DNA from: Fodinibius salinus
Lineage (GTDB): Bacteria; Bacteroidota; Rhodothermia; Balneolales; Balneolaceae
Length of the DNA: 64,000 bases
NCBI RefSeq assembly: GCF_008124865.1
Contig: NZ_VNHY01000004.1
Coordinates: 248,001 to 312,000, forward strand
Direction of reading: 5' to 3'
The translations under genes and the position numbers were made by a program. Below are positions 1 through 64,000 of the stretch, one piece after another (the stretch's first letter is position 1; every line of letters starts with the position of its first letter). A model generated the notes under the pieces. That model searched no databases, was not told where the DNA came from, and saw only the letters and a list, made by a program, of their open reading frames with translations.

Positions 1-226
1 TGTCCATATTCATCGATCCCATCATGTGCTGCATCATTTGCTTGCGCATTCGGGGATTTTGTGCCATATGCTGTACCATCATGGCCCGCATGGTGGAATC
101 CTGCATTATTTGTTCCATCTGTTGTTTTTTCTGGCTCATATCTTTGTTCGTTTGCTGAGCAAAACCGGAGTTTCCCAACAGCATAAAAGAAAACATGAGC
201 GCAAATGTTGTGAGTAATCGTTTCAT
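1..226 (-). CDS. Met-rich exported protein (3' end beyond window)
   Basis: An open frame runs from an ATG at 226 to the window edge without a stop, giving 75 residues. The first 23 or so form a typical signal peptide (MKRLLTTFALMF... ending GFAQ). The remainder is Gln/Met/His-rich, with repeated MM, MQHM and MRKQMM patterns that resemble periplasmic copper-binding proteins. It lies downstream of CopB on the same strand and is probably the next gene of the copper-resistance operon. Methionine- and histidine-rich exported proteins commonly bind Cu(I)/Cu(II); that role is inferred from composition and context. No specific family was recognised and the C-terminal part is unseen. Confidence 0.75.
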   Translation of the reverse strand, partial: MKRLLTTFALMFSFMLLGNSGFAQQTNKDMSQKKQQMEQIMQDSTMRAMMVQHMAQNPRMRKQMMQHMMGSMNMD

Positions 227-360
227 AGTAATCACTTTAGTTTTAGGATTTATTGTAAACAAAACTATTAGTTAGTAGTCATAATAAGGGTTGAAGTTGC
301 AGGTTGTGTTACAAAATTATGGTTAATTATTGCATTATTTTATCATCCGGTCATAATTCA

Positions 361-1131
361 TCAAAACCACATGCGAACACCGCCCAGCAAACTTAGCTTA
401 TTGACGTGGCCGCTTCCAGCACGTGCCATATCAGCGGTTTCGCCCAGCTTGCGTTCCCAGTTGATACCGATGTAGGGAGCAAATTCCCGCGCAAACTCAT
501 AGCGAAGCCGGAAGCCAAGTCCAACATTTTTAAAACCAGAGCCGACACCCCATTCCGGGACATCCTGCAGGGCGACACTCGTTTCGAAAATTGGCTGACC
601 GATCAGTCGCTGGGTAAATAACAGATCATACTCAGCTTCCACTGAGGCAGAAATATCACCGTTTCCACTAATAAACATCCCTCCATCAACATGGAAGAAA
701 TAAGGAGCCATACCTTGCAGGCCAATTACCGCAAAGCCTCTGGACTTGTTGCCTCCACCTTCATAGGCTAAGTCGTAGCGAATACCTCCCTGAATATTAA
801 AGTAAGGACCAATAGCACGGCTGTATAAGCCCTGGAACTCCATTTCGGCTTCCCTTTCGGTGGTTAACGCTTCTCCATGGGATTTAAACCAGAATTTATT
901 CAGGTCCTTGCCCACATAGCCCTGCACTTCCCACATGATGGGATTTATGCCAGGCACACTACGATACTCCAATTTTTCAGCAATCAGATAGCCATAGGAT
1001 TGGTCGTCCATCATCAGATCGTTACTGAACTCAGGTGCTTTTTGAGCAAAAGCTGAGCTGCTGGTGATTACAATAAAAGCAAAAGCAGTAAGAACAAATG
1101 TTGATGCGCGTTTAGTCATGGTCATTATCAT
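361..1131 (-). CDS. copB: Copper resistance protein B (CopB/PcoB family)
   Basis: A 256-residue protein with an N-terminal signal peptide ending near AFAQ. The mature part matches the CopB/PcoB outer-membrane family: an N-terminal stretch containing MMDDQSYGYLIAEKLEYR, then alternating beta strands (YSRAIGPYFNIQGGIRYDL, GLGFRLRYEFAREFAPYIG) and a C-terminal aromatic residue (GVRMWF) expected for outer-membrane insertion. CopB partners the multicopper oxidase in periplasmic copper sequestration or oxidation. The gene starts about 50 bp after the oxidase gene and is probably co-transcribed. Three in-frame ATGs (1131, 1125, 1119) are possible starts; the last gives the most compact signal peptide. 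It lacks the long Met/His-rich N-terminal extension of some proteobacterial CopB proteins. Confidence 0.88.
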   Translation of the reverse strand: MIMTMTKRASTFVLTAFAFIVITSSSAFAQKAPEFSNDLMMDDQSYGYLIAEKLEYRSVPGINPIMWEVQGYVGKDLNKFWFKSHGEALTTEREAEMEFQGLYSRAIGPYFNIQGGIRYDLAYEGGGNKSRGFAVIGLQGMAPYFFHVDGGMFISGNGDISASVEAEYDLLFTQRLIGQPIFETSVALQDVPEWGVGSGFKNVGLGFRLRYEFAREFAPYIGINWERKLGETADMARAGSGHVNKLSLLGGVRMWF

Positions 1132-1183
1132 GCAAATTTGTAAGTCAAAATAGAATTCGTTTGTAAAGGCTTCTTGGATCTAT

Positions 1184-2989
1184 TTACGAGTAATCCTGTC
1201 CGTAAATACTACCATCCTCATCGGCCACTTGGACGACACGGAACATTCCGCGCTCCATGTGATAAAGGATGTGACAATGGAATGCCCATCGCCCTTTGTC
1301 ACGTGGTGTAATGAGGGCTGAAATGCGCTGTGCCGGTTGTACGAGCAGGGTATGTTGTCGAGGATTGTACTGCCCATTGCCGTTTTCCAGCTCCATCCAC
1401 ATACCGTGCAGGTGAATGGGGTGTTCCATCATGGTATCGTTAATCAGCGTGAGACGGAGTCGTTCGTTATGCTTAAACTCAATGGGACCATCTACCTGGT
1501 GAAATTGCTTACCGTCGAACGACCACATATAGCGCTCCATGTTGCCGGTCAGATGGAGTTCCACGTCACGCTGCGCATCACGTTTGTCTTTATTAGGACG
1601 CAGGCTCTTCAAGTCGTTATATACCAATACTTTTCGTCCGTCATTGCCAAGGCCGATACCGGGTTCGTCCAGCCGATCAAACTGGTTTTGGGCAATAGCT
1701 GCTGCGCCGGGACCGTGCTCATCAGGACCATGTTTGGCGGGAAACTTACTATCTTTGGACATATCCATGTTTTTATGATCCATATCTTCATGACCCATGT
1801 TTTTCATGTCATCGTCTTTCATATTCATACCATCCATATCCATGGCAGCCATATTCATACCCATGTCTTTCATATCACGCTTTGGGCGGGAACGAAGTTC
1901 AGGTACGGGAGCGGACATACCTTTGCGGGGGGCAAGCGTACCGCGGGCATAGCCGCTGCGATCCAGTGATTCGGCGAAAATGGTATAGGGTTTTTCTTCT
2001 TTCGGTTCAACAATCACGTCGTATGTCTCAGCAATACCGATGCGAAACTCATCAATAGGCACTGGCTCTACATTTTGGCCGTCGGCTTGCACCACGGTCA
2101 TCTCCAGGCCGGGAATGCGAATATCAAAAGCCGTTGTACCCGCTGAGGCATTGATAAATCGCAGCCGCACTTTTTCGCCTTTCTTAAACAAGGCATTCCA
2201 GTTGGAATCCGGACCACGTCCGTTCATTAGATAAGTATAGGTGGCACCAGTAACATCGAGCAGATCAGTTGCACTCATGCGCATCTTGCCAAAAGAAAGG
2301 TAATCCTTGATTGTATCCCCCAGCCCATTTTCTTTTGTATCCTTGAAAAATTCTCCAAGCGTTCGCTTCTGGTAATTGTAATAACCCTCCATTTTTATGT
2401 TATTCGCCAACACGTCGTGGGGATCTTCGAAAGTCCAGTCGGAAAGCACGATCGGATATTCGCGATCATATTCAACCGGATCTTCATCAGCCGGGTCAAT
2501 AATCAGTGGCCCGTAGTGGCCCAACTGCTCTTGCAAGCCCGAATGGCTATGGTACCAATACGTTCCATTTTGCCGTACCGGATACCGGTACTCAAAGGTT
2601 TCGCCGGGAGCAATACCGTCAAAGCTGACACCGGGGACGCCGTCCATCTGGAAAGGCAACAGGATTCCGTGCCAGTGGATCGAAGTCGTATCTTCCAGCT
2701 CGTTGGTAACCCGAAGCATCACATCTTCTCCTTCCTGTAAGCGGATAGCAGGTCCAGGTACTGTACCATTAATACCAATGGCTTCGCCTTGTTTCCCATC
2801 AATTTTATGAGGCATCTTACCAATGGTTAAATCAATAATATTATCAGGACCTTCGGGAGTGAGCAGCTCTCGATTGCCAAAACCTGCAAAAGCATAAGTC
2901 GGCAAAATAGCACTTGCACCTGCCATAGCAGCTAATGAAGCGGTATAACGAAGAAATTTTCGTCGCGTTATATTGTTATCGTTTTTCAT
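1184..2989 (-). CDS. pcoA: Copper resistance multicopper oxidase (CopA/PcoA type)
   Basis: A 601-residue periplasmic multicopper oxidase. The N-terminus has a twin-arginine signal (RRKFLRYTA, residues 9-17), so it is exported folded with copper. Three cupredoxin-like domains carry the four copper-ligand motifs: HWHG and HSHSG near the N-terminus, and HPIHLHGMW and HCHILYHMERGM near the C-terminus. Between domains 2 and 3 is a Met/Asp/His-rich insert (MDMDGMNMKDD, NMGHEDMDHKNMDM), as in PcoA/CopA, which binds extra copper. Its role is Cu(I) oxidation and copper tolerance. The gene lies between the small Cys/His protein and copB in one operon. The start is a clean ATG directly before the Tat signal. 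Confidence 0.95.
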   Translation of the reverse strand: MKNDNNITRRKFLRYTASLAAMAGASAILPTYAFAGFGNRELLTPEGPDNIIDLTIGKMPHKIDGKQGEAIGINGTVPGPAIRLQEGEDVMLRVTNELEDTTSIHWHGILLPFQMDGVPGVSFDGIAPGETFEYRYPVRQNGTYWYHSHSGLQEQLGHYGPLIIDPADEDPVEYDREYPIVLSDWTFEDPHDVLANNIKMEGYYNYQKRTLGEFFKDTKENGLGDTIKDYLSFGKMRMSATDLLDVTGATYTYLMNGRGPDSNWNALFKKGEKVRLRFINASAGTTAFDIRIPGLEMTVVQADGQNVEPVPIDEFRIGIAETYDVIVEPKEEKPYTIFAESLDRSGYARGTLAPRKGMSAPVPELRSRPKRDMKDMGMNMAAMDMDGMNMKDDDMKNMGHEDMDHKNMDMSKDSKFPAKHGPDEHGPGAAAIAQNQFDRLDEPGIGLGNDGRKVLVYNDLKSLRPNKDKRDAQRDVELHLTGNMERYMWSFDGKQFHQVDGPIEFKHNERLRLTLINDTMMEHPIHLHGMWMELENGNGQYNPRQHTLLVQPAQRISALITPRDKGRWAFHCHILYHMERGMFRVVQVADEDGSIYGQDYS

Positions 2990-3134
2990 AGTTCAGAGAT
3001 TGTATATAGAAATTCGATATAAAAAATGGAAGCAACTGCCTGTTCAAAAGCAGTGGTTAGATGAAAAAATTAATAGTTTTGCAGTCAGGTGAGACTGGAT
3101 TTAGCTAAAGCTGACTACAAAAGACCCAGATGTG

Positions 3135-3518
3135 CTAATTCAAAAATACGCGATACAACAGATGTAGCGAAGGCCTCGCAAATACTGTACCTGCTGTTTT
3201 AGAACGCAAATAGGTAAGAAATGATAAATTTAGAGAAGACGATAAACGCTGCTGAAAACCATTCTCACCAACCACCTGAGGAGAGATACTGTTAACTATT
3301 TTGGATGGTTTTTGGATTTCGTTGCGTACCTGATGACCACAATTGCACTGTGTTTTATCAGCATGGTGAGCATGCTCCGAGGTTTCCAACCTTACTTGCG
3401 GAGCCTCAAGTAAATCAGAAACGGGCGTATGGCAACAAAGTGAAAATGTAACGCTGACCAATAGTATCCCTATCAGTGCAGCCACTCCATATTTTTTGCC
3501 TATACCCATAAACTCCAT
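3135..3518 (-). CDS. Small Cys/His-rich membrane protein of the copper operon
   Basis: About 127 residues, not assigned to a family. One hydrophobic segment near the N-terminus (YGVAALIGILLVSVTFSL) is followed by a CC pair, and then by a soluble stretch with a striking HAHHADKTQCNCGHQ cluster that looks like a metal site. The C-terminus is short and basic. The frame could extend upstream to a TTG at 3563, but ATG 3518 (or 3509) gives a sensible membrane anchor. It follows the ATPase gene by roughly 50 bp and precedes the multicopper oxidase, so a copper-handling or sensing accessory role is inferred. No proper lipobox precedes the cysteines. Confidence 0.6.
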   Translation of the reverse strand: MEFMGIGKKYGVAALIGILLVSVTFSLCCHTPVSDLLEAPQVRLETSEHAHHADKTQCNCGHQVRNEIQKPSKIVNSISPQVVGENGFQQRLSSSLNLSFLTYLRSKTAGTVFARPSLHLLYRVFLN

Positions 3519-3569
3519 TGGTTGGTGATCATCTATGTTACTTAATGCATAATCCAATAACAACGTTTC

Positions 3570-5867
3570 TTATTCATACGGCTGGATATTTTGCCTGTTT
3601 AACCGACGGGAATTACCAATAACTGTCAGCGAACTAAATGCCATAGCCGCCTCAGCTAATAGCGGATGAAGCATACCCGCCATAGCAAGAGGGATCATCA
3701 CCACATTATAGAAAAAGGCCCAAAATAGATTCTGTTTAATTTTTGCAAAGGTAGCGCGGCTTAACTTCACCGCTTTTACTACAGCACTTAAATCCCCTTT
3801 GACCAAAACAATATCGCCGGATTCAATAGCCACATCCGTACCTGTGCCGATGGCAATCCCCACCTGCGCCTTGGTTAATGCCGGCGCATCGTTAATGCCA
3901 TCACCCACCATAGCTACAACCTTGTTCTGCTGTTGAAGTTGCTTCACTTCATCAGACTTTTGATCAGGTAACACTCCGGCAATAACTTGCTCGATACCAA
4001 CTTCGGCAGCAACTGCTTTAGCCGTGCGTTCGTTATCGCCAGTCATAATAATGGGAGTCAGGCCAAATTTTTTGAGGGCATCAATGGCTCGTTTACTGTC
4101 TTCTTTGATCGGATCAGCGACGGCAATTATACCTTTAATCGTCCCGTCAATGGCAACCAGCATAGCTGTTTTGGCTTGTTCCTCAAGACCACTTAACTGG
4201 TTTTCAATAGAGGTGTTAAGCCCAATTTCTGATTCACGCATTAAGCTTCGGGTGCCAACCAACACCTTTTCCCCTTTAACCTCGGCCTTAATGCCTTTGC
4301 CAGTAATTGCCTCAAAATTATCAGCACTGCTTAATTTCCCATAAGTGTCCTCGCCATATTCCACAATAGCTCTACCCAGCGGATGCTCAGAACCACGTTC
4401 GGCAGAAGCAGCAGCTTCTATAACTTCTTCTTCGGTTGCACTGTCCAACGCTATCACATCAGTAACACCCGGTTCTCCCTTGGTAATAGTACCGGTCTTA
4501 TCAAGCACAATGGTATCTACCTCTTTCATGACTTGTATTGCTTCTCCGTTTCGGATGAGCACACCGTTTTTGGCGCCCATGCCGGAACCGACCATCAGCG
4601 CGGTAGGCGTAGCTAATCCCAATGCACAGGGACAAGCAATTACCAGCACGGCAATAGCCGCATAAAAGGCCAGTGCTACACTTCCCATTTCCGGATTAAT
4701 CCACGGGATAAAACCAGCACCCCATTCGGCGATACCGCCAAAAAATCCCGGAAAAATAAGCCAACTGGCAAGTGTAAGCCCTGCAATTCCCAATACTACA
4801 GGTACAAAAATAGCGGTAATACGATCAGCAAACTCCTGGATGGGCACTTGTGATCCCTGTGCTTCTTCAACCATCCGTATCACCTGATTCAAAAAGGTAT
4901 CTTTGCCCACTTCGGTTGCTTCTACTTTTAGCACACCATTTTTATTCAAAGTGGCACCCAACACCTCATCCCCTTTCGATTTCTCGACGGGCATAGATTC
5001 TCCGGTGGCAATAGATTCATCAACACTGCTTTGCCCATCAATTACCTTACCATCAGTGGGAATCTTCTCTCCGGGACGAACAATCATCAAATCACCGGGC
5101 TGTAACTCCTGTACATCAATTTTTATCTCTTCTCCGTTGCGTTCTACAGTAGCCTCTTTGGCTTCGAGCGTCATTAATTCCTGGATGGCATCCGAAGCCC
5201 GGCCCTTGGCTTTAGTCTCTATATAACGGCCGGTCAGATGAAAGGCCATAATCATACCGGCAATACCTGCGAAACTGTGGAAATCTGGCGCAAGGGCAAA
5301 CTGGTGCAACAAGGCCACAAATCCTGTAGACAAGGCTGCCAACGCTCCCATGGCAATGAGTACATCCATATTGGGTGCCCCATTTTTCGCTGATTTCCAA
5401 GCTCCTTTTATTGTTTCCCATCCGGGCCAAAATATAACAGCTGCCGATAGGACGAGCATACCAACCTCAAAACCTAAACCACCTAAAAAGGCATACCCCC
5501 ATATCATTTCAGGAAGCATCCACAGTATGATAGGAATAGTAAGTGCCCACGACCACCACATTCGGGATTTAGCAGTATCTAGCTTTTCCTGTTGGCGTTT
5601 TTGCCTGTTTTCTGCCTTGGACATTTCTGAACCGGATTCCTCCTTCACCAATGTATAACCGGCCTTTTCAATAGCTTCTTCAAAATCTTCTAGTGTCAAC
5701 CCATCCTGATATGTGACTCGGGCCGTTTCGGCTGCTAAATTAACAGGCGCTTCTTTTACTCCCTCCAGCTGCTCAAGCATTTGTTGTACCGAATTTACAC
5801 AGCCGGCACAGTGCATGCCGTCAATTTTGAGTGTTTTTTGTTGGAGCTTCTTTTCCTGCGTTTCCAT
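3570..5867 (-). CDS. copA: Cu(+)-exporting P1B-type ATPase
   Basis: A 765-residue copper pump. Visible in order: one heavy-metal-associated domain with GMHCAGC (residues 17-23), membrane helices, the actuator motif TGES, the intramembrane Cys-Pro-Cys at 412-414 that defines Cu+ P1B-1 pumps, the phosphorylation motif DKTGT, the SEHPLG motif of the nucleotide-binding domain, [10 protein letters not shown] and two final helices. It exports cytoplasmic Cu+ using ATP. ATG 5867 was chosen; the frame also opens at a TTG at 5894. It is first in the copper operon, with phased direct repeats 67-97 bp upstream and a metal-binding AraC regulator just beyond, which suggests copper-induced expression. Confidence 0.96.
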
Positions 5868-5933
5868 ATACTCATTTATTGGTTTAGGAATCAAATTTCA
5901 TGCTGAAGATACAGCATAAGTATACTATTCTTG

Positions 5934-5964
5934 TTATAGAATTCTTGGCAATTCTTATAGAATT
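5934..5964 (-). promoter_or_regulatory. Tandem direct repeats, candidate AraC-type operator
   Basis: The 10-mer TTATAGAATT occurs at 5934-5943 and again at 5955-5964, exactly 21 bp apart (two helical turns), with partial similarity continuing downstream (T..GG). Same-face direct repeats are the usual layout of AraC-family binding sites. They lie in the gap between the copper ATPase gene and the AraC/HMA regulator gene, a position fitting control of the copper operon. The binding assignment is inference. Confidence 0.5.
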
Positions 5965-6059
5965 TTAGGGTTTTCCATGGAGATTATTAACAAAACGAAT
6001 GGCCGAACGCCACTCCTGCTCAAATCTAATTTGGTGCCCGTGATACCCTGGAGTTGAAA

Positions 6060-6641
6060 TTAGTCTTTAAGGCCATCCAGCGGCTTGCGAAAAGAATCCC
6101 TAGCCTTTTTGTAATCTGTCACCGACATGCCGGTCACCTCTTTAAACTGCTTCGATAAATAGGCAACACTGCTGTAATTTAACTGATAGGCAATTTCACT
6201 GAGCGTCATCTGCTCATACGAAAGCAACTCCTTGACGCGCTCAATCTTCAGATGAATAAGATATTTTTCAATAGTTGTACCTTCACTTTCGGAAAAAACT
6301 GAACTCAGCGATGAATAATTTTTGTGCAGTTCATCCGATAAATAGTCAGACAGTTTAGGCTGATCATCTGATTCTTCCAGCTTCTCAATATAAGCTAGTA
6401 ACAACATCTTAATCTGCTCTACCAGCTGCTGATGTTTGCCCTTTATTAATGCAAATCCATGATGCTGAAGTTCAGCTTCAGTTTTTTCTTTGGGGATAGC
6501 GTGTTCTGCCTGCACTTTCGCCCATCCCAGCTCTACATCTATCACCTTAAAGCCTAAATCCCGGAGCGTATCCTCTACAACGGTCACGCAGCGCGGACAA
6601 ACCATATTTTTAATCCTAAGTATTTGCTCTGATTGGCTCAT
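6060..6641 (-). CDS. HMA-domain AraC-family transcriptional regulator
   Basis: A 193-residue two-part protein. Residues 1-75 resemble a heavy-metal-associated fold with the metal motif MVCPRC (Cys15, Cys18), followed by VEDTLRDLGF as in copper chaperones. Residues about 95-190 are a helix-turn-helix domain of AraC type (RVKELLSYEQMTLSEIAYQL, then SVAYLSKQFKEVTGMSVTDYKK). This combination is found in many Bacteroidota next to metal-resistance genes but carries no established gene name. Cu+ or another thiophilic metal probably binds the CxxC and alters DNA binding. It lies 190 bp upstream of the copper ATPase on the same strand. Whether it activates or represses cannot be read from sequence. 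Confidence 0.85.
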   Translation of the reverse strand: MSQSEQILRIKNMVCPRCVTVVEDTLRDLGFKVIDVELGWAKVQAEHAIPKEKTEAELQHHGFALIKGKHQQLVEQIKMLLLAYIEKLEESDDQPKLSDYLSDELHKNYSSLSSVFSESEGTTIEKYLIHLKIERVKELLSYEQMTLSEIAYQLNYSSVAYLSKQFKEVTGMSVTDYKKARDSFRKPLDGLKD

Positions 6642-6700
6642 AGCTAATATATCTATTTAAAACTAAAATCCTTTTTCATTGGTATAACCGTATCTAATAT

Positions 6701-6745
6701 AAAAAGCGTGCAGATCTCAAACGAATATATATGAGACCTGCACGC
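6701..6745 (-). terminator. Rho-independent terminator after nrdA
   Basis: Arms 6706-6719 (GCGTGCAGATCTCA) and 6732-6745 (TGAGACCTGCACGC) form a 14-bp stem with one G-U pair. On the minus-strand transcript it is followed by five U residues (6705-6701). It closes the nrdB/nrdA transcription unit before the AraC regulator. Confidence 0.88.
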
Positions 6746-6773
6746 ATTAATTAAACAACTACGCTCTGCTACA

Positions 6774-9194
6774 TCATTCGCAAGCGGGACAAATTCTGCG
6801 TAGCATCGGGTCGGTAGGACATGAGTCTGCATCTTCAGTCCTAAGAGCCTTATCAACTGCATCATCCCCAAACTTTTCTCGTGCTCTAGCCTCCAGTTCT
6901 GCCTGTCCTTCTTCCATTTCTTGTTCCTCAGGCTTAACATCTGAACGGTCATTGCCGTTAGTAGCAGCCGCACCAAATCCTTTGCGTGATCCCCGTTTAT
7001 TAACCTCTTCGGTGTATTTTTCGCCTTTCACTACTTTGTCAATAAAGCAGTAATAGGTGGACTTGAGTTTTTTCTCCCAGGCATATAGATAAATCTCCTC
7101 CATGTTATCCCGGAGGTCTTCATCAATATAGAGCGATTTGGATACCGACTGGTCTATAGATTCCTGGAAAGCCGCAGCAATATCAATTTGTCGTTCAGGA
7201 TGAATTTCATAGGCCGTTTTATACAGATCTTTGTTAATCACACCATCGAGTTCTTCAATTGGCTGCACCGACCCATTGTTGGCCTTGATTGTTTGTGCCA
7301 TCTCTTCACTCCAATAGCCCTTATCCTCGAGATCCTCGATAAGCTGACCATTGATCACAATATGCTTGCCCGACAGCGTATCCCGCGAATACAAATTGCT
7401 AAAGTAGCTGTCGATGGATGAGGTAGTGCCCGAAATAATTGAAATAGAAGCTGTGGGAGCAATAGCCAACAGTACCGCATTCCGGCGCGGCTCGTAATCA
7501 TAAGGATCTCCCTGCTCTTCCATCTCTTGATAATGCTTAAAGGCACCGCGCTCTTGTGCTAGCTCTTTCGATGTGCGATAGCTTATTTTTCGCATAAAAG
7601 AACCCAACTTTCGTGCCAATATAACGGCTTCTTCGGAATCATAAGGGATGCCAAGATCCACCAGTGCCTCAGCAAAGCCCATCATCCCAATGCCCAGCGG
7701 ACGTAAGTCCATAGTATTGCGTTTGGCTTCGTCGGACGGATAGAAATTTTTATCCAGGATGTTATCGAGTCCACGGGTCATTAGCTGCAGCGTATCTTCC
7801 AGCTGATCCCAGTCAACATCGGTGTTATCTTCATTCAAATGCTTCGACAGGTTCACCGAAGCCAATGTACATACAGCAGTCGAATCAGGTCGGTTGGGAA
7901 TAGAAATTTCGGTGCAGAGGTTGGAGCTATTTATTACACTGTATTTGGGACACGGATTATGGCGGTTGTGCTCGTCTTTAAATATTAACCACGGATGGCC
8001 TGTTTTCGCCAACTTAAACAGATACTTTTTGAAGAAGTTTTTACTGGCACGCTTATCGTACTGTTTTAACTCTCCGGCCTCCGCCTGCTCGATACGCTTC
8101 TCATACTTTTTCTTAAAATCATCGCCGACTGCATCCACTAATTCAGGACACTCACCGGGATCAAAAAAGTAGAGCGGCTCCTCATTTTTAATGCGTCGCA
8201 TCATTTCATCCGGCATCCAGAGGCTGGTATTGAGCGACGGCGTGCGGAAGTAAGCATTGCCTGTCGTTTCGCGCAAGTCAAGAAACCCATCGATATCAAG
8301 GTGCCATGGCTGCATGGACATTACCTGTGAGCTACGCCGCCGACCGCCCTGCTGAATAGAATTGACCAACGTATCAAAAATTTTAATGAACGGAATAGAT
8401 CCGGATGAGGGTGCATTCAGCGATTTGATGTTGGAGCCGGTAGCCCTAATGCGGGTCACGTCGGTGCCTACGCCGCCGGCATATTTAGCCAGAAAAGCAG
8501 TTTCCCGGGCTTTATCCATAATGGAATCCAGCGAATCATCAATGACACTCACATAACAAGAAGAATACTGCGACGTGGTAGTACCGGAATTAAACAGCGT
8601 GGGGGTAGAGTGTAAATACTGAAGCTTCGAAAGCTTCTCATACATTTTAACAATCTGCTCATTGGAGTTACCAATACCCATGGCCACACGCATAAAAAAC
8701 CACTGCGGCTTTTCAATAATCTCATTGTCGCGATTTCTCATCAAATACCGATCTTTGAGCGTAGTAAGACCGAAATAGCCCAACAATCCATCACGATCAA
8801 AATTGAGCGTTTGAGTCAGCAGGTCGAAATCAAAGTCTTTGAGTCGCTCATCAAGCAGATTTTGCTCAAAAGCCTGCTCTAAATAATCTTGGAAATTATC
8901 CAACCTCCGGCTTATATCTTTATCAACAATTTTTAGCAGCTGGCGCGTGGCCAGCGTATCATAAACCGGATGCTTTGGAATAAGTTGCTCGATAGCTTTA
9001 AGCACCAATTTATCGAGCTCTTCAGTGGTAACACGTTCAGGGACTTTTAAGTCGAGCTCTTTCATAATTTTAAAGACGAGCTCGTAATCGTCCTCAACCT
9101 TGAGACCCTCAATGATTTCAAAAATAGCGTTAATAATTTTTTGTGTACGAAATGGCTGTTCAGTACCATCGCGCTTAATGACTGTTCGTTTCAT
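6774..9194 (-). CDS. nrdA: Ribonucleoside-diphosphate reductase, alpha subunit
   Basis: An 806-residue class I ribonucleotide reductase large subunit, which reduces NDPs to dNDPs. The N-terminus (MKRTVIKRDGTEQPF) starts an ATP-cone domain for allosteric activity control. The barrel contains expected motifs (STPTLFNSGT, NSSNLCTEIS, LRPLGIGMMGFAEAL, APTASISIISGTTSSIDSYF). The C-terminus has the redox-shuttle pair CPAC (Cys802, Cys805). It lies 105 bp downstream of nrdB on the same strand, with a repeat between them, and ends at a strong terminator. An acidic linker of about 60 residues precedes the C-terminal cysteines. Confidence 0.96.
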   Translation of the reverse strand: MKRTVIKRDGTEQPFRTQKIINAIFEIIEGLKVEDDYELVFKIMKELDLKVPERVTTEELDKLVLKAIEQLIPKHPVYDTLATRQLLKIVDKDISRRLDNFQDYLEQAFEQNLLDERLKDFDFDLLTQTLNFDRDGLLGYFGLTTLKDRYLMRNRDNEIIEKPQWFFMRVAMGIGNSNEQIVKMYEKLSKLQYLHSTPTLFNSGTTTSQYSSCYVSVIDDSLDSIMDKARETAFLAKYAGGVGTDVTRIRATGSNIKSLNAPSSGSIPFIKIFDTLVNSIQQGGRRRSSQVMSMQPWHLDIDGFLDLRETTGNAYFRTPSLNTSLWMPDEMMRRIKNEEPLYFFDPGECPELVDAVGDDFKKKYEKRIEQAEAGELKQYDKRASKNFFKKYLFKLAKTGHPWLIFKDEHNRHNPCPKYSVINSSNLCTEISIPNRPDSTAVCTLASVNLSKHLNEDNTDVDWDQLEDTLQLMTRGLDNILDKNFYPSDEAKRNTMDLRPLGIGMMGFAEALVDLGIPYDSEEAVILARKLGSFMRKISYRTSKELAQERGAFKHYQEMEEQGDPYDYEPRRNAVLLAIAPTASISIISGTTSSIDSYFSNLYSRDTLSGKHIVINGQLIEDLEDKGYWSEEMAQTIKANNGSVQPIEELDGVINKDLYKTAYEIHPERQIDIAAAFQESIDQSVSKSLYIDEDLRDNMEEIYLYAWEKKLKSTYYCFIDKVVKGEKYTEEVNKRGSRKGFGAAATNGNDRSDVKPEEQEMEEGQAELEARAREKFGDDAVDKALRTEDADSCPTDPMLRRICPACE

Positions 9195-9228
9195 AATATT
9201 TGGTAATTTATTTGAAGTTAGGTCGATA

Positions 9229-9290
9229 TGTCATGCTGAACTTTCTTCAGCATCTGTTGGAGGAGATTCCGAAACAAGAGCAGGATGACA
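9229..9290. repeat. Intergenic palindromic repeat (TGTCATxCTGAACTT family)
   Basis: Lies between nrdB and nrdA. It begins TGTCATGCTGAACTT and ends GCAGGATGACA, so the outer ends are inverted, with an internal hairpin ATGCTGAA/TTCAGCAT. The core TGTCAT(G/T)CTGAACTT..TTCAG(C/A)ATCT recurs at 28778-28804, so it is a dispersed repeat. It may form structure in the nrd mRNA. Confidence 0.6.
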
Positions 9291-9299
9291 AGGGGTGGT

Positions 9300-10286
9300 C
9301 TAGTAATTCGTGTATTCGGTGGAGGAGACCTCAAAGAAGTTAATCAGCTTCTTGACATCTTCTTTCTGCAGGAATCGCAGCGGATTCTCATTGATATGAA
9401 ACTCCTGCTGAAAACCAAGTTCTTGTAGTCGGCGATCGGTGATATACTTTAGGTAGCGTTCCATCTCTCCGGATGAAATTCCCAGGATCGTACGATCACC
9501 AAACTGATGCTTGACGTATTCAATTTCGAGCGACGTGCCATCCAGAATCACATTGCGGATATCCTGCACGTATTCAGTATCCTCAACGATTTCCGGATTT
9601 TCCTCGAGCATAATCAGAATAGCCTCAATCCCATTTTGCAGATGCAGTGACTCATCGATGAGCACCAACTCTACACCGGAGACCACATTCTTCATCTTGG
9701 CCATATCCTTAAGAGCAAAAAAGTGGGCAAAAGAAGAGTAGAAGAAGATTCCTTCCAGTACAATATTATTCAGCAAAATAGCCCGCAGTACCTGTTTTTG
9801 TCCTTTTAGAGTTTCAGGGTTGATTTTGCCATGACTTATCTTGTCGATCTCATCCACAATTAGATCCTGTTTTTTACGAAGGATGGGATCATCAAAAGCC
9901 ACATCGTACATTTTTTCGCGATCCAGGCCAAATGATTGCAACACAATTTCAAAGAAATCGCTATGAATATTTTCCATAAACAACTGCGTGCTAAAACTCA
10001 TCTTGGCATGTGGATCCGTAAGAAGCGGGAAAAAAGAATTGACCAGCACATTTTGTACCAGTAATTCTGATGAGCAAAAATACCCCACAGCTGTATCAAA
10101 AAGCTCTTTCTCGTCGTCGGTCAGGGAGTGGTAGTCAAGAGCATCCTGCTGAATATTCAGCTCCTCGGGAAACCAGACTACTTTCTTTTGTTTTTCATAC
10201 AGTTCTTTAAAAATGGGATAAGATGGATCTTCGCTGAGCTTAATATTATCTCGTACAGAAGTACGTCCAATTAGCTTATTATTCAT
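9300..10286 (-). CDS. nrdB: Ribonucleoside-diphosphate reductase, beta subunit (Tyr-less, class Ic-like)
   Basis: A 328-residue class I beta subunit that generates the radical used by NrdA. Metal ligands align with E. coli spacing: Glu74 (D84 in E. coli), Glu105 and His108 in MENIHSDFF, Glu179 in LEGIFFYSS, Glu212 and His215 in DESLHLQNG. The residue aligned with the radical Tyr122 is Phe112, and the first ligand is Glu instead of Asp. Both substitutions are hallmarks of class Ic (Mn/Fe) proteins such as the Chlamydia one. The C-terminus ends in EYTNY, the expected tail that docks on the alpha subunit. nrdB is upstream of nrdA in one operon. The class Ic label is inference from these residues. 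Confidence 0.93.
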   Translation of the reverse strand: MNNKLIGRTSVRDNIKLSEDPSYPIFKELYEKQKKVVWFPEELNIQQDALDYHSLTDDEKELFDTAVGYFCSSELLVQNVLVNSFFPLLTDPHAKMSFSTQLFMENIHSDFFEIVLQSFGLDREKMYDVAFDDPILRKKQDLIVDEIDKISHGKINPETLKGQKQVLRAILLNNIVLEGIFFYSSFAHFFALKDMAKMKNVVSGVELVLIDESLHLQNGIEAILIMLEENPEIVEDTEYVQDIRNVILDGTSLEIEYVKHQFGDRTILGISSGEMERYLKYITDRRLQELGFQQEFHINENPLRFLQKEDVKKLINFFEVSSTEYTNY

Positions 10287-10436
10287 GGTCTATTATTTAT
10301 AAATATTAGAATTTTCTTTAGTGATACAGCCCTTCGTATATTTAGTATAGTCATATGTAGCGTTATTTAACTCCGAAATGGATTAGATTTAGGCTGATTT
10401 GATAATGTATTCATAAGTGTAATACCCTCCCCCTTA

Positions 10437-10679
10437 GAGGCTGTCCCAAAAGTCCAATGAAAGTAAACGTCCCCTAAATAACTAAGGCGCGATCAATCTC
10501 CCTAAATCCCTCTTCTCCAAAAGGGACTTTATATATGCTCATCCTATGAATTAGGACCTACTTTTTGAATCTTGCGTTCCTCCTTGGAGAAGGAGGACAG
10601 GAGGATTGACCTTTTACTTCTTATAACGCCTACATTATTAATGTATTCAAACCCATATTGAAACTTTTTAGACAGCCTC
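10437..10679. repeat. MITE-like element with nested inverted repeats
   Basis: This fills most of the 450-bp gap between nrdB and metE. Ends are inverted: GAGGCTGTCCCAAAAGT at 10437 and a rightward ACTTTTTAGACAGCCTC finishing at 10679, resembling insertion-sequence ends. Inside, TCAATCTCCCTAAATCCCTC (about 10493) is mirrored by GGAGAAGGAGGACAGGAGGA (about 10585-10604), a second palindrome. It has no coding capacity. No clear target-site duplication is visible (left flank CTTA, right flank ATTC). Confidence 0.6.
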
Positions 10680-10734
10680 ATTCACAGTTTATCATGAAAA
10701 GAGGGATAGAAATTATTTTCTATTTTTGGATTTG

Positions 10735-13077
10735 CTATATCTCTAGTTCAGCCTGCTTTTCCCGCATTTGCTTTGCGGCAGCAACCATATTTTTAAGAGA
10801 TGGTACCGTCTCTTCCCAACCCCGGGTCTTAAGACCACAATCCGGATTTACCCACAGCTGAGAAGAATCAAGCACATCAGCAGCCTTTTCAAGAAGACTA
10901 ATTATTTCGCTGGTAGAAGGCACCCGCGGAGAGTGAATATCATAAACCCCGGGTCCGATCTCGTTGGGGTAATCAAACTCCACAAAGGCTTCCAGTAACT
11001 CCATCTGTGATCGAGAGGTCTCCATAGATATTACATCAGCATCCAGGCGGGCAATGTGCTCGATGATATCATTGAACTCCGAGTAACACATATGGGTGTG
11101 AATCTGAGTACAATCCTTAACCACAGTCGAAGCCAGGCGAAAAGCATCAACGGCCCACTTAAGGTAAGGATCCCAGTTTTTACGGCGTAGGGGCAAACCT
11201 TCTCTAAAGGCGGGTTCGTCAATTTGGATCGCCTGTATGCCTGCTTCCTCAAGGTCTTCTACCTCATCACGGATGGCCAGGGCAATCTGTTTTGCGGTCT
11301 CCTCACGGGATTGATCATCACGGACAAAAGACCACTGTAGAATAGTCACGGGCCCGGTTAACATCCCTTTCACCGGCTTATCAGTTTGTGATTGAGCATA
11401 CGAAGACCAGCGGACGGTTACCGGCTCCGGGCGGTGGACATCACCATAAATAATGGGAGGTTTAACACCGCGTGTGCCGTAGCTTTGTACCCAGCCGTGA
11501 CGCGTAAAGGCAAAGCCGGCAAAATGTTCACCGAAGTATTCCACCATATCATTGCGTTCGAACTCACCATGCACCAACAAGTCCAACCCAATCTCTTCCT
11601 GTCGGTTTATGAGTTCATCAATCGCACCTTCTATCCGCTCTTCATATTCTTTTTTTGATATCTTCCCTTTTCGGAAATCGGAACGCCACTTACGAACTTC
11701 AGAGGTCTGTGGAAATGAGCCGATAGTAGTAGTCGGAAATAGCCCCGGCACATTAAGGTGTTCTTCCTGTTGCTCTTTCCGCTCATTATAAGGATGATCA
11801 CGCTTCAGCATCTCATCATCGAGTGACTGCATGCGTTGTTGAACACTGTTATTGTGTACCAGCTCCGACTTTCCTTTATCAGAGATATCGGCCTGGTGCT
11901 CTTTGAATAGTTGTTGTTCTTCCTCACTAAATGAGTCAGATGCGTAGTTCTTCAGTAATGTAAGTTCATCCAACTTTTGATTAGCAAAAGCCATCCACCG
12001 TTTTACTTCGGCAGGCAGAGCTGTTTCATCAGTTTCTCGTTCCAGATCCACTGGGCAGTGGAGCAGAGAACAAGAGGGAGCAATCATGATTTTATCATTG
12101 CCAAGCTGTTCCGCTGCTTGTTGAATAGATTCGGCAGCTTTCTCAAGATTGGTTTTCCAAATATTACGACCGTCAATAACACCCAGTGAGAGTGATATAC
12201 CTTCATCAAGATGATCAATTATGGTACCCAACTGGTCCGGGGCTTCGACAAGATCAACATGTAGTCCGTCAACGGGTAGTTTGCCAGCCAGCCCTATATT
12301 ATCCTCTAAACCTTCGAAGTAGGTAGTTAATAGCAGTTTTAATTCTGAGCACTCTTCTCCCAGTTTCTGATATGCTTGCTGAAAGGCGATTTCAGTGTCT
12401 TCATCAATATCCAGACCTAGAAATGGTTCTTCAATTTGCACCCACTCTACGCCCATACTTTGAAGCTTAGATAAAATATTTTGATAGACGGGTAATAGCT
12501 TATCAAGAAGGTCCAAACGGTGAAAATCATCCGGAGCATCTTTCTCTTTACCCAGCAACAAAAAGCTAACCGGACCAATCAGTACGGGCTTCGTGATAAC
12601 ACCCACAGATTTTGCTTCTTCGTACTCATCAAAAATTTTGGATGATAAGCACTGAAATTCTTGATCCGGAGTAAATTCAGGGACGATATAATGGTAATTA
12701 GTGTTAAACCATTTAGTCATCTCCATGGCTGCTATATCATGATCTTCATCCTGCAGGCCTCGGGCCATGGCAAAATAAGTATCAATAGGATAGCTGTAGA
12801 TCTTGTCATCCTCTTCTTGGAAAATCTTTTTATAGCGTTCAGGCACTGCACCAACCAACATAGCTGTATCAAGTACCTGATCGTAAAGAGAAAAGTCATT
12901 TGAAGGCACCATATCGATGCCGGCATTTTTCTGGGTGGTCCAGTGCATGACTTTGAGAGACGAGACAGATTCGTCCAACGTTCTCTTATCAATCTCTCCA
13001 TTCCAATATCGTTCTACTACTTTTTTTAAATCTCTGTTGATACCTATCCGCGGATATCCAAGATTATGCGTAATCAT
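10735..13077 (-). CDS. metE: Cobalamin-independent methionine synthase
   Basis: A 780-residue 5-methyltetrahydropteroyltriglutamate-homocysteine methyltransferase, the last step of methionine synthesis without B12. It starts THNLGYPRIG like other MetE proteins, which fixes ATG 13077; the frame extends 22 codons further but those residues do not fit the family. The C-terminal catalytic barrel has the zinc site in IHTHMCYSEF and NPDCGLKTRGW, and FPTTTIGSFPQT opens that half. A cobalamin riboswitch lies upstream on the same strand, so B12 should repress the gene. Presence of this switch suggests the genome also has a B12-dependent MetH or takes up B12. Confidence 0.97.
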   Translation of the reverse strand: MITHNLGYPRIGINRDLKKVVERYWNGEIDKRTLDESVSSLKVMHWTTQKNAGIDMVPSNDFSLYDQVLDTAMLVGAVPERYKKIFQEEDDKIYSYPIDTYFAMARGLQDEDHDIAAMEMTKWFNTNYHYIVPEFTPDQEFQCLSSKIFDEYEEAKSVGVITKPVLIGPVSFLLLGKEKDAPDDFHRLDLLDKLLPVYQNILSKLQSMGVEWVQIEEPFLGLDIDEDTEIAFQQAYQKLGEECSELKLLLTTYFEGLEDNIGLAGKLPVDGLHVDLVEAPDQLGTIIDHLDEGISLSLGVIDGRNIWKTNLEKAAESIQQAAEQLGNDKIMIAPSCSLLHCPVDLERETDETALPAEVKRWMAFANQKLDELTLLKNYASDSFSEEEQQLFKEHQADISDKGKSELVHNNSVQQRMQSLDDEMLKRDHPYNERKEQQEEHLNVPGLFPTTTIGSFPQTSEVRKWRSDFRKGKISKKEYEERIEGAIDELINRQEEIGLDLLVHGEFERNDMVEYFGEHFAGFAFTRHGWVQSYGTRGVKPPIIYGDVHRPEPVTVRWSSYAQSQTDKPVKGMLTGPVTILQWSFVRDDQSREETAKQIALAIRDEVEDLEEAGIQAIQIDEPAFREGLPLRRKNWDPYLKWAVDAFRLASTVVKDCTQIHTHMCYSEFNDIIEHIARLDADVISMETSRSQMELLEAFVEFDYPNEIGPGVYDIHSPRVPSTSEIISLLEKAADVLDSSQLWVNPDCGLKTRGWEETVPSLKNMVAAAKQMREKQAELEI

Positions 13078-13127
13078 AATGATCTGTTTTAGCTTTAAAT
13101 TATGAGGAGGGAAACTAAAACGTTGTG

Positions 13128-13189
13128 AAGGCAGAGAGTTCAAGCGTAATGCTAGTATACAATAAATCGGGTATACGGTACCTGCCTTT
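13128..13189 (-). promoter_or_regulatory. Expression platform of the metE riboswitch
   Basis: In the minus-strand RNA, AAAGGCAGG (13189 to 13181) is fully complementary to CCUGCCUUU of the B12 box (13239 to 13231), which also forms the 3' strand of P1. The same segment can pair instead with CUGCCUU (13134 to 13128), making a hairpin followed by GUUUUAGUUU about 50 nt before the metE start. A small GUAUAC/GUAUAC hairpin (13171-13176 with 13155-13160) lies in the loop. This arrangement suggests a transcriptional switch; the U tract is imperfect. Confidence 0.5.
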
Positions 13190-13226
13190 CAACAACACCT
13201 TAACTCCCGAAGGCCTCGTTTACTTG

Positions 13227-13412
13227 ATCTAAAGGCAGGTCTCCTGGCTTATCGACCGTTTCTTCTACCCTTCCCGTCTCTTTTGGGGCTGAGACAGTGG
13301 TCAAAACAAAGAAATAAATCGAATTACAGTTGCGGGAACAGCTCCGGATTTCAAATACTTGAAAGCACCGGATTCCCTTTTCACCCCGACGGTTGTCGGG
13401 GCACCTTTAAAT
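13227..13412 (-). promoter_or_regulatory. Cobalamin (AdoCbl-type) riboswitch
   Basis: The minus strand has the B12 box GCCAGGAGACCUGCC at its 3' end (about 13249-13235) and, 5' to it, the conserved GGUGCC...GGGGUGAAAAGGGAAUCCGGUG core (about 13405-13365). P1 is formed by AUUUAAAGG (13412-13404) and CCUUUAGAU (13235-13227). It precedes metE, so B12 is expected to turn off the B12-independent enzyme. Confidence 0.92.
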
Positions 13413-13551
13413 CTATTTTCAATAAAACAGCTACCAATATCATTGTCAACGTATACTTTTCCACAAAAGGACAGGGTTATCAACAATCACTGAACTCTTT
13501 ATAAAATACAGGATACCATCACCACAAAAAATATCAGAGACTCTCCTTGCT

Positions 13552-13605
13552 ATTTAGAATTGATCTAAATAGTTTTACCGTCTGCTATTTAAAAGCAGTC
13601 TAAAT
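13552..13605. promoter_or_regulatory. Two 19-bp inverted-repeat boxes, candidate iron-regulator operator
   Basis: Box 1 is ATTTAGAATTGATCTAAAT (13552-13570), a perfect 7-5-7 palindrome. Box 2 is ATTTAAAAGCAGTCTAAAT (13587-13605), the same design with one arm mismatch, 35 bp downstream. They lie 135-190 bp before a siderophore-type TonB receptor. A DtxR/MntR-family repressor is encoded at 20923-21588, and regulators of that family bind 19-bp palindromes of this general form. The regulator-site pairing is inferred. Confidence 0.5.
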
Positions 13606-13739
13606 AAAATCAAGTTTTTTGAGGTACTTATTTTTCGGTCTTCACCAAGCTTAATACATCCTATTTCCCGTTTTAAACCTCACAAAACTCATTAATAAGA
13701 ATTATAAATAAAGACAACCTAGATAGGTTAGAAGATAAT

Positions 13740-16118
13740 ATGAACCCGATGCAACATTTAACCAAGCTACAACTCTCTTTTCTCTTTGTATTCTTTGCAT
13801 TTTCTACCTCTGCCTTTGCACAATCTGGAACAATTGAAGGGACGGTTCTCGAGGCCAATAATGAGAACCCTTTACCGGCTATCAATGTAGGGCTTAAAAA
13901 TACCACTTTAGGTGCTCCTACCGATGCAAATGGAGAGTTTACTATTCCAAAAGTTCCTTCAGGATCATATACTCTTTATATCTCTGCGATAGGATATAAA
14001 AAAATCCAACGTGATATCACGATTGATAAAGGAGAAACCAAAAATCTTACTATAAATTTGGAAAAAGATATTCTGGGCATGAATGAGGTCGTTGTTTCTG
14101 CTACGCGCCGCATTGAATCGCTGGATGAAGTACCGGCTTCTGTGAATATCTTAAGTGATAAAGAAATCGGTGAACAAATTACAATCAATTCAAACCTAAA
14201 TGACATGCTCGCAAAACAGGTTCCGGGCTTTGCCCAATCTACCGAATCGGGCAGTAATTGGGGACAGAATCTGCGTGGTCGTGACTACTTAGTCCTTGTT
14301 AACGGCATTCCACAATCAACTCCTTTGCGAGCGGTAAGCCGAGACCTACAAACTATTGACGCTGGTTCTGTACACCGTATCGAAGTTATCAAAGGCGCAA
14401 CCGCAATTTACGGTAACGGAGCTACCGGCGGACTTATCAACTATATAACCAACCTGCCACAGAAAAATGGCTTCCAATCAGTAAGCCAGGTGGGATCTAA
14501 CATCTCGCTTACGGCACCAAGCAACAGCATTGGATATCGGTTCTCGCAACAACTTTCTGGTCGATCAGATAAATTAAGCTACAATATTAAGGGATCATTT
14601 GAAGAAAAGGGACTATTTAAGGATGCCAGTGGAGATATTATTCCTACCAATCCACAAGGGCAAGGAGGTCTTTCTCAGGCATCAGTTTATAATATCTACG
14701 GGCAGATGGGGTATGATATCAATCCCAAACAGCGTATAGAAGCTATGTATAACTTTTACTCCAATGATCAGGAAACAGAATACTCTACCATTGCAGGTTC
14801 ATATCCTAATCAAAAAGCAACTGCAGTAAAGCAAGATCCCCGAGGTAAGTCACAAGGTACACAAGGCAACCATAATGCCCAGCTAAAATACACATGGTTA
14901 GACTTTTGGAATAAAACCTCGCTGGATGCAACAGCTTATCTGCAAGATTATAAAACGGTATTTGGCTTTTTCAGCGGATATAAAAATGGTGGTCAAAGTT
15001 ACCTGAAATCTCAAAAACTGGGCTTTCGCCTCAACTTGGAATCTCCTTTTACTCTGAGTGAAAATATTGATGGCTCCCTCATTTACGGTCTGGATTTACT
15101 CAAAGATGAGACTCAACAAAAGTTGTTTGATGGTCGCATCATCACTCCTGCAATGGATATGGCAAATTATGCTGCTTATGCCCAGCTGAAAACTATTTTG
15201 TATGATGACTGGGTATTCAAAGGCGGTGCTCGTTTAGAAAGTATTAATATCGATGTACCAAGCTACACAACCGTACAAAAGAAAAAACCAAGTGGAGGTT
15301 TCAGTGGTGGCGTTGATATCGAAGGCGGAAATCTTAAATACAGTGCCTTCACCTACAACCTTGGTCTCAGCTATAAGAAGTACCAAGCATTCAATCCATT
15401 TGTAAGTATCTCACAGGGTTTTTCTATTGCTGATCTTGGGCGTACTCTGCGGAGTGCTACTAAATCAACAACCGTACAAAGCATTGATCCGGAACCAATT
15501 ATTGTACAAAACTATGAAATCGGAATAAACAGCTCATTTAGTATATTCCGTGGCTCTATATCCGGTTTTGCCAGTACTTCCGATTTGGGAGCTTCATATC
15601 AGGAAAACAATAATGGTGCTCTTGTCATTGCCCGATCACCAGAAATTGTCTATGGATTTGAAGTAAGTGCTCATGCACGTCCTATTTCTTTCCTGGAGTT
15701 TGGAGCCACCTACAGTTTTACTGAAGGCAGAAGCGATAACAATGATAACGGCAACTACACCGACTCTAAGGATTCATTCTTAGTAAATAACCGCATTTCG
15801 CCTCCAAAGTTTACAGCTTATGCCCAATTCCAGTTTACCTCCAAACTGAAATCTAAATTAAGCTTGTTACATTCTGGGAAACGAGACCGATTTGATAATC
15901 CTTCTGGTGCTTACCAAAATAAAGTTAACCCATACTCTGTTTTGGATCTAAACTCTAGCTACCAACTACCCTTTGGTTCTTTTAGCATAGGTATTGAAAA
16001 CTTGCTAAATGAAAACTATTACCCTGCTATTTCACAATGGGCCGGATCTTACTTTGGAACAGGATATTCCAAAGCACCCGGTACGCGTATAAATGCAACA
16101 TTGAAAGTTAAGCTTTAA
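13740..16118 (+). CDS. TonB-dependent siderophore-type receptor
   Basis: A 792-residue outer-membrane receptor. A signal peptide ends at about residue 27 (AFAQ). It is followed by a carboxypeptidase-regulatory-like beta-sandwich (about 30-115), a plug (about 120-230; VVVSATRRIESLDEVPASVN, YLVLVNGIPQSTPL, RIEVIKGATAIYGNGATGGL) and a 22-stranded barrel ending in a typical terminal strand (APGTRINATLKVKL). The plug resembles ferric-siderophore receptors of the FhuA/FecA group. The next gene encodes a PepSY membrane protein often paired with such receptors. Candidate regulator boxes lie upstream. Energy for uptake comes from TonB-ExbB-ExbD, not encoded here. The exact ligand cannot be told. Confidence 0.92.
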   Translation: MNPMQHLTKLQLSFLFVFFAFSTSAFAQSGTIEGTVLEANNENPLPAINVGLKNTTLGAPTDANGEFTIPKVPSGSYTLYISAIGYKKIQRDITIDKGETKNLTINLEKDILGMNEVVVSATRRIESLDEVPASVNILSDKEIGEQITINSNLNDMLAKQVPGFAQSTESGSNWGQNLRGRDYLVLVNGIPQSTPLRAVSRDLQTIDAGSVHRIEVIKGATAIYGNGATGGLINYITNLPQKNGFQSVSQVGSNISLTAPSNSIGYRFSQQLSGRSDKLSYNIKGSFEEKGLFKDASGDIIPTNPQGQGGLSQASVYNIYGQMGYDINPKQRIEAMYNFYSNDQETEYSTIAGSYPNQKATAVKQDPRGKSQGTQGNHNAQLKYTWLDFWNKTSLDATAYLQDYKTVFGFFSGYKNGGQSYLKSQKLGFRLNLESPFTLSENIDGSLIYGLDLLKDETQQKLFDGRIITPAMDMANYAAYAQLKTILYDDWVFKGGARLESINIDVPSYTTVQKKKPSGGFSGGVDIEGGNLKYSAFTYNLGLSYKKYQAFNPFVSISQGFSIADLGRTLRSATKSTTVQSIDPEPIIVQNYEIGINSSFSIFRGSISGFASTSDLGASYQENNNGALVIARSPEIVYGFEVSAHARPISFLEFGATYSFTEGRSDNNDNGNYTDSKDSFLVNNRISPPKFTAYAQFQFTSKLKSKLSLLHSGKRDRFDNPSGAYQNKVNPYSVLDLNSSYQLPFGSFSIGIENLLNENYYPAISQWAGSYFGTGYSKAPGTRINATLKVKL

Positions 16119-16133
16119 CCCCTAAATACATTG

Positions 16134-16166
16134 GCTGCCATTCTGTGAAAAGTTTGGCAGCTTTTT
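16134..16166 (+). terminator. Terminator between receptor and PepSY gene
   Basis: GCTGCCA (16134-16140) pairs with TGGCAGC (16155-16161), followed by TTTTT and only a few bases before the ATG of the PepSY gene at 16173. It probably gives partial read-through, lowering expression of the downstream gene relative to the receptor. Confidence 0.65.
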
Positions 16167-16172
16167 ATTTCT

Positions 16173-17270
16173 ATGAATAAACAAATATTACTTTCTATCC
16201 ATAAATGGTTCGGGCTTATAGCGGGTATTTTTATACTCGTAATGGGAGTTACAGGATCGATTATCGTCTTTGATGATGAGATCGATCACTTTATCCATTC
16301 TGAGACCATTGAACAACCCAACTCTTCTAAACCGGTCTCTCTTGATAAGGCTTATTCATCAATTACTAATAAACATCCGAATTGGGACCTTCGCTTCACC
16401 AACATTCCCAAAAGTGCCAATCGGGCGATTGAAGCGGAGATACGCCGCCCCGATTCCCGCCGTTTTTTATACGTCCATCCGGTCTCGGGGGAGATCCTTT
16501 TTGACAGTAACAGCCAAAACAGTTTCACCCACTGGATGCTTAAACTTCATTACAGCTTGCATTCCGGCTTTTGGGGCGAACTTATTCTATTCATCGCAGC
16601 CTTGATGTTCATAGGTTCACTAATTACCGGTTTTTGGTTTTATCGAAAGGCTATCGGACGGGTACTGACTTTCAAAATTCGCCCTCGCTTTCGCAACTTA
16701 CAATCTACCTCCTCTGAACTCCACCGTACCATCGGGGTCTGGGCCCTGCTATTTAACTTTATTACTGCCACAACAGGCGCTCTTATTTTATTCATAATCG
16801 TTAGCACCCATATTAAGTCTGATGGGCCTAAACCTATGCCTAATCCACCGGCCGTTAACACATCTATCGACAACCTGTTGGATAAAGCTCAAACCTCGTA
16901 TCCCGGCTTTGATCCCTCGTATATCAGTATGCCCAAACAGCCGAATGGCAATATTACCCTCTATGGTCATATGAATACTGACTGGCCTATTCACTACCGG
17001 TTTTCAAACTATCTAAAGTTCAACCCGCAAAACGGTAAAGAGCAACAATCCTTTTTTATCGCAAACCAACCGGTTTATATGCATCTGCTTAGTTTTATTT
17101 ACCCCCTTCATTTTGGAAACTGGGGAGGAATTATCATCAAAATACTTTATTCACTCTTCGGCATAGCGCCCGCTGTTCTCTCTATTACCGGTTTTATTAT
17201 TTGGCAAAAAAGAAACCGGCAAAAGAAAAGGATTAAACAAAAAAGACGAAATGAACGACTAGCGGCATAA
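16173..17270 (+). CDS. PepSY-associated membrane protein (iron-uptake type)
   Basis: A 365-residue inner-membrane protein of the PepSY_TM family. It starts with KQILLSIHKWFGLIAGIFIL, the characteristic first helix with its HKWxGL motif, has a PepSY-like periplasmic region, a second and third helix around IGSLITGFWFYR and the HRTIGVWALLFNFITATTGA repeat, a second periplasmic region, and a final helix (GIAPAVLSITGFIIWQKR) with a basic tail. Conserved histidines in helices suggest haem binding. Relatives next to siderophore receptors are thought to help reduce or release iron in the periplasm; direct evidence is limited. Confidence 0.88.
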   Translation: MNKQILLSIHKWFGLIAGIFILVMGVTGSIIVFDDEIDHFIHSETIEQPNSSKPVSLDKAYSSITNKHPNWDLRFTNIPKSANRAIEAEIRRPDSRRFLYVHPVSGEILFDSNSQNSFTHWMLKLHYSLHSGFWGELILFIAALMFIGSLITGFWFYRKAIGRVLTFKIRPRFRNLQSTSSELHRTIGVWALLFNFITATTGALILFIIVSTHIKSDGPKPMPNPPAVNTSIDNLLDKAQTSYPGFDPSYISMPKQPNGNITLYGHMNTDWPIHYRFSNYLKFNPQNGKEQQSFFIANQPVYMHLLSFIYPLHFGNWGGIIIKILYSLFGIAPAVLSITGFIIWQKRNRQKKRIKQKRRNERLAA

Positions 17271-17294
17271 ATCGGCTTTTACTTTTCCACTTTC

Positions 17295-17328
17295 AAGCCC
17301 CGAACCTAAATAAGTTCGGGGCTTTTTG
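17295..17328 (+). terminator. Rho-independent terminator after PepSY gene
   Basis: AAGCCCCGAAC (17295-17305) pairs perfectly with GTTCGGGGCTT (17314-17324), 8-nt loop, then TTTG. It separates the first receptor unit from the second receptor gene. Confidence 0.9.
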
Positions 17329-17367
17329 TTTACCAACGCTGCACCTTTATAGGTGCAATAAAGTAGT

Positions 17368-17389
17368 TTTTTTAGTCTTGACTAAAAAA
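17368..17389. promoter_or_regulatory. Perfect 10-2-10 palindrome upstream of second receptor
   Basis: TTTTTTAGTC, two T residues, then GACTAAAAAA, centred about 63 bp before the ATG at 17442. The half-site TTTAG/CTAAA recurs in the boxes at 13552-13605, but with one base less between halves. It may be an operator for a metal regulator. Confidence 0.4.
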
Positions 17390-17441
17390 TAGTGTAGCCT
17401 TAACTTTTGCTTAACTTAAATTAACTGATAAAAAGCTAATT

Positions 17442-19670
17442 ATGATTCGCTACTCACTACTATTATTACTTTCCATCACAATACCGGTCGTTGCTATAGG
17501 GCAATCTGGTGGTACTGTAAAAGGAACTATTTACAGTAATGGGAACCCTGTGGCAGGAGCCAATGTAATTATCACCCAACTCCAAAAAGGAAGCCCATCC
17601 GATAACGACGGTACTTTCAGACTCAGCAATATTACGCCCGGCAATTACACGCTACTCGTTTCAGCAGTAGGCTATAAAAGGTATAGCCGAGAGATTACCA
17701 TCCGAGAGGGCAAAAGGATTAACATTGACATCCAGCTTAAAGCTAAAACTGAACAACTTGAAGAAGTTGTCGTTACCGGAACCATGCGTGAAACCTATGT
17801 AAAAGAATCGCCGGTTAAAGTGGCGGTCATTACTCCTCAACGATTACAGCGGAGCAAGACGAGCTCTAATATTATGGACCTCATTAGTAATGTAAATGGG
17901 CTTTCTACACAGCTGAACTGCGGCGTCTGCGGCACTAATGCTATCCGTATTAACGGCGTTGAAGGCCCCAATACGGCGGTACTTATTGACGGTATGCCCA
18001 TTATGGGAGCGCTGGCTTCTGTCTATGGATTAAATGGCATCAGCCCTTCCGTCATCGATCAAGTTGAAGTTATAAAAGGGCCGCAATCTACACTTTATGG
18101 AACGCAGGCACTGGGCGGCGTAGTCAATATTATTACCAAAAATCCCGATTTAACCCCAACATTTTCGGCGGATGCATACGCCAAAAGTACGAAAGAGGGA
18201 AATATTAACATTGCGGCCTCACCAAAAGTAGGTCGATTCAAAGGCTTTATCAGCGGAAACGCCCTTCGCATGGAAAACTTCTTTGACAACAACGGCGATA
18301 ATTTCAACGATGTGGCAAAGCGATCTCGAATTTCGCTTTTTGGTAAAGGAACCCTGGAAGGTAAAAATGGTGAACAGCGATTAAACTTTGCAACTAAATA
18401 CTATAATGAAAACCGAACCGGCGGTGTAAAGACCTTCGCTGATGGTATGCGCGGATCTAGTCAAATCTATGGCGAATCAATCTATACTGAGCGCGCTGAG
18501 CTACTTACTGATTATCGCCCGGCGGGATTAAGTCAACAGCTGCAAATCAGCGGAGCTCTTACCTATCACAACCAAGATAGTTTTTATGGTTCAGAACACT
18601 ACGATGCGCAACAGAATATTGCCTTTGGACAAGCTACATGGACTCAATCTTTTTCTGATGCCTTTACACTCTTAACGGGAGTAACAGCTCGATATCAAAC
18701 ATACAACGATAACACTCCGGCCACCTCAAATGGTACTAACAAACGATTTATTGCGGGTGGGTTCACCCAGGGGGAACTTTCAATAAATAACATAATACTG
18801 TTGGCAGGTCTTCGCGTAGATCATCATACCCAACATGGCATCGTCACAGCTCCACGGCTTTCGGCAAAATACAGTCCCGATAACTACACAACAATTCGCG
18901 CCAGTGCGGGCACAGGCTTTCGTATAGTTAACGTTTTTACCGAAGATCATGCCGCCCTTACCGGATCGCGGCAGGTTGTCTTTGCGGAAAATCTTGCCCC
19001 CGAAGAGTCAAAGAGTATCACTGCAAGTGTTGAACAAATTTTCCCTTTAGGATCAAATCCACTGACAGTAAATATTGACGGATTTTACACACGATTCTCA
19101 AATAAGATTATCCCCGACTACAACCAAAATCCCAATCTTATCGTATATGAAAACCTGAACGGCTATTCAGTAACACAAGGGGGTTCTGTGAGTCTGGATC
19201 ACAACCTTACAGTCCTCCCCTTCAACTACAACATAAGTTTTACCCTGATGGATGTGTTTACACAGGAAAATGGCCAGCGTCAATCGCTTACCTATGCGCC
19301 AGACTTTACCGGCTCGTGGGGCATTACTTACCAGTTACCTGACCTTAACATAACACTGGGATATAGCGGAACTATAACGGGACCTAAGCGCATGCCGGAC
19401 AACTATGTACAACAATTTGGGCGCGATCGGTCGTCACCAACTTATACCACGCATGATTTCAAAATTACCAAAGAATTTACCAACGTGAACAGCGCAAACG
19501 GCGTGGGTATAGAAGCATATATTTCCGGCGAAAACATCCTGAACTATACGCAAGGCAGTCCGCTTGTGGATGCTTCAAACCCTTTTGGTTCCCAATTTGA
19601 CACCATCTATACCTGGGGGCCCGTCATCGGTCGTACATTTTCGCTGGGCGCGCGACTTAACATCAGATAA
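17442..19670 (+). CDS. TonB-dependent receptor with CxxC plug motif
   Basis: A 742-residue outer-membrane receptor: signal peptide (ending near AIGQ), carboxypeptidase-regulatory-like domain (about 22-105), plug (EEVVVTGTMRETYVKESPVK, VLIDGMPIMGALASVYG, QVEVIKGPQSTLYGTQALGG) and barrel ending RTFSLGARLNIR. The plug carries an unusual pair of cysteines, Cys160 and Cys163, in NCGVCGTN just before the RINGVEGPNTAVLIDG segment. This CxxC is shared with a subfamily of Bacteroidota receptors of unclear substrate. The next gene is a periplasmic thioredoxin 21 bp downstream, so formation or reduction of that disulfide may matter. A metal complex is a plausible ligand, not demonstrated. Confidence 0.9.
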   Translation: MIRYSLLLLLSITIPVVAIGQSGGTVKGTIYSNGNPVAGANVIITQLQKGSPSDNDGTFRLSNITPGNYTLLVSAVGYKRYSREITIREGKRINIDIQLKAKTEQLEEVVVTGTMRETYVKESPVKVAVITPQRLQRSKTSSNIMDLISNVNGLSTQLNCGVCGTNAIRINGVEGPNTAVLIDGMPIMGALASVYGLNGISPSVIDQVEVIKGPQSTLYGTQALGGVVNIITKNPDLTPTFSADAYAKSTKEGNINIAASPKVGRFKGFISGNALRMENFFDNNGDNFNDVAKRSRISLFGKGTLEGKNGEQRLNFATKYYNENRTGGVKTFADGMRGSSQIYGESIYTERAELLTDYRPAGLSQQLQISGALTYHNQDSFYGSEHYDAQQNIAFGQATWTQSFSDAFTLLTGVTARYQTYNDNTPATSNGTNKRFIAGGFTQGELSINNIILLAGLRVDHHTQHGIVTAPRLSAKYSPDNYTTIRASAGTGFRIVNVFTEDHAALTGSRQVVFAENLAPEESKSITASVEQIFPLGSNPLTVNIDGFYTRFSNKIIPDYNQNPNLIVYENLNGYSVTQGGSVSLDHNLTVLPFNYNISFTLMDVFTQENGQRQSLTYAPDFTGSWGITYQLPDLNITLGYSGTITGPKRMPDNYVQQFGRDRSSPTYTTHDFKITKEFTNVNSANGVGIEAYISGENILNYTQGSPLVDASNPFGSQFDTIYTWGPVIGRTFSLGARLNIR

Positions 19671-19691
19671 ATCCAACATAGTGCTTTTAAA

Positions 19692-20201
19692 ATGCTCAAC
19701 CATTTACTAAAACTTCTGATTCTTATAGCTCCCCTTCTCTTCTTGAGTGGGTTTAGCAGTTCGCTGGTACAAGCCCAAGGACAAGAAATAAATTGGCAAC
19801 CTTTTGAAAAGGCTATCAACAAGGCACGTTCAACTAAAAAACCTATCCTTGTAGATGTGTGGGCACCTTGGTGCGGTTGGTGTCATAAAATGGAAAAGGA
19901 CGTCTATCCTGCGCTTGTATCAACATTAAAGGAGAATTTTTTACTCACACGTATAAACCGGGATAACCATAAAGCCACCTATCAATATAACGGACAACGC
20001 TATTCTGCCATCCGCCTTACCCAAAAATTTAAGATCCAAAGCGTACCGGGCCTTGTATTCCTTTCAGAAGAAGGTCAGTACTTACTGCATATCTCTGGCT
20101 TTATCAGCGCCAACAAGCTTCGTCCAATACTCCTGTGGATATCTTCAAAATCCTATCAGGAACAATCTTACGCTGACTTTATCAGCCAACACAAACATTA
20201 A
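19692..20201 (+). CDS. Exported thioredoxin-fold protein (CGWC)
   Basis: A 169-residue protein with a signal sequence (to about residue 30, VQAQGQ) and a thioredoxin fold. The active site is PWCGWCHKME (Cys61, Cys64), followed by the cis-Pro-like region QSVPGLVFLSEEGQ. The CxWCH pattern is typical of periplasmic thioredoxins of the DsbD-gamma/DUF255-like type. It should reduce or form disulfides in the periplasm. It follows the CxxC-containing TonB receptor by 21 bp, suggesting coupled expression. It is a distant paralogue of the broken gene at 21702-22205 (same INW...KA start and CxxC position). Confidence 0.85.
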   Translation: MLNHLLKLLILIAPLLFLSGFSSSLVQAQGQEINWQPFEKAINKARSTKKPILVDVWAPWCGWCHKMEKDVYPALVSTLKENFLLTRINRDNHKATYQYNGQRYSAIRLTQKFKIQSVPGLVFLSEEGQYLLHISGFISANKLRPILLWISSKSYQEQSYADFISQHKH

Positions 20202-20283
20202 GCTATATTCTTTCGCACTACGAAAAATTACTCGCCTTTCTAAAATATTCTCATTTTAAATACCAATCTCGCTTACGCAATTT

Positions 20284-20332
20284 TTCGTATTAAATATTTG
20301 TTGCTATGATATAAGGTAAAGTTTAATACGAA
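20284..20332 (+). promoter_or_regulatory. Inverted repeat before msrB
   Basis: TTCGTATTAAA (20284-20294) and TTTAATACGAA (20322-20332) are perfect 11-bp inverted copies separated by 27 bp, ending 11 bp before the msrB start. It could be an mRNA hairpin that occludes the start region or a pair of operator half-sites. No T run follows, so it is not a terminator. Confidence 0.4.
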
Positions 20333-20343
20333 TATTATAAGGC

Positions 20344-20916
20344 ATGAGAAATCTATATTACTTAAGTGTATCACTGCTTATTCTGTCGGTTGTAGCGTGT
20401 GGTAGTCCTCAAAATAAGACATCAAATACTCAAAGCGCTAAATCTGCTTCCATGAGTATCAGCACGGCTTCAGGTGTAGTCCCGGATACCATTGAGATTG
20501 AAAAAGTTGAGAAATCAGAAGCTGAGTGGAAGGAAATTCTAACAGATAAGGAATATCATATTCTGCGTGAAGAAGGTACGGAACCGCCCCACAGCAGTCC
20601 TCTGCTGGACATTAAAAAAGACGGTATTTTTTACTGTGCGGCCTGTGGACTTCCGTTATTCCGGACCAAAACCAAGTTTAAATCGGGGACCGGCTGGCCT
20701 AGCTTCTGGAAGCCTATTAGTCCCAAGGTGGTAAAAGAAGTTGACGATCGTAGCTCAGGGGTACTCCAAACTGAAATTGAATGTGCTCAATGTGGGTCTC
20801 ACATCGGCCATGTGTTTAATGACGGACCCGAACCAACGGGACTCCGCTACTGCATGAATGGTTTAGCACTCGATTTCAAAGCTGAAGAAAAGAAGGAGGA
20901 TAAGTCAGAACAATAA
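20344..20916 (+). CDS. msrB: Peptide-methionine (R)-S-oxide reductase, lipoprotein
   Basis: A 190-residue MsrB that repairs methionine-R-sulfoxide. A lipoprotein signal precedes Cys19 (LSVVAC), so it is anchored in the cell envelope. The domain spans about 60-180: zinc cysteines in CAAC (98, 101) and CAQC (147, 150), the GTGWPSFW substrate motif, HIGHVFNDGP, and catalytic Cys170 in RYCMNG. A linker rich in Ser/Thr joins anchor and domain. It needs periplasmic reductant; the thioredoxin encoded just upstream is a likely electron donor. It ends 6 bp from the convergent DtxR-family gene. Confidence 0.94.
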   Translation: MRNLYYLSVSLLILSVVACGSPQNKTSNTQSAKSASMSISTASGVVPDTIEIEKVEKSEAEWKEILTDKEYHILREEGTEPPHSSPLLDIKKDGIFYCAACGLPLFRTKTKFKSGTGWPSFWKPISPKVVKEVDDRSSGVLQTEIECAQCGSHIGHVFNDGPEPTGLRYCMNGLALDFKAEEKKEDKSEQ

Positions 20917-20922
20917 GGCAAA

Positions 20923-21588
20923 TTATTCTTCTGCAAGTTCTGTGACAAAAATCGTACTGGCCAAATCATGGCCTACTACTTGTTGGTTATCTTCAACCAA
21001 TAGGGTAAGGGGGCCATCGAAAGGGGCTTTTTCTTTAACCGTAATACGAACGCCCGGTAATAACCCTTCTTTTTCAAGATAGCGGAGGCGTTCAGGATCC
21101 TGATCCTTTACTCGTCCTATAATGTAGGTATGGTTTTCTTTAGCGTGAATGAGCGACTGCTCATCCATCTCGGGCATAATACCATCTTTGGAGGGAATGG
21201 GATCACCGTGCGGATCGTGAGAAGGATCATCCAACAGCTCGGCAATTTTATCCTCAAACTGCTCAGATATATGATGCTCCAACTGTTCAGCCTCGTCATG
21301 CACTTCATCCCATGAATAGCCCATCACTTCCAGCAGGTACAGTTCCAACAGCCGATGATGGCGAATAATCTCCAGAGCCATCTTCCTCCCTGACTTGCTA
21401 AGCTTGGCTCCCTTATATGATTGATAATCAACCAGTCCCATCTCATCCAGCCGCTTGATCATATTTGTAGCTGATGCCGATGACACCTCCATAGCCTCGG
21501 CAAGCCGACTTGTAGAAACGCCCTCTTCTTCGGATTCTAACTTGAAAAGCGTTTTTAAATAATCTTCAATCGCTTGGCTCAGTACCAT
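20923..21588 (-). CDS. DtxR/MntR-family metal-dependent repressor
   Basis: A 221-residue regulator. Residues 1-65 are the winged helix (AIEDYLKTLFKLESEEEGVSTSRLAEAMEVSSASATNMIKRL by sections), 66-140 the metal-binding and dimerisation domain with the family motifs RHHRLLELYL, HDEAEQLEHHIS and DPHGDPIP, and about 150-221 an SH3/FeoA-like domain (GVRITVKEKAPFDGPLTLLV). With Fe2+ or Mn2+ bound it represses uptake genes. Three-domain length fits IdeR/DtxR-like proteins more than two-domain MntR. It lies beside the receptor genes, and similar palindromes precede receptor 1 and possibly its own start. Confidence 0.92.
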   Translation of the reverse strand: MVLSQAIEDYLKTLFKLESEEEGVSTSRLAEAMEVSSASATNMIKRLDEMGLVDYQSYKGAKLSKSGRKMALEIIRHHRLLELYLLEVMGYSWDEVHDEAEQLEHHISEQFEDKIAELLDDPSHDPHGDPIPSKDGIMPEMDEQSLIHAKENHTYIIGRVKDQDPERLRYLEKEGLLPGVRITVKEKAPFDGPLTLLVEDNQQVVGHDLASTIFVTELAEE

Positions 21589-21595
21589 AAAGAGG

Positions 21596-21614
21596 ATTAG
21601 TGAAAATTCTAAAT
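21596..21614 (-). promoter_or_regulatory. Possible autoregulatory box of the DtxR-family gene
   Basis: Read on the minus strand this is ATTTAGAATTTTCACTAAT. The first ten bases equal those of box 1 at 13552, but the second half is degenerate. It ends 8 bp before the start codon at 21588. Weak evidence, listed because of position. Confidence 0.25.
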
Positions 21615-21701
21615 CACTGCAAATATATTAATTACAGCAATATTTTACAGTACAAAAATTAAGAGCTAACAGATATATTTATAACAATCAGTTTGTACAC
21701 A

Positions 21702-22205
21702 TTATTCGGCATTTTTGAGCGAAACTCCATACTGTTCTAAATACGCCTTAAACTCCAAAGTATTAAACAACTCCTGTCCCACATATGTCAATAATTTATC
21801 CAATACGCGCGGCGGCAGATAACCCGGCTGGGTCCCCAGGATTTCTCCTTCAGGATCTACAAAAATCATGGTAGGCGTAGCAGTTACCCGCAATTTCTTT
21901 GCCAGCTGCTTCTGAGTGTACTCGTCACCATTAAATTGTACTTCTTTATCGGATTCTATATCAATCCGAACAGGGTGAAAATATTGTACTAAACTGTCTT
22001 GTACCGAAGACGCCGGAAAGGTATCCTCATACATTTTCTTGCAATAACTGCACCACTGTGTTTCCGCAAATATGAAGACCTTTTTTTCTGTTTGGGATGC
22101 TTTTTACTGTGCTTTTTTCAGTGACATCCAGTTAATATCCTGCGCAACACTAGCATCCGGGATAAGAGCACAAGTTAAAAATATACAGCAGAATATTATC
22201 CTCAT
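21702..22205 (-). pseudogene. Exported thioredoxin-like protein interrupted by TAA
   Basis: Read from ATG 22205, the frame encodes a signal peptide, the sequence QDINWMSLKKAQ, then an in-frame TAA (22106-22104, codon 34), then 133 codons that continue a thioredoxin domain with the active site QWCSYCKKM (Cys52, Cys55) and the cis-Pro region TATPTMIFVDPEGE. The flanking frame is intact to 21702. The layout (INW, KA, CxxC) parallels the gene at 19692. An internal ATG at 22034 could restart, but it lies after the CxxC and would lack the signal peptide. A nonsense mutation in a recently functional gene, or a sequence error, is the simplest reading. It follows the phosphatase gene by 15 bp. Confidence 0.8.
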
Positions 22206-22220
22206 AACATTTCTCAAATA

Positions 22221-24818
22221 CTACTCTTTATTACGTTTGATGATAAGGATCGTCATATCATCATGCTGCTTTGTGTCACCAATAAACGAATATAATTCTT
22301 GGGACAGTTCTTGCAGCAGTGTTTCCGCTGAAGATTCTTTTCGCTGCTCTAAAAATGTGTGGAGACGTTTACTGCCGTAAAAATTATGCGCTCCATCCAG
22401 TGCTTCCACAATTCCATCAGTGTAAAGTACTAATAAATCATCTTCGAGTAGGTTCAACTTCAGTTCCTCAATATTATCATCGAATAAAGAGCTTTGTGTA
22501 AGTCCTACGCCAATACCATTGGGCCGTAATTCTTCGGAATGGCTGTTTTCTGCACTTATCTTAATAACCGGATTATGCCCTGCACGCGCAAAGTTGAAGG
22601 AATTATCTCTCAGATCTACAATACCATAGACCAGTGAAATAAAGGTTCCCCGCGGAGCAGTATCATAAAACAGCCGGTTCGTTTTTTTCAAAATCTCGGC
22701 GGGCGAATCAATTTCTCGACATAAACTATGCAGTATGCCCTTAATAAACGTCATATAAAAAGCTGCCTGAATGCCTTTACCACTTACATCACCTATAGTC
22801 ACCGCTAAGCGGTGTTCATCAAGCTGAACAATATCATAGTAATCACCGCCGGTTTCATAAGCGGGATTACAAATTGCGGCAATGTCAAGCCCTTGCACCT
22901 GCGGTGTCTCTACCGGTAAAAAAGATTGTTGTACATCACGAGCTATTTCAAGCTCCTGCTTAATACGCTGTTCTTGTGCCAACTCTTTCACATATTCGGG
23001 TACATAATCAGGAAGCGACTGGTGCTCCCTCCCCTTAGTAACAAATACAACGCCGATAAGAACAGTAAACAACACAAACCCGCAAACGACTAAAAACGCA
23101 TAAAGATCGGGCGATCCCGAGGCTATCCATCCACTGGAAGCATTAAGCATCAACAAAAACAAAAAATGGGTAAATAATGTCGTTAGCAGATCCCAACGTA
23201 AAAAGATCCCTACAAACAACCCACTTAGGAAAATATGCAGCAGATATCCCGACCAATCGGGACCTACCGACAAAGCCGGAGAGAATACGGCCATCGACAG
23301 AACCATCATAGCAGCGGCAGTAATTTTACTCCCTGACATTCCATATGCTTTAGTTCCTACCACTGCAAATATCGATAGAATGAGTACCAAGCTAAACAAA
23401 CCAGTATCGATAAACAGATAAATGGGAACCCACGTTGCCGTGTAGGATAAAAAGGTGTTATTAATTTCAATATAGAGTTCCGGGAAAAACGACAGAATAA
23501 GACTCCAAAAACCACAGGCGATACCTGCCAGCACCACAGATCGAAGGATAGTTTCTCCAATAGGCTTGTTAAACAACCTGCTCTGTCGTACATAGTCATA
23601 ACTAAATAATTTATCCGGCCAATATTGACGCATCAATGAATCGCCAACAGCCGTAACCGCAAAGAGAGCAACAGACATCAAGGCTCCCGAAAAAGCCATT
23701 TGTAACCCAATCTGGAGCAAACTAGCAGTTTGCGAGACATCGAATAGACCACCGGTTACAAGATTTTCAAGTAAAATTATGGATGGTGTTATCAAACCGG
23801 CAATTATCCCTACCACTAAGGCAGGACTGCTATCCACCGTTCGTGATCGGATACGAAAATACAGCAGCACAGCAACGGATATTCCAAAAAGAAGTATAAG
23901 CGCCGTCACAATGAAATCTAATAACCCGAGCGCAGATTGGTCTTGGATACCATTATACGTGTACTCCAAACCCAACAGTGCCCCCGTAGGCAATATCGTC
24001 AGTGTGATATTCACATCCTGTCCAAGTATAGATTCATTATTCGAAAACGTCACTTCAGCAGCCGTATGCGAATTGATAGCCGTCACTACCAAATCGGTAC
24101 GTTTCATATTTTCAAACTCCCATCCCGTATTCTTCAGGTGATAGGCAGCTAACTTCTCAATATTGGCAGTAGAATACGTATGTGCCTGCTTTTCGGTCTT
24201 CTCAATATTTGAAGAATCAGATACACCATTCCGTTCCGACTTTATATCAAACGATAATACTCGCTGCAATGTTGAATCTGGTGCTGATTGTAAAAACTGT
24301 CTATCTTCTTTAATGTCAAAAGCTGCAGTTACTGCTTTTTTGTTTACAATCCGGTTGGGTAGCACGTTATGCGGGTTGGTAAAACCAATCAATTGCCCGG
24401 ATTCATCCAAGTGAATACGCATATGATCTTGCTGTCGCGGAACGGATCGAAATCGTCCTCCCGACCCCTGTTTTTTGATAATCATCTCCCAATAATACGG
24501 GTATATCCCTGCGTGGCTTGAATCTGAAAGCAAACGAACCATGTGCTGGCGACCAAGATTAGCCTGAAGGCTATCCAACAACTGACGATTACTTTCAAAC
24601 GACACTATGGTTTGCTGACCATCAAGTGAATATCCCAAGGTATTAAATGCCTCGAGCGCTTCGGCTTGTGCAGCATTTTTATTCAACCGAGTATTTATTG
24701 CACTCTTGGGATTTTGTGACGAATAGCTTAGGAAAAAACCAAACAGACACAGCAAACCAACGGCACCAAAAATATAGTCGCGAACTGTAAAAGCACTATT
24801 TTTATTTAGTAATGACAT
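22221..24818 (-). CDS. Membrane-bound SpoIIE/RsbU-type PP2C phosphatase
   Basis: An 865-residue protein. One helix near residue 20 leads into a periplasmic region (about 40-290), followed by about eight helices (290-590), a short coiled linker (QEQRIKQELEIARDVQQSFLP), and a SpoIIE phosphatase domain (about 640-865) with metal-site motifs GGDYYD, GDVSGKG, YTDGI and KQHDDMTIL. Such proteins dephosphorylate anti-sigma-antagonists in partner-switching pathways. No kinase or antagonist gene is nearby. The N-terminal sensory region is not recognised. The membrane block has features reminiscent of CAAX-protease-like helices without a visible catalytic set. Confidence 0.88.
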   Translation of the reverse strand: MSLLNKNSAFTVRDYIFGAVGLLCLFGFFLSYSSQNPKSAINTRLNKNAAQAEALEAFNTLGYSLDGQQTIVSFESNRQLLDSLQANLGRQHMVRLLSDSSHAGIYPYYWEMIIKKQGSGGRFRSVPRQQDHMRIHLDESGQLIGFTNPHNVLPNRIVNKKAVTAAFDIKEDRQFLQSAPDSTLQRVLSFDIKSERNGVSDSSNIEKTEKQAHTYSTANIEKLAAYHLKNTGWEFENMKRTDLVVTAINSHTAAEVTFSNNESILGQDVNITLTILPTGALLGLEYTYNGIQDQSALGLLDFIVTALILLFGISVAVLLYFRIRSRTVDSSPALVVGIIAGLITPSIILLENLVTGGLFDVSQTASLLQIGLQMAFSGALMSVALFAVTAVGDSLMRQYWPDKLFSYDYVRQSRLFNKPIGETILRSVVLAGIACGFWSLILSFFPELYIEINNTFLSYTATWVPIYLFIDTGLFSLVLILSIFAVVGTKAYGMSGSKITAAAMMVLSMAVFSPALSVGPDWSGYLLHIFLSGLFVGIFLRWDLLTTLFTHFLFLLMLNASSGWIASGSPDLYAFLVVCGFVLFTVLIGVVFVTKGREHQSLPDYVPEYVKELAQEQRIKQELEIARDVQQSFLPVETPQVQGLDIAAICNPAYETGGDYYDIVQLDEHRLAVTIGDVSGKGIQAAFYMTFIKGILHSLCREIDSPAEILKKTNRLFYDTAPRGTFISLVYGIVDLRDNSFNFARAGHNPVIKISAENSHSEELRPNGIGVGLTQSSLFDDNIEELKLNLLEDDLLVLYTDGIVEALDGAHNFYGSKRLHTFLEQRKESSAETLLQELSQELYSFIGDTKQHDDMTILIIKRNKE

Positions 24819-24937
24819 TTACTTCGTAATAACATTCAATGATGTGCGATAATACTTATTTTTTTAATCTCACGCATGAATATGCCAAATTGTTACGAAA
24901 AATTCTTATTCAATAATTTCAACGACTTTCTTCTGCC

Positions 24938-25720
24938 ATGTGTCTCATTGCTTTCGCTTATAAGCAGCATCCAACATACAACTTAATCTTTGCGGCTAAT
25001 CGAGATGAAAACTACAACAGGCCAACATGCGCGGCGCAATTTTGGGATGATTACCCTACGCTTCTGGCAGGTAAAGATTTAAAGGCCGGCGGTACATGGA
25101 TGGGCATCACCAAACAAGGACGCTTTGCAGCGTTGACAAACTATCGCGATCCCTCCATCCAAAAAGAAAACCCACCCAGTCGGGGAGAGCTAGCATTGGA
25201 TTTTTTAAAGACGAGCGATACTCCAATGAATTATTTGCGCAATATCCACTCTAAAGCAAATCAGTATATGGGATTTAACCTATTGGCAGGTACTATAGAT
25301 CAGATTGGATATTATTCTAATCAACAAGACAACGCTCACCAGCTTAATTCTGGACTATATGGATTAAGCAATCATCTGCTTGATACCTCCTGGCCCAAAG
25401 TGAATCGTGCGAAGGAAAACTTACGCTACCTAATAAAGAATAAACAAATTTCTGAACAAGCCCTTTTTGATTTACTCGCTGATGATCAGCAAGCACCTGA
25501 TGATAAATTGCCTGACACCGGTATCTCAAAAGAGGTTGAAAAACAGGTTTCTCCTGTTTTCATCAAAAGCGATAATTACGGTACTCGATGCTCAACCGTG
25601 TTACTGATTGATAAAGATGGGGTTGTCACATTTACCGAACGGCGTTTTCAACCGGGTACATTAAAAGTAGAGGACGAAAACCAATATCGGTTTTCAATCG
25701 ATCCTAATCCAGCGATGTAG
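24938..25720 (+). CDS. NRDE/TANGO2-family protein
   Basis: A 260-residue protein starting MCLIAFAYKQHP with the signature FAANRDENYNRPT that names the NRDE family. Further family features are GKDLKAGGTWMGI, FAALTNYRDP, YGLSNHLLDTSWPK, and YGTRCSTVLLID near the C-terminus. The N-terminal Cys2 is typical of Ntn-like folds. Eukaryotic TANGO2 is linked to haem or lipid handling; bacterial function is unclear. It is divergent from the phosphatase gene, and its last 17 bp overlap the convergent antiporter gene. Confidence 0.92.
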   Translation: MCLIAFAYKQHPTYNLIFAANRDENYNRPTCAAQFWDDYPTLLAGKDLKAGGTWMGITKQGRFAALTNYRDPSIQKENPPSRGELALDFLKTSDTPMNYLRNIHSKANQYMGFNLLAGTIDQIGYYSNQQDNAHQLNSGLYGLSNHLLDTSWPKVNRAKENLRYLIKNKQISEQALFDLLADDQQAPDDKLPDTGISKEVEKQVSPVFIKSDNYGTRCSTVLLIDKDGVVTFTERRFQPGTLKVEDENQYRFSIDPNPAM

Positions 25721-27434
25721 CTGCGGCTTCTTTGCCCTCAGGTGCATACTCTTCGGGATCCGGAATTTTACCGAACTTGAAAATGATACCCACGATAAGT
25801 GCTATTCCCAGCGGATAAATAATCCACCATGGAATACCAACCACCAGCATCCCAATCATACTCGTGATGCTGATTGTCCCGACAATCATCGCATAGGGTA
25901 GCTGGGTATTAACATGCTCAACATGATCGCACTGGGTAGCAATAGAGCTTAGGATCGTTGTATCTGAAATAGGGGAACAATGATCACCCCAAACCGATCC
26001 TGCCAACACCGAACTTACACTGGCATAAATAATTTCGTGTGTAATCTCGAATGGCAGTCCGGTATTATTTCCAATCTCCCAAGCCAGTGGCACTACCAGT
26101 GGCATCAAAATGCCCATAGTTCCCCAACTCGATCCCGTTGCAAAAGCAGTCAGGGCCGATAAAAGCAGAACAATGGCCGGCAACCAATAGGCATTAAGTG
26201 TTTCTCCAAATACATTCATGAGGTAATCGGCGGTACCCAGCTCCACGGTAATGGCACTAAGGGCCCAAGCTAAAACAAGTATCAAAAGCCCATCAAACAT
26301 AGTATGCATCCCCTCCATCATGCCCTCAAGCATCTCTTCTACTTTTAACAATTTTTTTGATAGGGTCATGACAATAGCCACTGCAATGGAAATCAGGGAT
26401 CCCCAAAGTAAGGCTTTGTAGGAATCAGCTGTTTCAATAATTGATTGAATGGAGTCACCCGATCCGGTAACAAATAGCCCCGCAACAGTACCAAAAATAA
26501 GTGTTAGTATGGGGATGGCTGCATTAGTCCAATGGGATACCTTTTGCTCCTCTTCATCATCCTCGATCTTATCTTTCCATAAATTATACTTGTCCAGCGT
26601 TGAGTCATGTTTGGACTTGTACAAGTTGATACGAGCAGTAAGCATGGTAGCAAAATCGCGGCCCGACCACGCAATAAGAAGTACAAAAAAGATGGTGAAA
26701 AACGCGTAAAAGTTATAGGGGAGCGAATTAACAAACACCGAATAGGCCGACTCATTAAAGTTTGGCATCTTCGATTCAGCATCAGCGATGAAGCCAACCA
26801 TAGCCCCAATCCAGGTACTTACTAAGGCAACGGTGGCTACCGGTGCGGCGGTGGCATCTACCAGATAAGCCAATTTTGCCCGTGAAATACGCAGCTTATC
26901 GGTGAGTGGACGCATGGTGTTTCCCACAACCATGGTATTGGCATAATCATCAAAAAAGACCACAAATCCCATCAGCGAGGTCATTAGTTGGCCGTGGGCC
27001 TTAGTGCGTACAAAAGTTGTGATTCGCTCGATAATGCCCCGCGTACCACCATTATCGGTGATGATTCCTACCATCCCGCCAATTAAGAGTGTGAAGATAA
27101 TAATACTCATATGCCCCGTATCAACGGTAGCGGGAACAATGTACCCATCGAGGGCGGTAAAAAAGCTCGAAAAAATACCCGCAAAACTGACACTGCCGGC
27201 TAAAAAAGCTCCACACCAAATCCCCAAAAACAGTGCGAATAGTACCTGCCGAAAGATAAGTGCAATACCAATGGCAACCAGCGGAGGTACAATACTGAGC
27301 CAGGTTCCCGTTTCGATACCGGCAGAGGCTGTTTCCTGCAAGGCTACTGCTGTATCCGGTGAGGCGTAACCAAAGTTAAGCCACAAAAAAATACTGCATA
27401 CACCAACGACAAGAAATAATATTTTCCGTTTCAT
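25704..27434 (-). CDS. NhaC-family Na+/H+ antiporter
   Basis: A 576-residue inner-membrane protein with an N-terminal signal-like helix and about 11-13 further helices. It contains GGMVGIITDNGGTRGIIERI, VVFFDDYANTMVVGNTMRPL, TGSSWGTMGILMPLVVPLAW and SVLAGSVWGDHCSPISDTTILSS (by sections), all characteristic of NhaC/ion-transporter superfamily carriers. It exchanges cytoplasmic Na+ for protons or carries an organic substrate, as some relatives do; relatives have been called malate/lactate antiporters, so substrate is open. An acidic tail ends the protein. It fits a halotolerant lifestyle. Confidence 0.93.
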   Translation of the reverse strand: MKRKILFLVVGVCSIFLWLNFGYASPDTAVALQETASAGIETGTWLSIVPPLVAIGIALIFRQVLFALFLGIWCGAFLAGSVSFAGIFSSFFTALDGYIVPATVDTGHMSIIIFTLLIGGMVGIITDNGGTRGIIERITTFVRTKAHGQLMTSLMGFVVFFDDYANTMVVGNTMRPLTDKLRISRAKLAYLVDATAAPVATVALVSTWIGAMVGFIADAESKMPNFNESAYSVFVNSLPYNFYAFFTIFFVLLIAWSGRDFATMLTARINLYKSKHDSTLDKYNLWKDKIEDDEEEQKVSHWTNAAIPILTLIFGTVAGLFVTGSGDSIQSIIETADSYKALLWGSLISIAVAIVMTLSKKLLKVEEMLEGMMEGMHTMFDGLLILVLAWALSAITVELGTADYLMNVFGETLNAYWLPAIVLLLSALTAFATGSSWGTMGILMPLVVPLAWEIGNNTGLPFEITHEIIYASVSSVLAGSVWGDHCSPISDTTILSSIATQCDHVEHVNTQLPYAMIVGTISITSMIGMLVVGIPWWIIYPLGIALIVGIIFKFGKIPDPEEYAPEGKEAAATSLD

Positions 27435-27685
27435 TCAGCTCACTATTACTTAATTATCTTAACTGACCATCACAAAGAACGTAAATGATGAATGAAAATA
27501 CAATCTCTGTACTAATTTGCCAGAAATTTTAGACTGATATAATCACAACCATTAAAAAAAAGAAATAACATTAGGGGTATCCCCACCTTAGGAGTGTATT
27601 ACAATCTAGAACCGAAAAATTAATTTAAGTAAAAATATGGGTTAAAAGCTCATACTAGTAGAATTCTTAACTAAACCCCTTGATT

Positions 27686-28672
27686 ATGAAACTTTCAAAG
27701 TTACTATTTCTGGTTATATCTTTAGCAATATTCAGTTTGTATGGATGTTCTGATGGTGGACCGGCAAATACCAATCCAAACATCACTCCCCCTTCAGCAG
27801 AAGAGTTTAATAACTTAAGAGCTGCTGCCTGGGATTCGTTGACACAAACCCATCAATTTGATGCAGCAAATGGCATCTCTTTTACTTCTGAGAATGGCGT
27901 GGACTTGAACGTTCCTTCGGGTTGCCTGACACTAAATGGGCAGTCTGCAAGTGGATCTGCAACCTTAGAATATGTCGAACTTTTTAACAGAAGCAACATG
28001 CTCGTCAGCAATAAGGCTACAATGGGAATAGATTCCACAGGCAAAAAAAGGATGCTAATATCCGGTGGATCATTTTTCATGGAAGTCACTCAAAACGGCC
28101 AAGAATTGGAAGCATCCTGCAATAATGTTCAGCTAAAAATTCCCGGTAATTTAACAGGCGGAACTGATACTGAAATGACATTATGGAAGGGTAACACAGA
28201 TAATAATGACAATCTTGGCTGGGAAGAAGAGGATTCAACAGGAGTAGCTGGCGCAGGTCAAAACCTATTTGTAGAAAATACTAATTATTTTGCGTTTCCT
28301 AATGACTTCTCCCCTACCAATGTGGACAAGTTTTATTCTGACCCCCGTCCCAAAACTACTTTGCAGGTTCAACCGCCTGAAGGTTATGACAGCGAAAACT
28401 CTGCGGTCTATCTGTCTTATGATGGAGAAAAAAATGCATTAGCTCAACTTGATACTTTTGACGAAAACACCGGTATCTTTTCAGAACATTATGGACAGAT
28501 ACCTATTGGTTTAGAAATGCATATCATTTTTACCACTGAAGAAAATGGCCAATGGCGCTATGCCATAAAGGGAGTTACTGTAGCAGAAGATGATTTATAT
28601 ACTTTTACTATTGCAGATACACAACTCGGATCCAAGCAAGACTTAACGAATGCGATAAAAAATCTTCCTTAA
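27686..28672 (+). CDS. Hypothetical lipoprotein
   Basis: A 328-residue secreted lipoprotein: the signal ends in FSLYGC, giving a lipidated Cys. Start is ATG 27686; a TTG two codons upstream is possible. The mature protein is beta-rich and acidic, with no cysteine clusters besides one C..C in LEASCNN and PSGCLTLNG. A segment GISFTSENGVDLNVPSGCLTL followed by ATLEYVELFNRSNMLVSNKAT looks like the ZU5-like start seen in some Bacteroidota surface proteins, but I do not recognise the family. It is monocistronic, closed by a strong terminator. Confidence 0.8.
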   Translation: MKLSKLLFLVISLAIFSLYGCSDGGPANTNPNITPPSAEEFNNLRAAAWDSLTQTHQFDAANGISFTSENGVDLNVPSGCLTLNGQSASGSATLEYVELFNRSNMLVSNKATMGIDSTGKKRMLISGGSFFMEVTQNGQELEASCNNVQLKIPGNLTGGTDTEMTLWKGNTDNNDNLGWEEEDSTGVAGAGQNLFVENTNYFAFPNDFSPTNVDKFYSDPRPKTTLQVQPPEGYDSENSAVYLSYDGEKNALAQLDTFDENTGIFSEHYGQIPIGLEMHIIFTTEENGQWRYAIKGVTVAEDDLYTFTIADTQLGSKQDLTNAIKNLP

Positions 28673-28704
28673 TTGAAAACACACATTGCAAACATCATCA
28701 ATAA

Positions 28705-28739
28705 AAAAACCTGACAGGCGTCAAACCTGTCAGGTTTTT
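28705..28739. terminator. Bidirectional terminator after lipoprotein gene
   Basis: AAAAACCTGACAGG (28705-28718) and CCTGTCAGGTTTTT (28726-28739) form a perfect 14-bp stem with a 7-nt loop, ending in T runs on both strands. It stops the lipoprotein transcript and may also stop gltX read-through. Confidence 0.93.
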
Positions 28740-28753
28740 CATATTTGATAGAG

Positions 28754-28850
28754 GGCTTTGCAAAACTATCTCCATCTTGTCATTCTGAACTTGTTTCAGA
28801 ATCTCATATGCATTTGTTGGCGTTTAAACCAAGATAGGTTTTGCGAAGCC
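28754..28850. repeat. 97-bp intergenic palindromic repeat
   Basis: Ends GGCTTTGCAAAACTATCT and AGATAGGTTTTGCGAAGCC are near-perfect inverted copies. The middle holds TGTCATTCTGAACTTGTTTC with hairpin ATTCTGAA/TTCAGAAT, the same core as at 9229-9290. Noncoding, between a terminator and the gltX stop. Confidence 0.65.
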
Positions 28851-28866
28851 TTTTTGATAATAAATA

Positions 28867-30351
28867 TCAGCCTAACTTCTCGATCGCAGTATTAATACGA
28901 CGAATGGTCGCTTCCTTGCCAATTAGTTCGAGGGTGGGCGTCAAATCGGGTCCATGCCCCATTCCGGAAACAGCTACCCGCAGTGGCATCATCAGTGGGC
29001 CAAATCCTACGTCATGGGCTTCAATCACTTCTTTTATTTTATCTTTCAGTGTTGTCGCCTCGAATTCATCGGTATCAAGCTGTTCTATTTTATCCACATA
29101 GTCACTGAGTAATTCGGCACTGTCATCGCTCCATTTATCAAGCGCCTGCTCTTCATACTCTTCGGGATCTTCAAAGAAAAAGTGTCCCATCGTAATAAAT
29201 TCTTCGACCTTGCTTACCCGATCTTTCATCAGTGGTATAATTTCCATCATATATTCTTTATCGGGATCAATGCCATGCTCGTTGGCAATCTCGTTGACGC
29301 GGGGAAATAATTCTTCGGCCGGTTTTTCACGCAGATAATGCTCGTTATACCAGGTCAGCTTTGGATAGTCGAATACCGCACCGCCTTTGCTTACGCGATC
29401 CAATGAAAACAGATCAATCAGCTCATCCATGGAATGAATTTCTGTATCATCACCGGGGCTCCATCCCAAATAAGCAAGGAAATTCACGAGTGCTTCAGGC
29501 TCATACTTTTGCTCGATATAATCTTTGGTGTTGATGGGGATACCCTCACTCTCGGCTTTTCGCTTAGATAATTTTCCTCCACTGGGCGACATAATAAGCG
29601 GCAGGTGTGCTACCTTTGGTGGCTCCCATCCAAAATATTCGTACATCAACATGTGCTTAGGCGTACTACTTAACCACTCTTCACCACGAATTACATGCGA
29701 TATTTTCATCAGGTGATCATCAACGACATTCGCCAGGTGATAAGTGGGCATACCGTCGGATTTAACCAACACCTGATCATCAAGTCCTTTGCTTTCGAAG
29801 GATACAAAACCGCGAATCTCGTCCTCAAAACGGACGGTTTCGCGACGGGGCACTTTTAGCCGAATCACATAGTCTTCGCCTTCATCCAGCTTGCGCTCCA
29901 CTTCTTCTTCGGGAAGCGTCAAGCTATTTTTCATCGACATGCGTGTAATAGCATCGTACTTGGGAGCCGGATTCCCTGATTTTTTAAGGCGCTCTCGCAT
30001 TTGATCGAGCTCTTCGGGCGTATCGAAAGCATAGTAAGCGTTGCCTTGTTCTACAAGCTGCTCAGCGTAATCTTTATATATATCTTTGCGCTCGCTCTGG
30101 CGGTACGGGCCTACATCACCGGGGTTTTCGGGACCTTCGTCAACCTCCATCCCGATCCACTTAAGTGATTCCTTAATATCTTTTTCGGCGCCCTCTACAT
30201 AACGGCTTTGATCGGTATCTTCAATCCGCAGCACAAAAGTACCGTCATGCCCCTTTGCAAATAAGTAATTGTAGAGTGCCGTTCGAAGTCCACCAATGTG
30301 CAACAAGCCGGTGGGTGACGGCGCAAATCGTACACGTACATTTCCATCCAT
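28867..30351 (-). CDS. gltX: Glutamyl-tRNA synthetase
   Basis: A 494-residue class I aminoacyl-tRNA synthetase. It starts with VRVRFAPSPTGLLHIGGLRTAL, including the HIGH-like HIGG, and has the Rossmann core (FVLRIEDTDQSR, RGEEWLSSTPKH) and GGKLSKRKAE as the KMSKS loop. The anticodon-binding helical domain fills the C-terminus. It charges tRNA-Glu, and tRNA-Gln if this organism uses the GatCAB route. No neighbours on the same strand adjoin closely, so it is probably transcribed alone. Confidence 0.97.
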   Translation of the reverse strand: MDGNVRVRFAPSPTGLLHIGGLRTALYNYLFAKGHDGTFVLRIEDTDQSRYVEGAEKDIKESLKWIGMEVDEGPENPGDVGPYRQSERKDIYKDYAEQLVEQGNAYYAFDTPEELDQMRERLKKSGNPAPKYDAITRMSMKNSLTLPEEEVERKLDEGEDYVIRLKVPRRETVRFEDEIRGFVSFESKGLDDQVLVKSDGMPTYHLANVVDDHLMKISHVIRGEEWLSSTPKHMLMYEYFGWEPPKVAHLPLIMSPSGGKLSKRKAESEGIPINTKDYIEQKYEPEALVNFLAYLGWSPGDDTEIHSMDELIDLFSLDRVSKGGAVFDYPKLTWYNEHYLREKPAEELFPRVNEIANEHGIDPDKEYMMEIIPLMKDRVSKVEEFITMGHFFFEDPEEYEEQALDKWSDDSAELLSDYVDKIEQLDTDEFEATTLKDKIKEVIEAHDVGFGPLMMPLRVAVSGMGHGPDLTPTLELIGKEATIRRINTAIEKLG

Positions 30352-30430
30352 AAAAAACTGGCTTACTAATTTCTATAACAATTCTTGTTTAATTGGCCTC
30401 AAAAATAACGTTTCTCTGGCAGTAGTGCTA

Positions 30431-30735
30431 ATAAGTAAAGAGTAAGGAGTAAAAATAAGGTTTAGCAATTTCGTAGAATTGATTTTCCCTTTTTGCAAAT
30501 TCCTTGAGTAATCTTCTGTTATCTTGCACTCACTGAGCCGGCAAATCTAGCAATTAATCAGAAATAATGCGACACGACACGCCTTCAAGTCCCAAACTGC
30601 ATTATTCGTAATTTCTTCAGGGATCACAGTCAACTAATATTGGTATTTCTATTTAATAAAATAATTATTGTCTTTATAGTACGACCAATGAACAAAACAT
30701 TTCGCACAAATTAACCTCTCTTTACTCCTTACTTA
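30431..30735. repeat. 305-bp noncoding stretch bounded by inverted 19-mers
   Basis: Most of the 400-bp gap between gltX and the WbqC gene. ATAAGTAAAGAGTAAGGAG (30431-30449) and the inverse of ATAAGTAAGGAGTAAAGAG (30717-30735) are 17/19 matched. Nothing coding is seen inside. Could be two copies of a short repeat in opposite orientation or a decayed mobile element. Confidence 0.35.
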
Positions 30736-30750
30736 TCACCCCTGTAAGCA

Positions 30751-31419
30751 ATGAAACTAGCCCTGCTCTTCCCACAATTTGCCCCCAATCTTTACGATCT
30801 CACCGCCATGCTCCGGGCAGATCGTATTATTATACAAGATGAAGAGCAATGGTCACGCAAGAGCCGTATCCACCGCGCCAAAATCAGAGTACCTCAAGGC
30901 ACACAATGGATAAACATCCCCATCCGGACTGAAGACCGGAAAAAGGCCATCAAGGAAGTACGGATGGATCACTCTGAGGATTGGGTAACCCCACTGCTTC
31001 GAGCTATAGAGTACAATTACCGGAATAGCATCTATTATGATTTCTATGAACCGGAAATCAAAGCAGATTTCCAGTCGGCTTACGACTACGTCTATCTGAT
31101 GGAGTTTGTACTTTATATTCAACAAAGGCTATTTCGGTTTATGGATATCAATGTGGATTATGAGTTATCAAGCGAAGTGCCAGAATATACCTCCGATCCT
31201 GATTTGCTAGCGAAAGAAGTCGGAGCTGACACGCTTATTCAAGAATACGACAGTAGGCATTACCAACGGCAAGCAGAACGATATAATAATGAGCTCTCGT
31301 TTGAACACCCTCAATACCACCAACATTTTGACGGTTTTGAGCCTTGGTGTTCGTTGCTGGATGTGCTCTTTCAGTTTGGTCCGGAAAGCTTCAAAATTAC
31401 TGATAAACTACAATGTTGA
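30751..31419 (+). CDS. WbqC-like family protein
   Basis: A 222-residue cytoplasmic protein of the WbqC family. Motifs include LLFPQFAPNLYDLTAMLRAD, DEEQWSRKSRIHRAKIR, WINIPIRTED, DWVTPLLRAIEYNYRNSIYY, and the C-terminal HPQYHQHFDGFEPWCSLLDVLFQFGPES. These are typical: an N-terminal (F/Y)-P-Q-F, a DxxQ(W) site and a C-terminal 'Y.Q.F..F...LSILDLLFN.G' type motif. Family members occur in polysaccharide and surface-glycan loci and may act in sugar modification; the reaction is not established. The next gene, an aminotransferase, starts 58 bp later and may be co-transcribed. Confidence 0.87.
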   Translation: MKLALLFPQFAPNLYDLTAMLRADRIIIQDEEQWSRKSRIHRAKIRVPQGTQWINIPIRTEDRKKAIKEVRMDHSEDWVTPLLRAIEYNYRNSIYYDFYEPEIKADFQSAYDYVYLMEFVLYIQQRLFRFMDINVDYELSSEVPEYTSDPDLLAKEVGADTLIQEYDSRHYQRQAERYNNELSFEHPQYHQHFDGFEPWCSLLDVLFQFGPESFKITDKLQC

Positions 31420-31476
31420 ATGTTGGAAAAGGAATGTTAAGTTATTTCCACTCAATATTGAAAGAAAAATTTACCA

Positions 31477-32637
31477 ATGAATTGCCAAAAACATTTATTT
31501 TCTCTTGATGAAAGTCATCATTATCTGAACTGTGCCTATATGTCGCCGATGCTTACCTCGGTAGAAGAAAACGGCATAAAAGGCATCCGCCGCAAACAAA
31601 ATCCTTGGGATATTACTCCCGAACATTTCTTTACTGACAGCAATACACTCCGCTCTCTTTTTGGTGAACTTATCAATGCTCAACAGCAAGACATTGCACT
31701 CATGCCAGCTGTTTCTTACGGACTGGCAACAGTAGCCAAAAATATTGATCCTGCCAAGGGTCGCGAGATTATTATTGCAGGTGACCAATTCCCCAGCAAT
31801 GTTTATGCATGGAAACGATTTTGTCAAGAGCACGACTGTCAATTGAACATCATAGATCCACCGACAACATTGAACCAGCGAGGTCAACAATGGAATAAGC
31901 ACTTGCTTAACGCTATCAATGAAGATACCCTCATGGTTGCCTTGGGTAATGTACACTGGACTGACGGTACCCTATTTGATCTTAATTCCATTGGCCAAAA
32001 AGTGCAAAATCACGATGGCTATTTTGTTATCGACGGTACGCAATCGGTAGGAGCATTACCAATTGACATCCAACAAATACAAGCCGATGCCCTGATTTGT
32101 GCAGGCTATAAATGGCTAATGGGCCCCTATGCCATGACTCTTGGTTACTTTGGAGAGAGACTACAAAATGGGATTCCTCTCGAAGAGGGATGGATCACCC
32201 GTAAGAACAGCGAAGATTTTAGTCGCCTTATTGATTATGAAGATGACTATCAGCCCGGTGCTCAACGGTTTGATATGGGTGAACGCAGCAATTTTGTTTT
32301 AGTTCCAATGATGATTGAGGCACTAAAGCAGATCCTTAGATGGGATCCAAAAAACATCCAGGAATATTGTAAGTCAATAACTACTGATTTAGTCCAGGAA
32401 TTGCCCAAATATGATTATAAAATTGAAAATCCGGATTGGCGGGGGCATCACCTCTTTGGGATCCGGCTGCCAGAACATATAGCACTTGACGAACTTAATC
32501 ACAAGCTGGAAGAACACAATATTCACCTTTCCGTTCGCGGATCAGCTGTGCGCATTGCGCCAAATGTATATAATGATGAGCAGGATGTTACTGCTCTGCT
32601 TGAGGTGCTGAAAGATGTTGCAACCAACAATACGTAA
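31477..32637 (+). CDS. Class V aminotransferase (PLP-dependent)
   Basis: A 386-residue fold-type I enzyme of the NifS/kynureninase-like class V group. Visible: the N-terminal HYLNCAYMSPM, MPAVSYGLATVA, HWTDGTLFDL, FVIDGTQSVGALPID (with the PLP Asp), and the PLP lysine in CAGYKWLMGPY. The C-terminal small domain has HLSVRGSAVRIAPNVYN, the usual substrate-carboxylate Arg region. It could be a desulfurase, kynureninase-like or isopenicillin-epimerase-like enzyme; the sequence lacks the Cys loop of SufS, so a desulfurase is less likely. It lies between the WbqC gene and a transporter pair; no clear pathway context. Confidence 0.88.
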   Translation: MNCQKHLFSLDESHHYLNCAYMSPMLTSVEENGIKGIRRKQNPWDITPEHFFTDSNTLRSLFGELINAQQQDIALMPAVSYGLATVAKNIDPAKGREIIIAGDQFPSNVYAWKRFCQEHDCQLNIIDPPTTLNQRGQQWNKHLLNAINEDTLMVALGNVHWTDGTLFDLNSIGQKVQNHDGYFVIDGTQSVGALPIDIQQIQADALICAGYKWLMGPYAMTLGYFGERLQNGIPLEEGWITRKNSEDFSRLIDYEDDYQPGAQRFDMGERSNFVLVPMMIEALKQILRWDPKNIQEYCKSITTDLVQELPKYDYKIENPDWRGHHLFGIRLPEHIALDELNHKLEEHNIHLSVRGSAVRIAPNVYNDEQDVTALLEVLKDVATNNT

Positions 32638-32700
32638 GGAGCAATAAATACTTTTACTCATTATCTATCCTTTAACAGCTAATAATATAATTCGATAAAA

Positions 32701-32823
32701 ATGCCCGATACGTCATCAACGAACTCAAACAAGAAGCCTAACTACTGGCTTGTCTTTGGGGTCGGTATCGCCTATATCCTGCTACTCGGGCTATTCACCT
32801 ACTTTTTTAACCTGCCCATTTAA
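32701..32823 (+). CDS. 40-residue single-span membrane peptide ahead of SSS symporter
   Basis: ATG 32701 opens a 40-codon frame (MPDTSSTNSNKKPNYWLVFG... ending NLPI, TAA at 32821). A polar Ser/Asn/Lys head is followed by one hydrophobic helix of about 22 residues. The stop is 5 bp before the ATG of the symporter, indicating tight coupling. Small subunits of this type exist beside SSS transporters in other Bacteroidota, but no family name is certain; a role as symporter accessory is inferred. Too short for most gene callers. Confidence 0.7.
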   Translation: MPDTSSTNSNKKPNYWLVFGVGIAYILLLGLFTYFFNLPI

Positions 32824-32828
32824 CCACT

Positions 32829-34565
32829 ATGCACTGGATTGACTGGCTTGTACTTATCGCCTTTCTGGGATACACTATCTGGGACGGTACGCGCCATGGC
32901 AAAGAAAGTGACAATATTGAAGGTTTTTTCTTAGCCAACCGCTCCATGCCATGGTGGGCTATGGGACTTTCGGTCATGGCAACCCAGGCTTCGGCTATCA
33001 CCTTTATCGGAACAACCGGACAAGCCTATGTTGAAGACATGCGCTTTGTCCAAATTTACCTGGCCGTGCCCTTCGCCATGATTATCCTGTGCACTACACT
33101 TGTCCCCTTTTTCAATAAACTGCAAAACTTTAGTGCCTACGAAGTCCTCGAAGAACGATTTGGTCTCTCAACCAGACTTTTTACCAGTCTGCTATTTTTA
33201 TTTTCCAGAGGATTGGGACTCGGCATCATCATCGCCGCGCCATCATACGTCCTTGCGCTGCTGCTAAATATTCCGCTTTCTACAACTATTCTTATTATTG
33301 GAATCACAGCCACGCTCTACACTATGGTCGGCGGCATCCATGGCGTCATTCGTACCGACGTCAAGCAAATGGCCATTATGCTCTTTGCACTTGCTTTTTG
33401 CTTTTTCTGGATACATTATCAGCTTCCCGAAAACGTGGAGTTTTCTGACTCTTTGTACCTGGCCGGTACGCTTGGCAAGCTGGATGCCCTGGATCTCAGC
33501 TTTGACATCAGTGAAAAGTACAATGTGTGGACTGGTGTTATCGCCTCTCTCTTTTTAATGCTCTCCTATTTTGGCACTGATCAAAGCCAGGTACAGCGAT
33601 ATTTGACAGCTAAATCACTCGATGATGCACGAAAGTCTTTGCTTTTGACCGCCTATGCCAAAATCCCCATGCAATTTTTTATCCTGCTATTAGGCGTTAT
33701 GCTGTATGTGTTTTATATCTTTGGCGCGCCCCCCATGAGCTTCCGCAGTGTAGAACCAACTGCCCAGCAGCAACAAATAGAAATGAAAGGAGAACAACTG
33801 CAAAAGCAGTATGATAGAGCCTACCAGCAACGAAAAGAATCGGCCCGTGAGCTGCTCCAAAATCGAACGGACAAAAATGCCCGCCAATTTCAGCAGGCCG
33901 ACCAGCAACTAAATGAGGTGCGTCAGGCCGAACTGCAGCGACAAGAAAAGATTACACAATCCAGTCTTAATGACACTAACTATATTCTCCCCTATTTTAT
34001 CCTCAATGAAGTTCCTATTGGCATCATCGGACTTATTGTTGCTGGTATTTTTGCCGCTGCCTTATCAAGTATCGACAGTGAACTCAACGCTTTAGCTACT
34101 ATTTCTATTGTAGATTGGTATAAGAGGTTAGATTCTAAAGACAGAGATGAGGCATGGTATCTTAAGTCATCACGATTTGCAACCGTATTATGGGGCACTC
34201 TGGCAACGTTGGCAGCACTGGCACTCGGCGAAACGCGATCTATCATTGAACTGGTAAACAAAATCGGCAGTTACTTTTACGGCTCTATACTTGGCGTTTT
34301 TGTCTTACTGCTTTGGGTAAAACGAGCCAACGGTGTTGGAGCTCTAACGGGACTCATTTCTGGGATGGGTACTGTGTTTTTGTTCGATCGTATTTACACC
34401 AATCCCGGAAATGGTGATTGGGAAACAATAATGCCGTGGCAACATGTACCTGAAGGATTTACCAAAAGCATTGAGTATCTCTGGTTGAATCCAGTAGGGA
34501 CCACCGTCGTTGTGGTCGTAGGTATTATCTTTAGCATGTTCTGGAATCGTTTTAAAAGAGAGTAG
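32829..34565 (+). CDS. Sodium:solute symporter (SSS family)
   Basis: A 578-residue membrane carrier with about 13 helices. It starts MHWIDWLVLIAFLGYTIWDG and has SDNIEGFFLANRSMPWWAMG and ATQASAITFIGTTGQAYVEDM, the family signature with the first unwound helix. The Na2 site region is in helix 8 (GIFAAALSSIDSELNALATIS). Between helices 8 and the preceding pair is a charged insert (roughly residues 310-380; EMKGEQLQKQYDRAYQQRKE, ARQFQQADQQLNEVRQAEL) predicted coiled coil, unusual for this family. Substrate could be a sugar, amino acid or nucleoside. It shares a transcript with the small peptide gene just upstream. Confidence 0.9.
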   Translation: MHWIDWLVLIAFLGYTIWDGTRHGKESDNIEGFFLANRSMPWWAMGLSVMATQASAITFIGTTGQAYVEDMRFVQIYLAVPFAMIILCTTLVPFFNKLQNFSAYEVLEERFGLSTRLFTSLLFLFSRGLGLGIIIAAPSYVLALLLNIPLSTTILIIGITATLYTMVGGIHGVIRTDVKQMAIMLFALAFCFFWIHYQLPENVEFSDSLYLAGTLGKLDALDLSFDISEKYNVWTGVIASLFLMLSYFGTDQSQVQRYLTAKSLDDARKSLLLTAYAKIPMQFFILLLGVMLYVFYIFGAPPMSFRSVEPTAQQQQIEMKGEQLQKQYDRAYQQRKESARELLQNRTDKNARQFQQADQQLNEVRQAELQRQEKITQSSLNDTNYILPYFILNEVPIGIIGLIVAGIFAAALSSIDSELNALATISIVDWYKRLDSKDRDEAWYLKSSRFATVLWGTLATLAALALGETRSIIELVNKIGSYFYGSILGVFVLLLWVKRANGVGALTGLISGMGTVFLFDRIYTNPGNGDWETIMPWQHVPEGFTKSIEYLWLNPVGTTVVVVVGIIFSMFWNRFKRE

Positions 34566-34570
34566 CACTT

Positions 34571-34729
34571 TTACTGCTTACCACCTTCTTCGTTTTCAAT
34601 ATCCAAGGGATCTTCGGCACTGCCCACAATGGCTTCCATGGCATCTGTGAGTGTTGCCAATCCTTCAATTGGTTCATGCGCCATGACCAAAGCAAGTTCC
34701 TAGCTTCCATTTTGAAACTGAAGAAGCAT
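34571..34729 (-). pseudogene. C-terminal remnant of a CNNM/CorC-type CBS protein
   Basis: In one minus-strand frame the codons read MLLQFQNGS, TAG (34702-34700), ELALVMAHEPIEGLATLTD, AMEAIVGSAEDPLDIENEEG and a stop at 34571. This resembles the end of the second CBS domain of CorC/HlyC membrane proteins (LLxQFQxx..xALVVDEYGGxEGLVTLxDxxEAIVG). The DEYGG part has changed to AHEPI and a stop codon cuts the frame; the rest of the gene is absent, with the next 50 bp holding only a terminator. It is clearly a decayed fragment. Confidence 0.65.
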
Positions 34730-34741
34730 TCTTCAATCAAT

Positions 34742-34771
34742 AAAAAAGCCCCGACTTTTACACCGGGGCTT
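34742..34771 (-). terminator. Terminator after metalloprotease gene
   Basis: AAGCCCCG (34746-34753) pairs with CGGGGCTT (34764-34771); on the minus-strand transcript six U residues follow. It stops transcription from the upstream metalloprotease gene, which ends at 34803. Confidence 0.88.
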
Positions 34772-34802
34772 AAAATGAATTAGAAATTCCGACTGTTCTT
34801 TA

Positions 34803-37301
34803 TCAATCGTTATCCGGATTCAAAATATTTTCGATACGCTGTTCCGCATCCGTTAAGTGGACATATGTTGCCCGATCATCGATGCGACTTTTCGTATCCT
34901 GGATATCACTAAGCAACAATTCTAGCTGGTTGCGCACAATGGGCCGAATATCAGACTGGCTGACATCCACATCCGTCCAGCCGTAGAATTCTTTGAGCTC
35001 ATCGGGAATATCAGGCAGTTCTTCGGTCATCAAATATTCCATCCGTTCGATATACGCTCGCTGCAAATTTCGACGGTGCACGCCAATAGCATCATTATCA
35101 TCGAGCTCGCTCCATATTCCATTACGAACATCATCCATCATCTCAAACGCATCGTACGTATTTTGGGAGGACCGGGCATCAAACTCTATAAGCCGGGCGA
35201 TACGCTGCGGATCAGTCACATCATCAAGTACGCCAGCCTGTGCACTGCGCAAATTGTCAACAACCGTTGATTGATTAACACGGCTTAGAATATCCTCATT
35301 GAGCATCCAGCTAGGAGTATTAAATGCATAATCAACAAGGAAATTCATAGCTCGCTGCTGTGTTCGTTCTGGCACAAATTCATAAACCGGCCCATCTTGG
35401 TCATAGGTCTTGTTGTTTTCATAAACTCCGCCAATATTTTTAGTGACGTGTCCCATATACCGGTTCCATTGGCCTACAATATTTCTATACAGCTCTTCGA
35501 GCTCCTGGTAATTAGCACCTTCGCGGTCAGTCCATTCCACAAGATTAGCGGTGATACGCTTGAGATTAGCAATCCCTAACTCACTTGCTTTCATTGCATC
35601 GTTACCGAGATCCTCATTTTGAGCGCGGGGGTCAATCTTGCTGGCTGTTTGCTTGCCATAAAAATAACGGGGATCGTCTGCACGTTCGCGGGTCCACTCG
35701 TTTAGCTTCGCTTCTTTTTCTTCCTTGCTCATACTGTCCGGGAACCAAGTATATCCCCATTTAACAGCCCACTTATCATATTTACCGATAGCAGGATGAA
35801 AACTCTTCACCCCATCGCCAGGCTGAGCAATATAATTGAAGCGAGCATAATCCATAATAGAAGGAGCCGTACCGTGCTCGGCTGTAAATGAAGGCGACCG
35901 AAGTGAATCTACCGGATAAGCATAGCTGGAACCGTAATTATGCGGCAGGCCGAGCGTATGACCAACCTCGTGCGAAGACACAAAACGGATTAATTCGCCC
36001 ATTACATCATCCTTAAAATGAGCGGCGCGCGCATCGGGATTGGTAGCCGCCGTCTGCACGAAATACCAGTTGCGGAGCAGGTTCATTACGTTGTGATACC
36101 AGCCGATATCGCTTTCCAGAATTTGGCCACTTCGCGGATCATGCACATGAGGACCGTAAGCGTTCTGAATATCAGAAGCAAAATAACGGATTACCGAATA
36201 GCGCGCATCTTCGGGACTCCAATTGGGATTCTCTTCTTCTGAGGGCGGATCTTTGGCAATAATTGCGTTCTTAAATCCGGCCGCCTCAAAAGCTTCTTGC
36301 CAATCCTCGACACCTTCTTTTAAATACGGTCTCCATTTTTTAGGCGTTGCCGGATCGATATAATAGACAATAGGGTTGACCGGCTCCACCAACTCACCAT
36401 TCATATAGGCTTCCTTATCCTTGGGTACTAACTTATAGCGCGTGATATGCTGTACTTTTTTAGCCTTATGTGCTTTGGTTCCATAATCCGTCTGTTGCAC
36501 ACTAAAATAACCCACTCGCTGGTCGTAGGAACGAGTATCCATTTTTTCATTCGGCAATAAGACCATACTGTGGTTGACCTCAAGCGAAATAGTACCCGTT
36601 GAAGAACTTGATGGGGGATTACTGGCCTGATAAGTTAACCAGTTGCGTGCTTCAATATTTTCGGGATAGCTATTGATATGATCAATGTATGAGCGGTCGG
36701 TATCCAAACGCCGTACCCGGTACGCTTCGCGGCGACCACTTTGTAAGCCCAAAGCGGGAATATCCGTGGAGTAAAGATCGGTTACATCAATAACCACGCC
36801 GGAAGAATCTTCGCCCAACGATTTGATATCAAATGAAGCAATGATAGGCTCAAAGTTAGAATTTCGCACAGCCTCATACACTGGTAAAGAATCTTTTGCT
36901 ACATTTTCATACGAAACATGACGAAGCAAGATTTCATCATCTTTTTTCTGCCAACGAACAACTTGTGTATTAAGCTTTTCACCGCCGTACCCAATTTCGT
37001 TTTGTGTTTCGGCGATGCGCGATACTAGCAGCATTTCTCGACTCAGCAGGGAATCGGGAATTTCATAAAAGAAATCGGAATCAATTTTATGTACGTCAAA
37101 AAGACCCTCGTCGGATTCCGCCTCATCGGTTATTACCTCACTGTAAGGCTTCATACCATCTTCTGAGCCGGGCGGGCCTCCTCTTTTAGATTTTCTTGAT
37201 GATTGTTGTGTTCCTTCGGACGTGGCACAAGAAACTATAAAACAAGCTCCCAACGCCATAAGACCGATCATTTTACAGTAGTGCGCAATCGATTTTCTCA
37301 T
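34803..37301 (-). CDS. Zinc-dependent metalloprotease lipoprotein (DUF5117/DUF4953 type)
   Basis: An 832-residue secreted zinc metalloprotease. The signal ends in FIVSC, giving a lipidated Cys. A short Lys/Gly-rich linker precedes the DUF5118 and DUF5117-like N-terminal regions (residues about 50-330, ISLEVNHSMVLLPNEKMDTR, YFSVQQTDYG) and a catalytic domain with HEVGHTLGLPHNYG around 440-455, the metzincin-like HExxHxxGxxH. The C-terminus (DUF4953 type) is helical (YIERMEYLMTEELPDIPDEL). This family is common in Bacteroidota and often annotated simply as zinc-dependent metalloprotease. Target proteins are unknown. Single gene, closed by its own terminator. Confidence 0.9.
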   Translation of the reverse strand: MRKSIAHYCKMIGLMALGACFIVSCATSEGTQQSSRKSKRGGPPGSEDGMKPYSEVITDEAESDEGLFDVHKIDSDFFYEIPDSLLSREMLLVSRIAETQNEIGYGGEKLNTQVVRWQKKDDEILLRHVSYENVAKDSLPVYEAVRNSNFEPIIASFDIKSLGEDSSGVVIDVTDLYSTDIPALGLQSGRREAYRVRRLDTDRSYIDHINSYPENIEARNWLTYQASNPPSSSSTGTISLEVNHSMVLLPNEKMDTRSYDQRVGYFSVQQTDYGTKAHKAKKVQHITRYKLVPKDKEAYMNGELVEPVNPIVYYIDPATPKKWRPYLKEGVEDWQEAFEAAGFKNAIIAKDPPSEEENPNWSPEDARYSVIRYFASDIQNAYGPHVHDPRSGQILESDIGWYHNVMNLLRNWYFVQTAATNPDARAAHFKDDVMGELIRFVSSHEVGHTLGLPHNYGSSYAYPVDSLRSPSFTAEHGTAPSIMDYARFNYIAQPGDGVKSFHPAIGKYDKWAVKWGYTWFPDSMSKEEKEAKLNEWTRERADDPRYFYGKQTASKIDPRAQNEDLGNDAMKASELGIANLKRITANLVEWTDREGANYQELEELYRNIVGQWNRYMGHVTKNIGGVYENNKTYDQDGPVYEFVPERTQQRAMNFLVDYAFNTPSWMLNEDILSRVNQSTVVDNLRSAQAGVLDDVTDPQRIARLIEFDARSSQNTYDAFEMMDDVRNGIWSELDDNDAIGVHRRNLQRAYIERMEYLMTEELPDIPDELKEFYGWTDVDVSQSDIRPIVRNQLELLLSDIQDTKSRIDDRATYVHLTDAEQRIENILNPDND

Positions 37302-37502
37302 AATACGTTCGTTGTATAAGTTAAACTTTAAGTGTTAAGGCAATAAGTACTATATGATGAGGTAAAGAGCTAAAGAATTATTAGCCATAAAATCAATTAA
37401 CATTTTACTTTATTAAATTCATAAAACTAGCCGTGTCGAAACTAGTTATAATCCCAAACCTTTCTTACCTTTTACCAGTAACATGCAATAAACGGAGTCT
37501 CT

Positions 37503-38108
37503 TTGGAACATCTTCTTTACTTCTTTAAGGATTTAAAAAAAGTGGGTGCTGTTGCCCCCAGCTCTAAATTTTTAGCTAAAAATCTGATTGCAAAGCTACC
37601 GCAAAAAATTGCCGGTAATGAGTGTCCACCACTTAATATTTTAGAAATTGGAGCAGGTACCGGCCCCCTCACCAAACAGATTGTAAAACATTTACGACCT
37701 AGCGATCAACTTGATGTTGTTGAAATCCATAAAAAGTTTTTCCAGATCGTTAAAACAACCTATCGGCAAAAAAATATAACTGCCTACCATCGTGATATTC
37801 TCAAGTTTGAACCTGCCCGGAAATACGACTTTATCTTTTCGAGCCTTCCTTACGAAAATATGCCGGAAGATGTTAGCCGCAATATCTGGGAAAAAAAGCT
37901 TAATCTCTGTAAATCAGGTGGCCATATCAGCTATTTTAAATATGTGAAGTTCCGTAATTTCAAAAATGATTTTGAGGAACAAGTAGTTAACAAATACGGT
38001 CAAGAAAAAAAGTTTGTATTTTTGAATATCCCACCGGCTAAAGTTTACACCCTTCAAGTTGATGACAACAAGAATTTACCTATAATTGAAAAAACAAATA
38101 TTGCCTGA
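37503..38108 (+). CDS. SAM-dependent methyltransferase, phospholipid N-methyltransferase-like
   Basis: A 201-residue class I methyltransferase. It begins EHLLYFFKDLKKVGAVAPSS, the start shared with PmtA-like phospholipid N-methyltransferases and their KsgA/ErmB relatives, and has the SAM motif ILEIGAGTGPLTKQIV, then VVEIHKKFFQ and FIFSSLPYENMP. The start codon is TTG at 37503, preceded by CGGAG; no ATG fits the conserved N-terminus. The likely substrate is phosphatidylethanolamine, but rRNA-adenine relatives cannot be excluded. It ends next to a convergent small membrane gene. Confidence 0.75.
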   Translation: MEHLLYFFKDLKKVGAVAPSSKFLAKNLIAKLPQKIAGNECPPLNILEIGAGTGPLTKQIVKHLRPSDQLDVVEIHKKFFQIVKTTYRQKNITAYHRDILKFEPARKYDFIFSSLPYENMPEDVSRNIWEKKLNLCKSGGHISYFKYVKFRNFKNDFEEQVVNKYGQEKKFVFLNIPPAKVYTLQVDDNKNLPIIEKTNIA

Positions 38109-38426
38109 TTAGAAAAAGCCGAGATTCAATACTGAAAGAATAAGGCTGAATAACAACGCCCATCCCCAGTGATCGATTTTTAAGCCGTCAAGCAATCCAT
38201 CCACAATCATCAGCATAAAAGCATTAATCACTAAAATAAATAAGCCAAAAGTGATGATGGTTAGTGGTAGTGCCAAAAATGAAATAATAGGTTTTACGAA
38301 GGTATTAACAATAGCCAGTAAAATAACTGTAGCTAACGCTGTAAAAAAGCTATTAAGATGTACTCCTTTTAACAGAGAGCCGATAAGAAAAATACCAACT
38401 GTATTAATCAAGAGAGATAAAATCAT
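38109..38426 (-). CDS. Phage holin IV-like small membrane protein (PF04020 type)
   Basis: A 105-residue protein with four hydrophobic segments (ILSLLINTVGIFLIGSLLKG, FTALATVILLAIVNTFVKPI, FLALPLTIITFGLFILVINA, WGWALLFSLILSVLNLGFF). The NTFVKPIISFLALPLTI and ALLFSLILSVLN patterns match the widespread membrane 4-TMS family (YvlD/phage-holin-IV-like). Function is not established. It converges on the methyltransferase gene with no gap between stops. Confidence 0.88.
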   Translation of the reverse strand: MILSLLINTVGIFLIGSLLKGVHLNSFFTALATVILLAIVNTFVKPIISFLALPLTIITFGLFILVINAFMLMIVDGLLDGLKIDHWGWALLFSLILSVLNLGFF

Positions 38427-38521
38427 CGTCCGTACTGTAATTTCGTTCTATTTTTTTACTGTACGGATACGACAGAAAATTGTTACTCTCCAAATAATTT
38501 AACTATCTCTGGATTTGTCGC

Positions 38522-38881
38522 TTATGATTTTAACTCTTCAACTTTCTGGGCCAGCTCATCAAATGCCTGGTTGCAAATTTTCACAAAGGCAGGCACCTTT
38601 TCATCAAGTATTCCTTCCGGATCTTTATCTTCGGCTGCCTTTTCAATCGCAATAATAGGCTCTTGCCCTTCTGTCATACCCATATATCCAATGTTAGGCT
38701 TTATTTTATGGGCCAGATCTGCAAGATCTTCGTAGGCTCGTTTGGCATGTAGCTCTTGCATATCATCAAGAGTACCGGGAATATCTTCCAGAAAAGCTTC
38801 TACCGTTTCGATGATGATGGAATCATCACCCATTGACATTTCGTGTAAGGTTGACAGGTCTGTAATATTTTCTTTTGGCAC
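38522..38881 (-). CDS. Histidine phosphotransfer (HPt) protein
   Basis: A 119-residue stand-alone HPt domain. GTG at 38881 is preferred because the DLSTLHEMSMGDDSIIIETV helix is the normal start of the fold and CGGAGA lies upstream. The phosphoacceptor is His58 in DLAHKIKPNIGYMG. It would relay phosphate between a hybrid histidine kinase and a response regulator; no partner gene adjoins. Confidence 0.87.
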   Translation of the reverse strand: MPKENITDLSTLHEMSMGDDSIIIETVEAFLEDIPGTLDDMQELHAKRAYEDLADLAHKIKPNIGYMGMTEGQEPIIAIEKAAEDKDPEGILDEKVPAFVKICNQAFDELAQKVEELKS

Positions 38882-38967
38882 AGAATTGGTCTCCGTTAGG
38901 AATTTTATTGTTTACCAGATCATTAAGATGATCAGAATGTACATAAAATTCCTGTCAATAGGAACCT

Positions 38968-39042
38968 TTAACCCGTGAGCATAACAATGCCGATAAGAAT
39001 TAAGATTGTGACCTTAAAAATTATTGCCTTCCAATTCTTCAT
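38968..39042 (-). CDS. Possible 24-residue membrane peptide
   Basis: ATG 39042 opens MKNWKAIIFKVTILILIGIV followed by MLTG and a stop, a basic head and one hydrophobic helix. It lies in the 515-bp gap between glmS and the HPt gene and may be co-directional with it. There is no homology to support it, and such short frames arise by chance in AT-rich DNA. The rest of the gap (38882-39396) shows only the inverted repeat at 39206-39242. Confidence 0.25.
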   Translation of the reverse strand: MKNWKAIIFKVTILILIGIVMLTG

Positions 39043-39205
39043 TTTTTACATCTCTAATAAAAATATGATTAAAATTTTCTAATAAAGGAGCTGATTGATA
39101 ACGATAAGCAATTAACTTTTCAAGTTCTCCACATTATCTGAATTACTTACGATAATCTTCCCCCTGCTTATACAAGAGTAATCAGGAAGGCAATTGTTAC
39201 ACATA

Positions 39206-39242
39206 TTTTCTTTAAAAGATGTAAAATATCTTTTAAAGAAAA
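39206..39242. repeat. Perfect 15-bp AT-rich inverted repeat
   Basis: TTTTCTTTAAAAGAT (39206-39220) and its exact inverse ATCTTTTAAAGAAAA (39228-39242) flank GTAAAAT. It sits downstream of glmS on the minus strand. No U run follows on either strand, so a classic terminator is doubtful. Confidence 0.5.
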
Positions 39243-39396
39243 ATAGTTATCCACAATTACATAAATACAGAACAGGCAGTTAACTCAACAGGGTAGTGAT
39301 CTATTGTCTATAACAGTTTCCAGAGGTTATAGCGTTTTATCAGTACTCCCTGTTGTCAAAAGAGAGTTGCAAGATTCTTCAAAAAGATAGAAGGAT

Positions 39397-41232
39397 CTAT
39401 TCAACGGTCACACTTTTTGCCAAATTACGAGGCTGATCGACATTACAACCACGATTGACCGCGATATAATATGATAACAGCTGCAACGGTATTGCTGTTA
39501 GTAGCGGGGAAAGGCAATCCTCCGTTTCGGGAATAGGACAGGAAAATTCTGAAAGGTTAATAACTTCTTCATTTTCTTCTCCAGTTATGGAAATAATACG
39601 TCCTTCCCGTGCTTTCACTTCCTCAATATTACTGATCATCTTATCATTCGTATGATCTGTAGCCGCAACAACTACGACCGGCATCATTTCATCAATTAAT
39701 GCAATGGGACCGTGCTTCATCTCTGCAGCAGGATAGCCCTCTGCATGAATATATGAAATTTCTTTTAGTTTTAGCGCGCCTTCTAACGCAGCCGGAAAAT
39801 TATAGGTTCGTCCCAGGTATAAAAAGTTGGGAGCATAAGAAAACAGCTTGGCCATATCTTTAATAGAGTCGCTATGCTCTAAAATTTCTTCTACCTTCCC
39901 AGGAATTTCATTGAGTTCATGAATAAGTTTCTTTGCATACTCTTGATCAATTGTACCTCGTTTTTGCCCCAGCAGGATAGCCATCATCACCAGCACCGAC
40001 ACCTGCGTAGTAAATGCCTTTGTTGAAGCCACTCCAATTTCTGGTCCCGCATGCGTATAAACGCCGGCATCAGTATCACGGGCAATAGTTGATCCCACAA
40101 CATTACATACCCCCAATGACAATGCGCCACGTTCTTGGGCCGTACGTAAAGCGGCGAGGGTATCAGCTGTCTCACCACTTTGAGAAATAACGAGCATGAC
40201 ATCATCTTCATCAATCAGTGCTTCGCGATACCGAAACTCCGAGGCATATTCAACTTCCACCGGCAATTTTGCAAGATGTTCAAACAGGTATTCAGCTACC
40301 AATCCCGCATGCCAACTCGTTCCACAAGCGGCAATAATGAGTCGATCGGCATCAACAAGTTTATCAATCTGGTCTGCAATGCCACCCAGATGAATGGTAT
40401 CATCTTCGAGATTTAGGCGCCCACGCAAACAGTCAGAGATAGCACGGGGCTGTTCAAAAATCTCTTTGAGCATAAAGTGCGGATATCCCCTCTTTTCAAT
40501 TTCTTCTACACTCATGGCAAGCTCATGCACCTCTTTCGTAAGCTCTTCATCTTCTATGGTTTTAACATCGTACCCATCTTTATTCACAATAGCCATTTCA
40601 CCATCATCCAAGTAAACCACCTGCTTGGTATGTTCTACGATGGGAGAGGCATCAGAAGCCACGAACATTTCGCCATCACCGATACCCAACAATAGCGGAG
40701 AACCTTTTCGAGCTACAATCATTTGGTCAGGTTCTTCAATATTCAGAATCGCTAACCCATACGTGCCTACCACCTGTTGCAAGGCAAGCTGCACCGCCTG
40801 CTCAAATGTCCCATTCCCCTGCTCATAAATTTCTTCAATAAGCTGAGCTACAACTTCGGTATCTGTTTCAGACTTAAATGTACGACCCTTGTTCTCAAGC
40901 TCTTTCTTGAGCGAGCTGTAATTTTCTATAATCCCATTATGAACAAGAGCAATTTTTCCAGACTCACTGACGTGCGGGTGAGAATTTATGTCATTAGGCG
41001 CTCCGTGCGTCGCCCATCGGGTATGACCAATACCTATAACACCTTTTATAGGGTCGGCTTTAAGCTTATCTTTAAGATTCTGAACTTTACCTTCGCCCTT
41101 CTTAATATCCATCTGCCCGTTCATCAATGCAATACCGGCAGAATCATATCCGCGATACTCAAGTCGCTCAAGCCCTTTAATAATAATATCACTTGCCTGT
41201 TTTTCTCCTACATATCCAACAATTCCACACAT
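39397..41232 (-). CDS. glmS: Glutamine-fructose-6-phosphate aminotransferase
   Basis: A 611-residue enzyme making glucosamine-6-phosphate, first step to UDP-GlcNAc for peptidoglycan and lipopolysaccharide. The N-terminal glutaminase domain starts with the catalytic Cys2 (MCGIVGYVG), HTRWATHGAPND and SETDTEVVAQLIEE; the two SIS sugar-isomerase domains contain IAACGTSWHAGLVA, ISQSGETADTLAA and the C-terminal LAKSVTVE. The gene is divergent from a GlmU-like nucleotidyltransferase, about 100 bp away, fitting the same pathway. No glmS ribozyme is recognisable in the short leader. Confidence 0.97.
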   Translation of the reverse strand: MCGIVGYVGEKQASDIIIKGLERLEYRGYDSAGIALMNGQMDIKKGEGKVQNLKDKLKADPIKGVIGIGHTRWATHGAPNDINSHPHVSESGKIALVHNGIIENYSSLKKELENKGRTFKSETDTEVVAQLIEEIYEQGNGTFEQAVQLALQQVVGTYGLAILNIEEPDQMIVARKGSPLLLGIGDGEMFVASDASPIVEHTKQVVYLDDGEMAIVNKDGYDVKTIEDEELTKEVHELAMSVEEIEKRGYPHFMLKEIFEQPRAISDCLRGRLNLEDDTIHLGGIADQIDKLVDADRLIIAACGTSWHAGLVAEYLFEHLAKLPVEVEYASEFRYREALIDEDDVMLVISQSGETADTLAALRTAQERGALSLGVCNVVGSTIARDTDAGVYTHAGPEIGVASTKAFTTQVSVLVMMAILLGQKRGTIDQEYAKKLIHELNEIPGKVEEILEHSDSIKDMAKLFSYAPNFLYLGRTYNFPAALEGALKLKEISYIHAEGYPAAEMKHGPIALIDEMMPVVVVAATDHTNDKMISNIEEVKAREGRIISITGEENEEVINLSEFSCPIPETEDCLSPLLTAIPLQLLSYYIAVNRGCNVDQPRNLAKSVTVE

Positions 41233-41368
41233 AAAATTACTCCAAAATTAGCATAACGATTTTTATTATACTGTCTCTCTCAGGAAACACTCAATGAAGG
41301 GTTAAAGTTACCATTCTGCAGGTTCTTATAAAAGAATGGTTCTCTTTAAAAACTTAGTCATTATCGAT

Positions 41369-42568
41369 ATGCAGATATGCTTTTTTGAGGATGATAGATG
41401 TGATGCTTTTCAACCACTGACTCTTACACGTCCCGTTGACAATCTGAGAATAGGCATCGATACCATCAGCGAAAAATGGAAAAAGGCACTGGGTACCAGC
41501 GCCAAAAGCCGGTTATTGCGAACCGAACTGGCTGAAGTGTTTTCTCGCGGAAAGATAGCAAGCAACGAGTCATGTCTTTGGATTAACAGTCGTTACTTAC
41601 CCAGCGATAACCTTGTTGAAAGAATTAAGGATCTTGGTGATGGCCAGTGCCTTAAACACAACAAAACCATTATTGCTGCTCGGGTAACCGGTAGTGACAG
41701 CAAACTATGGCACAAGAAAAACAGTCCTAACTTCAGCAACCTTTTTGTACTTGAATCACCGGATTTTACTTCCATTACGCATCTGTGGGACCTGCTACAA
41801 CTAAATGGACAAGAAATCGAACAAGACATTGCACGCTACACTATTCCCAAACCATCTAGTGGTACCAAAGCTGGTAATGTTGAACTACAACATCCAGAAA
41901 ATATTTACATCCAAGAAGGAGCCACTATTGAGTCCGGCTGTGTACTTATTGCTGATGACGGACCTATCTTTATTGGCAGAAATGCTACTGTCATGGCGGG
42001 CACTCACATTCGAGGACCGGCAGCTATTTGTAAAGATGCTGTTATCAAGATGGGTGCTAAAATATACGGAAATACTACAGTCGGTCCGGTATGCAAGGTA
42101 GGCGGTGAGGTTAATACTACTATCTTTCACTCATATTCCAATAAAGGCCATGACGGCTTTGTTGGCCACTCCCTCATTGGCCAGTGGTGTAACCTCGGAG
42201 CTGATACCAATACCTCAAACCTAAAAAATAATTACAGCTCGATCCGTATCAACAAATGGTCTGATCGCCAAGAAATAGAAACAGGACAACAATTTTTAGG
42301 CACTATTATGGGCGACCACTGCAAGACAGCAATAAACACTCAACTTAACACCGGCAGCATGTGCGGAGTATGCTGCAATATTTTCTCAGCTGATTTCCCT
42401 CCTAAGCTCATCCCCTCATTCAGCTGGGTCGGATCAAATGTGATTCAAACCTATAAGCTGGACAAAGCCTTTGAAGCAATGGAAGCGATGATGCTTCGCC
42501 GGGATGTTCCGTTGACTGACGAATATCGACAAATGATGACGCAAATATTTGAAAGCCGAACCCCCTGA
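41369..42568 (+). CDS. GlmU-like sugar nucleotidyltransferase/acetyltransferase
   Basis: A 399-residue two-domain protein. The N-terminal half (CFFEDDRCDAFQPLTLTRPV, NLRIGIDTISEKW) is a divergent nucleotidyltransferase (GlmU N-like, NTP_transf_4), lacking the classical G-x-G-T-R-M motif. The C-terminal half is a left-handed beta helix of hexapeptide repeats (IYIQEGATIESGCVLIADDG, VGPVCKVGGEVNTTIFHSYS). The family is annotated as a putative UDP-GlcNAc pyrophosphorylase-related enzyme in Bacteroidota. ATG 41369 was chosen; 11 upstream codons do not fit the family. It is divergent from glmS. Confidence 0.85.
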   Translation: MQICFFEDDRCDAFQPLTLTRPVDNLRIGIDTISEKWKKALGTSAKSRLLRTELAEVFSRGKIASNESCLWINSRYLPSDNLVERIKDLGDGQCLKHNKTIIAARVTGSDSKLWHKKNSPNFSNLFVLESPDFTSITHLWDLLQLNGQEIEQDIARYTIPKPSSGTKAGNVELQHPENIYIQEGATIESGCVLIADDGPIFIGRNATVMAGTHIRGPAAICKDAVIKMGAKIYGNTTVGPVCKVGGEVNTTIFHSYSNKGHDGFVGHSLIGQWCNLGADTNTSNLKNNYSSIRINKWSDRQEIETGQQFLGTIMGDHCKTAINTQLNTGSMCGVCCNIFSADFPPKLIPSFSWVGSNVIQTYKLDKAFEAMEAMMLRRDVPLTDEYRQMMTQIFESRTP

Positions 42569-42792
42569 TTAAACCATTAACCCGGACCGAGCCTTTTGCT
42601 GGCAGAGGTCTAAATCAGATCATACTAAAAAAATAAAATTAAAAATAGGTATTGTGCTGTAATAGCCGTATCATTGCGTGTTACATTTAATTACCCACCT
42701 ACTAGTATATTTTTTTGGAACGACGCGTTTACTCAACTCCTTTCATCTGATACCACTCAATAGGTGTACACAAAGACACAATTATATATATT

Positions 42793-43008
42793 ATGGCACA
42801 AGGCAAAATAAAATTTTTCGACACACAAAAAGGATTTGGATTTATTGCACCGGATGACGGTGGTGATGACGTCTTCGTCCACAGAAATAATGTCGAAAGT
42901 TTAGACTACGACCAAGGACTTGAAGACAACGAAGCTGTTGAGTTCGACGTTGAAGAAACTCCTAAAGGATTAAGCGCTACTAACGTTCAAAGTTTGGACT
43001 ATAAGTAG
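42793..43008 (+). CDS. Cold-shock protein (CspA family)
   Basis: A 71-residue RNA/DNA-binding CSD protein: [20 protein letters not shown] and [13 protein letters not shown] contain the RNP1 (KGFGFIAP) and RNP2 (VFVHRN) motifs. It is about 220 bp from the previous gene, and the long AT-rich leader may be part of the mRNA, as for cold-shock genes, but no specific element is identified. Closed by a strong terminator. Confidence 0.95.
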
Positions 43009-43034
43009 TATTAAAAGTTTTTTTCGACTTTTTA

Positions 43035-43062
43035 AAAGCTCGCTTTTTAAGCGGGCTTTTTT
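43035..43062 (+). terminator. Terminator after cold-shock gene
   Basis: AAAGCTCGCTT (43035-43045) pairs with AAGCGGGCTTT (43049-43059) with a 3-nt loop and one G-U pair, followed by T residues. Confidence 0.85.
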
Positions 43063-43160
43063 TATTTGGTGATAAATTTAATTTCCCCCTCTTATTTTTA
43101 CTGCCATCATAACAGCTAATTTTCAGCTGGTGGCGGTTTCAAATTTATTACGAAATGTCC

Positions 43161-43168
43161 TATATTTG
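43161..43168 (+). promoter_or_regulatory. Bacteroidota-type -7 promoter element of tRNA-Leu
   Basis: TATATTTG matches the TAnnTTTG consensus of Bacteroidota housekeeping promoters and lies 15 bp before the tRNA 5' end. No good -33 TTG was found at the usual spacing. Confidence 0.55.
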
Positions 43169-43183
43169 GAACCGCATAAAAAT

Positions 43184-43267
43184 GCCCAAGTGGCGGAATT
43201 GGTAGACGCGCATGCTTCAGGTGCATGTGGGGTTCTCCCCGTGAAGGTTCGAGTCCTTTCTTGGGCA
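43184..43267 (+). tRNA. tRNA-Leu(CAG)
   Basis: The acceptor stem is GCCCAAG (43184-43190) with CTTGGGC (43260-43266) and discriminator A at 43267. The anticodon arm CATGC-TTCAGGT-GCATG gives CAG (43218-43220), decoding CUG. A long variable arm (GGGGTTCTCCCC) marks it as class II leucine tRNA; the T arm contains GGTTCGAGTCC. CCA is not encoded. 84 nt. Confidence 0.97.
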
Positions 43268-43310
43268 CTCAAACCCTTGCAAGGTTTTTTAGGATATAAT
43301 ATTATAGATG

Positions 43311-43340
43311 GGAGTTTCCGAAAAGGGATACTCCTTTTTT
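43311..43340 (+). terminator. Terminator after tRNA-Leu
   Basis: GGAGTTTCC pairs with GGATACTCC (one mismatch) around a small loop, followed by TTTTTT. A weaker AAACC/GGTTT hairpin with T run lies nearer the tRNA at 43271-43290. Confidence 0.7.
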
Positions 43341-43366
43341 ATTGAGAAAAAATATTGAGTACCCTC

Positions 43367-45460
43367 TTAATTATCACTTCCTCCCTCTTCTTCCTTTGAC
43401 AACACCACCAGCGTGGGGCACGTTACCGCCTCTTTTATTTTGTCGGTAGTGCTTTTTATAAATGCCTCTTTTTCTTGAGACATTGACTCTACCAATACAA
43501 GCAAATCTTCATCTCCGGCTACCTGGGTAACCACCTTCACCATATTAGGAATTTCTACCTTTTTAGTACGAATCTGCCTTGATTTAAGTCCCGCCATCTC
43601 CAACTGCTCCCTGGATAACAGCTGTATCCCCTCTACGTCAATATCTTCTTGTTCTGTACCCACAATAAGGATTGTTATAGGCAGTCGGCTGGAATATGCG
43701 AGATCTCGCAAGAGGGTTGCCATACGCACATTAATTTGATCGAGACTGGATAGGGGAACTAACAGCCGTTTTAGTGATTGTATTTCACCGGGCAACAATA
43801 ACGCCTGGCAGTGTTCCTCCTTCCCATAACGTGCCAGTGTTTTCGATATATCGGGCGTATAATTGATCTCTGACTCTACATCGATGCCATAGCGCTGTAG
43901 TTCATCACTAATTGATTCTAACTCTTCACTTACCTCTTCGCCCTCTTCTTCACGAGATTGTTCGGGAGCAGTTTGTTCCGGCACTATTTTATATCCTAAA
44001 AGAAATACTTTTAGACGCCCAAACGCTCGCAGTAAATAGTAGGGAAGACTTTCGCCGGAGTCCATCAGCTCAACAGGTAATAGTATTCGGGGTTCACGAA
44101 GAGACGGTACCACATGGCCGGGTGTGGGGATGTCCAAAGAGATATTTCTGGCATACACATAATACCACGCTATTGCGCCCGCGATAACTCCCGTTCCCAA
44201 TAGCAGTGAAAGCGGACGCATCATTGCAATCAATCCAAAGCTGGCTATTGCCCCGAGCAGTGGTATCAATATTCCGCCAGGCACTTGGTAGGTTGGAGCG
44301 AACCAAAGCGGTTCTGATTGCCGTAACTTTATTAGCGACAGGCAAATAAACCCATAAATGACAAGGTGAAGCAAAGAGGCTACCTCGGCAAGGAGTTCTA
44401 CGCGACCAAATAAGGTAATAGCGGCAATGGGCACGCCTACAATATATAAGGCAACATAGGGGGTGCCAAACCGCTCACTTATATTACTGATAAATGAGGG
44501 CAAAAAATCATCTTTACTCAATGCATACACCGCCCGAGAAGAACTTAGTATAGAAGCATTAGCACTGGATAATGTGGCCAATAGCCCGGCTCCTAAAATC
44601 CCATAGGCTCCAATTTTGCCAACCAATGTTTCGGATACGGCAACCATCGCTGTTTCTCCCAGTTCTGCCAGCCGATCGTTGGGAAGTACGCTGGTACTCA
44701 CGAAAATGGTTAGGATATACAGGGTCATCACCACGATAACACTTCCGGCCAGTGCTCTTGGCAGTGTTTTATGAGGTTCTTTAATCTCTCCGGCTACGGT
44801 TGCAATTTGTACAAACCCCAGGTAGGAAGTAAAAATGACGGCGGTTGTGGTAAAGACGGGCCACATTCCTTCAGAGAAAAAGGGGGCAGGCCAGCTGCTT
44901 GTTCCAATGAGGCCGGCAGTATTTAGCAATCCGTACCCTAAAAGTACGGTAAGAATAGATGTTAATGCCATTACAACACTGTTCTGCAGATCTCCGGCCC
45001 GTTCGGTGCCTAACAAGTTGATTAACGTAAGAACCAGAGCCGAGGCCAATGCTACCAATACAACCGGGCTGCCCAATGACACTCCCAGCTTGCTAAAAAG
45101 CTCAACGGTATACTGTCCAAATCCTACCAGGTAAAAGGCACTGGCGAAAACAAGTCCGAACCATTGGGCTATTCCTACCACCATGCCGATCAATGGGCCA
45201 AAACTGCGGGAGATAAAATAATATCCACCGCCGCTTTCGGGCATTGCAGTTGCCAACTCTGCTGTGGGCAACGCTACCAGAAGTGCTACTATACCTCCCA
45301 AAGCAAAAGAGAGCATCGCAGCGGGACCGGCATAACCGGCAGCGATTCCGGGGAACACAAAAATACCGGCCCCTACCATTGTTCCGATACCGATAGCCAG
45401 GGCCGTTGGCAGTCCCAGGGTTCTCTCTAATTTATCTTTCTGCAGATGCTCTTCACTCAT
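43367..45460 (-). CDS. APC-family amino-acid permease with universal-stress C-terminus
   Basis: A 697-residue protein from ATG 45460 (upstream codons to 45571 do not fit the family). Residues about 10-430 form the twelve-helix APC transporter (GTMVGAGIFVFPGIAAGYAG, ESGGGYYFISRSFGPLIGMV, SRAVYALSKDDFLPSF). Residues about 455-690 are cytoplasmic with two UspA-like sections (RILLPVELMDSGESLPYYLL, LKRLLVPLSSLDQINVRMAT). The transporter is sodium or proton driven, with amino acids as probable substrates; Usp tails in such carriers are thought to bind ATP or regulate activity. The next gene (the kinase) lies just upstream on the same strand. Confidence 0.9.
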   Translation of the reverse strand: MSEEHLQKDKLERTLGLPTALAIGIGTMVGAGIFVFPGIAAGYAGPAAMLSFALGGIVALLVALPTAELATAMPESGGGYYFISRSFGPLIGMVVGIAQWFGLVFASAFYLVGFGQYTVELFSKLGVSLGSPVVLVALASALVLTLINLLGTERAGDLQNSVVMALTSILTVLLGYGLLNTAGLIGTSSWPAPFFSEGMWPVFTTTAVIFTSYLGFVQIATVAGEIKEPHKTLPRALAGSVIVVMTLYILTIFVSTSVLPNDRLAELGETAMVAVSETLVGKIGAYGILGAGLLATLSSANASILSSSRAVYALSKDDFLPSFISNISERFGTPYVALYIVGVPIAAITLFGRVELLAEVASLLHLVIYGFICLSLIKLRQSEPLWFAPTYQVPGGILIPLLGAIASFGLIAMMRPLSLLLGTGVIAGAIAWYYVYARNISLDIPTPGHVVPSLREPRILLPVELMDSGESLPYYLLRAFGRLKVFLLGYKIVPEQTAPEQSREEEGEEVSEELESISDELQRYGIDVESEINYTPDISKTLARYGKEEHCQALLLPGEIQSLKRLLVPLSSLDQINVRMATLLRDLAYSSRLPITILIVGTEQEDIDVEGIQLLSREQLEMAGLKSRQIRTKKVEIPNMVKVVTQVAGDEDLLVLVESMSQEKEAFIKSTTDKIKEAVTCPTLVVLSKEEEGGSDN

Positions 45461-45512
45461 AAACCCAACGTAACAAGCAAACCAAACAAATGCACCACTT
45501 CTTGAAAAGGTT

Positions 45513-47123
45513 TTATCCCCGCTGAATATTAATATCGGCAAGCTTTTTATAGAGCCATTTCTGCGACTCACCCACAGAACAGTTCGTTGATATCTTTAGC
45601 ATACACTCTTCCGGGATCTTCTTAGGTTCTTCGAATCTATTAGCCAAGGCTTCAAAATCTTCAAGACGTGCATCAGATACTACCCCTTCTTCATTTTCTC
45701 GTGCCTGTAGACGTTCTTTGATAATCATATCGGGGGCTTCTGTCTCAATAAAAAGAATGGATTCATCTATGACCTTCATCAATTTTTCCCGGGCTCCTCG
45801 TTTACTATATGTAGCATCCAATATTACACTTTCTCCTCCCTCCAATGACTGGACAGCATTATCCAGTAGCTTCTGATATGTTTTATCAGACATCTCTTTT
45901 GAATACACTTTATCCCTCTTCGATTCGGGGGATCGTTCTTTAAGTGAGAGACCAGCCATCTGTTTTCGTATTCGATCGCTGGAGTATCGTTTGATATTTA
46001 GTTTTTCAGCCAGGTGCCGTGCCATTGTACTCTTGCCTGAACCAACCCGCCCCATAACTACCAATACTTTGGGATGGGATCCCAATAGAGCATAACGCAA
46101 AGACAAATTAAAATAGCGATGAGCCTTTTGAGCAGCTTCTTCTCGTTCTTCTTTCGGTACTTCTTCTTCTCCACTTTGCAGACTCTTTACCTTACCCTTT
46201 ACATAAGCTCGGTAACATTTATAAAAATCGATAATCTTAAGCAGGTCGGGATCTTCCAACTTTTTTGCCATCCGATCTATAAAATAGCGTTCTTCTTGCC
46301 ATCGACTATTGAAGTCCAAATCCATTGCCAGAAATGCCAGGTCCACAGCCAAGTCGCCATACCGAAACCGCTCATTAAATTCGATACAGTCATATATTTG
46401 CACTTTATCCGGCGTTATATGGATATGCTCCAGGTGCAGGTCACCATGCCCGTCTACTATTCGTTTATCCTCTATTCGCTGCTCAAAAAGGCTTTGATGA
46501 CGGTTGAAATATTCGTTTGTGAAGTACCGGATCGCGTCAAAGCTATTTTGTTCTATGGTATCACCGATAAAAGCTCTGGTCTGCTCAAAATTCTCGTCGG
46601 TATTAACTTTAATATTTTCTACTTGTCCCCATTGCAAGATTTTTTCATCCGGATCCTGATTGTTATAAAAATCTGCCAATTTATCTGCTACACGATCCAA
46701 GTGCTTATAGGTTAAAGAATCATCTTCCAGATAGGTGTGCAGGAAGTACTCTTCCGGCAGCAGCTTCATTTTTACCGCATATTCTACTGTATCTATATCT
46801 GATTGCTCTTCTTCTATGATTTTAAAAGAACCGTCCTCTTCAACTATTGATACTATTCCAAGATAAATATCATCGCTCAGGCGGCGGTTCAGATCTATTT
46901 CGCGCCGGCAATACTTTTTACGCTTTTTGAGAGTGCTATAATCCAGGAACCCAAAGTCGACCGGCTTTTTAAACTTATAGACATAGGGCGGGACAATAAA
47001 TACGTGGGATATATGGGTTTGAATATGTTCTACTTCCTCCGGATCGTGAGGATAAAAGTCCGGCTGCTCAAGATAATTGATGAGCTTATCCAAAATATTT
47101 GAATCCAGCGTTTGCTCGCTCAT
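45513..47123 (-). CDS. APH-like kinase fused to P-loop ATPase
   Basis: A 536-residue bifunctional protein. Residues 1-335 belong to the aminoglycoside phosphotransferase-like fold (GHGDLHLEHIHI as catalytic loop; IYDCIEFNERFRYGDLAVDL as the DFG-equivalent). Residues about 345-536 are an AAA_33/zeta-toxin-like P-loop kinase (VVMGRVGSGKSTMARHLAEK, RYSSDRIRKQMAG, ILDATYSKRGAREKL). The pair is common in proteobacteria and Bacteroidota with unknown substrate. It is 53 bp upstream of the permease gene, so they are probably co-transcribed. Confidence 0.88.
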   Translation of the reverse strand: MSEQTLDSNILDKLINYLEQPDFYPHDPEEVEHIQTHISHVFIVPPYVYKFKKPVDFGFLDYSTLKKRKKYCRREIDLNRRLSDDIYLGIVSIVEEDGSFKIIEEEQSDIDTVEYAVKMKLLPEEYFLHTYLEDDSLTYKHLDRVADKLADFYNNQDPDEKILQWGQVENIKVNTDENFEQTRAFIGDTIEQNSFDAIRYFTNEYFNRHQSLFEQRIEDKRIVDGHGDLHLEHIHITPDKVQIYDCIEFNERFRYGDLAVDLAFLAMDLDFNSRWQEERYFIDRMAKKLEDPDLLKIIDFYKCYRAYVKGKVKSLQSGEEEVPKEEREEAAQKAHRYFNLSLRYALLGSHPKVLVVMGRVGSGKSTMARHLAEKLNIKRYSSDRIRKQMAGLSLKERSPESKRDKVYSKEMSDKTYQKLLDNAVQSLEGGESVILDATYSKRGAREKLMKVIDESILFIETEAPDMIIKERLQARENEEGVVSDARLEDFEALANRFEEPKKIPEECMLKISTNCSVGESQKWLYKKLADINIQRG

Positions 47124-47325
47124 AATGTCATAGTTATAAGGTTCGGCAATTACTCTATCAAAAAGATAACAACCCTGCTGTCAAAAGTCTTGTCCCACTG
47201 CAATTAAAGATTATTAATATAGGGCTCCTGAAAAAGCTTTTATGTTCTGCAATTGCACTTTTACGTTGATTACCTATTTTATAATAACTTTTAATTACCG
47301 ACATCAACTTAAAAATTTCGCTGTT

Positions 47326-49467
47326 ATGCAGAGCAAAATTCGACTCCCTTTCTTTTTAGTGATTGTTGCTTTCGTATTTAGTTGCACCCAACAGAAAGGC
47401 CCTTCAGCCTCCGACATTCAATATCCAGATACCAAGAAGGTAGATACTGTTGATACCTATTTTAGTACAGAAGTAGCTGATCCCTATCGCTGGCTCGAAG
47501 ATGACAATGCTAAAGAGACTGAAGCTTGGGTAAAGGCCCAAAACAACGTCACTTTTTCTTACCTCAATGACATCCCATTTCGGGATGAGGTTAAGAAAAC
47601 AGTTAAAACCCTTATTAACCACGAAAAAGTAAGTGCCCCCGACAAACACGGCAACTACTACTATTACTATAAAAATGACGGGCTGCAGGACCAAGATGTT
47701 TATTATCGAACCAAGGATCTGGAAAGTGATAAGGAAGAAGTATTTTTGAACCCCAACAACTTTTCTGAGGACGGGACTATTTCTATGGCCGGAACCTCCT
47801 TCTCTAATGATGGCTCACTAATGACCTATCTTATCTCTGATGGTGGGTCCGACTGGCGCAAAGCAATCACCCTTAATACCGAAACTAAAGAAGTAGTCGG
47901 TGATACCTTAACAGACTTAAAATTCACGGGTATCTCCTGGAAAGGTACTAACGGATTTTACTACAGCAGCTATGAACGTCCCAAAGAGGGCGAAGCACTT
48001 ACCGCAGCTAATAAAAATCAAAAGGTCTATTTTCACGAAATTGGCACCCCACAATCCGAAGATCGCATAGTATTTGGCGATGATATTCAGCGACGCGGCA
48101 TATCTGCAAATCTTACCGAAGATGAGCGTTTCCTGGTACTTTCTCCCTGGAAAGGCACCAGCGGAAATGAACTTTACGTCAAGGATCTCGAAAGTCCCAA
48201 CTCCGATTTTGTACAGTTGGTAGACAACTTCGAAAATAACCACAGTATTATCCACAGCGAGGGTAACCGTCTGCTCATTTATACTAACCTGGGAGCTGAG
48301 AACTACCGCATCGCTGAAACAACCATCGATAACCCCAAACCCAAAGACTGGGAAACACTAATTCCTCAGAAGGAACATGTTCTCAATAGCGCTTCTTCTG
48401 CCGGTGGCTACCTGTTCTTGAACTATCTTGAAGATGCTAAGTCAAAAGTACAACAGTTTACGTTGGAAGGTAAGCATGTTCGGGATATAGATCTTCCCGC
48501 TATTGGATCGGCCGGCGGCTTCGGAGGAGAGTCTGAGGATACCGAACTCTATTACACCTTTACCTCTTTTACCTATCCCAGTACAGTTTTTCGGTATGAC
48601 ATTGAATCAGGCACTTCTGAGCTTTATGAGCAACCCGACGTTGCATTTGATCCTGATCAGTATGAAACCAAGCAGGTATTCTATGAAAGTAAAGACGGTA
48701 CGGAAGTTCCCATGTTCATTGTCCATAAAAAAGGAGTTGAGCTAGATGGGGATAACCCCACCCTGCTGTATGGCTACGGTGGATTTAATATCAGTCTGAC
48801 CCCCTCTTTCAGCACCCGATGGATGTCATGGCTGGAAATGGGCGGCGTTTTTGCGATGGCTAATCTGCGTGGCGGTGGTGAATATGGAGAAAGCTGGCAT
48901 AAAGCCGGTATCAAGATGCAGAAACAGAATGTATTTGATGATTTCATCGCAGCAGGGGAATACCTTAAAGCTGAAGACTACACCAACCCCGAGAAGCTGG
49001 CTATTATGGGTGGTTCTAACGGTGGACTGCTGGTTGGTGCTACTATGACCCAGCGTCCCGACCTTGCCAAAGTTGCCATTCCACAGGTAGGAGTGCTAGA
49101 TATGCTTCGCTACCACAAATTTACCATTGGAGCGGCATGGGCCTCTGATTATGGTCGCGCCGATGATTCTAAAGAGATGTTTGAATATCTTTACGGATAC
49201 TCTCCCTATCACAATCTCGAAGAAGGTACCTCCTACCCGGCCACTCTTATTACTACCGCAGATCATGATGACCGGGTGGTTCCTGCTCACTCCTTTAAGT
49301 TTGCGGCTCGTCTGCAAGAATATCATACCGGTGAAACTCCTGTATTGATCCGTATTGAGACACGCGCTGGCCACGGAGCAGGCACTCCAACCAGTAAAAC
49401 AATTAAGCAGCTTACTGATATCTTTTCGTTTACCTTCTATAACATGAATGAAGAACCGGGAAATTAA
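47326..49467 (+). CDS. Prolyl oligopeptidase (S9A) lipoprotein
   Basis: A 713-residue serine peptidase starting at ATG 47326: MQSKIRLPFFLVIVAFVFSC gives a lipoprotein signal; upstream codons are unlikely. The mature protein begins with the typical YPDTKKVDTVDTYFSTEVADPYRWLED, has a seven-bladed propeller, and the hydrolase domain with LLYGYGGFNISLTPSF, the catalytic Ser in GGSNGGLLVGA, Asp in TADHDDRVVPAHS and His in RAGHGAGTPTSK. It cleaves short peptides after proline. Single gene with terminator. Confidence 0.95.
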   Translation: MQSKIRLPFFLVIVAFVFSCTQQKGPSASDIQYPDTKKVDTVDTYFSTEVADPYRWLEDDNAKETEAWVKAQNNVTFSYLNDIPFRDEVKKTVKTLINHEKVSAPDKHGNYYYYYKNDGLQDQDVYYRTKDLESDKEEVFLNPNNFSEDGTISMAGTSFSNDGSLMTYLISDGGSDWRKAITLNTETKEVVGDTLTDLKFTGISWKGTNGFYYSSYERPKEGEALTAANKNQKVYFHEIGTPQSEDRIVFGDDIQRRGISANLTEDERFLVLSPWKGTSGNELYVKDLESPNSDFVQLVDNFENNHSIIHSEGNRLLIYTNLGAENYRIAETTIDNPKPKDWETLIPQKEHVLNSASSAGGYLFLNYLEDAKSKVQQFTLEGKHVRDIDLPAIGSAGGFGGESEDTELYYTFTSFTYPSTVFRYDIESGTSELYEQPDVAFDPDQYETKQVFYESKDGTEVPMFIVHKKGVELDGDNPTLLYGYGGFNISLTPSFSTRWMSWLEMGGVFAMANLRGGGEYGESWHKAGIKMQKQNVFDDFIAAGEYLKAEDYTNPEKLAIMGGSNGGLLVGATMTQRPDLAKVAIPQVGVLDMLRYHKFTIGAAWASDYGRADDSKEMFEYLYGYSPYHNLEEGTSYPATLITTADHDDRVVPAHSFKFAARLQEYHTGETPVLIRIETRAGHGAGTPTSKTIKQLTDIFSFTFYNMNEEPGN

Positions 49468-49516
49468 CGAAACGTAACAAAAAGCAGTCTATACAATTTC
49501 TATAACAAATTCGTTG

Positions 49517-49552
49517 GCGATGCCATCACTCCAAGTGGTGGCATCGCTATTT
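49517..49552 (+). terminator. Hairpin after prolyl oligopeptidase gene
   Basis: GCGATGCCATCACT (49517-49530) and AGTGGTGGCATCGC (49534-49547) make a 14-bp stem with one G-U and a 3-nt loop. The following TATTTAT is a weak T run. Confidence 0.7.
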
Positions 49553-49708
49553 ATCACTTGGTTATAAAGATAGTGCGGTACCTTATAATCAAAACTTCAT
49601 ATTCCCAGCATTTAAAGCTGATAAAAAATCATATGTTTTTATTGATATAGATCCGGTTCATGCCTATCCTGTGTCGACCACCCAACTTGAATATGAACAT
49701 AAAGAACT

Positions 49709-50047
49709 ATGGACTTACAGGTTAAAGGAAAGGTTATACAAATACTTGAAGAACAATCAGGCGAAGGCAAAAACGGTCCCTGGAAAAAACAAGACTTTAT
49801 CCTAAAAACGCAGGGCGAATATGGGAAAAAGATCTGTATCACCCAGTGGGGAGACAAAATTGACCAGTTCAATGTGCAAGAAGGCGAAGAAATTACAGTT
49901 TCTATTGATATAAAAAGCCGTGAATATAAAGGAAACTGGTACACTGATGTTAAAGCCTGGAAAGTTGAGCGTGGGGATCAAACAACTGATGAGTCAGAAG
50001 AGAAAGTCATTGATATGCAGGATATGGATCACGATGTGCCATTTTAA
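49709..50047 (+). CDS. DUF3127 protein (single-strand-DNA-binding-like)
   Basis: A 112-residue protein matching the DUF3127 family: MDLQVKGKVIQILEEQSGEG, GPWKKQDFILKTQGEYGKKI, FNVQEGEEITVSIDIKSREYKG and NWYTDVKAWKVERG. The OB-like fold and an acidic tail (DMQDMDHDVPF), resembling the SSB C-terminal tip, suggest protein docking. Its function is not known. Stand-alone, with a convergent small gene 16 bp downstream. Confidence 0.88.
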   Translation: MDLQVKGKVIQILEEQSGEGKNGPWKKQDFILKTQGEYGKKICITQWGDKIDQFNVQEGEEITVSIDIKSREYKGNWYTDVKAWKVERGDQTTDESEEKVIDMQDMDHDVPF

Positions 50048-50063
50048 CCACTCGTGGATAAAA

Positions 50064-50252
50064 TCATAAAACCTTGCCTAAAAAATAAATAATTACAGCT
50101 GATCCGGTGACTATCAAAAACACCAAAAAATAAGCTTCAAAAGTACTACTTCCGTTTTCTTTTAGCGCGTTGACTGACCTTTTAACTGGCACTTTCCAAA
50201 TCCACAATAGCAGTGCCAGTCCCAGTACGATACCTATAATAACAAGAATCAT
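50064..50252 (-). CDS. Small two-span membrane protein
   Basis: A 62-residue protein starting MILVIIGIVLGLALLLWIWK with a second hydrophobic stretch (AYFLVFLIVTGSAVIIYFLG) and a basic loop between (KVPVKRSVNALKENG). Unrecognised. The frame is clean and fills the gap between DUF3127 and DUF805 genes, which supports a real gene. Confidence 0.55.
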   Translation of the reverse strand: MILVIIGIVLGLALLLWIWKVPVKRSVNALKENGSSTFEAYFLVFLIVTGSAVIIYFLGKVL

Positions 50253-50546
50253 TTAATATAAATATATGGTTGGGTAACAATTTAGGACAATTGCCACATA
50301 TATACACTCATATCATTCGCTCTATTTGCCAATGACTTCGAGACTTCAGGGCAAAGCCAATATTTAATAAGTATTAACTCTCAAAAAAATACCCAGAAAA
50401 CATTACGGGCCATAACTCCAAAATTACCCCGTATTGTAGTTTTAAGAATTTCTTCTATATTGCAATTCTCAAATTTATCGGGATTTGAAACAATCTACGT
50501 TGCTTTATCAAATTATAATTTAACAATCTTAAAAATAGGAGAGTCT

Positions 50547-50942
50547 ATGGAATGGTACATGAAAGTGTTACGTCAATATGCAGATTTTAACGGGCGTGCC
50601 AGACGAAAAGAATTCTGGATGTTCACGCTGATTAATTTCTTAATCTATCTAGGATTATATGTGCTGGCATTTGCCGTGGGTGCTTCAGACCCTGAATCAG
50701 CACTTGCCGCGGTAATATTTGGAGTAATAGGTCTTTACGGATTAGGTATTTTAATACCCAGCTTAGCCGTATCTGTACGCCGCCTTCATGATACTGGTCG
50801 AAGCGGCTGGTGGATACTTATCCAACTGGTCCCCGCCATCGGTGCTATTGTGCTTATCGTCTTTCTTGTACAAGACAGTGACACCGGCGCCAATGAATAT
50901 GGTGAAAATCCCAAGGGACCAAGAACAACACAGCCCTTATAA
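50547..50942 (+). CDS. DUF805 membrane protein
   Basis: A 131-residue protein from ATG 50547, preceded by AGGAGAG, a rare good Shine-Dalgarno here. It starts EWYMKVLRQYADFNGRARRKEFWMF, the DUF805 signature (FxGRxxRxxFW), followed by four helices and the SVRRLHDTGRSGWWIL motif. Function of the family is unknown; present in many bacteria. About 290 bp of noncoding DNA precedes it with nothing recognisable. Confidence 0.9.
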   Translation: MEWYMKVLRQYADFNGRARRKEFWMFTLINFLIYLGLYVLAFAVGASDPESALAAVIFGVIGLYGLGILIPSLAVSVRRLHDTGRSGWWILIQLVPAIGAIVLIVFLVQDSDTGANEYGENPKGPRTTQPL

Positions 50943-50967
50943 AAAAGTCAAGAATTTAGGTAACAGG

Positions 50968-51004
50968 AAAGGCTTTCGCAATTTTGTTGCGAAAGCCTTT
51001 TTTA
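50968..51004. terminator. Bidirectional terminator, DUF805/NlpC
   Basis: AAAGGCTTTCGCAA (50968-50981) and TTGCGAAAGCCTTT (50987-51000) are a perfect 14-bp stem around TTTTG. T runs exist on both strands; it serves the convergent gene pair. Confidence 0.92.
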
Positions 51005-51027
51005 TTTCATCAAGATTATCGGATGGA

Positions 51028-51600
51028 TCAAAGTACTCGGCGCGCTGCAAGAAAACGATTACGCCAATAACTATTCCCAAGTTTACTGATCATCACCCCG
51101 TTAGATGTAGAAGCATGCAAAAACTCACCGCTATTAACAGCAATACCTACGTGCAACGTCTTGCGTCCCGTCCGGAAAAAAACCAAGTCTCCCGAACGTA
51201 TTCCAGCCCGGCGAATGCTATTTCCAACATTTAATTGGGTTTTTGTATTGGTGGGCAAATCGATACCAAAATAGTCGTCAAAAACAACATGGACAAACCT
51301 GGAACAATCTATCCCTTGTTGAGATTCTCCACCAAGTTTATAGGGCGTACCCTCCCAGTCGCGATATGCCTGCATCAAAGATGATTTTACTTGTTGGAGC
51401 GAGGATACAGCCATCGTTGGCGGCGGTTGTGAGGAAGAATCTTCAGCCTGCGACGTATCTGAAGGCGATGTTGGCGAAGCTGTAGTAACTTCTCCCGAGC
51501 TGACTACAGCTCCGGACGGGCGTGAAGATCGGGGCACTACACCACATCCGACCAACAATCCTACCAACAAAATAACAAGTACAGCCTGAACTCGGGTCAT
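51028..51600 (-). CDS. NlpC/P60-family lipoprotein endopeptidase
   Basis: A 190-residue protein from ATG 51600. The lipoprotein signal ends LLVGCGVV, followed by a Ser/Thr/Pro-rich linker and the NlpC/P60 domain: catalytic Cys in GGESQQGIDCSRFV, His in RKTLHVGIAV, third residue His in GEFLHAS. It cleaves cell-wall stem peptides, with the lipid anchor placing it in the outer membrane. Upstream frame to 51633 does not improve the signal. Confidence 0.92.
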   Translation of the reverse strand: MTRVQAVLVILLVGLLVGCGVVPRSSRPSGAVVSSGEVTTASPTSPSDTSQAEDSSSQPPPTMAVSSLQQVKSSLMQAYRDWEGTPYKLGGESQQGIDCSRFVHVVFDDYFGIDLPTNTKTQLNVGNSIRRAGIRSGDLVFFRTGRKTLHVGIAVNSGEFLHASTSNGVMISKLGNSYWRNRFLAARRVL

Positions 51601-51691
51601 TTTATTCTGATAATTTTGACTTAAACTCTCCACTAAATGATCTATATTTAGAGGTTCAATGACAACAGTAAATAACTGCTAATTTTTTGCT

Positions 51692-52429
51692 ATGCAACTT
51701 TTGGTGAATGTTGACCATATTGCTACCCTCCGCAATGCTCGAGGCGAGGGTTATCCCGATCCCATAAAGGCCGCAGGAGTATGCGAACGGGCAGGAGCTG
51801 CAGGCATTGTATTTCACCTGCGCAAAGACCGCCGCCATATTAAAACCAAGGATGTTTATAACCTTAAAAAAGAAGTTAGCGGTTCGCTTGATTTTGAGAT
51901 GGCTGCCACCAATGAAATGCTTACGATCAGCAAAGATGTGGACCCTGATTTAATAACGCTGGTACCCGAGAGTCGCGAGGAGTTGACCACCGAAGGCGGG
52001 CTCGATATGGAAGTAGTACTTGATGATTACAGGAAGCGTGTATTCCCTGCAATACGAGAAACTGATATTGCCATCAGTCTCTTTGTCGATCCCAATGAAA
52101 AAGATATTGAGCTGGCCGCCGAACTGGGCAGTGATGCCATCGAGCTACACACCGGTACCTACACCAATGCCAAATCCCAAGAAGAACAAGCCAACGAACT
52201 TGATCGGCTACGCACCGGGGCGAAATTAGCGCATGATCTGGGGATGAAGGTAAACGCCGGACACGGACTGAACCTCAACAATCTGGGGCAACTTGTGGAA
52301 ACCGTCCCGCATTTGCATGATATCAGTATTGGTCACGCACTGGTTTCATCGGCACTGTATTATGGACTGGAGAATACCATTAAAAAGTTTCTCGATATTA
52401 TGGAAAATACATCAGCAACAAATAACTAA
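51692..52429 (+). CDS. pdxJ: Pyridoxine 5'-phosphate synthase
   Basis: A 245-residue TIM-barrel enzyme that joins 1-deoxyxylulose 5-phosphate and 3-amino-2-oxopropyl phosphate to make PNP. Motifs: LLVNVDHIATLRNARGEGYPDP, HLRKDRRHIKTKDVY, FEMAATNEMLTIS, SLFVDPNEKDIELA, ELHTGTYTN, NAGHGLNLNNL and HDISIGHALVSSALYYG, matching PdxJ in order. ATG fits the family start. Followed by era after 45 bp, probably one transcript. Confidence 0.97.
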   Translation: MQLLVNVDHIATLRNARGEGYPDPIKAAGVCERAGAAGIVFHLRKDRRHIKTKDVYNLKKEVSGSLDFEMAATNEMLTISKDVDPDLITLVPESREELTTEGGLDMEVVLDDYRKRVFPAIRETDIAISLFVDPNEKDIELAAELGSDAIELHTGTYTNAKSQEEQANELDRLRTGAKLAHDLGMKVNAGHGLNLNNLGQLVETVPHLHDISIGHALVSSALYYGLENTIKKFLDIMENTSATNN

Positions 52430-52474
52430 CTCTGAGAATCCTCCGCAACCTTTTGCGGTTACCAAATAAACTAT

Positions 52475-53362
52475 ATGGAAAATACTGAAAATCATCGATC
52501 CGGATACGTTGCAATCATCGGCAAGCCCAATGCGGGCAAGTCAACGCTGATGAACCGCCTGCTGGGCAACAAGATATCTATCACCACGCATAAACCCCAG
52601 ACTACACGCCATCAGATTATAGGTATCCACTCTGAAGATGAGCTGCAAATTATTTTTCTGGATACTCCGGGCGTCATTGATCCCAGTTATGAGCTGCAAA
52701 AAGCCATGATGAAAACCGTGGATCGCGCACGTACAGATGCCGACATTATCCTGCTTATTGTGGATGTCACCGACTATGAAATACCGGGCCGCATCTTCAA
52801 GATGTTTTCGTCGATGAAAAACAAACAAATATTCTTGGTCCCCAATAAAATTGACAAAGTGTCTGAACAAGAGGCTAAGGTGGTGGCTGAGGAGATCCGT
52901 GAGAAGTTCGATTTTGATGATACGCTTTTCGTCTCAGCACTGAACGGCGAGGGACTGCAAAAACTGATGGATACTATTAAAGCAAATATCACCTCGGGCC
53001 CACCCTTTTACCCTAAGGAAATGCTCAGTGAGCAGCCGGTACGCTTTTTTGTGGCCGAGATGGTTCGCGAACAGCTTTTTCTGCAATATCACCAAGAAAT
53101 CCCTTATTCAACAACAATCAATATTGTGCAGTATGACGAGCGCGATGACCTGGACTATATCAGCGCAGATATAGTGGTCAACAGGGAATCACAAAAGGGC
53201 ATCCTTATTGGTAAGGGTGGAAAAGCTATTAAGCAACTGGGCAAAAACGCGCGGGAGGTTATTGAAAAGTTTGTAGATAAAAAGATCTATTTGGATCTGC
53301 ATGTAAAAGTACGCGAAAAATGGCGAGAAAATCCCAGCCACGTACGACATTACGGATATTAA
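52475..53362 (+). CDS. era: GTPase Era
   Basis: A 295-residue GTPase for 16S rRNA maturation. The G domain has GKPNAGKSTLMNRLLG (G1), KPQTTRHQ (switch I), DTPGVIDPSYE (G3), NKIDKVS (G4) and SALNGEG (G5). The C-terminal KH domain contains GILIGKGGKAIKQLGKNAR, which binds the 3' end of 16S rRNA. Downstream of pdxJ. Confidence 0.97.
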   Translation: MENTENHRSGYVAIIGKPNAGKSTLMNRLLGNKISITTHKPQTTRHQIIGIHSEDELQIIFLDTPGVIDPSYELQKAMMKTVDRARTDADIILLIVDVTDYEIPGRIFKMFSSMKNKQIFLVPNKIDKVSEQEAKVVAEEIREKFDFDDTLFVSALNGEGLQKLMDTIKANITSGPPFYPKEMLSEQPVRFFVAEMVREQLFLQYHQEIPYSTTINIVQYDERDDLDYISADIVVNRESQKGILIGKGGKAIKQLGKNAREVIEKFVDKKIYLDLHVKVREKWRENPSHVRHYGY

Positions 53363-53371
53363 GTTTGGAGA

Positions 53372-53476
53372 GCGTTTAGTTTGCTGGATGTTGGAAGCTG
53401 GATACAAGATGCCGATATATGGTTCAGGACGTAAGGTGCTGGATGTAGGTTTTAGCACCCTGTGTTGTATCTAAAC
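53372..53476. repeat. Short repeat-rich noncoding segment after era
   Basis: GCGTTTAG (53372-53379) and CTAAACGC (53469-53476) are inverted copies at the ends. GCTGGAT occurs three times between them, and GGTGCT/AGCACC makes an inner hairpin. The remaining 180 bp up to the M1 peptidase gene show nothing recognisable. Confidence 0.4.
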
Positions 53477-53659
53477 GCAATTAGTCAACCATATAACATC
53501 GGTTTAACAGCTCCCACTAACTTCTTATTAGTTCCAAGGAAGTTGGATGATTTCTTTGATATTTCTTTACAAAGAGGTCCTAATTCTTATTTTCCTAGAT
53601 ATTAAGATGTAGCTACAACCCTTCAACTTAATTCCATTACTCTTCAGGTTACTATTTCC

Positions 53660-55336
53660 ATGAAAAAACTGAATATCCTTATCCTATCCGGCCTCCTTTT
53701 ATGTTGCATGATAGCCATCAGCATACCCGCCCCTGCCCAAGATTCAGGAGTCTTGGCAACCAAAGCTGATTCCCTCCGTGGCTCTATTACACCGCAGCGT
53801 GCCTGGTGGGAGGTTGTCTATTATGATCTGCATGTAACCATACAACCCAAAGATTCTTCTATTACAGGATACAACAACATTACCTACCGGGTAACAGATC
53901 CTTCACGGAAAATGCAGATTGATTTACAGCATCCCTTACGCATAGACCAGGTTAAACAAAACGGACAAAAATTGTCGTTTAACCGTGTTGATTCAACAAA
54001 TGCTTACTTTGTAGATGTTCCTCAAAAGCTTGAAAAGAACTCACTGCATACCATTTCTATTTATTACCGGGGGCAACCTAAAGTAGCAGAAAATGCTCCA
54101 TGGGACGGCGGTTTTATCTGGTCTCAGGATTCGCTTGGCAATCCGTGGATTGCTACTGCCAACCAAGGACTCGGCGCCAGCGTATGGTGGCCCAACAAAG
54201 ATCATCAATCTGCCGAACCCGACAGCATGAGTATCAATATTAGTGTGCCCGATTCACTGGTGAATGTCTCCAACGGTCGGCTGCGTGATACTACAAAACA
54301 TGCAAACGGCATGACCACCTGGAGCTGGTTCGTCTCCAATCCCATAAACAATTACAATGTAACTGTTAATACCGGCAATTACGTCAACTTTACCGATACC
54401 CTGGAAGGCGAAAATGGGACACTTGATTTAAGTTATTGGGTACTGGAACAGGATTTAGAAAAAGCCAAGAAGCAATTTAAGCAGGTAAAACCAATGATAC
54501 GCTGCTTTGAGGACTGGTTTGGACCATATCCCTTTTATGAGGACAGCTTCAAACTGGTACACACACCGCATCTGGGGATGGAGCACCAAAGTGCCGTAGC
54601 TTACGGTAACGGATTCCAGAATGGATATAACGGCACCGATTTATCCGGTACCGGCTGGGGCATGAAGTGGGATTTCATCATCATCCACGAGTCGGGACAC
54701 GAGTGGTGGGGCAACAATGTGACCACCAATGATATTGCTGATATGTGGGTCCACGAGGGATTTACCAGCTATGCCGAATCTATCTATACCGAATGCCGCT
54801 TTGGCAAAAAGGCCGGGGCGGAATATAGCCGCGGGCTCCGAAATCGTATTCAAAACAATAAGCCCATAACCGGTAAGTACGGATTGAATAATGAAGGTTC
54901 CGGTGATATGTATTATAAAGGACACAACATGCTACATATGATTCGACAAATTGTGGATAACGACTCCACGTGGAAAAATATCCTGCGCGGCATTCAACAA
55001 AAATTTCGCTACCAAACCGTATCCAGCGACCAAATCGAGCGATATATCATTAAGCAGTCAGGTAAAGATCTGGATGATGTCTTTGACCAGTACCTGCACT
55101 ATGCCGATATTCCAACACTTGAATACTATATCAAAAACGGAACACTATATTATCGTTGGGAAGCGACTGTGCCCCAGTTCGATATGCCGCTAAAGGTTTC
55201 GCTCGACGATGATACATACTCTTTCATTTATCCCTCCTCAGAACGGTGGAAGAAGACAAAGCTCTCACTTGATGATCCAAACAACTTTCAAATTGATAAG
55301 AATTTTTATATAAAAACGGACTCCTTAGCACAATAA
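53660..55336 (+). CDS. M1-family metallopeptidase
   Basis: A 558-residue exported peptidase with a signal ending near APAQ. Zinc ligands: HESGHEWWG (HExxH) and the Glu in HEGFTSYAE 18 residues later. The exopeptidase-like loop is LGMEHQSAVAYG, a variant of GxMEN. It lacks the long C-terminal ERAP-like domain, as do bacterial leukotriene-A4-hydrolase-like members. Substrates likely are N-terminal residues of peptides, in the periplasm. Single gene. Confidence 0.92.
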   Translation: MKKLNILILSGLLLCCMIAISIPAPAQDSGVLATKADSLRGSITPQRAWWEVVYYDLHVTIQPKDSSITGYNNITYRVTDPSRKMQIDLQHPLRIDQVKQNGQKLSFNRVDSTNAYFVDVPQKLEKNSLHTISIYYRGQPKVAENAPWDGGFIWSQDSLGNPWIATANQGLGASVWWPNKDHQSAEPDSMSINISVPDSLVNVSNGRLRDTTKHANGMTTWSWFVSNPINNYNVTVNTGNYVNFTDTLEGENGTLDLSYWVLEQDLEKAKKQFKQVKPMIRCFEDWFGPYPFYEDSFKLVHTPHLGMEHQSAVAYGNGFQNGYNGTDLSGTGWGMKWDFIIIHESGHEWWGNNVTTNDIADMWVHEGFTSYAESIYTECRFGKKAGAEYSRGLRNRIQNNKPITGKYGLNNEGSGDMYYKGHNMLHMIRQIVDNDSTWKNILRGIQQKFRYQTVSSDQIERYIIKQSGKDLDDVFDQYLHYADIPTLEYYIKNGTLYYRWEATVPQFDMPLKVSLDDDTYSFIYPSSERWKKTKLSLDDPNNFQIDKNFYIKTDSLAQ

Positions 55337-55440
55337 AGGCGGCCATCAGCTAGCTTTCTTAATGCTGATCTAAACTTTTATCCAAAAATGTGTACTTTTA
55401 TTAAAATATTTTGATATATCAGCCAATTCAATAAACAAAG

Positions 55441-56490
55441 ATGTTTAACGATAAGAAATATAATATTACTAAAGAAAAACTGTCTGAGATCTTACTAGAA
55501 GCTATTGAGAATACGAAAGAGATGATTCTGGTCACTACAATTCCGGAAAATATAGGGGACGAGGAAATTATTTTCGTAAACAAAGCTTTTGAAGAAGTTA
55601 CACAATATTCTGAAGACGAAGTCCTTGGGAAATCACCGTCTTTACTACAAGGTCCCAAGACCGAACAGGAAGTTATCGATGATCTTGTGGCAACTTTGGA
55701 AAAGGGAGAACACTGGGAGGGTGAAACGTTCAATTATAAAAAAGATGGAACTCCTTTCCGTGTCAGCTGGAGTATCGATAAAATCAAAAATGATCAAGGA
55801 ATACCTACACATTATGTTTCAGTGCAACGGAATATAACTGAAGAATACGAGCGACGGCAGCGGCTGGAAGAAATAGTTGAAGATCGTGAAATGCTGATCA
55901 AAGAAACGCATCACCGCATAAAAAATAATTTAGCAACTATTTCTGGACTCCTTGAACTACAAGTTTTAAAAAGTGATTCAGAAGAGGTAAAAAGCGTGCT
56001 TGGCGAAAGCATGAATCGTGTAAAATCAATTGCTTCTATTCATGAAAAATTATACGAAACAAAAGGCTTGGCCAGCATCACTCTCGACGATTACCTGGAA
56101 GACCTGATTAGGCAAGTTGACAGTTCGATTGAAAATATTGACGGCCTCTCTGAAATCGATTTTGAGATCGATATTAAACCGATATCCATCCGGACAAGGC
56201 AGGCAGTACCATTAGGTTTAATTATCAATGAGCTGGTAACAAACGCGCACAAACATGCTTTTGATGAAGATGGGGGAACAATTTCAATAAGGTGTACTGA
56301 AGAGAATAACACTATATCTCTCGAAGTTAAAGATAATGGGAGAGGCCTTCCGGAAGGTTTGGATGTAGAATCCTCACAATCTCTTGGGCTCAAGCTCATT
56401 AACTCGCTTGCTAACCAACTCGAAGCTGAGTATTCGTTTTCATCTGATAATGGTACCCAGTTCACCATGACTTTTGAAAAAAAGCATTAA
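55441..56490 (+). CDS. PAS/LOV-like sensor histidine kinase (HisKA_2 type)
   Basis: A 349-residue kinase without membrane helices. Residues about 20-135 are a PAS domain resembling LOV (FVNKAFEEVTQYSEDEVLGK, then SPSLLQGPKTE); the position of the photoactive LOV cysteine is Pro66. The dimerisation box is ETHHRIKNNLATISGLLELQ with His158 as the likely phosphoacceptor, followed by the HATPase with NELVTNAHKHAF (N box) and DNGRGLPEG (G1). HisKA_2 kinases often signal to the general stress response. No response regulator neighbours it. Confidence 0.9.
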   Translation: MFNDKKYNITKEKLSEILLEAIENTKEMILVTTIPENIGDEEIIFVNKAFEEVTQYSEDEVLGKSPSLLQGPKTEQEVIDDLVATLEKGEHWEGETFNYKKDGTPFRVSWSIDKIKNDQGIPTHYVSVQRNITEEYERRQRLEEIVEDREMLIKETHHRIKNNLATISGLLELQVLKSDSEEVKSVLGESMNRVKSIASIHEKLYETKGLASITLDDYLEDLIRQVDSSIENIDGLSEIDFEIDIKPISIRTRQAVPLGLIINELVTNAHKHAFDEDGGTISIRCTEENNTISLEVKDNGRGLPEGLDVESSQSLGLKLINSLANQLEAEYSFSSDNGTQFTMTFEKKH

Positions 56491-56574
56491 ATACCGGGCA
56501 AAGATGGTTGTAATGAAAATTTGCAAGGTTATGACGAATCGTTTAACTTCCATTTGAATTTAAAACACAAGTCA

Positions 56575-56652
56575 ATGAATCGAATCGCCAAACATATTAT
56601 ATGTCTCTGTTGTATGCATATGGCAATGCCATACTTACAACCGGAGGACTGA
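56575..56652 (+). CDS. Met/Cys-rich leader peptide of metY operon
   Basis: ATG 56575 to TGA 56652 encodes 25 residues (MNRIAKHIICLCCMHMAMPY, then LQPED) with three Cys and four Met codons; the Met codons at 56614, 56620 and 56626 are clustered. No Shine-Dalgarno is seen, as for most genes here. Thirty bases later is a terminator whose left arm can pair with CCGGAGG inside the last codons. It precedes a SAM-I riboswitch and the metY-metX-thrA operon, so a translation-coupled attenuator is inferred. Confidence 0.5.
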   Translation: MNRIAKHIICLCCMHMAMPYLQPED

Positions 56653-56681
56653 TTTGATTCAACTTTTTTGAACAGATTTTC

Positions 56682-56714
56682 AAGCCCTTCGGTCAGATCC
56701 CGAAGGGCTTTTTT
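56682..56714 (+). terminator. Attenuator/terminator of metY leader
   Basis: AAGCCCTTCGG (56682-56692) pairs with CCGAAGGGCTT (56700-56710), loop TCAGATC, then four T residues. CCUUCGG of its left arm is also complementary (one G-U) to CCGGAGG at 56641-56647, forming a mutually exclusive hairpin. Confidence 0.85.
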
Positions 56715-56751
56715 AGTATCTGACTGTTGTTCTTTTCATTTACTGAATACT

Positions 56752-56868
56752 CTTATCGAGAAAGACTGAGGGATCAGGCCCGAAGACGTCTTGGCAACCA
56801 TCCTGCACATAAAATTTGTGTGTAAGAAAGGTGCCACCTCCTGCTCCGGTTTCCGGGGAAAGATGAGA
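56752..56868 (+). promoter_or_regulatory. SAM-I riboswitch (S box)
   Basis: CTTATCGAGA starts the element; GAGGGATCAGGCCCGAAGAC, TTGGCAACCATC, AAAGGTGCCACCTCCTGC and GGAAAGATGAG follow in the S-box order. P1 is CUUAUC (56752-56757) with GAUGAG (56863-56868). It precedes metY by about 135 bp with a terminator between, so SAM should terminate transcription. Confidence 0.95.
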
Positions 56869-56906
56869 AATGAGGTTATTCGTAATAAACTGCGAAAATA
56901 TTTTAC

Positions 56907-58323
<1,417 letters not shown>

Positions 58324-58424
58324 TCAGCATAATACAATGAATAGCATCTATTCTGACCCAATAAAAAATCTATGTCTCCCCTCTTGGGAGGCTATTTGAC
58401 AGTAACTCGGTGTTACATCTTTTC

Positions 58425-58454
58425 CCTATTGCAAGGATCTAGACTTGCAATAGG
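58425..58454 (+). other. 11-bp hairpin in metY-metX gap
   Basis: CCTATTGCAAG (58425-58435) and CTTGCAATAGG (58444-58454) form a perfect stem, loop GATCTAGA, followed by TTCAATTTC. It may be a weak terminator or mRNA processing/stability element. Two smaller hairpins (CACCA/TGGTG and TGAGC/GCTCA, 58480-58508) follow directly before the metX start. Confidence 0.45.
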
Positions 58455-58513
58455 TTCAATTTCAAATAATTAAAATAACACACCAAACCTGGTGAGCATG
58501 GACGCTCATCAAA

Positions 58514-59584
58514 ATGATAAAGTCATATATTATGACCAATCAACAATCCATAACTTTTGACGAGCCTTTTGTTACTGAAAAAGGCAAAACCATTCCCCGG
58601 CCTACGGTGGCATACCAAAGCTGGGGAACACTTAACAGCGACCGCACCAACGCAGTGCTTGTGTGCCATGCACTAACGGGCAATACTGCTGCCAATGAGT
58701 GGTTCAGCGGACTCTTTGGTCCCGGCAACCCACTGGATTCCGAGGAGCAGTTTATCATCTGTCCTAATGTGCTGGGGAGCTGCTATGGCACCACCGGCCC
58801 AGCTAGCACCAATCCCAATACCGGAAAACCTTACCGCGCTGACTTTCCTGAGATTACCATTCGAGATATGGTACGCCTGCAACAACGTTTGTTTGATGAG
58901 CTGCAGATCAACAGTATCGAAATGGTGATCGGTGGTTCTATGGGAGGCATGCAGGCACTGGAATGGTGTATCATCGATGAACGTCCGCAATCGGCCGTGC
59001 TTATCGGGATGGGCAAAGTACACCGTCCCTGGGCCATCGGTATAAGCCATACACAGCGGCAGGCTATCTATAACGACCCTCACTGGAACGACGGCTATTA
59101 TTCTAAAGACCAACCGCCCAAAGAGGGGCTGGCACTTGCACGTATGATTGCGATGATCAGCTACCGCAGCGACGCCGACTACCAGCATAAGTTTGGGCGG
59201 ACGTTGCAAGACGACACCAATCATTTTGAGGTAGAATCGTACTTGGGTTATCAGGGACACAAACTGGTAAACCGATTTGATGCCGTCTCTTACGTACGGC
59301 TTACACAGGCAATGGACAGTCACGATGTAGGCTATAACCGCGAATCATATGAAAAAGTATTGGGCGACATTCAAATTCCCGTTATGGTCATTGGTATCGA
59401 CTCCGACAATCTATATCCCGTAGAAGAACAGTACGAACTGGTACGACTTTTGGATAATTCTCGCTATCGCAGGCTCAAATCTCCGCACGGTCATGATGCA
59501 TTTCTGATTGAATTTGAACAGCTCAACAACATTATCAATCCATTTTTAATCGAAACTCCAACCCAAACTGTTAACTACTTATAA
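58514..59584 (+). CDS. metX: Homoserine O-acetyltransferase
   Basis: A 356-residue alpha/beta hydrolase-fold enzyme making O-acetylhomoserine, the substrate of MetY. Motifs: VLVCHALTGNTAANEWF, NVLGSCYGTTGPASTNP, the nucleophile Ser in GGSMGGMQALEW, SYLGYQGHKLVNRFD, GIDSDNLYP and the His in HGHDAFLIE. Start is ATG 58514 or 58532; neither has a ribosome site. The stop overlaps the next start (TAATG). Confidence 0.95.
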   Translation: MIKSYIMTNQQSITFDEPFVTEKGKTIPRPTVAYQSWGTLNSDRTNAVLVCHALTGNTAANEWFSGLFGPGNPLDSEEQFIICPNVLGSCYGTTGPASTNPNTGKPYRADFPEITIRDMVRLQQRLFDELQINSIEMVIGGSMGGMQALEWCIIDERPQSAVLIGMGKVHRPWAIGISHTQRQAIYNDPHWNDGYYSKDQPPKEGLALARMIAMISYRSDADYQHKFGRTLQDDTNHFEVESYLGYQGHKLVNRFDAVSYVRLTQAMDSHDVGYNRESYEKVLGDIQIPVMVIGIDSDNLYPVEEQYELVRLLDNSRYRRLKSPHGHDAFLIEFEQLNNIINPFLIETPTQTVNYL

Positions 59585-61995
59585 TGTCTTCTGATTCTAA
59601 ACATATTCTTAAATTTGGCGGCACATCGCTGCAAGATCAAAAATTTATTAAACAGTCAGCGAAGATTGTCACTGATCGTCTGCAGACTGCTCAACCCTTT
59701 GTAGTAGTTTCAGCTCTTGGCGGTGTAACTGACACACTTATTTCTCTAGCCGACCAAATTGAAACAAATACCGATACTACAGAAAAGAAAATCAATGAAC
59801 TGCGCAAAAAACATCTCGGTATTTTTGACCAGCTTGCAGACAGCGACCACCAAAATCGAGAGAAACTGACTGCTCTCTTCGACGAATTACATGATATTTT
59901 AGACGGCGTGGGCATTCAGTCTGTACCTATGAAGGCCCGAAAAGACCATATTCTTTCCATCGGTGAACGAGCCTCGGCACTTATTTTTGCCTCCGCACTT
60001 TCTCAACAAGGCATATCCGGGCAGGCTTTTGAAGCTCATCAGTTTATTAAGACAGATTCCACATTCGGCGAAGCGAATGTTAAACTGGATGCCTCACGAA
60101 AACTCATCCGTCAGTATCTTCTTCAGCATCCTCAAATTATTCCCGTAATTACCGGTTTCATCGGATCTGATGAACAGCAACGCATCACCACTCTGGGTCG
60201 GTCAGGTTCGGATTATACTGCCGGACTTGTAGCCAACGCTCTCGAAGCCGAGCATCTCGAAATATGGACGGATGTTAACGGTGTACTTTCTGCCGATCCC
60301 AAGTGGGTTCCGACAGCTCAATCAATTGATGAACTCAACTTTGCCGATATTGCCGAACTTTCGGCTCACGGCGCCGAAGTAATTCATCATCAAACTATTC
60401 AGCCTATTCGCCATCAGAATATATCAGTACGGGTGAAGAACAGCTACAATCCAACGCATCCGGGCACTGCTATTACGCCCGATTTTAACTCGAACGGATC
60501 GCTGAAAACCATCACCCTTACCGGTCCTTTTGTACGATTACAAATTGATGAACAACACAGCTTGGACCTACTTTCTAACCTTAAGCAATGGTCAACCGGT
60601 GATTCGTTACCCGCCAGTATACAGCGAACCTCTGAATTTGAACCGGCCCGTTTTCTATTAGAGCAATCATTTTTTGAACGATTCTCTGACAAACTGGCCA
60701 ACTGGGCTTCGGACCGCGGAATTATACTCGATCTGCAATCTGAACTATATGAAGTCAAAAAGTTCAGTAACTATTTTACTGATGATAAATCGCTCACTAA
60801 ACGAATCTGGAACATACTGGATGCAAACAAACTTCAACCTGTCACCAGTTCTCGCAATCGCGATGAACGATTTATTTCGTTTCTCTTTAACAAAGAGGAT
60901 GCCCAACGTGCAGCCCGATTGTTAAATGACTATCTACAAGATGACCAAACCGTCATTGATCTTTTTGTAGCAGGCACCGGGGCTGTGGGACAAACGTTAC
61001 TTAAGCAACTCAAGAATTTAGAACCCGAAGGCATCACCTTTCGGCTACTCGGTACTTGTAACAGTCGCAAAGCACTTTGGGATGATCAGGGTATCGATTT
61101 GGACAAAACTATCAGCTGGTCCCAAGGCCAGCCTACCAACTGGGATCAACTAACCGAAAAACTGACGCAACCCCATTTACATAACGTCATTTTTGTAGAT
61201 GCCACCGGCAGTGAAGAAGTAGCTCGGTTATACCCTCAACTAATGGAAAGCGGTGCCCACATTGTTACCCCCAGTAAGCTTGCTAATACTTTTGAACAAT
61301 CCTTCTTTGATAAACTGCAGTCGCTGACTGAATCGCAGAATACCTCTTTTCGCTATGAGACAACCGTGGGCGCTGGCCTGCCGGTTATTTCTACTGTTAA
61401 AGATTTACAAGCATCCGGCGACACCATTACCGAAATTTCGGGAGTAGTTTCAGGTACCATGACCTACTTGTTCAACCAGCTCGAGCAAGGTGTTCCCTTC
61501 AGTGATGCCGTAGCCGATGCACGTAAAAAGGGCTATGCTGAACCGGATCCCCGTGATGATTTATCGGGCGAAGATGTGGCCCGCAAATTTCTGACGCTGG
61601 CCCGCACGCTGGGATTAAAAATAGATAGAAATCAGCTGACAGTGGAATCACTAATTCCGAACGAACTAACCAATGTTGATAAAAACACCTTTCTAGAAAA
61701 ACTTTCCGACTGTGATGGTGAATGGGAAGAGCGTATCCGCAAAGCTCAAAATAAGAATGAGGTACTCCGTTATACCGGCCGCCTCAAGGATGGGAATATT
61801 AGCATTGGCATCGAATCCGTTTCCCAAAGTTCTCCCATCGGTCAGCTTAATGGTACCAACAACCTAATTCAAATTTTTACCCACCGTTACCATCAAAGCC
61901 CACTGGTAATTCAAGGTCCCGGTGCCGGCAAAGAGGTAACCGCAGCCGGTGTGCTGGCGGACATCCTAAAAACAGCAAAAAAACTTTCGCATTAA
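59584..61995 (+). CDS. thrA: Bifunctional aspartokinase/homoserine dehydrogenase
   Basis: An 803-residue fusion. The N-terminus is an aspartate kinase (ILKFGGTSLQD, SALGGVTDTLISL, TLGRSGSDYTAGLVA, EIWTDVNGVLSADP), residues about 300-450 a divergent ACT-like regulatory linker, and about 455-803 homoserine dehydrogenase (FVAGTGAVGQTLLKQL, NVIFVDATGSEEVA, TVGAGLPVISTVKDL, GVVSGTMTYLFNQL, AEPDPRDDLSGEDVARKFL). It provides homoserine for MetX and threonine. One-base stop/start overlap with metX, so translationally coupled in the SAM-regulated operon. Confidence 0.96.
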   Translation: MSSDSKHILKFGGTSLQDQKFIKQSAKIVTDRLQTAQPFVVVSALGGVTDTLISLADQIETNTDTTEKKINELRKKHLGIFDQLADSDHQNREKLTALFDELHDILDGVGIQSVPMKARKDHILSIGERASALIFASALSQQGISGQAFEAHQFIKTDSTFGEANVKLDASRKLIRQYLLQHPQIIPVITGFIGSDEQQRITTLGRSGSDYTAGLVANALEAEHLEIWTDVNGVLSADPKWVPTAQSIDELNFADIAELSAHGAEVIHHQTIQPIRHQNISVRVKNSYNPTHPGTAITPDFNSNGSLKTITLTGPFVRLQIDEQHSLDLLSNLKQWSTGDSLPASIQRTSEFEPARFLLEQSFFERFSDKLANWASDRGIILDLQSELYEVKKFSNYFTDDKSLTKRIWNILDANKLQPVTSSRNRDERFISFLFNKEDAQRAARLLNDYLQDDQTVIDLFVAGTGAVGQTLLKQLKNLEPEGITFRLLGTCNSRKALWDDQGIDLDKTISWSQGQPTNWDQLTEKLTQPHLHNVIFVDATGSEEVARLYPQLMESGAHIVTPSKLANTFEQSFFDKLQSLTESQNTSFRYETTVGAGLPVISTVKDLQASGDTITEISGVVSGTMTYLFNQLEQGVPFSDAVADARKKGYAEPDPRDDLSGEDVARKFLTLARTLGLKIDRNQLTVESLIPNELTNVDKNTFLEKLSDCDGEWEERIRKAQNKNEVLRYTGRLKDGNISIGIESVSQSSPIGQLNGTNNLIQIFTHRYHQSPLVIQGPGAGKEVTAAGVLADILKTAKKLSH

Positions 61996-62073
61996 TCAAT
62001 CCTGCCCATATTGCCATTTCTAAACACTAGCGTTATACTTGGCTAAACTACTAATTAAACACATTACTGAGTC

Positions 62074-62682
62074 GTGCAAACACCGGATAATCTTTTTGAT
62101 CGTAATAAAAAATGGGCACAACAAATTAAAAAGGAACGGCCTAACTTCTTTTCTAACCTTGCAGAGGGACAAGAACCTAACTTTTTATGGATTGGCTGCT
62201 CCGACAGCCGTGTACCGGCTAATCAGATTGTAGATTTACCGCCAGGGGAACTGTTTGTTCACCGCAATATTGCTAACCTGGTCGTCCATTCTGACCTAAA
62301 TTTCTTATCTGTCCTGCAATATGCAGTAGAAGTGCTGGAAGTCAATCATATTGTGGTATGTGGACATTATGGTTGCGGCGGCGTAAAAGCAGCAACGGAT
62401 GATAAAGGACACGGAATGATCGACAACTGGTTGCGCCAAATTAAGGATGTGCAATTGGATAATGCCGAAGAACTGAAAGGGCTTTCTGGGGATGATGAAA
62501 TCAACCGACTTTGCGAACTTAATGTAGCACAACAGGTGAAAAACATCAGCACCACACCCATCGTGCAAAACGCATGGGAGAATGGGCAGAACCTGAACGT
62601 ACATGGATGGATCTACAGCCTAGAACAAGGAGAGATTTCCGATCTTGAACTCACCACTTCATCTAATGATGATCTCGGCTAA
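62074..62682 (+). CDS. can: Beta-class carbonic anhydrase
   Basis: A 202-residue zinc enzyme interconverting CO2 and bicarbonate. Zinc ligands Cys42, His98 and Cys101 are in GCSDSRVPANQIV and VVCGHYGCGGVKAA; Asp44 and Arg46 complete the active site. FVHRNIANLVVHSDLN follows the family. The GTG start at 62074 gives the normal N-terminus; there is no upstream ATG that fits. Closed by a terminator. Confidence 0.96.
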   Translation: MQTPDNLFDRNKKWAQQIKKERPNFFSNLAEGQEPNFLWIGCSDSRVPANQIVDLPPGELFVHRNIANLVVHSDLNFLSVLQYAVEVLEVNHIVVCGHYGCGGVKAATDDKGHGMIDNWLRQIKDVQLDNAEELKGLSGDDEINRLCELNVAQQVKNISTTPIVQNAWENGQNLNVHGWIYSLEQGEISDLELTTSSNDDLG

Positions 62683-62710
62683 ACGCCAAGTCTAAATATT
62701 CTTATACAAA

Positions 62711-62744
62711 AAAAGAGGACTGATCTGACGACCAGTCCTCTTTT
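62711..62744. terminator. Terminator between carbonic anhydrase and peptidase
   Basis: AAAAGAGGACTG (62711-62722) and CAGTCCTCTTTT (62733-62744) form a perfect 12-bp stem with T runs on both sides, serving the two convergent genes. Confidence 0.92.
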
Positions 62745-62766
62745 GTCATGTATCCAATATTATTCG

Positions 62767-64000
62767 CTAATCATTTTTGCCAATCACATATGTAGGTGGT
62801 ATAACGCCTTTTAAGTGCTTCACAAAATAATCCCAGCGCTTATTCATAAAATAGTTACGGGCATATCCAAAACCATGGCCCACATTGGGAATCATCAACA
62901 TATCAAAATCTTTGTTGGCCCGGATAAGCGCCTCGGCTACCAAGAGTGTATTCGTAGGAGGCACATTGTCATCCATCAGACCGTGGGCAATTAACAGTTC
63001 CCCTTCCAGGTTTTCGGCCAGCAGCTGATTGGCCTGCTTGTCATAATTATCACCCTGGGCAAAACGCTCCAACTCTTTCTTGTTAAGACCTTTTTTCTCT
63101 TTGAGCAGCCCATGCCACTTTTCACCCCAGTCGGCCTCATAATTCCGATTATCGTGATTACCGGCCCCTGAAACAGCTACCTTGTAGAAGTCGGGATATT
63201 CGAGAATGGCCCGAGTAGAAGCAAAGCCACCGCCGGAATGTCCCCATATTCCCACCTGGGTGGTATCCATCCAAGAATGGCGATCTGCCAACTGCCTGAT
63301 CGTAGCAATCTGATCAGGTAGGCCATTATCACCCATATCGCCATAATAGGCATCATGAAATGACTTTGACCGACCAGGCGTACCCATGGCATCTACTTCC
63401 ACAACAATAAATCCAAGCTCCGCCACCGCTTGTTTATCAGACCGAGACGGCATAAAGGAACGGCTACCTACACTACCCGATTGCGGACCGGGATATAAGT
63501 AGTTCAATACGGGATATGATTTGTCGGAATCAAAATTGGAGGGCTTATACATCAGGCCATACAAGTCTGTTTCTCCGTCCCGCGCTTTCACCTTGAACTG
63601 TTCAGGAGCTACCCAACCACTGTCTTTAAGTTCACTGATATCTGCCTTCTCCAACGTCATCACTTTTTCGCCATCCCTGTTTCTGACCACTGTCACCGGC
63701 GGCCTTTCGGGTGTGGAATAACTATCCGTAAAATAATCTTTCGACTTTGACCAGTTTATTCGATGATGCTTTTGCTGGGGCGTCAATTTTTGCAAATCCG
63801 ACCCATCCATGTTGATCTTATATAAGTAGTGATAGTAGGGATTCCCTTTCGCACGGTTGGATCCGGTAAAATAAACCGTCCGTTCTTCTTCATCTATATG
63901 CTGCAGATCCAATACGCGCCAGTTACCTTTCGTAATTTGATGCTCCAGCTCCCCAGTATTCAGATCATAAAGGTACAGATGCCCCCAATTATCACGCTCC
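62767..64000 (-). CDS. Dipeptidyl peptidase IV-type serine peptidase (5' end beyond window)
   Basis: The frame is open to the window edge: 411 codons and no start yet, reading GHLYLYDLNTGELEHQ at its visible beginning. It holds the end of the beta-propeller (YFTGSNRAKGNPYYHYLYKI) and the S9 hydrolase domain: GPQSGSVGSRSFM, catalytic Ser in GIWGHSGGGFAST, Asp in HGLMDDNVPP, His in NVGHGFGYAR. S9B/DPP-IV enzymes remove dipeptides after proline or alanine from peptide N-termini; the missing part should contain the propeller and signal peptide. Confidence 0.93.
   Translation of the reverse strand, partial: ERDNWGHLYLYDLNTGELEHQITKGNWRVLDLQHIDEEERTVYFTGSNRAKGNPYYHYLYKINMDGSDLQKLTPQQKHHRINWSKSKDYFTDSYSTPERPPVTVVRNRDGEKVMTLEKADISELKDSGWVAPEQFKVKARDGETDLYGLMYKPSNFDSDKSYPVLNYLYPGPQSGSVGSRSFMPSRSDKQAVAELGFIVVEVDAMGTPGRSKSFHDAYYGDMGDNGLPDQIATIRQLADRHSWMDTTQVGIWGHSGGGFASTRAILEYPDFYKVAVSGAGNHDNRNYEADWGEKWHGLLKEKKGLNKKELERFAQGDNYDKQANQLLAENLEGELLIAHGLMDDNVPPTNTLLVAEALIRANKDFDMLMIPNVGHGFGYARNYFMNKRWDYFVKHLKGVIPPTYVIGKND

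Follow-up and report, generated by a model that had tools for sequence, protein, structure and literature searches.

The metY-metX-thrA operon of Fodinibius salinus is very probably preceded by a two-stage leader, in which a ribosome-mediated attenuator with Cys and Met control codons stands in series with a SAM-I riboswitch. This conclusion, which is drawn from sequence comparison, supports the attenuator reading put forward in the initial annotation of this DNA: the short frame is kept in 30 genera, its alternative pairing with the terminator co-varies, and leaders of this kind are also found at other sulfur genes and at trp genes. If the reading is true, the leader would be a natural AND gate, by which a single transcript probes how well translation is supplied with sulfur amino acids, and how much SAM is present, before the methionine branch is turned on. 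The module is kept in about a hundred genomes of the group.

Layout of the metY leader

The leader lies in the window, by which we mean the whole stretch of 64,000 nucleotides that was analysed. The frame with its clustered TGT and ATG codons, the CCGGAGG segment, the Rho-independent terminator starting at 56682 with CCTTCGG in its left arm, and the SAM-I riboswitch with a terminator of its own ahead of the met genes were all found at the positions given in the initial annotation, and family models agreed with the naming of the riboswitch and the genes. The features are as follows.

56521–56549, plus strand: predicted promoter, TTGCAA (56521–56526), 17-nt spacer, TAACTT (56544–56549); a sequence reading, sigma-70-like and weak
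56575–56652, plus strand: leader peptide frame MNRIAKHIICLCCMHMAMPYLQPED, 25 codons, ATG at 56575 and TGA at 56650–56652; from sequence and conservation at metY SAM-I loci
56602–56628, plus strand: putative control region with the Cys and Met codons, C-L-C-C-M-H-M-A-M; composition conserved, order variable across genera
56641–56647, plus strand: candidate antiterminator segment (region 2), CCGGAGG, below a ribosome at the stop codon; from co-varying pairing with the terminator left arm and the stalled-ribosome fold
56682–56715, plus strand: predicted terminator 1 (attenuator), stem 56682–56710, T tract to about 56715; from sequence and fold
56682–56692, plus strand: left arm of terminator 1, AAGCCCTTCGG, including CCTTCGG at 56686–56692; from sequence
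56729–56735, plus strand: boxA-like GTTCTTT, identical to the element of the order's rRNA leaders and spacers; from metY leaders and rRNA loci
56750–56869, plus strand: SAM-I riboswitch aptamer; RF00162, 75.6 bits (cut-off 44.4)
56907–56962, plus strand: predicted terminator 2, SAM-I expression platform, stem about 56907–56958; from sequence and fold
57004–58323, plus strand: metY, O-acetylhomoserine sulfhydrylase family; TIGR01326, 686 bits (cut-off 495)
58514–59584, plus strand: metX, homoserine O-acetyltransferase family; NF001209, 413 bits (cut-off 331)
59584–61995, plus strand: bifunctional aspartokinase/homoserine dehydrogenase (thrA/metL-like); Pfam AA_kinase, NAD_binding_3 and Homoserine_dh

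When the single sequence of the window was folded, a strong terminator formed at 56907–56962 in the SAM-I stage, and an alternative pairing was obtained for a truncated transcript. No T-box match was detected in 56500–57003 at E-values up to 1, and an Rfam search of the leader at a relaxed threshold returned, besides SAM-I, only matches below the cut-off. One SAM-I match was found in the window's own genome, and the nearest relatives of its metY are those of Fodinibius/Aliifodinibius species (Balneolales). The gene upstream of the leader, located on the same strand, encodes an unrelated histidine kinase. Elsewhere in the window, a strong cobalamin riboswitch is located at 13217–13423 on the minus strand (RF00174, 123.4 bits).

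Conservation of the frame and of the alternative pairing

To compare the leader with those of relatives, 129 Balneolales genomes were searched with RF00162; 137 matches from other genomes were taken and oriented, and the set was completed with the window. Sorting of these loci gave 114 before metY, either directly or via a gene for a CoA-binding protein, 23 before other genes (22 of which precede metH) and a single locus ahead of a gene more distantly related to metY. A Cys/Met-rich frame 5' of the aptamer was identified by one scoring rule at 102 of the 114 metY loci (102 genomes, 30 genera) and by the same rule at none of the 23 non-metY SAM-I loci of the order, so that the conserved short frame which the initial annotation had suggested looking for in relatives is indeed widespread. 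The metH genes of these genomes have the SAM-I stage alone, with no leader frame. A strong terminator is present between frame and aptamer at 93 metY loci compared to 1 of the 23 others, and 92 of the 102 leaders combine the frame with a usable terminator.

Cys and Met account for 18.3% and 13.8% of the leader residues, compared to 0.35% and 0.9% in the enzymes of the genes that follow; it should be noted here that the leader starts were picked by their Cys/Met score, which biases this composition upward, and that the control with 0 of 23 loci used the identical rule. The median leader contains 4 Cys codons and 3 non-start Met codons, Cys being at least as frequent as Met. Examples of leader peptides from other loci are MKNSALNTICMIRMMCMCCMTHT, MILIHAYMAMCCMPCFGRSGS, MKLTNQYIAREMMCMCCYMRTLH and MKLTQQNIISSCPMMCCMCMCMTQT. 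The order of the residues differs among genera while the richness in Cys and Met is kept (CLCCMCM, CMMCMCC, YMAMCCMPC, MCMCCYM), which fits the expectation for control codons. Within genera, the pN/pS of the leader is 0.43, as calculated from codons with a single difference, codons with more than one difference being left out.

In 87 of the 102 leaders, compared to about 16 in shuffled sequence, a TTGN-(17–22)-TANNNT-like pattern lies no more than 70 nt ahead of the start codon. These promoter-like patterns 5' of the frame argue against a transcript start downstream of terminator 1, that is, downstream of 56714, which the initial annotation had named as evidence that would speak against its reading. 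In 64 of the 87 leaders with such a pattern, only 4–8 nt separate the end of the −10 box from the start codon, and because it lies so near, leaderless mRNAs may be common among them. In the window, the pattern is weak and was missed by a consensus scan; the start is predicted near 56556, with a predicted 5' UTR of about 20 nt.

The remaining 12 of the 114 metY leaders have no clear frame. In genus g22 of family f2, four leaders (L099, L120, L141 and L159) have Cys/Met codons and no terminator, and together with the frameless leaders they suggest repeated loss or rebuilding of the module. The two ends of the frame are complementary to each other in L120 and L159, immediately before boxA and SAM-I. 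In other families of the class, 40 SAM-I loci, mostly ahead of metY or metX, yielded no convincing leader; 24 of these loci were placed by coordinates since the fixed aptamer pattern did not match. Judging from these sequences, the leader module thus appears to be a Balneolales feature. One of the 40 loci (L220) exceeded the score cut-off and was judged a chance match, being located in G+C-rich DNA at a distance of 169 nt from the aptamer.

The initial annotation had further named co-variation of the CCGGAGG/CCUUCGG pairing in relatives as support, and the pairing does co-vary between genera. In all 92 leaders with frame and terminator, region 2 pairs better with the terminator left arm than does the 49-nt stretch upstream (mean values of −13.7 and −4.4 kcal/mol, respectively). 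Averaged by genus, own-genus pairs reach −14.8 compared to −11.5 (sd 0.42) for permuted pairs, and none of 20,000 permutations was as good. Where Fodinibius pairs CCGGAGG with CCTTCGG, both sides have changed jointly in other genera, giving CAGAGGGT with GCCCTCTG, AAAGGGTC with GGCCCTTT, and GAGAGCCT with AGGCTCTC; in genera g2 and g4 the own pairing is no better than that with the arms of other genera. Region 2 starts between −14 and +4 nt relative to the end of the stop codon in the 92 leaders; upstream of it, the first and the last Cys/Met codon lie at median distances of 32 and 9 nt, respectively. Folding of the window leader gave the terminator when a ribosome mask was placed at the stop codon, the antiterminator when the ribosome was placed at the first Cys codon with the right arm not yet transcribed, and again the terminator when no ribosome was included. 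In these sequences and folds, antiterminator and terminator are predicted to be mutually exclusive, with region 2 covered by a ribosome at the stop codon.

Probable two-stage control and rival explanations

We infer a mechanism in which AND logic combines ribosome stalling, when charged tRNA-Cys or tRNA-Met runs short, with the binding of SAM. In the first stage, a ribosome would translate the short Cys/Met-rich frame. When charged tRNA-Cys or tRNA-Met is scarce, this ribosome would stall in the frame; the exposed CCGGAGG would then pair with the left arm of the first terminator, and transcription would go on. When both tRNAs are well charged, the ribosome would occupy the stop codon and cover CCGGAGG, so that terminator 1 would form, as it would also do if the leader were not translated at all. 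In the second stage, high SAM levels would cause the SAM-I terminator to abort transcription. Since the two terminators are arranged serially, either signal of plenty (charged Cys-/Met-tRNA or SAM) would halt transcription, and the operon would be transcribed only if translation runs short of a sulfur amino acid at a time of low SAM. The control amino acids belong to the controlled pathway (metY-metX-homoserine dehydrogenase, and sulfite reductase), the link of Cys being indirect. Gating by a translation signal would suit metY as the entry step, which commits sulfide and homoserine; metH makes methionine from homocysteine. With this reading, the division of labour between two-stage control of metY and SAM-only control of metH becomes testable.

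Other explanations of the same leader have to be weighed against tRNA charging. The nascent Cys/Met-rich peptide could itself be the sensor, with a ligand (such as a metal) or the redox state arresting the ribosome and the attenuator reading this arrest. Cys-rich peptides are able to bind metals, and the recurrence of CxC and CMCM patterns in the leaders would be in line with such a role. We nevertheless consider it improbable, because Cys and Met differ widely in order and spacing from genus to genus, unlike the fixed residues of arrest peptides, because the targets are all sulfur-assimilation or methionine genes, and because trp leaders of like build occur in the same genomes. Slightly less credit still is due to the idea that the leader senses translation in general, for instance through initiation on leaderless mRNA or a global slow-down, with the Cys and Met codons merely setting the pace. 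The many −10 boxes at 4–8 nt from the start codon and the folding of the terminator without a ribosome speak for it, but it leaves the retention of Cys and Met codons in both metY and sulfite-reductase leaders unexplained.

A simpler view would be that terminator 1 just ends the transcript of the upstream gene, the frame being spurious and SAM-I the sole regulator. The histidine kinase gene does lie upstream on the same strand, but frame, pairing and terminator are kept as a unit in 30 genera, none of the order's 23 other SAM-I loci has this unit, and promoter-like patterns precede the frame. Given the conservation of the whole module, we rejected a role of terminator 1 as the terminator of the upstream gene, and the probability that we assign to this view is very low.

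The proposed Cys/Met attenuator in series with SAM-I is composed of elements that are already known, since leader-peptide attenuation, Cys-codon leaders, SAM-I, tandem riboswitches, tandem leader attenuators and a SAM-I riboswitch that senses uncharged initiator tRNA have all been described. The metY leader shares with the classical attenuators (trp, his, thr, ilv) a frame with control codons, an antiterminator covered by a ribosome at the stop codon, and an intrinsic terminator before biosynthetic genes, but its control codons are of mixed Cys and Met type and a full SAM-I riboswitch with a second terminator follows. Cys codons in a short upstream frame have been proposed to act as a sensor in the polycysteine leaderless ORFs of mycobacteria (Canestrari et al. 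2020, as described in PMC9031893) and in the uORFC-8-2 motif of cysS in Rhodobacterales, which ends in a terminator (PMC8632094); the mycobacterial cys leaders have no conserved terminator hairpin (PMC1262725). The near-leaderless starts predicted for many Balneolales genera would, if borne out, resemble those of the mycobacterial ORFs. In contrast to these Cys-codon leaders, the Balneolales leaders belong to another lineage, use Cys as well as Met, precede met and sulfite-reduction operons and, at metY, are stacked on SAM-I. The Xanthomonas SAM-I riboswitch also senses uncharged initiator tRNA, which it binds directly with a mainly translational effect (PMC7270179). Both met operon leaders would thus join SAM sensing with a signal of Met-tRNA charging, which the metY leader would read by a ribosome on a separate frame and with an effect on transcription. 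As in the tandem attenuators of Salmonella mgtCBR, where two leader ORFs respond additively to ATP and proline with no SAM riboswitch (PMC3641672), one leader would carry two attenuation signals, one of them acting via charging-dependent codons. Like tandem riboswitches (PMC12452182), it has two complete gene-control elements serially in one leader, but one of these is a translated leader, whereas that survey began from Rfam riboswitch aptamer classes. In the literature searched, which covered few subscription papers and leaves priority uncertain, we found no mixed Cys/Met leader in series with SAM-I, no boxA between leader and SAM-I, and no stand-alone Cys/Met leader before sulfite reductase; nor did this literature describe an attenuation system for this bacterial group.

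A boxA-like element and leaders at other genes

In 107 of the 114 metY leaders the aptamer is preceded by the sequence GTTCTTT at up to 60 nt, mostly at a distance of 15–23 nt, compared to 2% in shuffled sequence; none of the 23 other SAM-I leaders of the order has it. Even the metY leaders without a peptide have kept GTTCTTT or GCTCTTT in 11 of 12 cases. Of ten rRNA loci from relatives, nine have GTTCTTT in the 16S leader and nine have it in the 16S-23S spacer, and it is also present in the rRNA spacer of the window's own genome. Several of the peptide-less metY leaders have a small hairpin ahead of boxA and resemble rRNA leaders in this respect. The boxA of Escherichia coli has been reported to block Rho-dependent termination together with NusB/NusE (PMC4807359, PMC5725501). 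By analogy, we infer that boxA in the metY leader may load NusB/S10 onto polymerases that have passed the first stage, and may shield the untranslated riboswitch stretch from Rho once the leader ribosome has stopped. Such protection would mean that a riboswitch leader has recruited an antitermination signal of rRNA operons, and the metY leader would be a case of an rRNA-type boxA inside a riboswitch leader.

A covariance model built from 52 leaders recovered the metY leaders and, at lower scores, two further kinds. A search with the sulfurtransferase protein gave 21 loci (L280–L299 and L301) at which a Cys/Met leader without SAM-I precedes genes for a rhodanese-type sulfurtransferase and an assimilatory sulfite reductase. 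One of these is in the window's own genome (L280, G000:C2, upstream of 533252) and encodes the peptide MNFLNYISNLFANMSMPMCMCCMCCMCTAEGSGCNFPT. Terminator and matching antiterminator are present in 20 of the 21 leaders, for instance GGTAGTGG with CCACTACC and GATAGCGGGTT with AGCCCGCTATC. The nearest model for the rhodanese-type protein is 3-mercaptopyruvate sulfurtransferase, with a score under the cut-off. A cysK-like gene adjoins the sulfite-reductase leader of the own genome on the opposite strand; models for cysE and cysK gave only matches under the cut-off in this genome. A similar Cys/Met-rich leader was found in one case before a gene for dimethylsulfone monooxygenase, sfnG (L266, G124:C179).

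In the own genome, trpE is also preceded by a trp leader that carries WWW and a terminator (L312, G000:C1:448906), and further Balneolales leaders have runs of Trp codons and terminators before trpE (L267, L269, L271, L273–L275, L277 and L278), this anthranilate-synthase-like gene being named from the start of its protein and not by a family search. Weak matches to the leader model in the own genome (L310 and L313–L315) had no cluster of Cys/Met or other control codons. The stand-alone Cys/Met leaders and the trp leaders provide independent support for the role of the control codons and for this type of attenuator in the lineage, and the loci at metY, sulfite reductase and sfnG suggest a sulfur regulon built from leader peptides. 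We tentatively extend this to a model, to which we give somewhat less than an even chance, in which the metY leader is a three-part gate composed of a Cys/Met-tRNA attenuator, an rRNA-type boxA loading NusB/S10, and SAM-I, while the stand-alone Cys/Met attenuator governs sulfite reduction. At L280–L299 a short hairpin followed by GGGCTTTGTGA recurs after the terminator, and this sequence is perhaps a divergent boxA.
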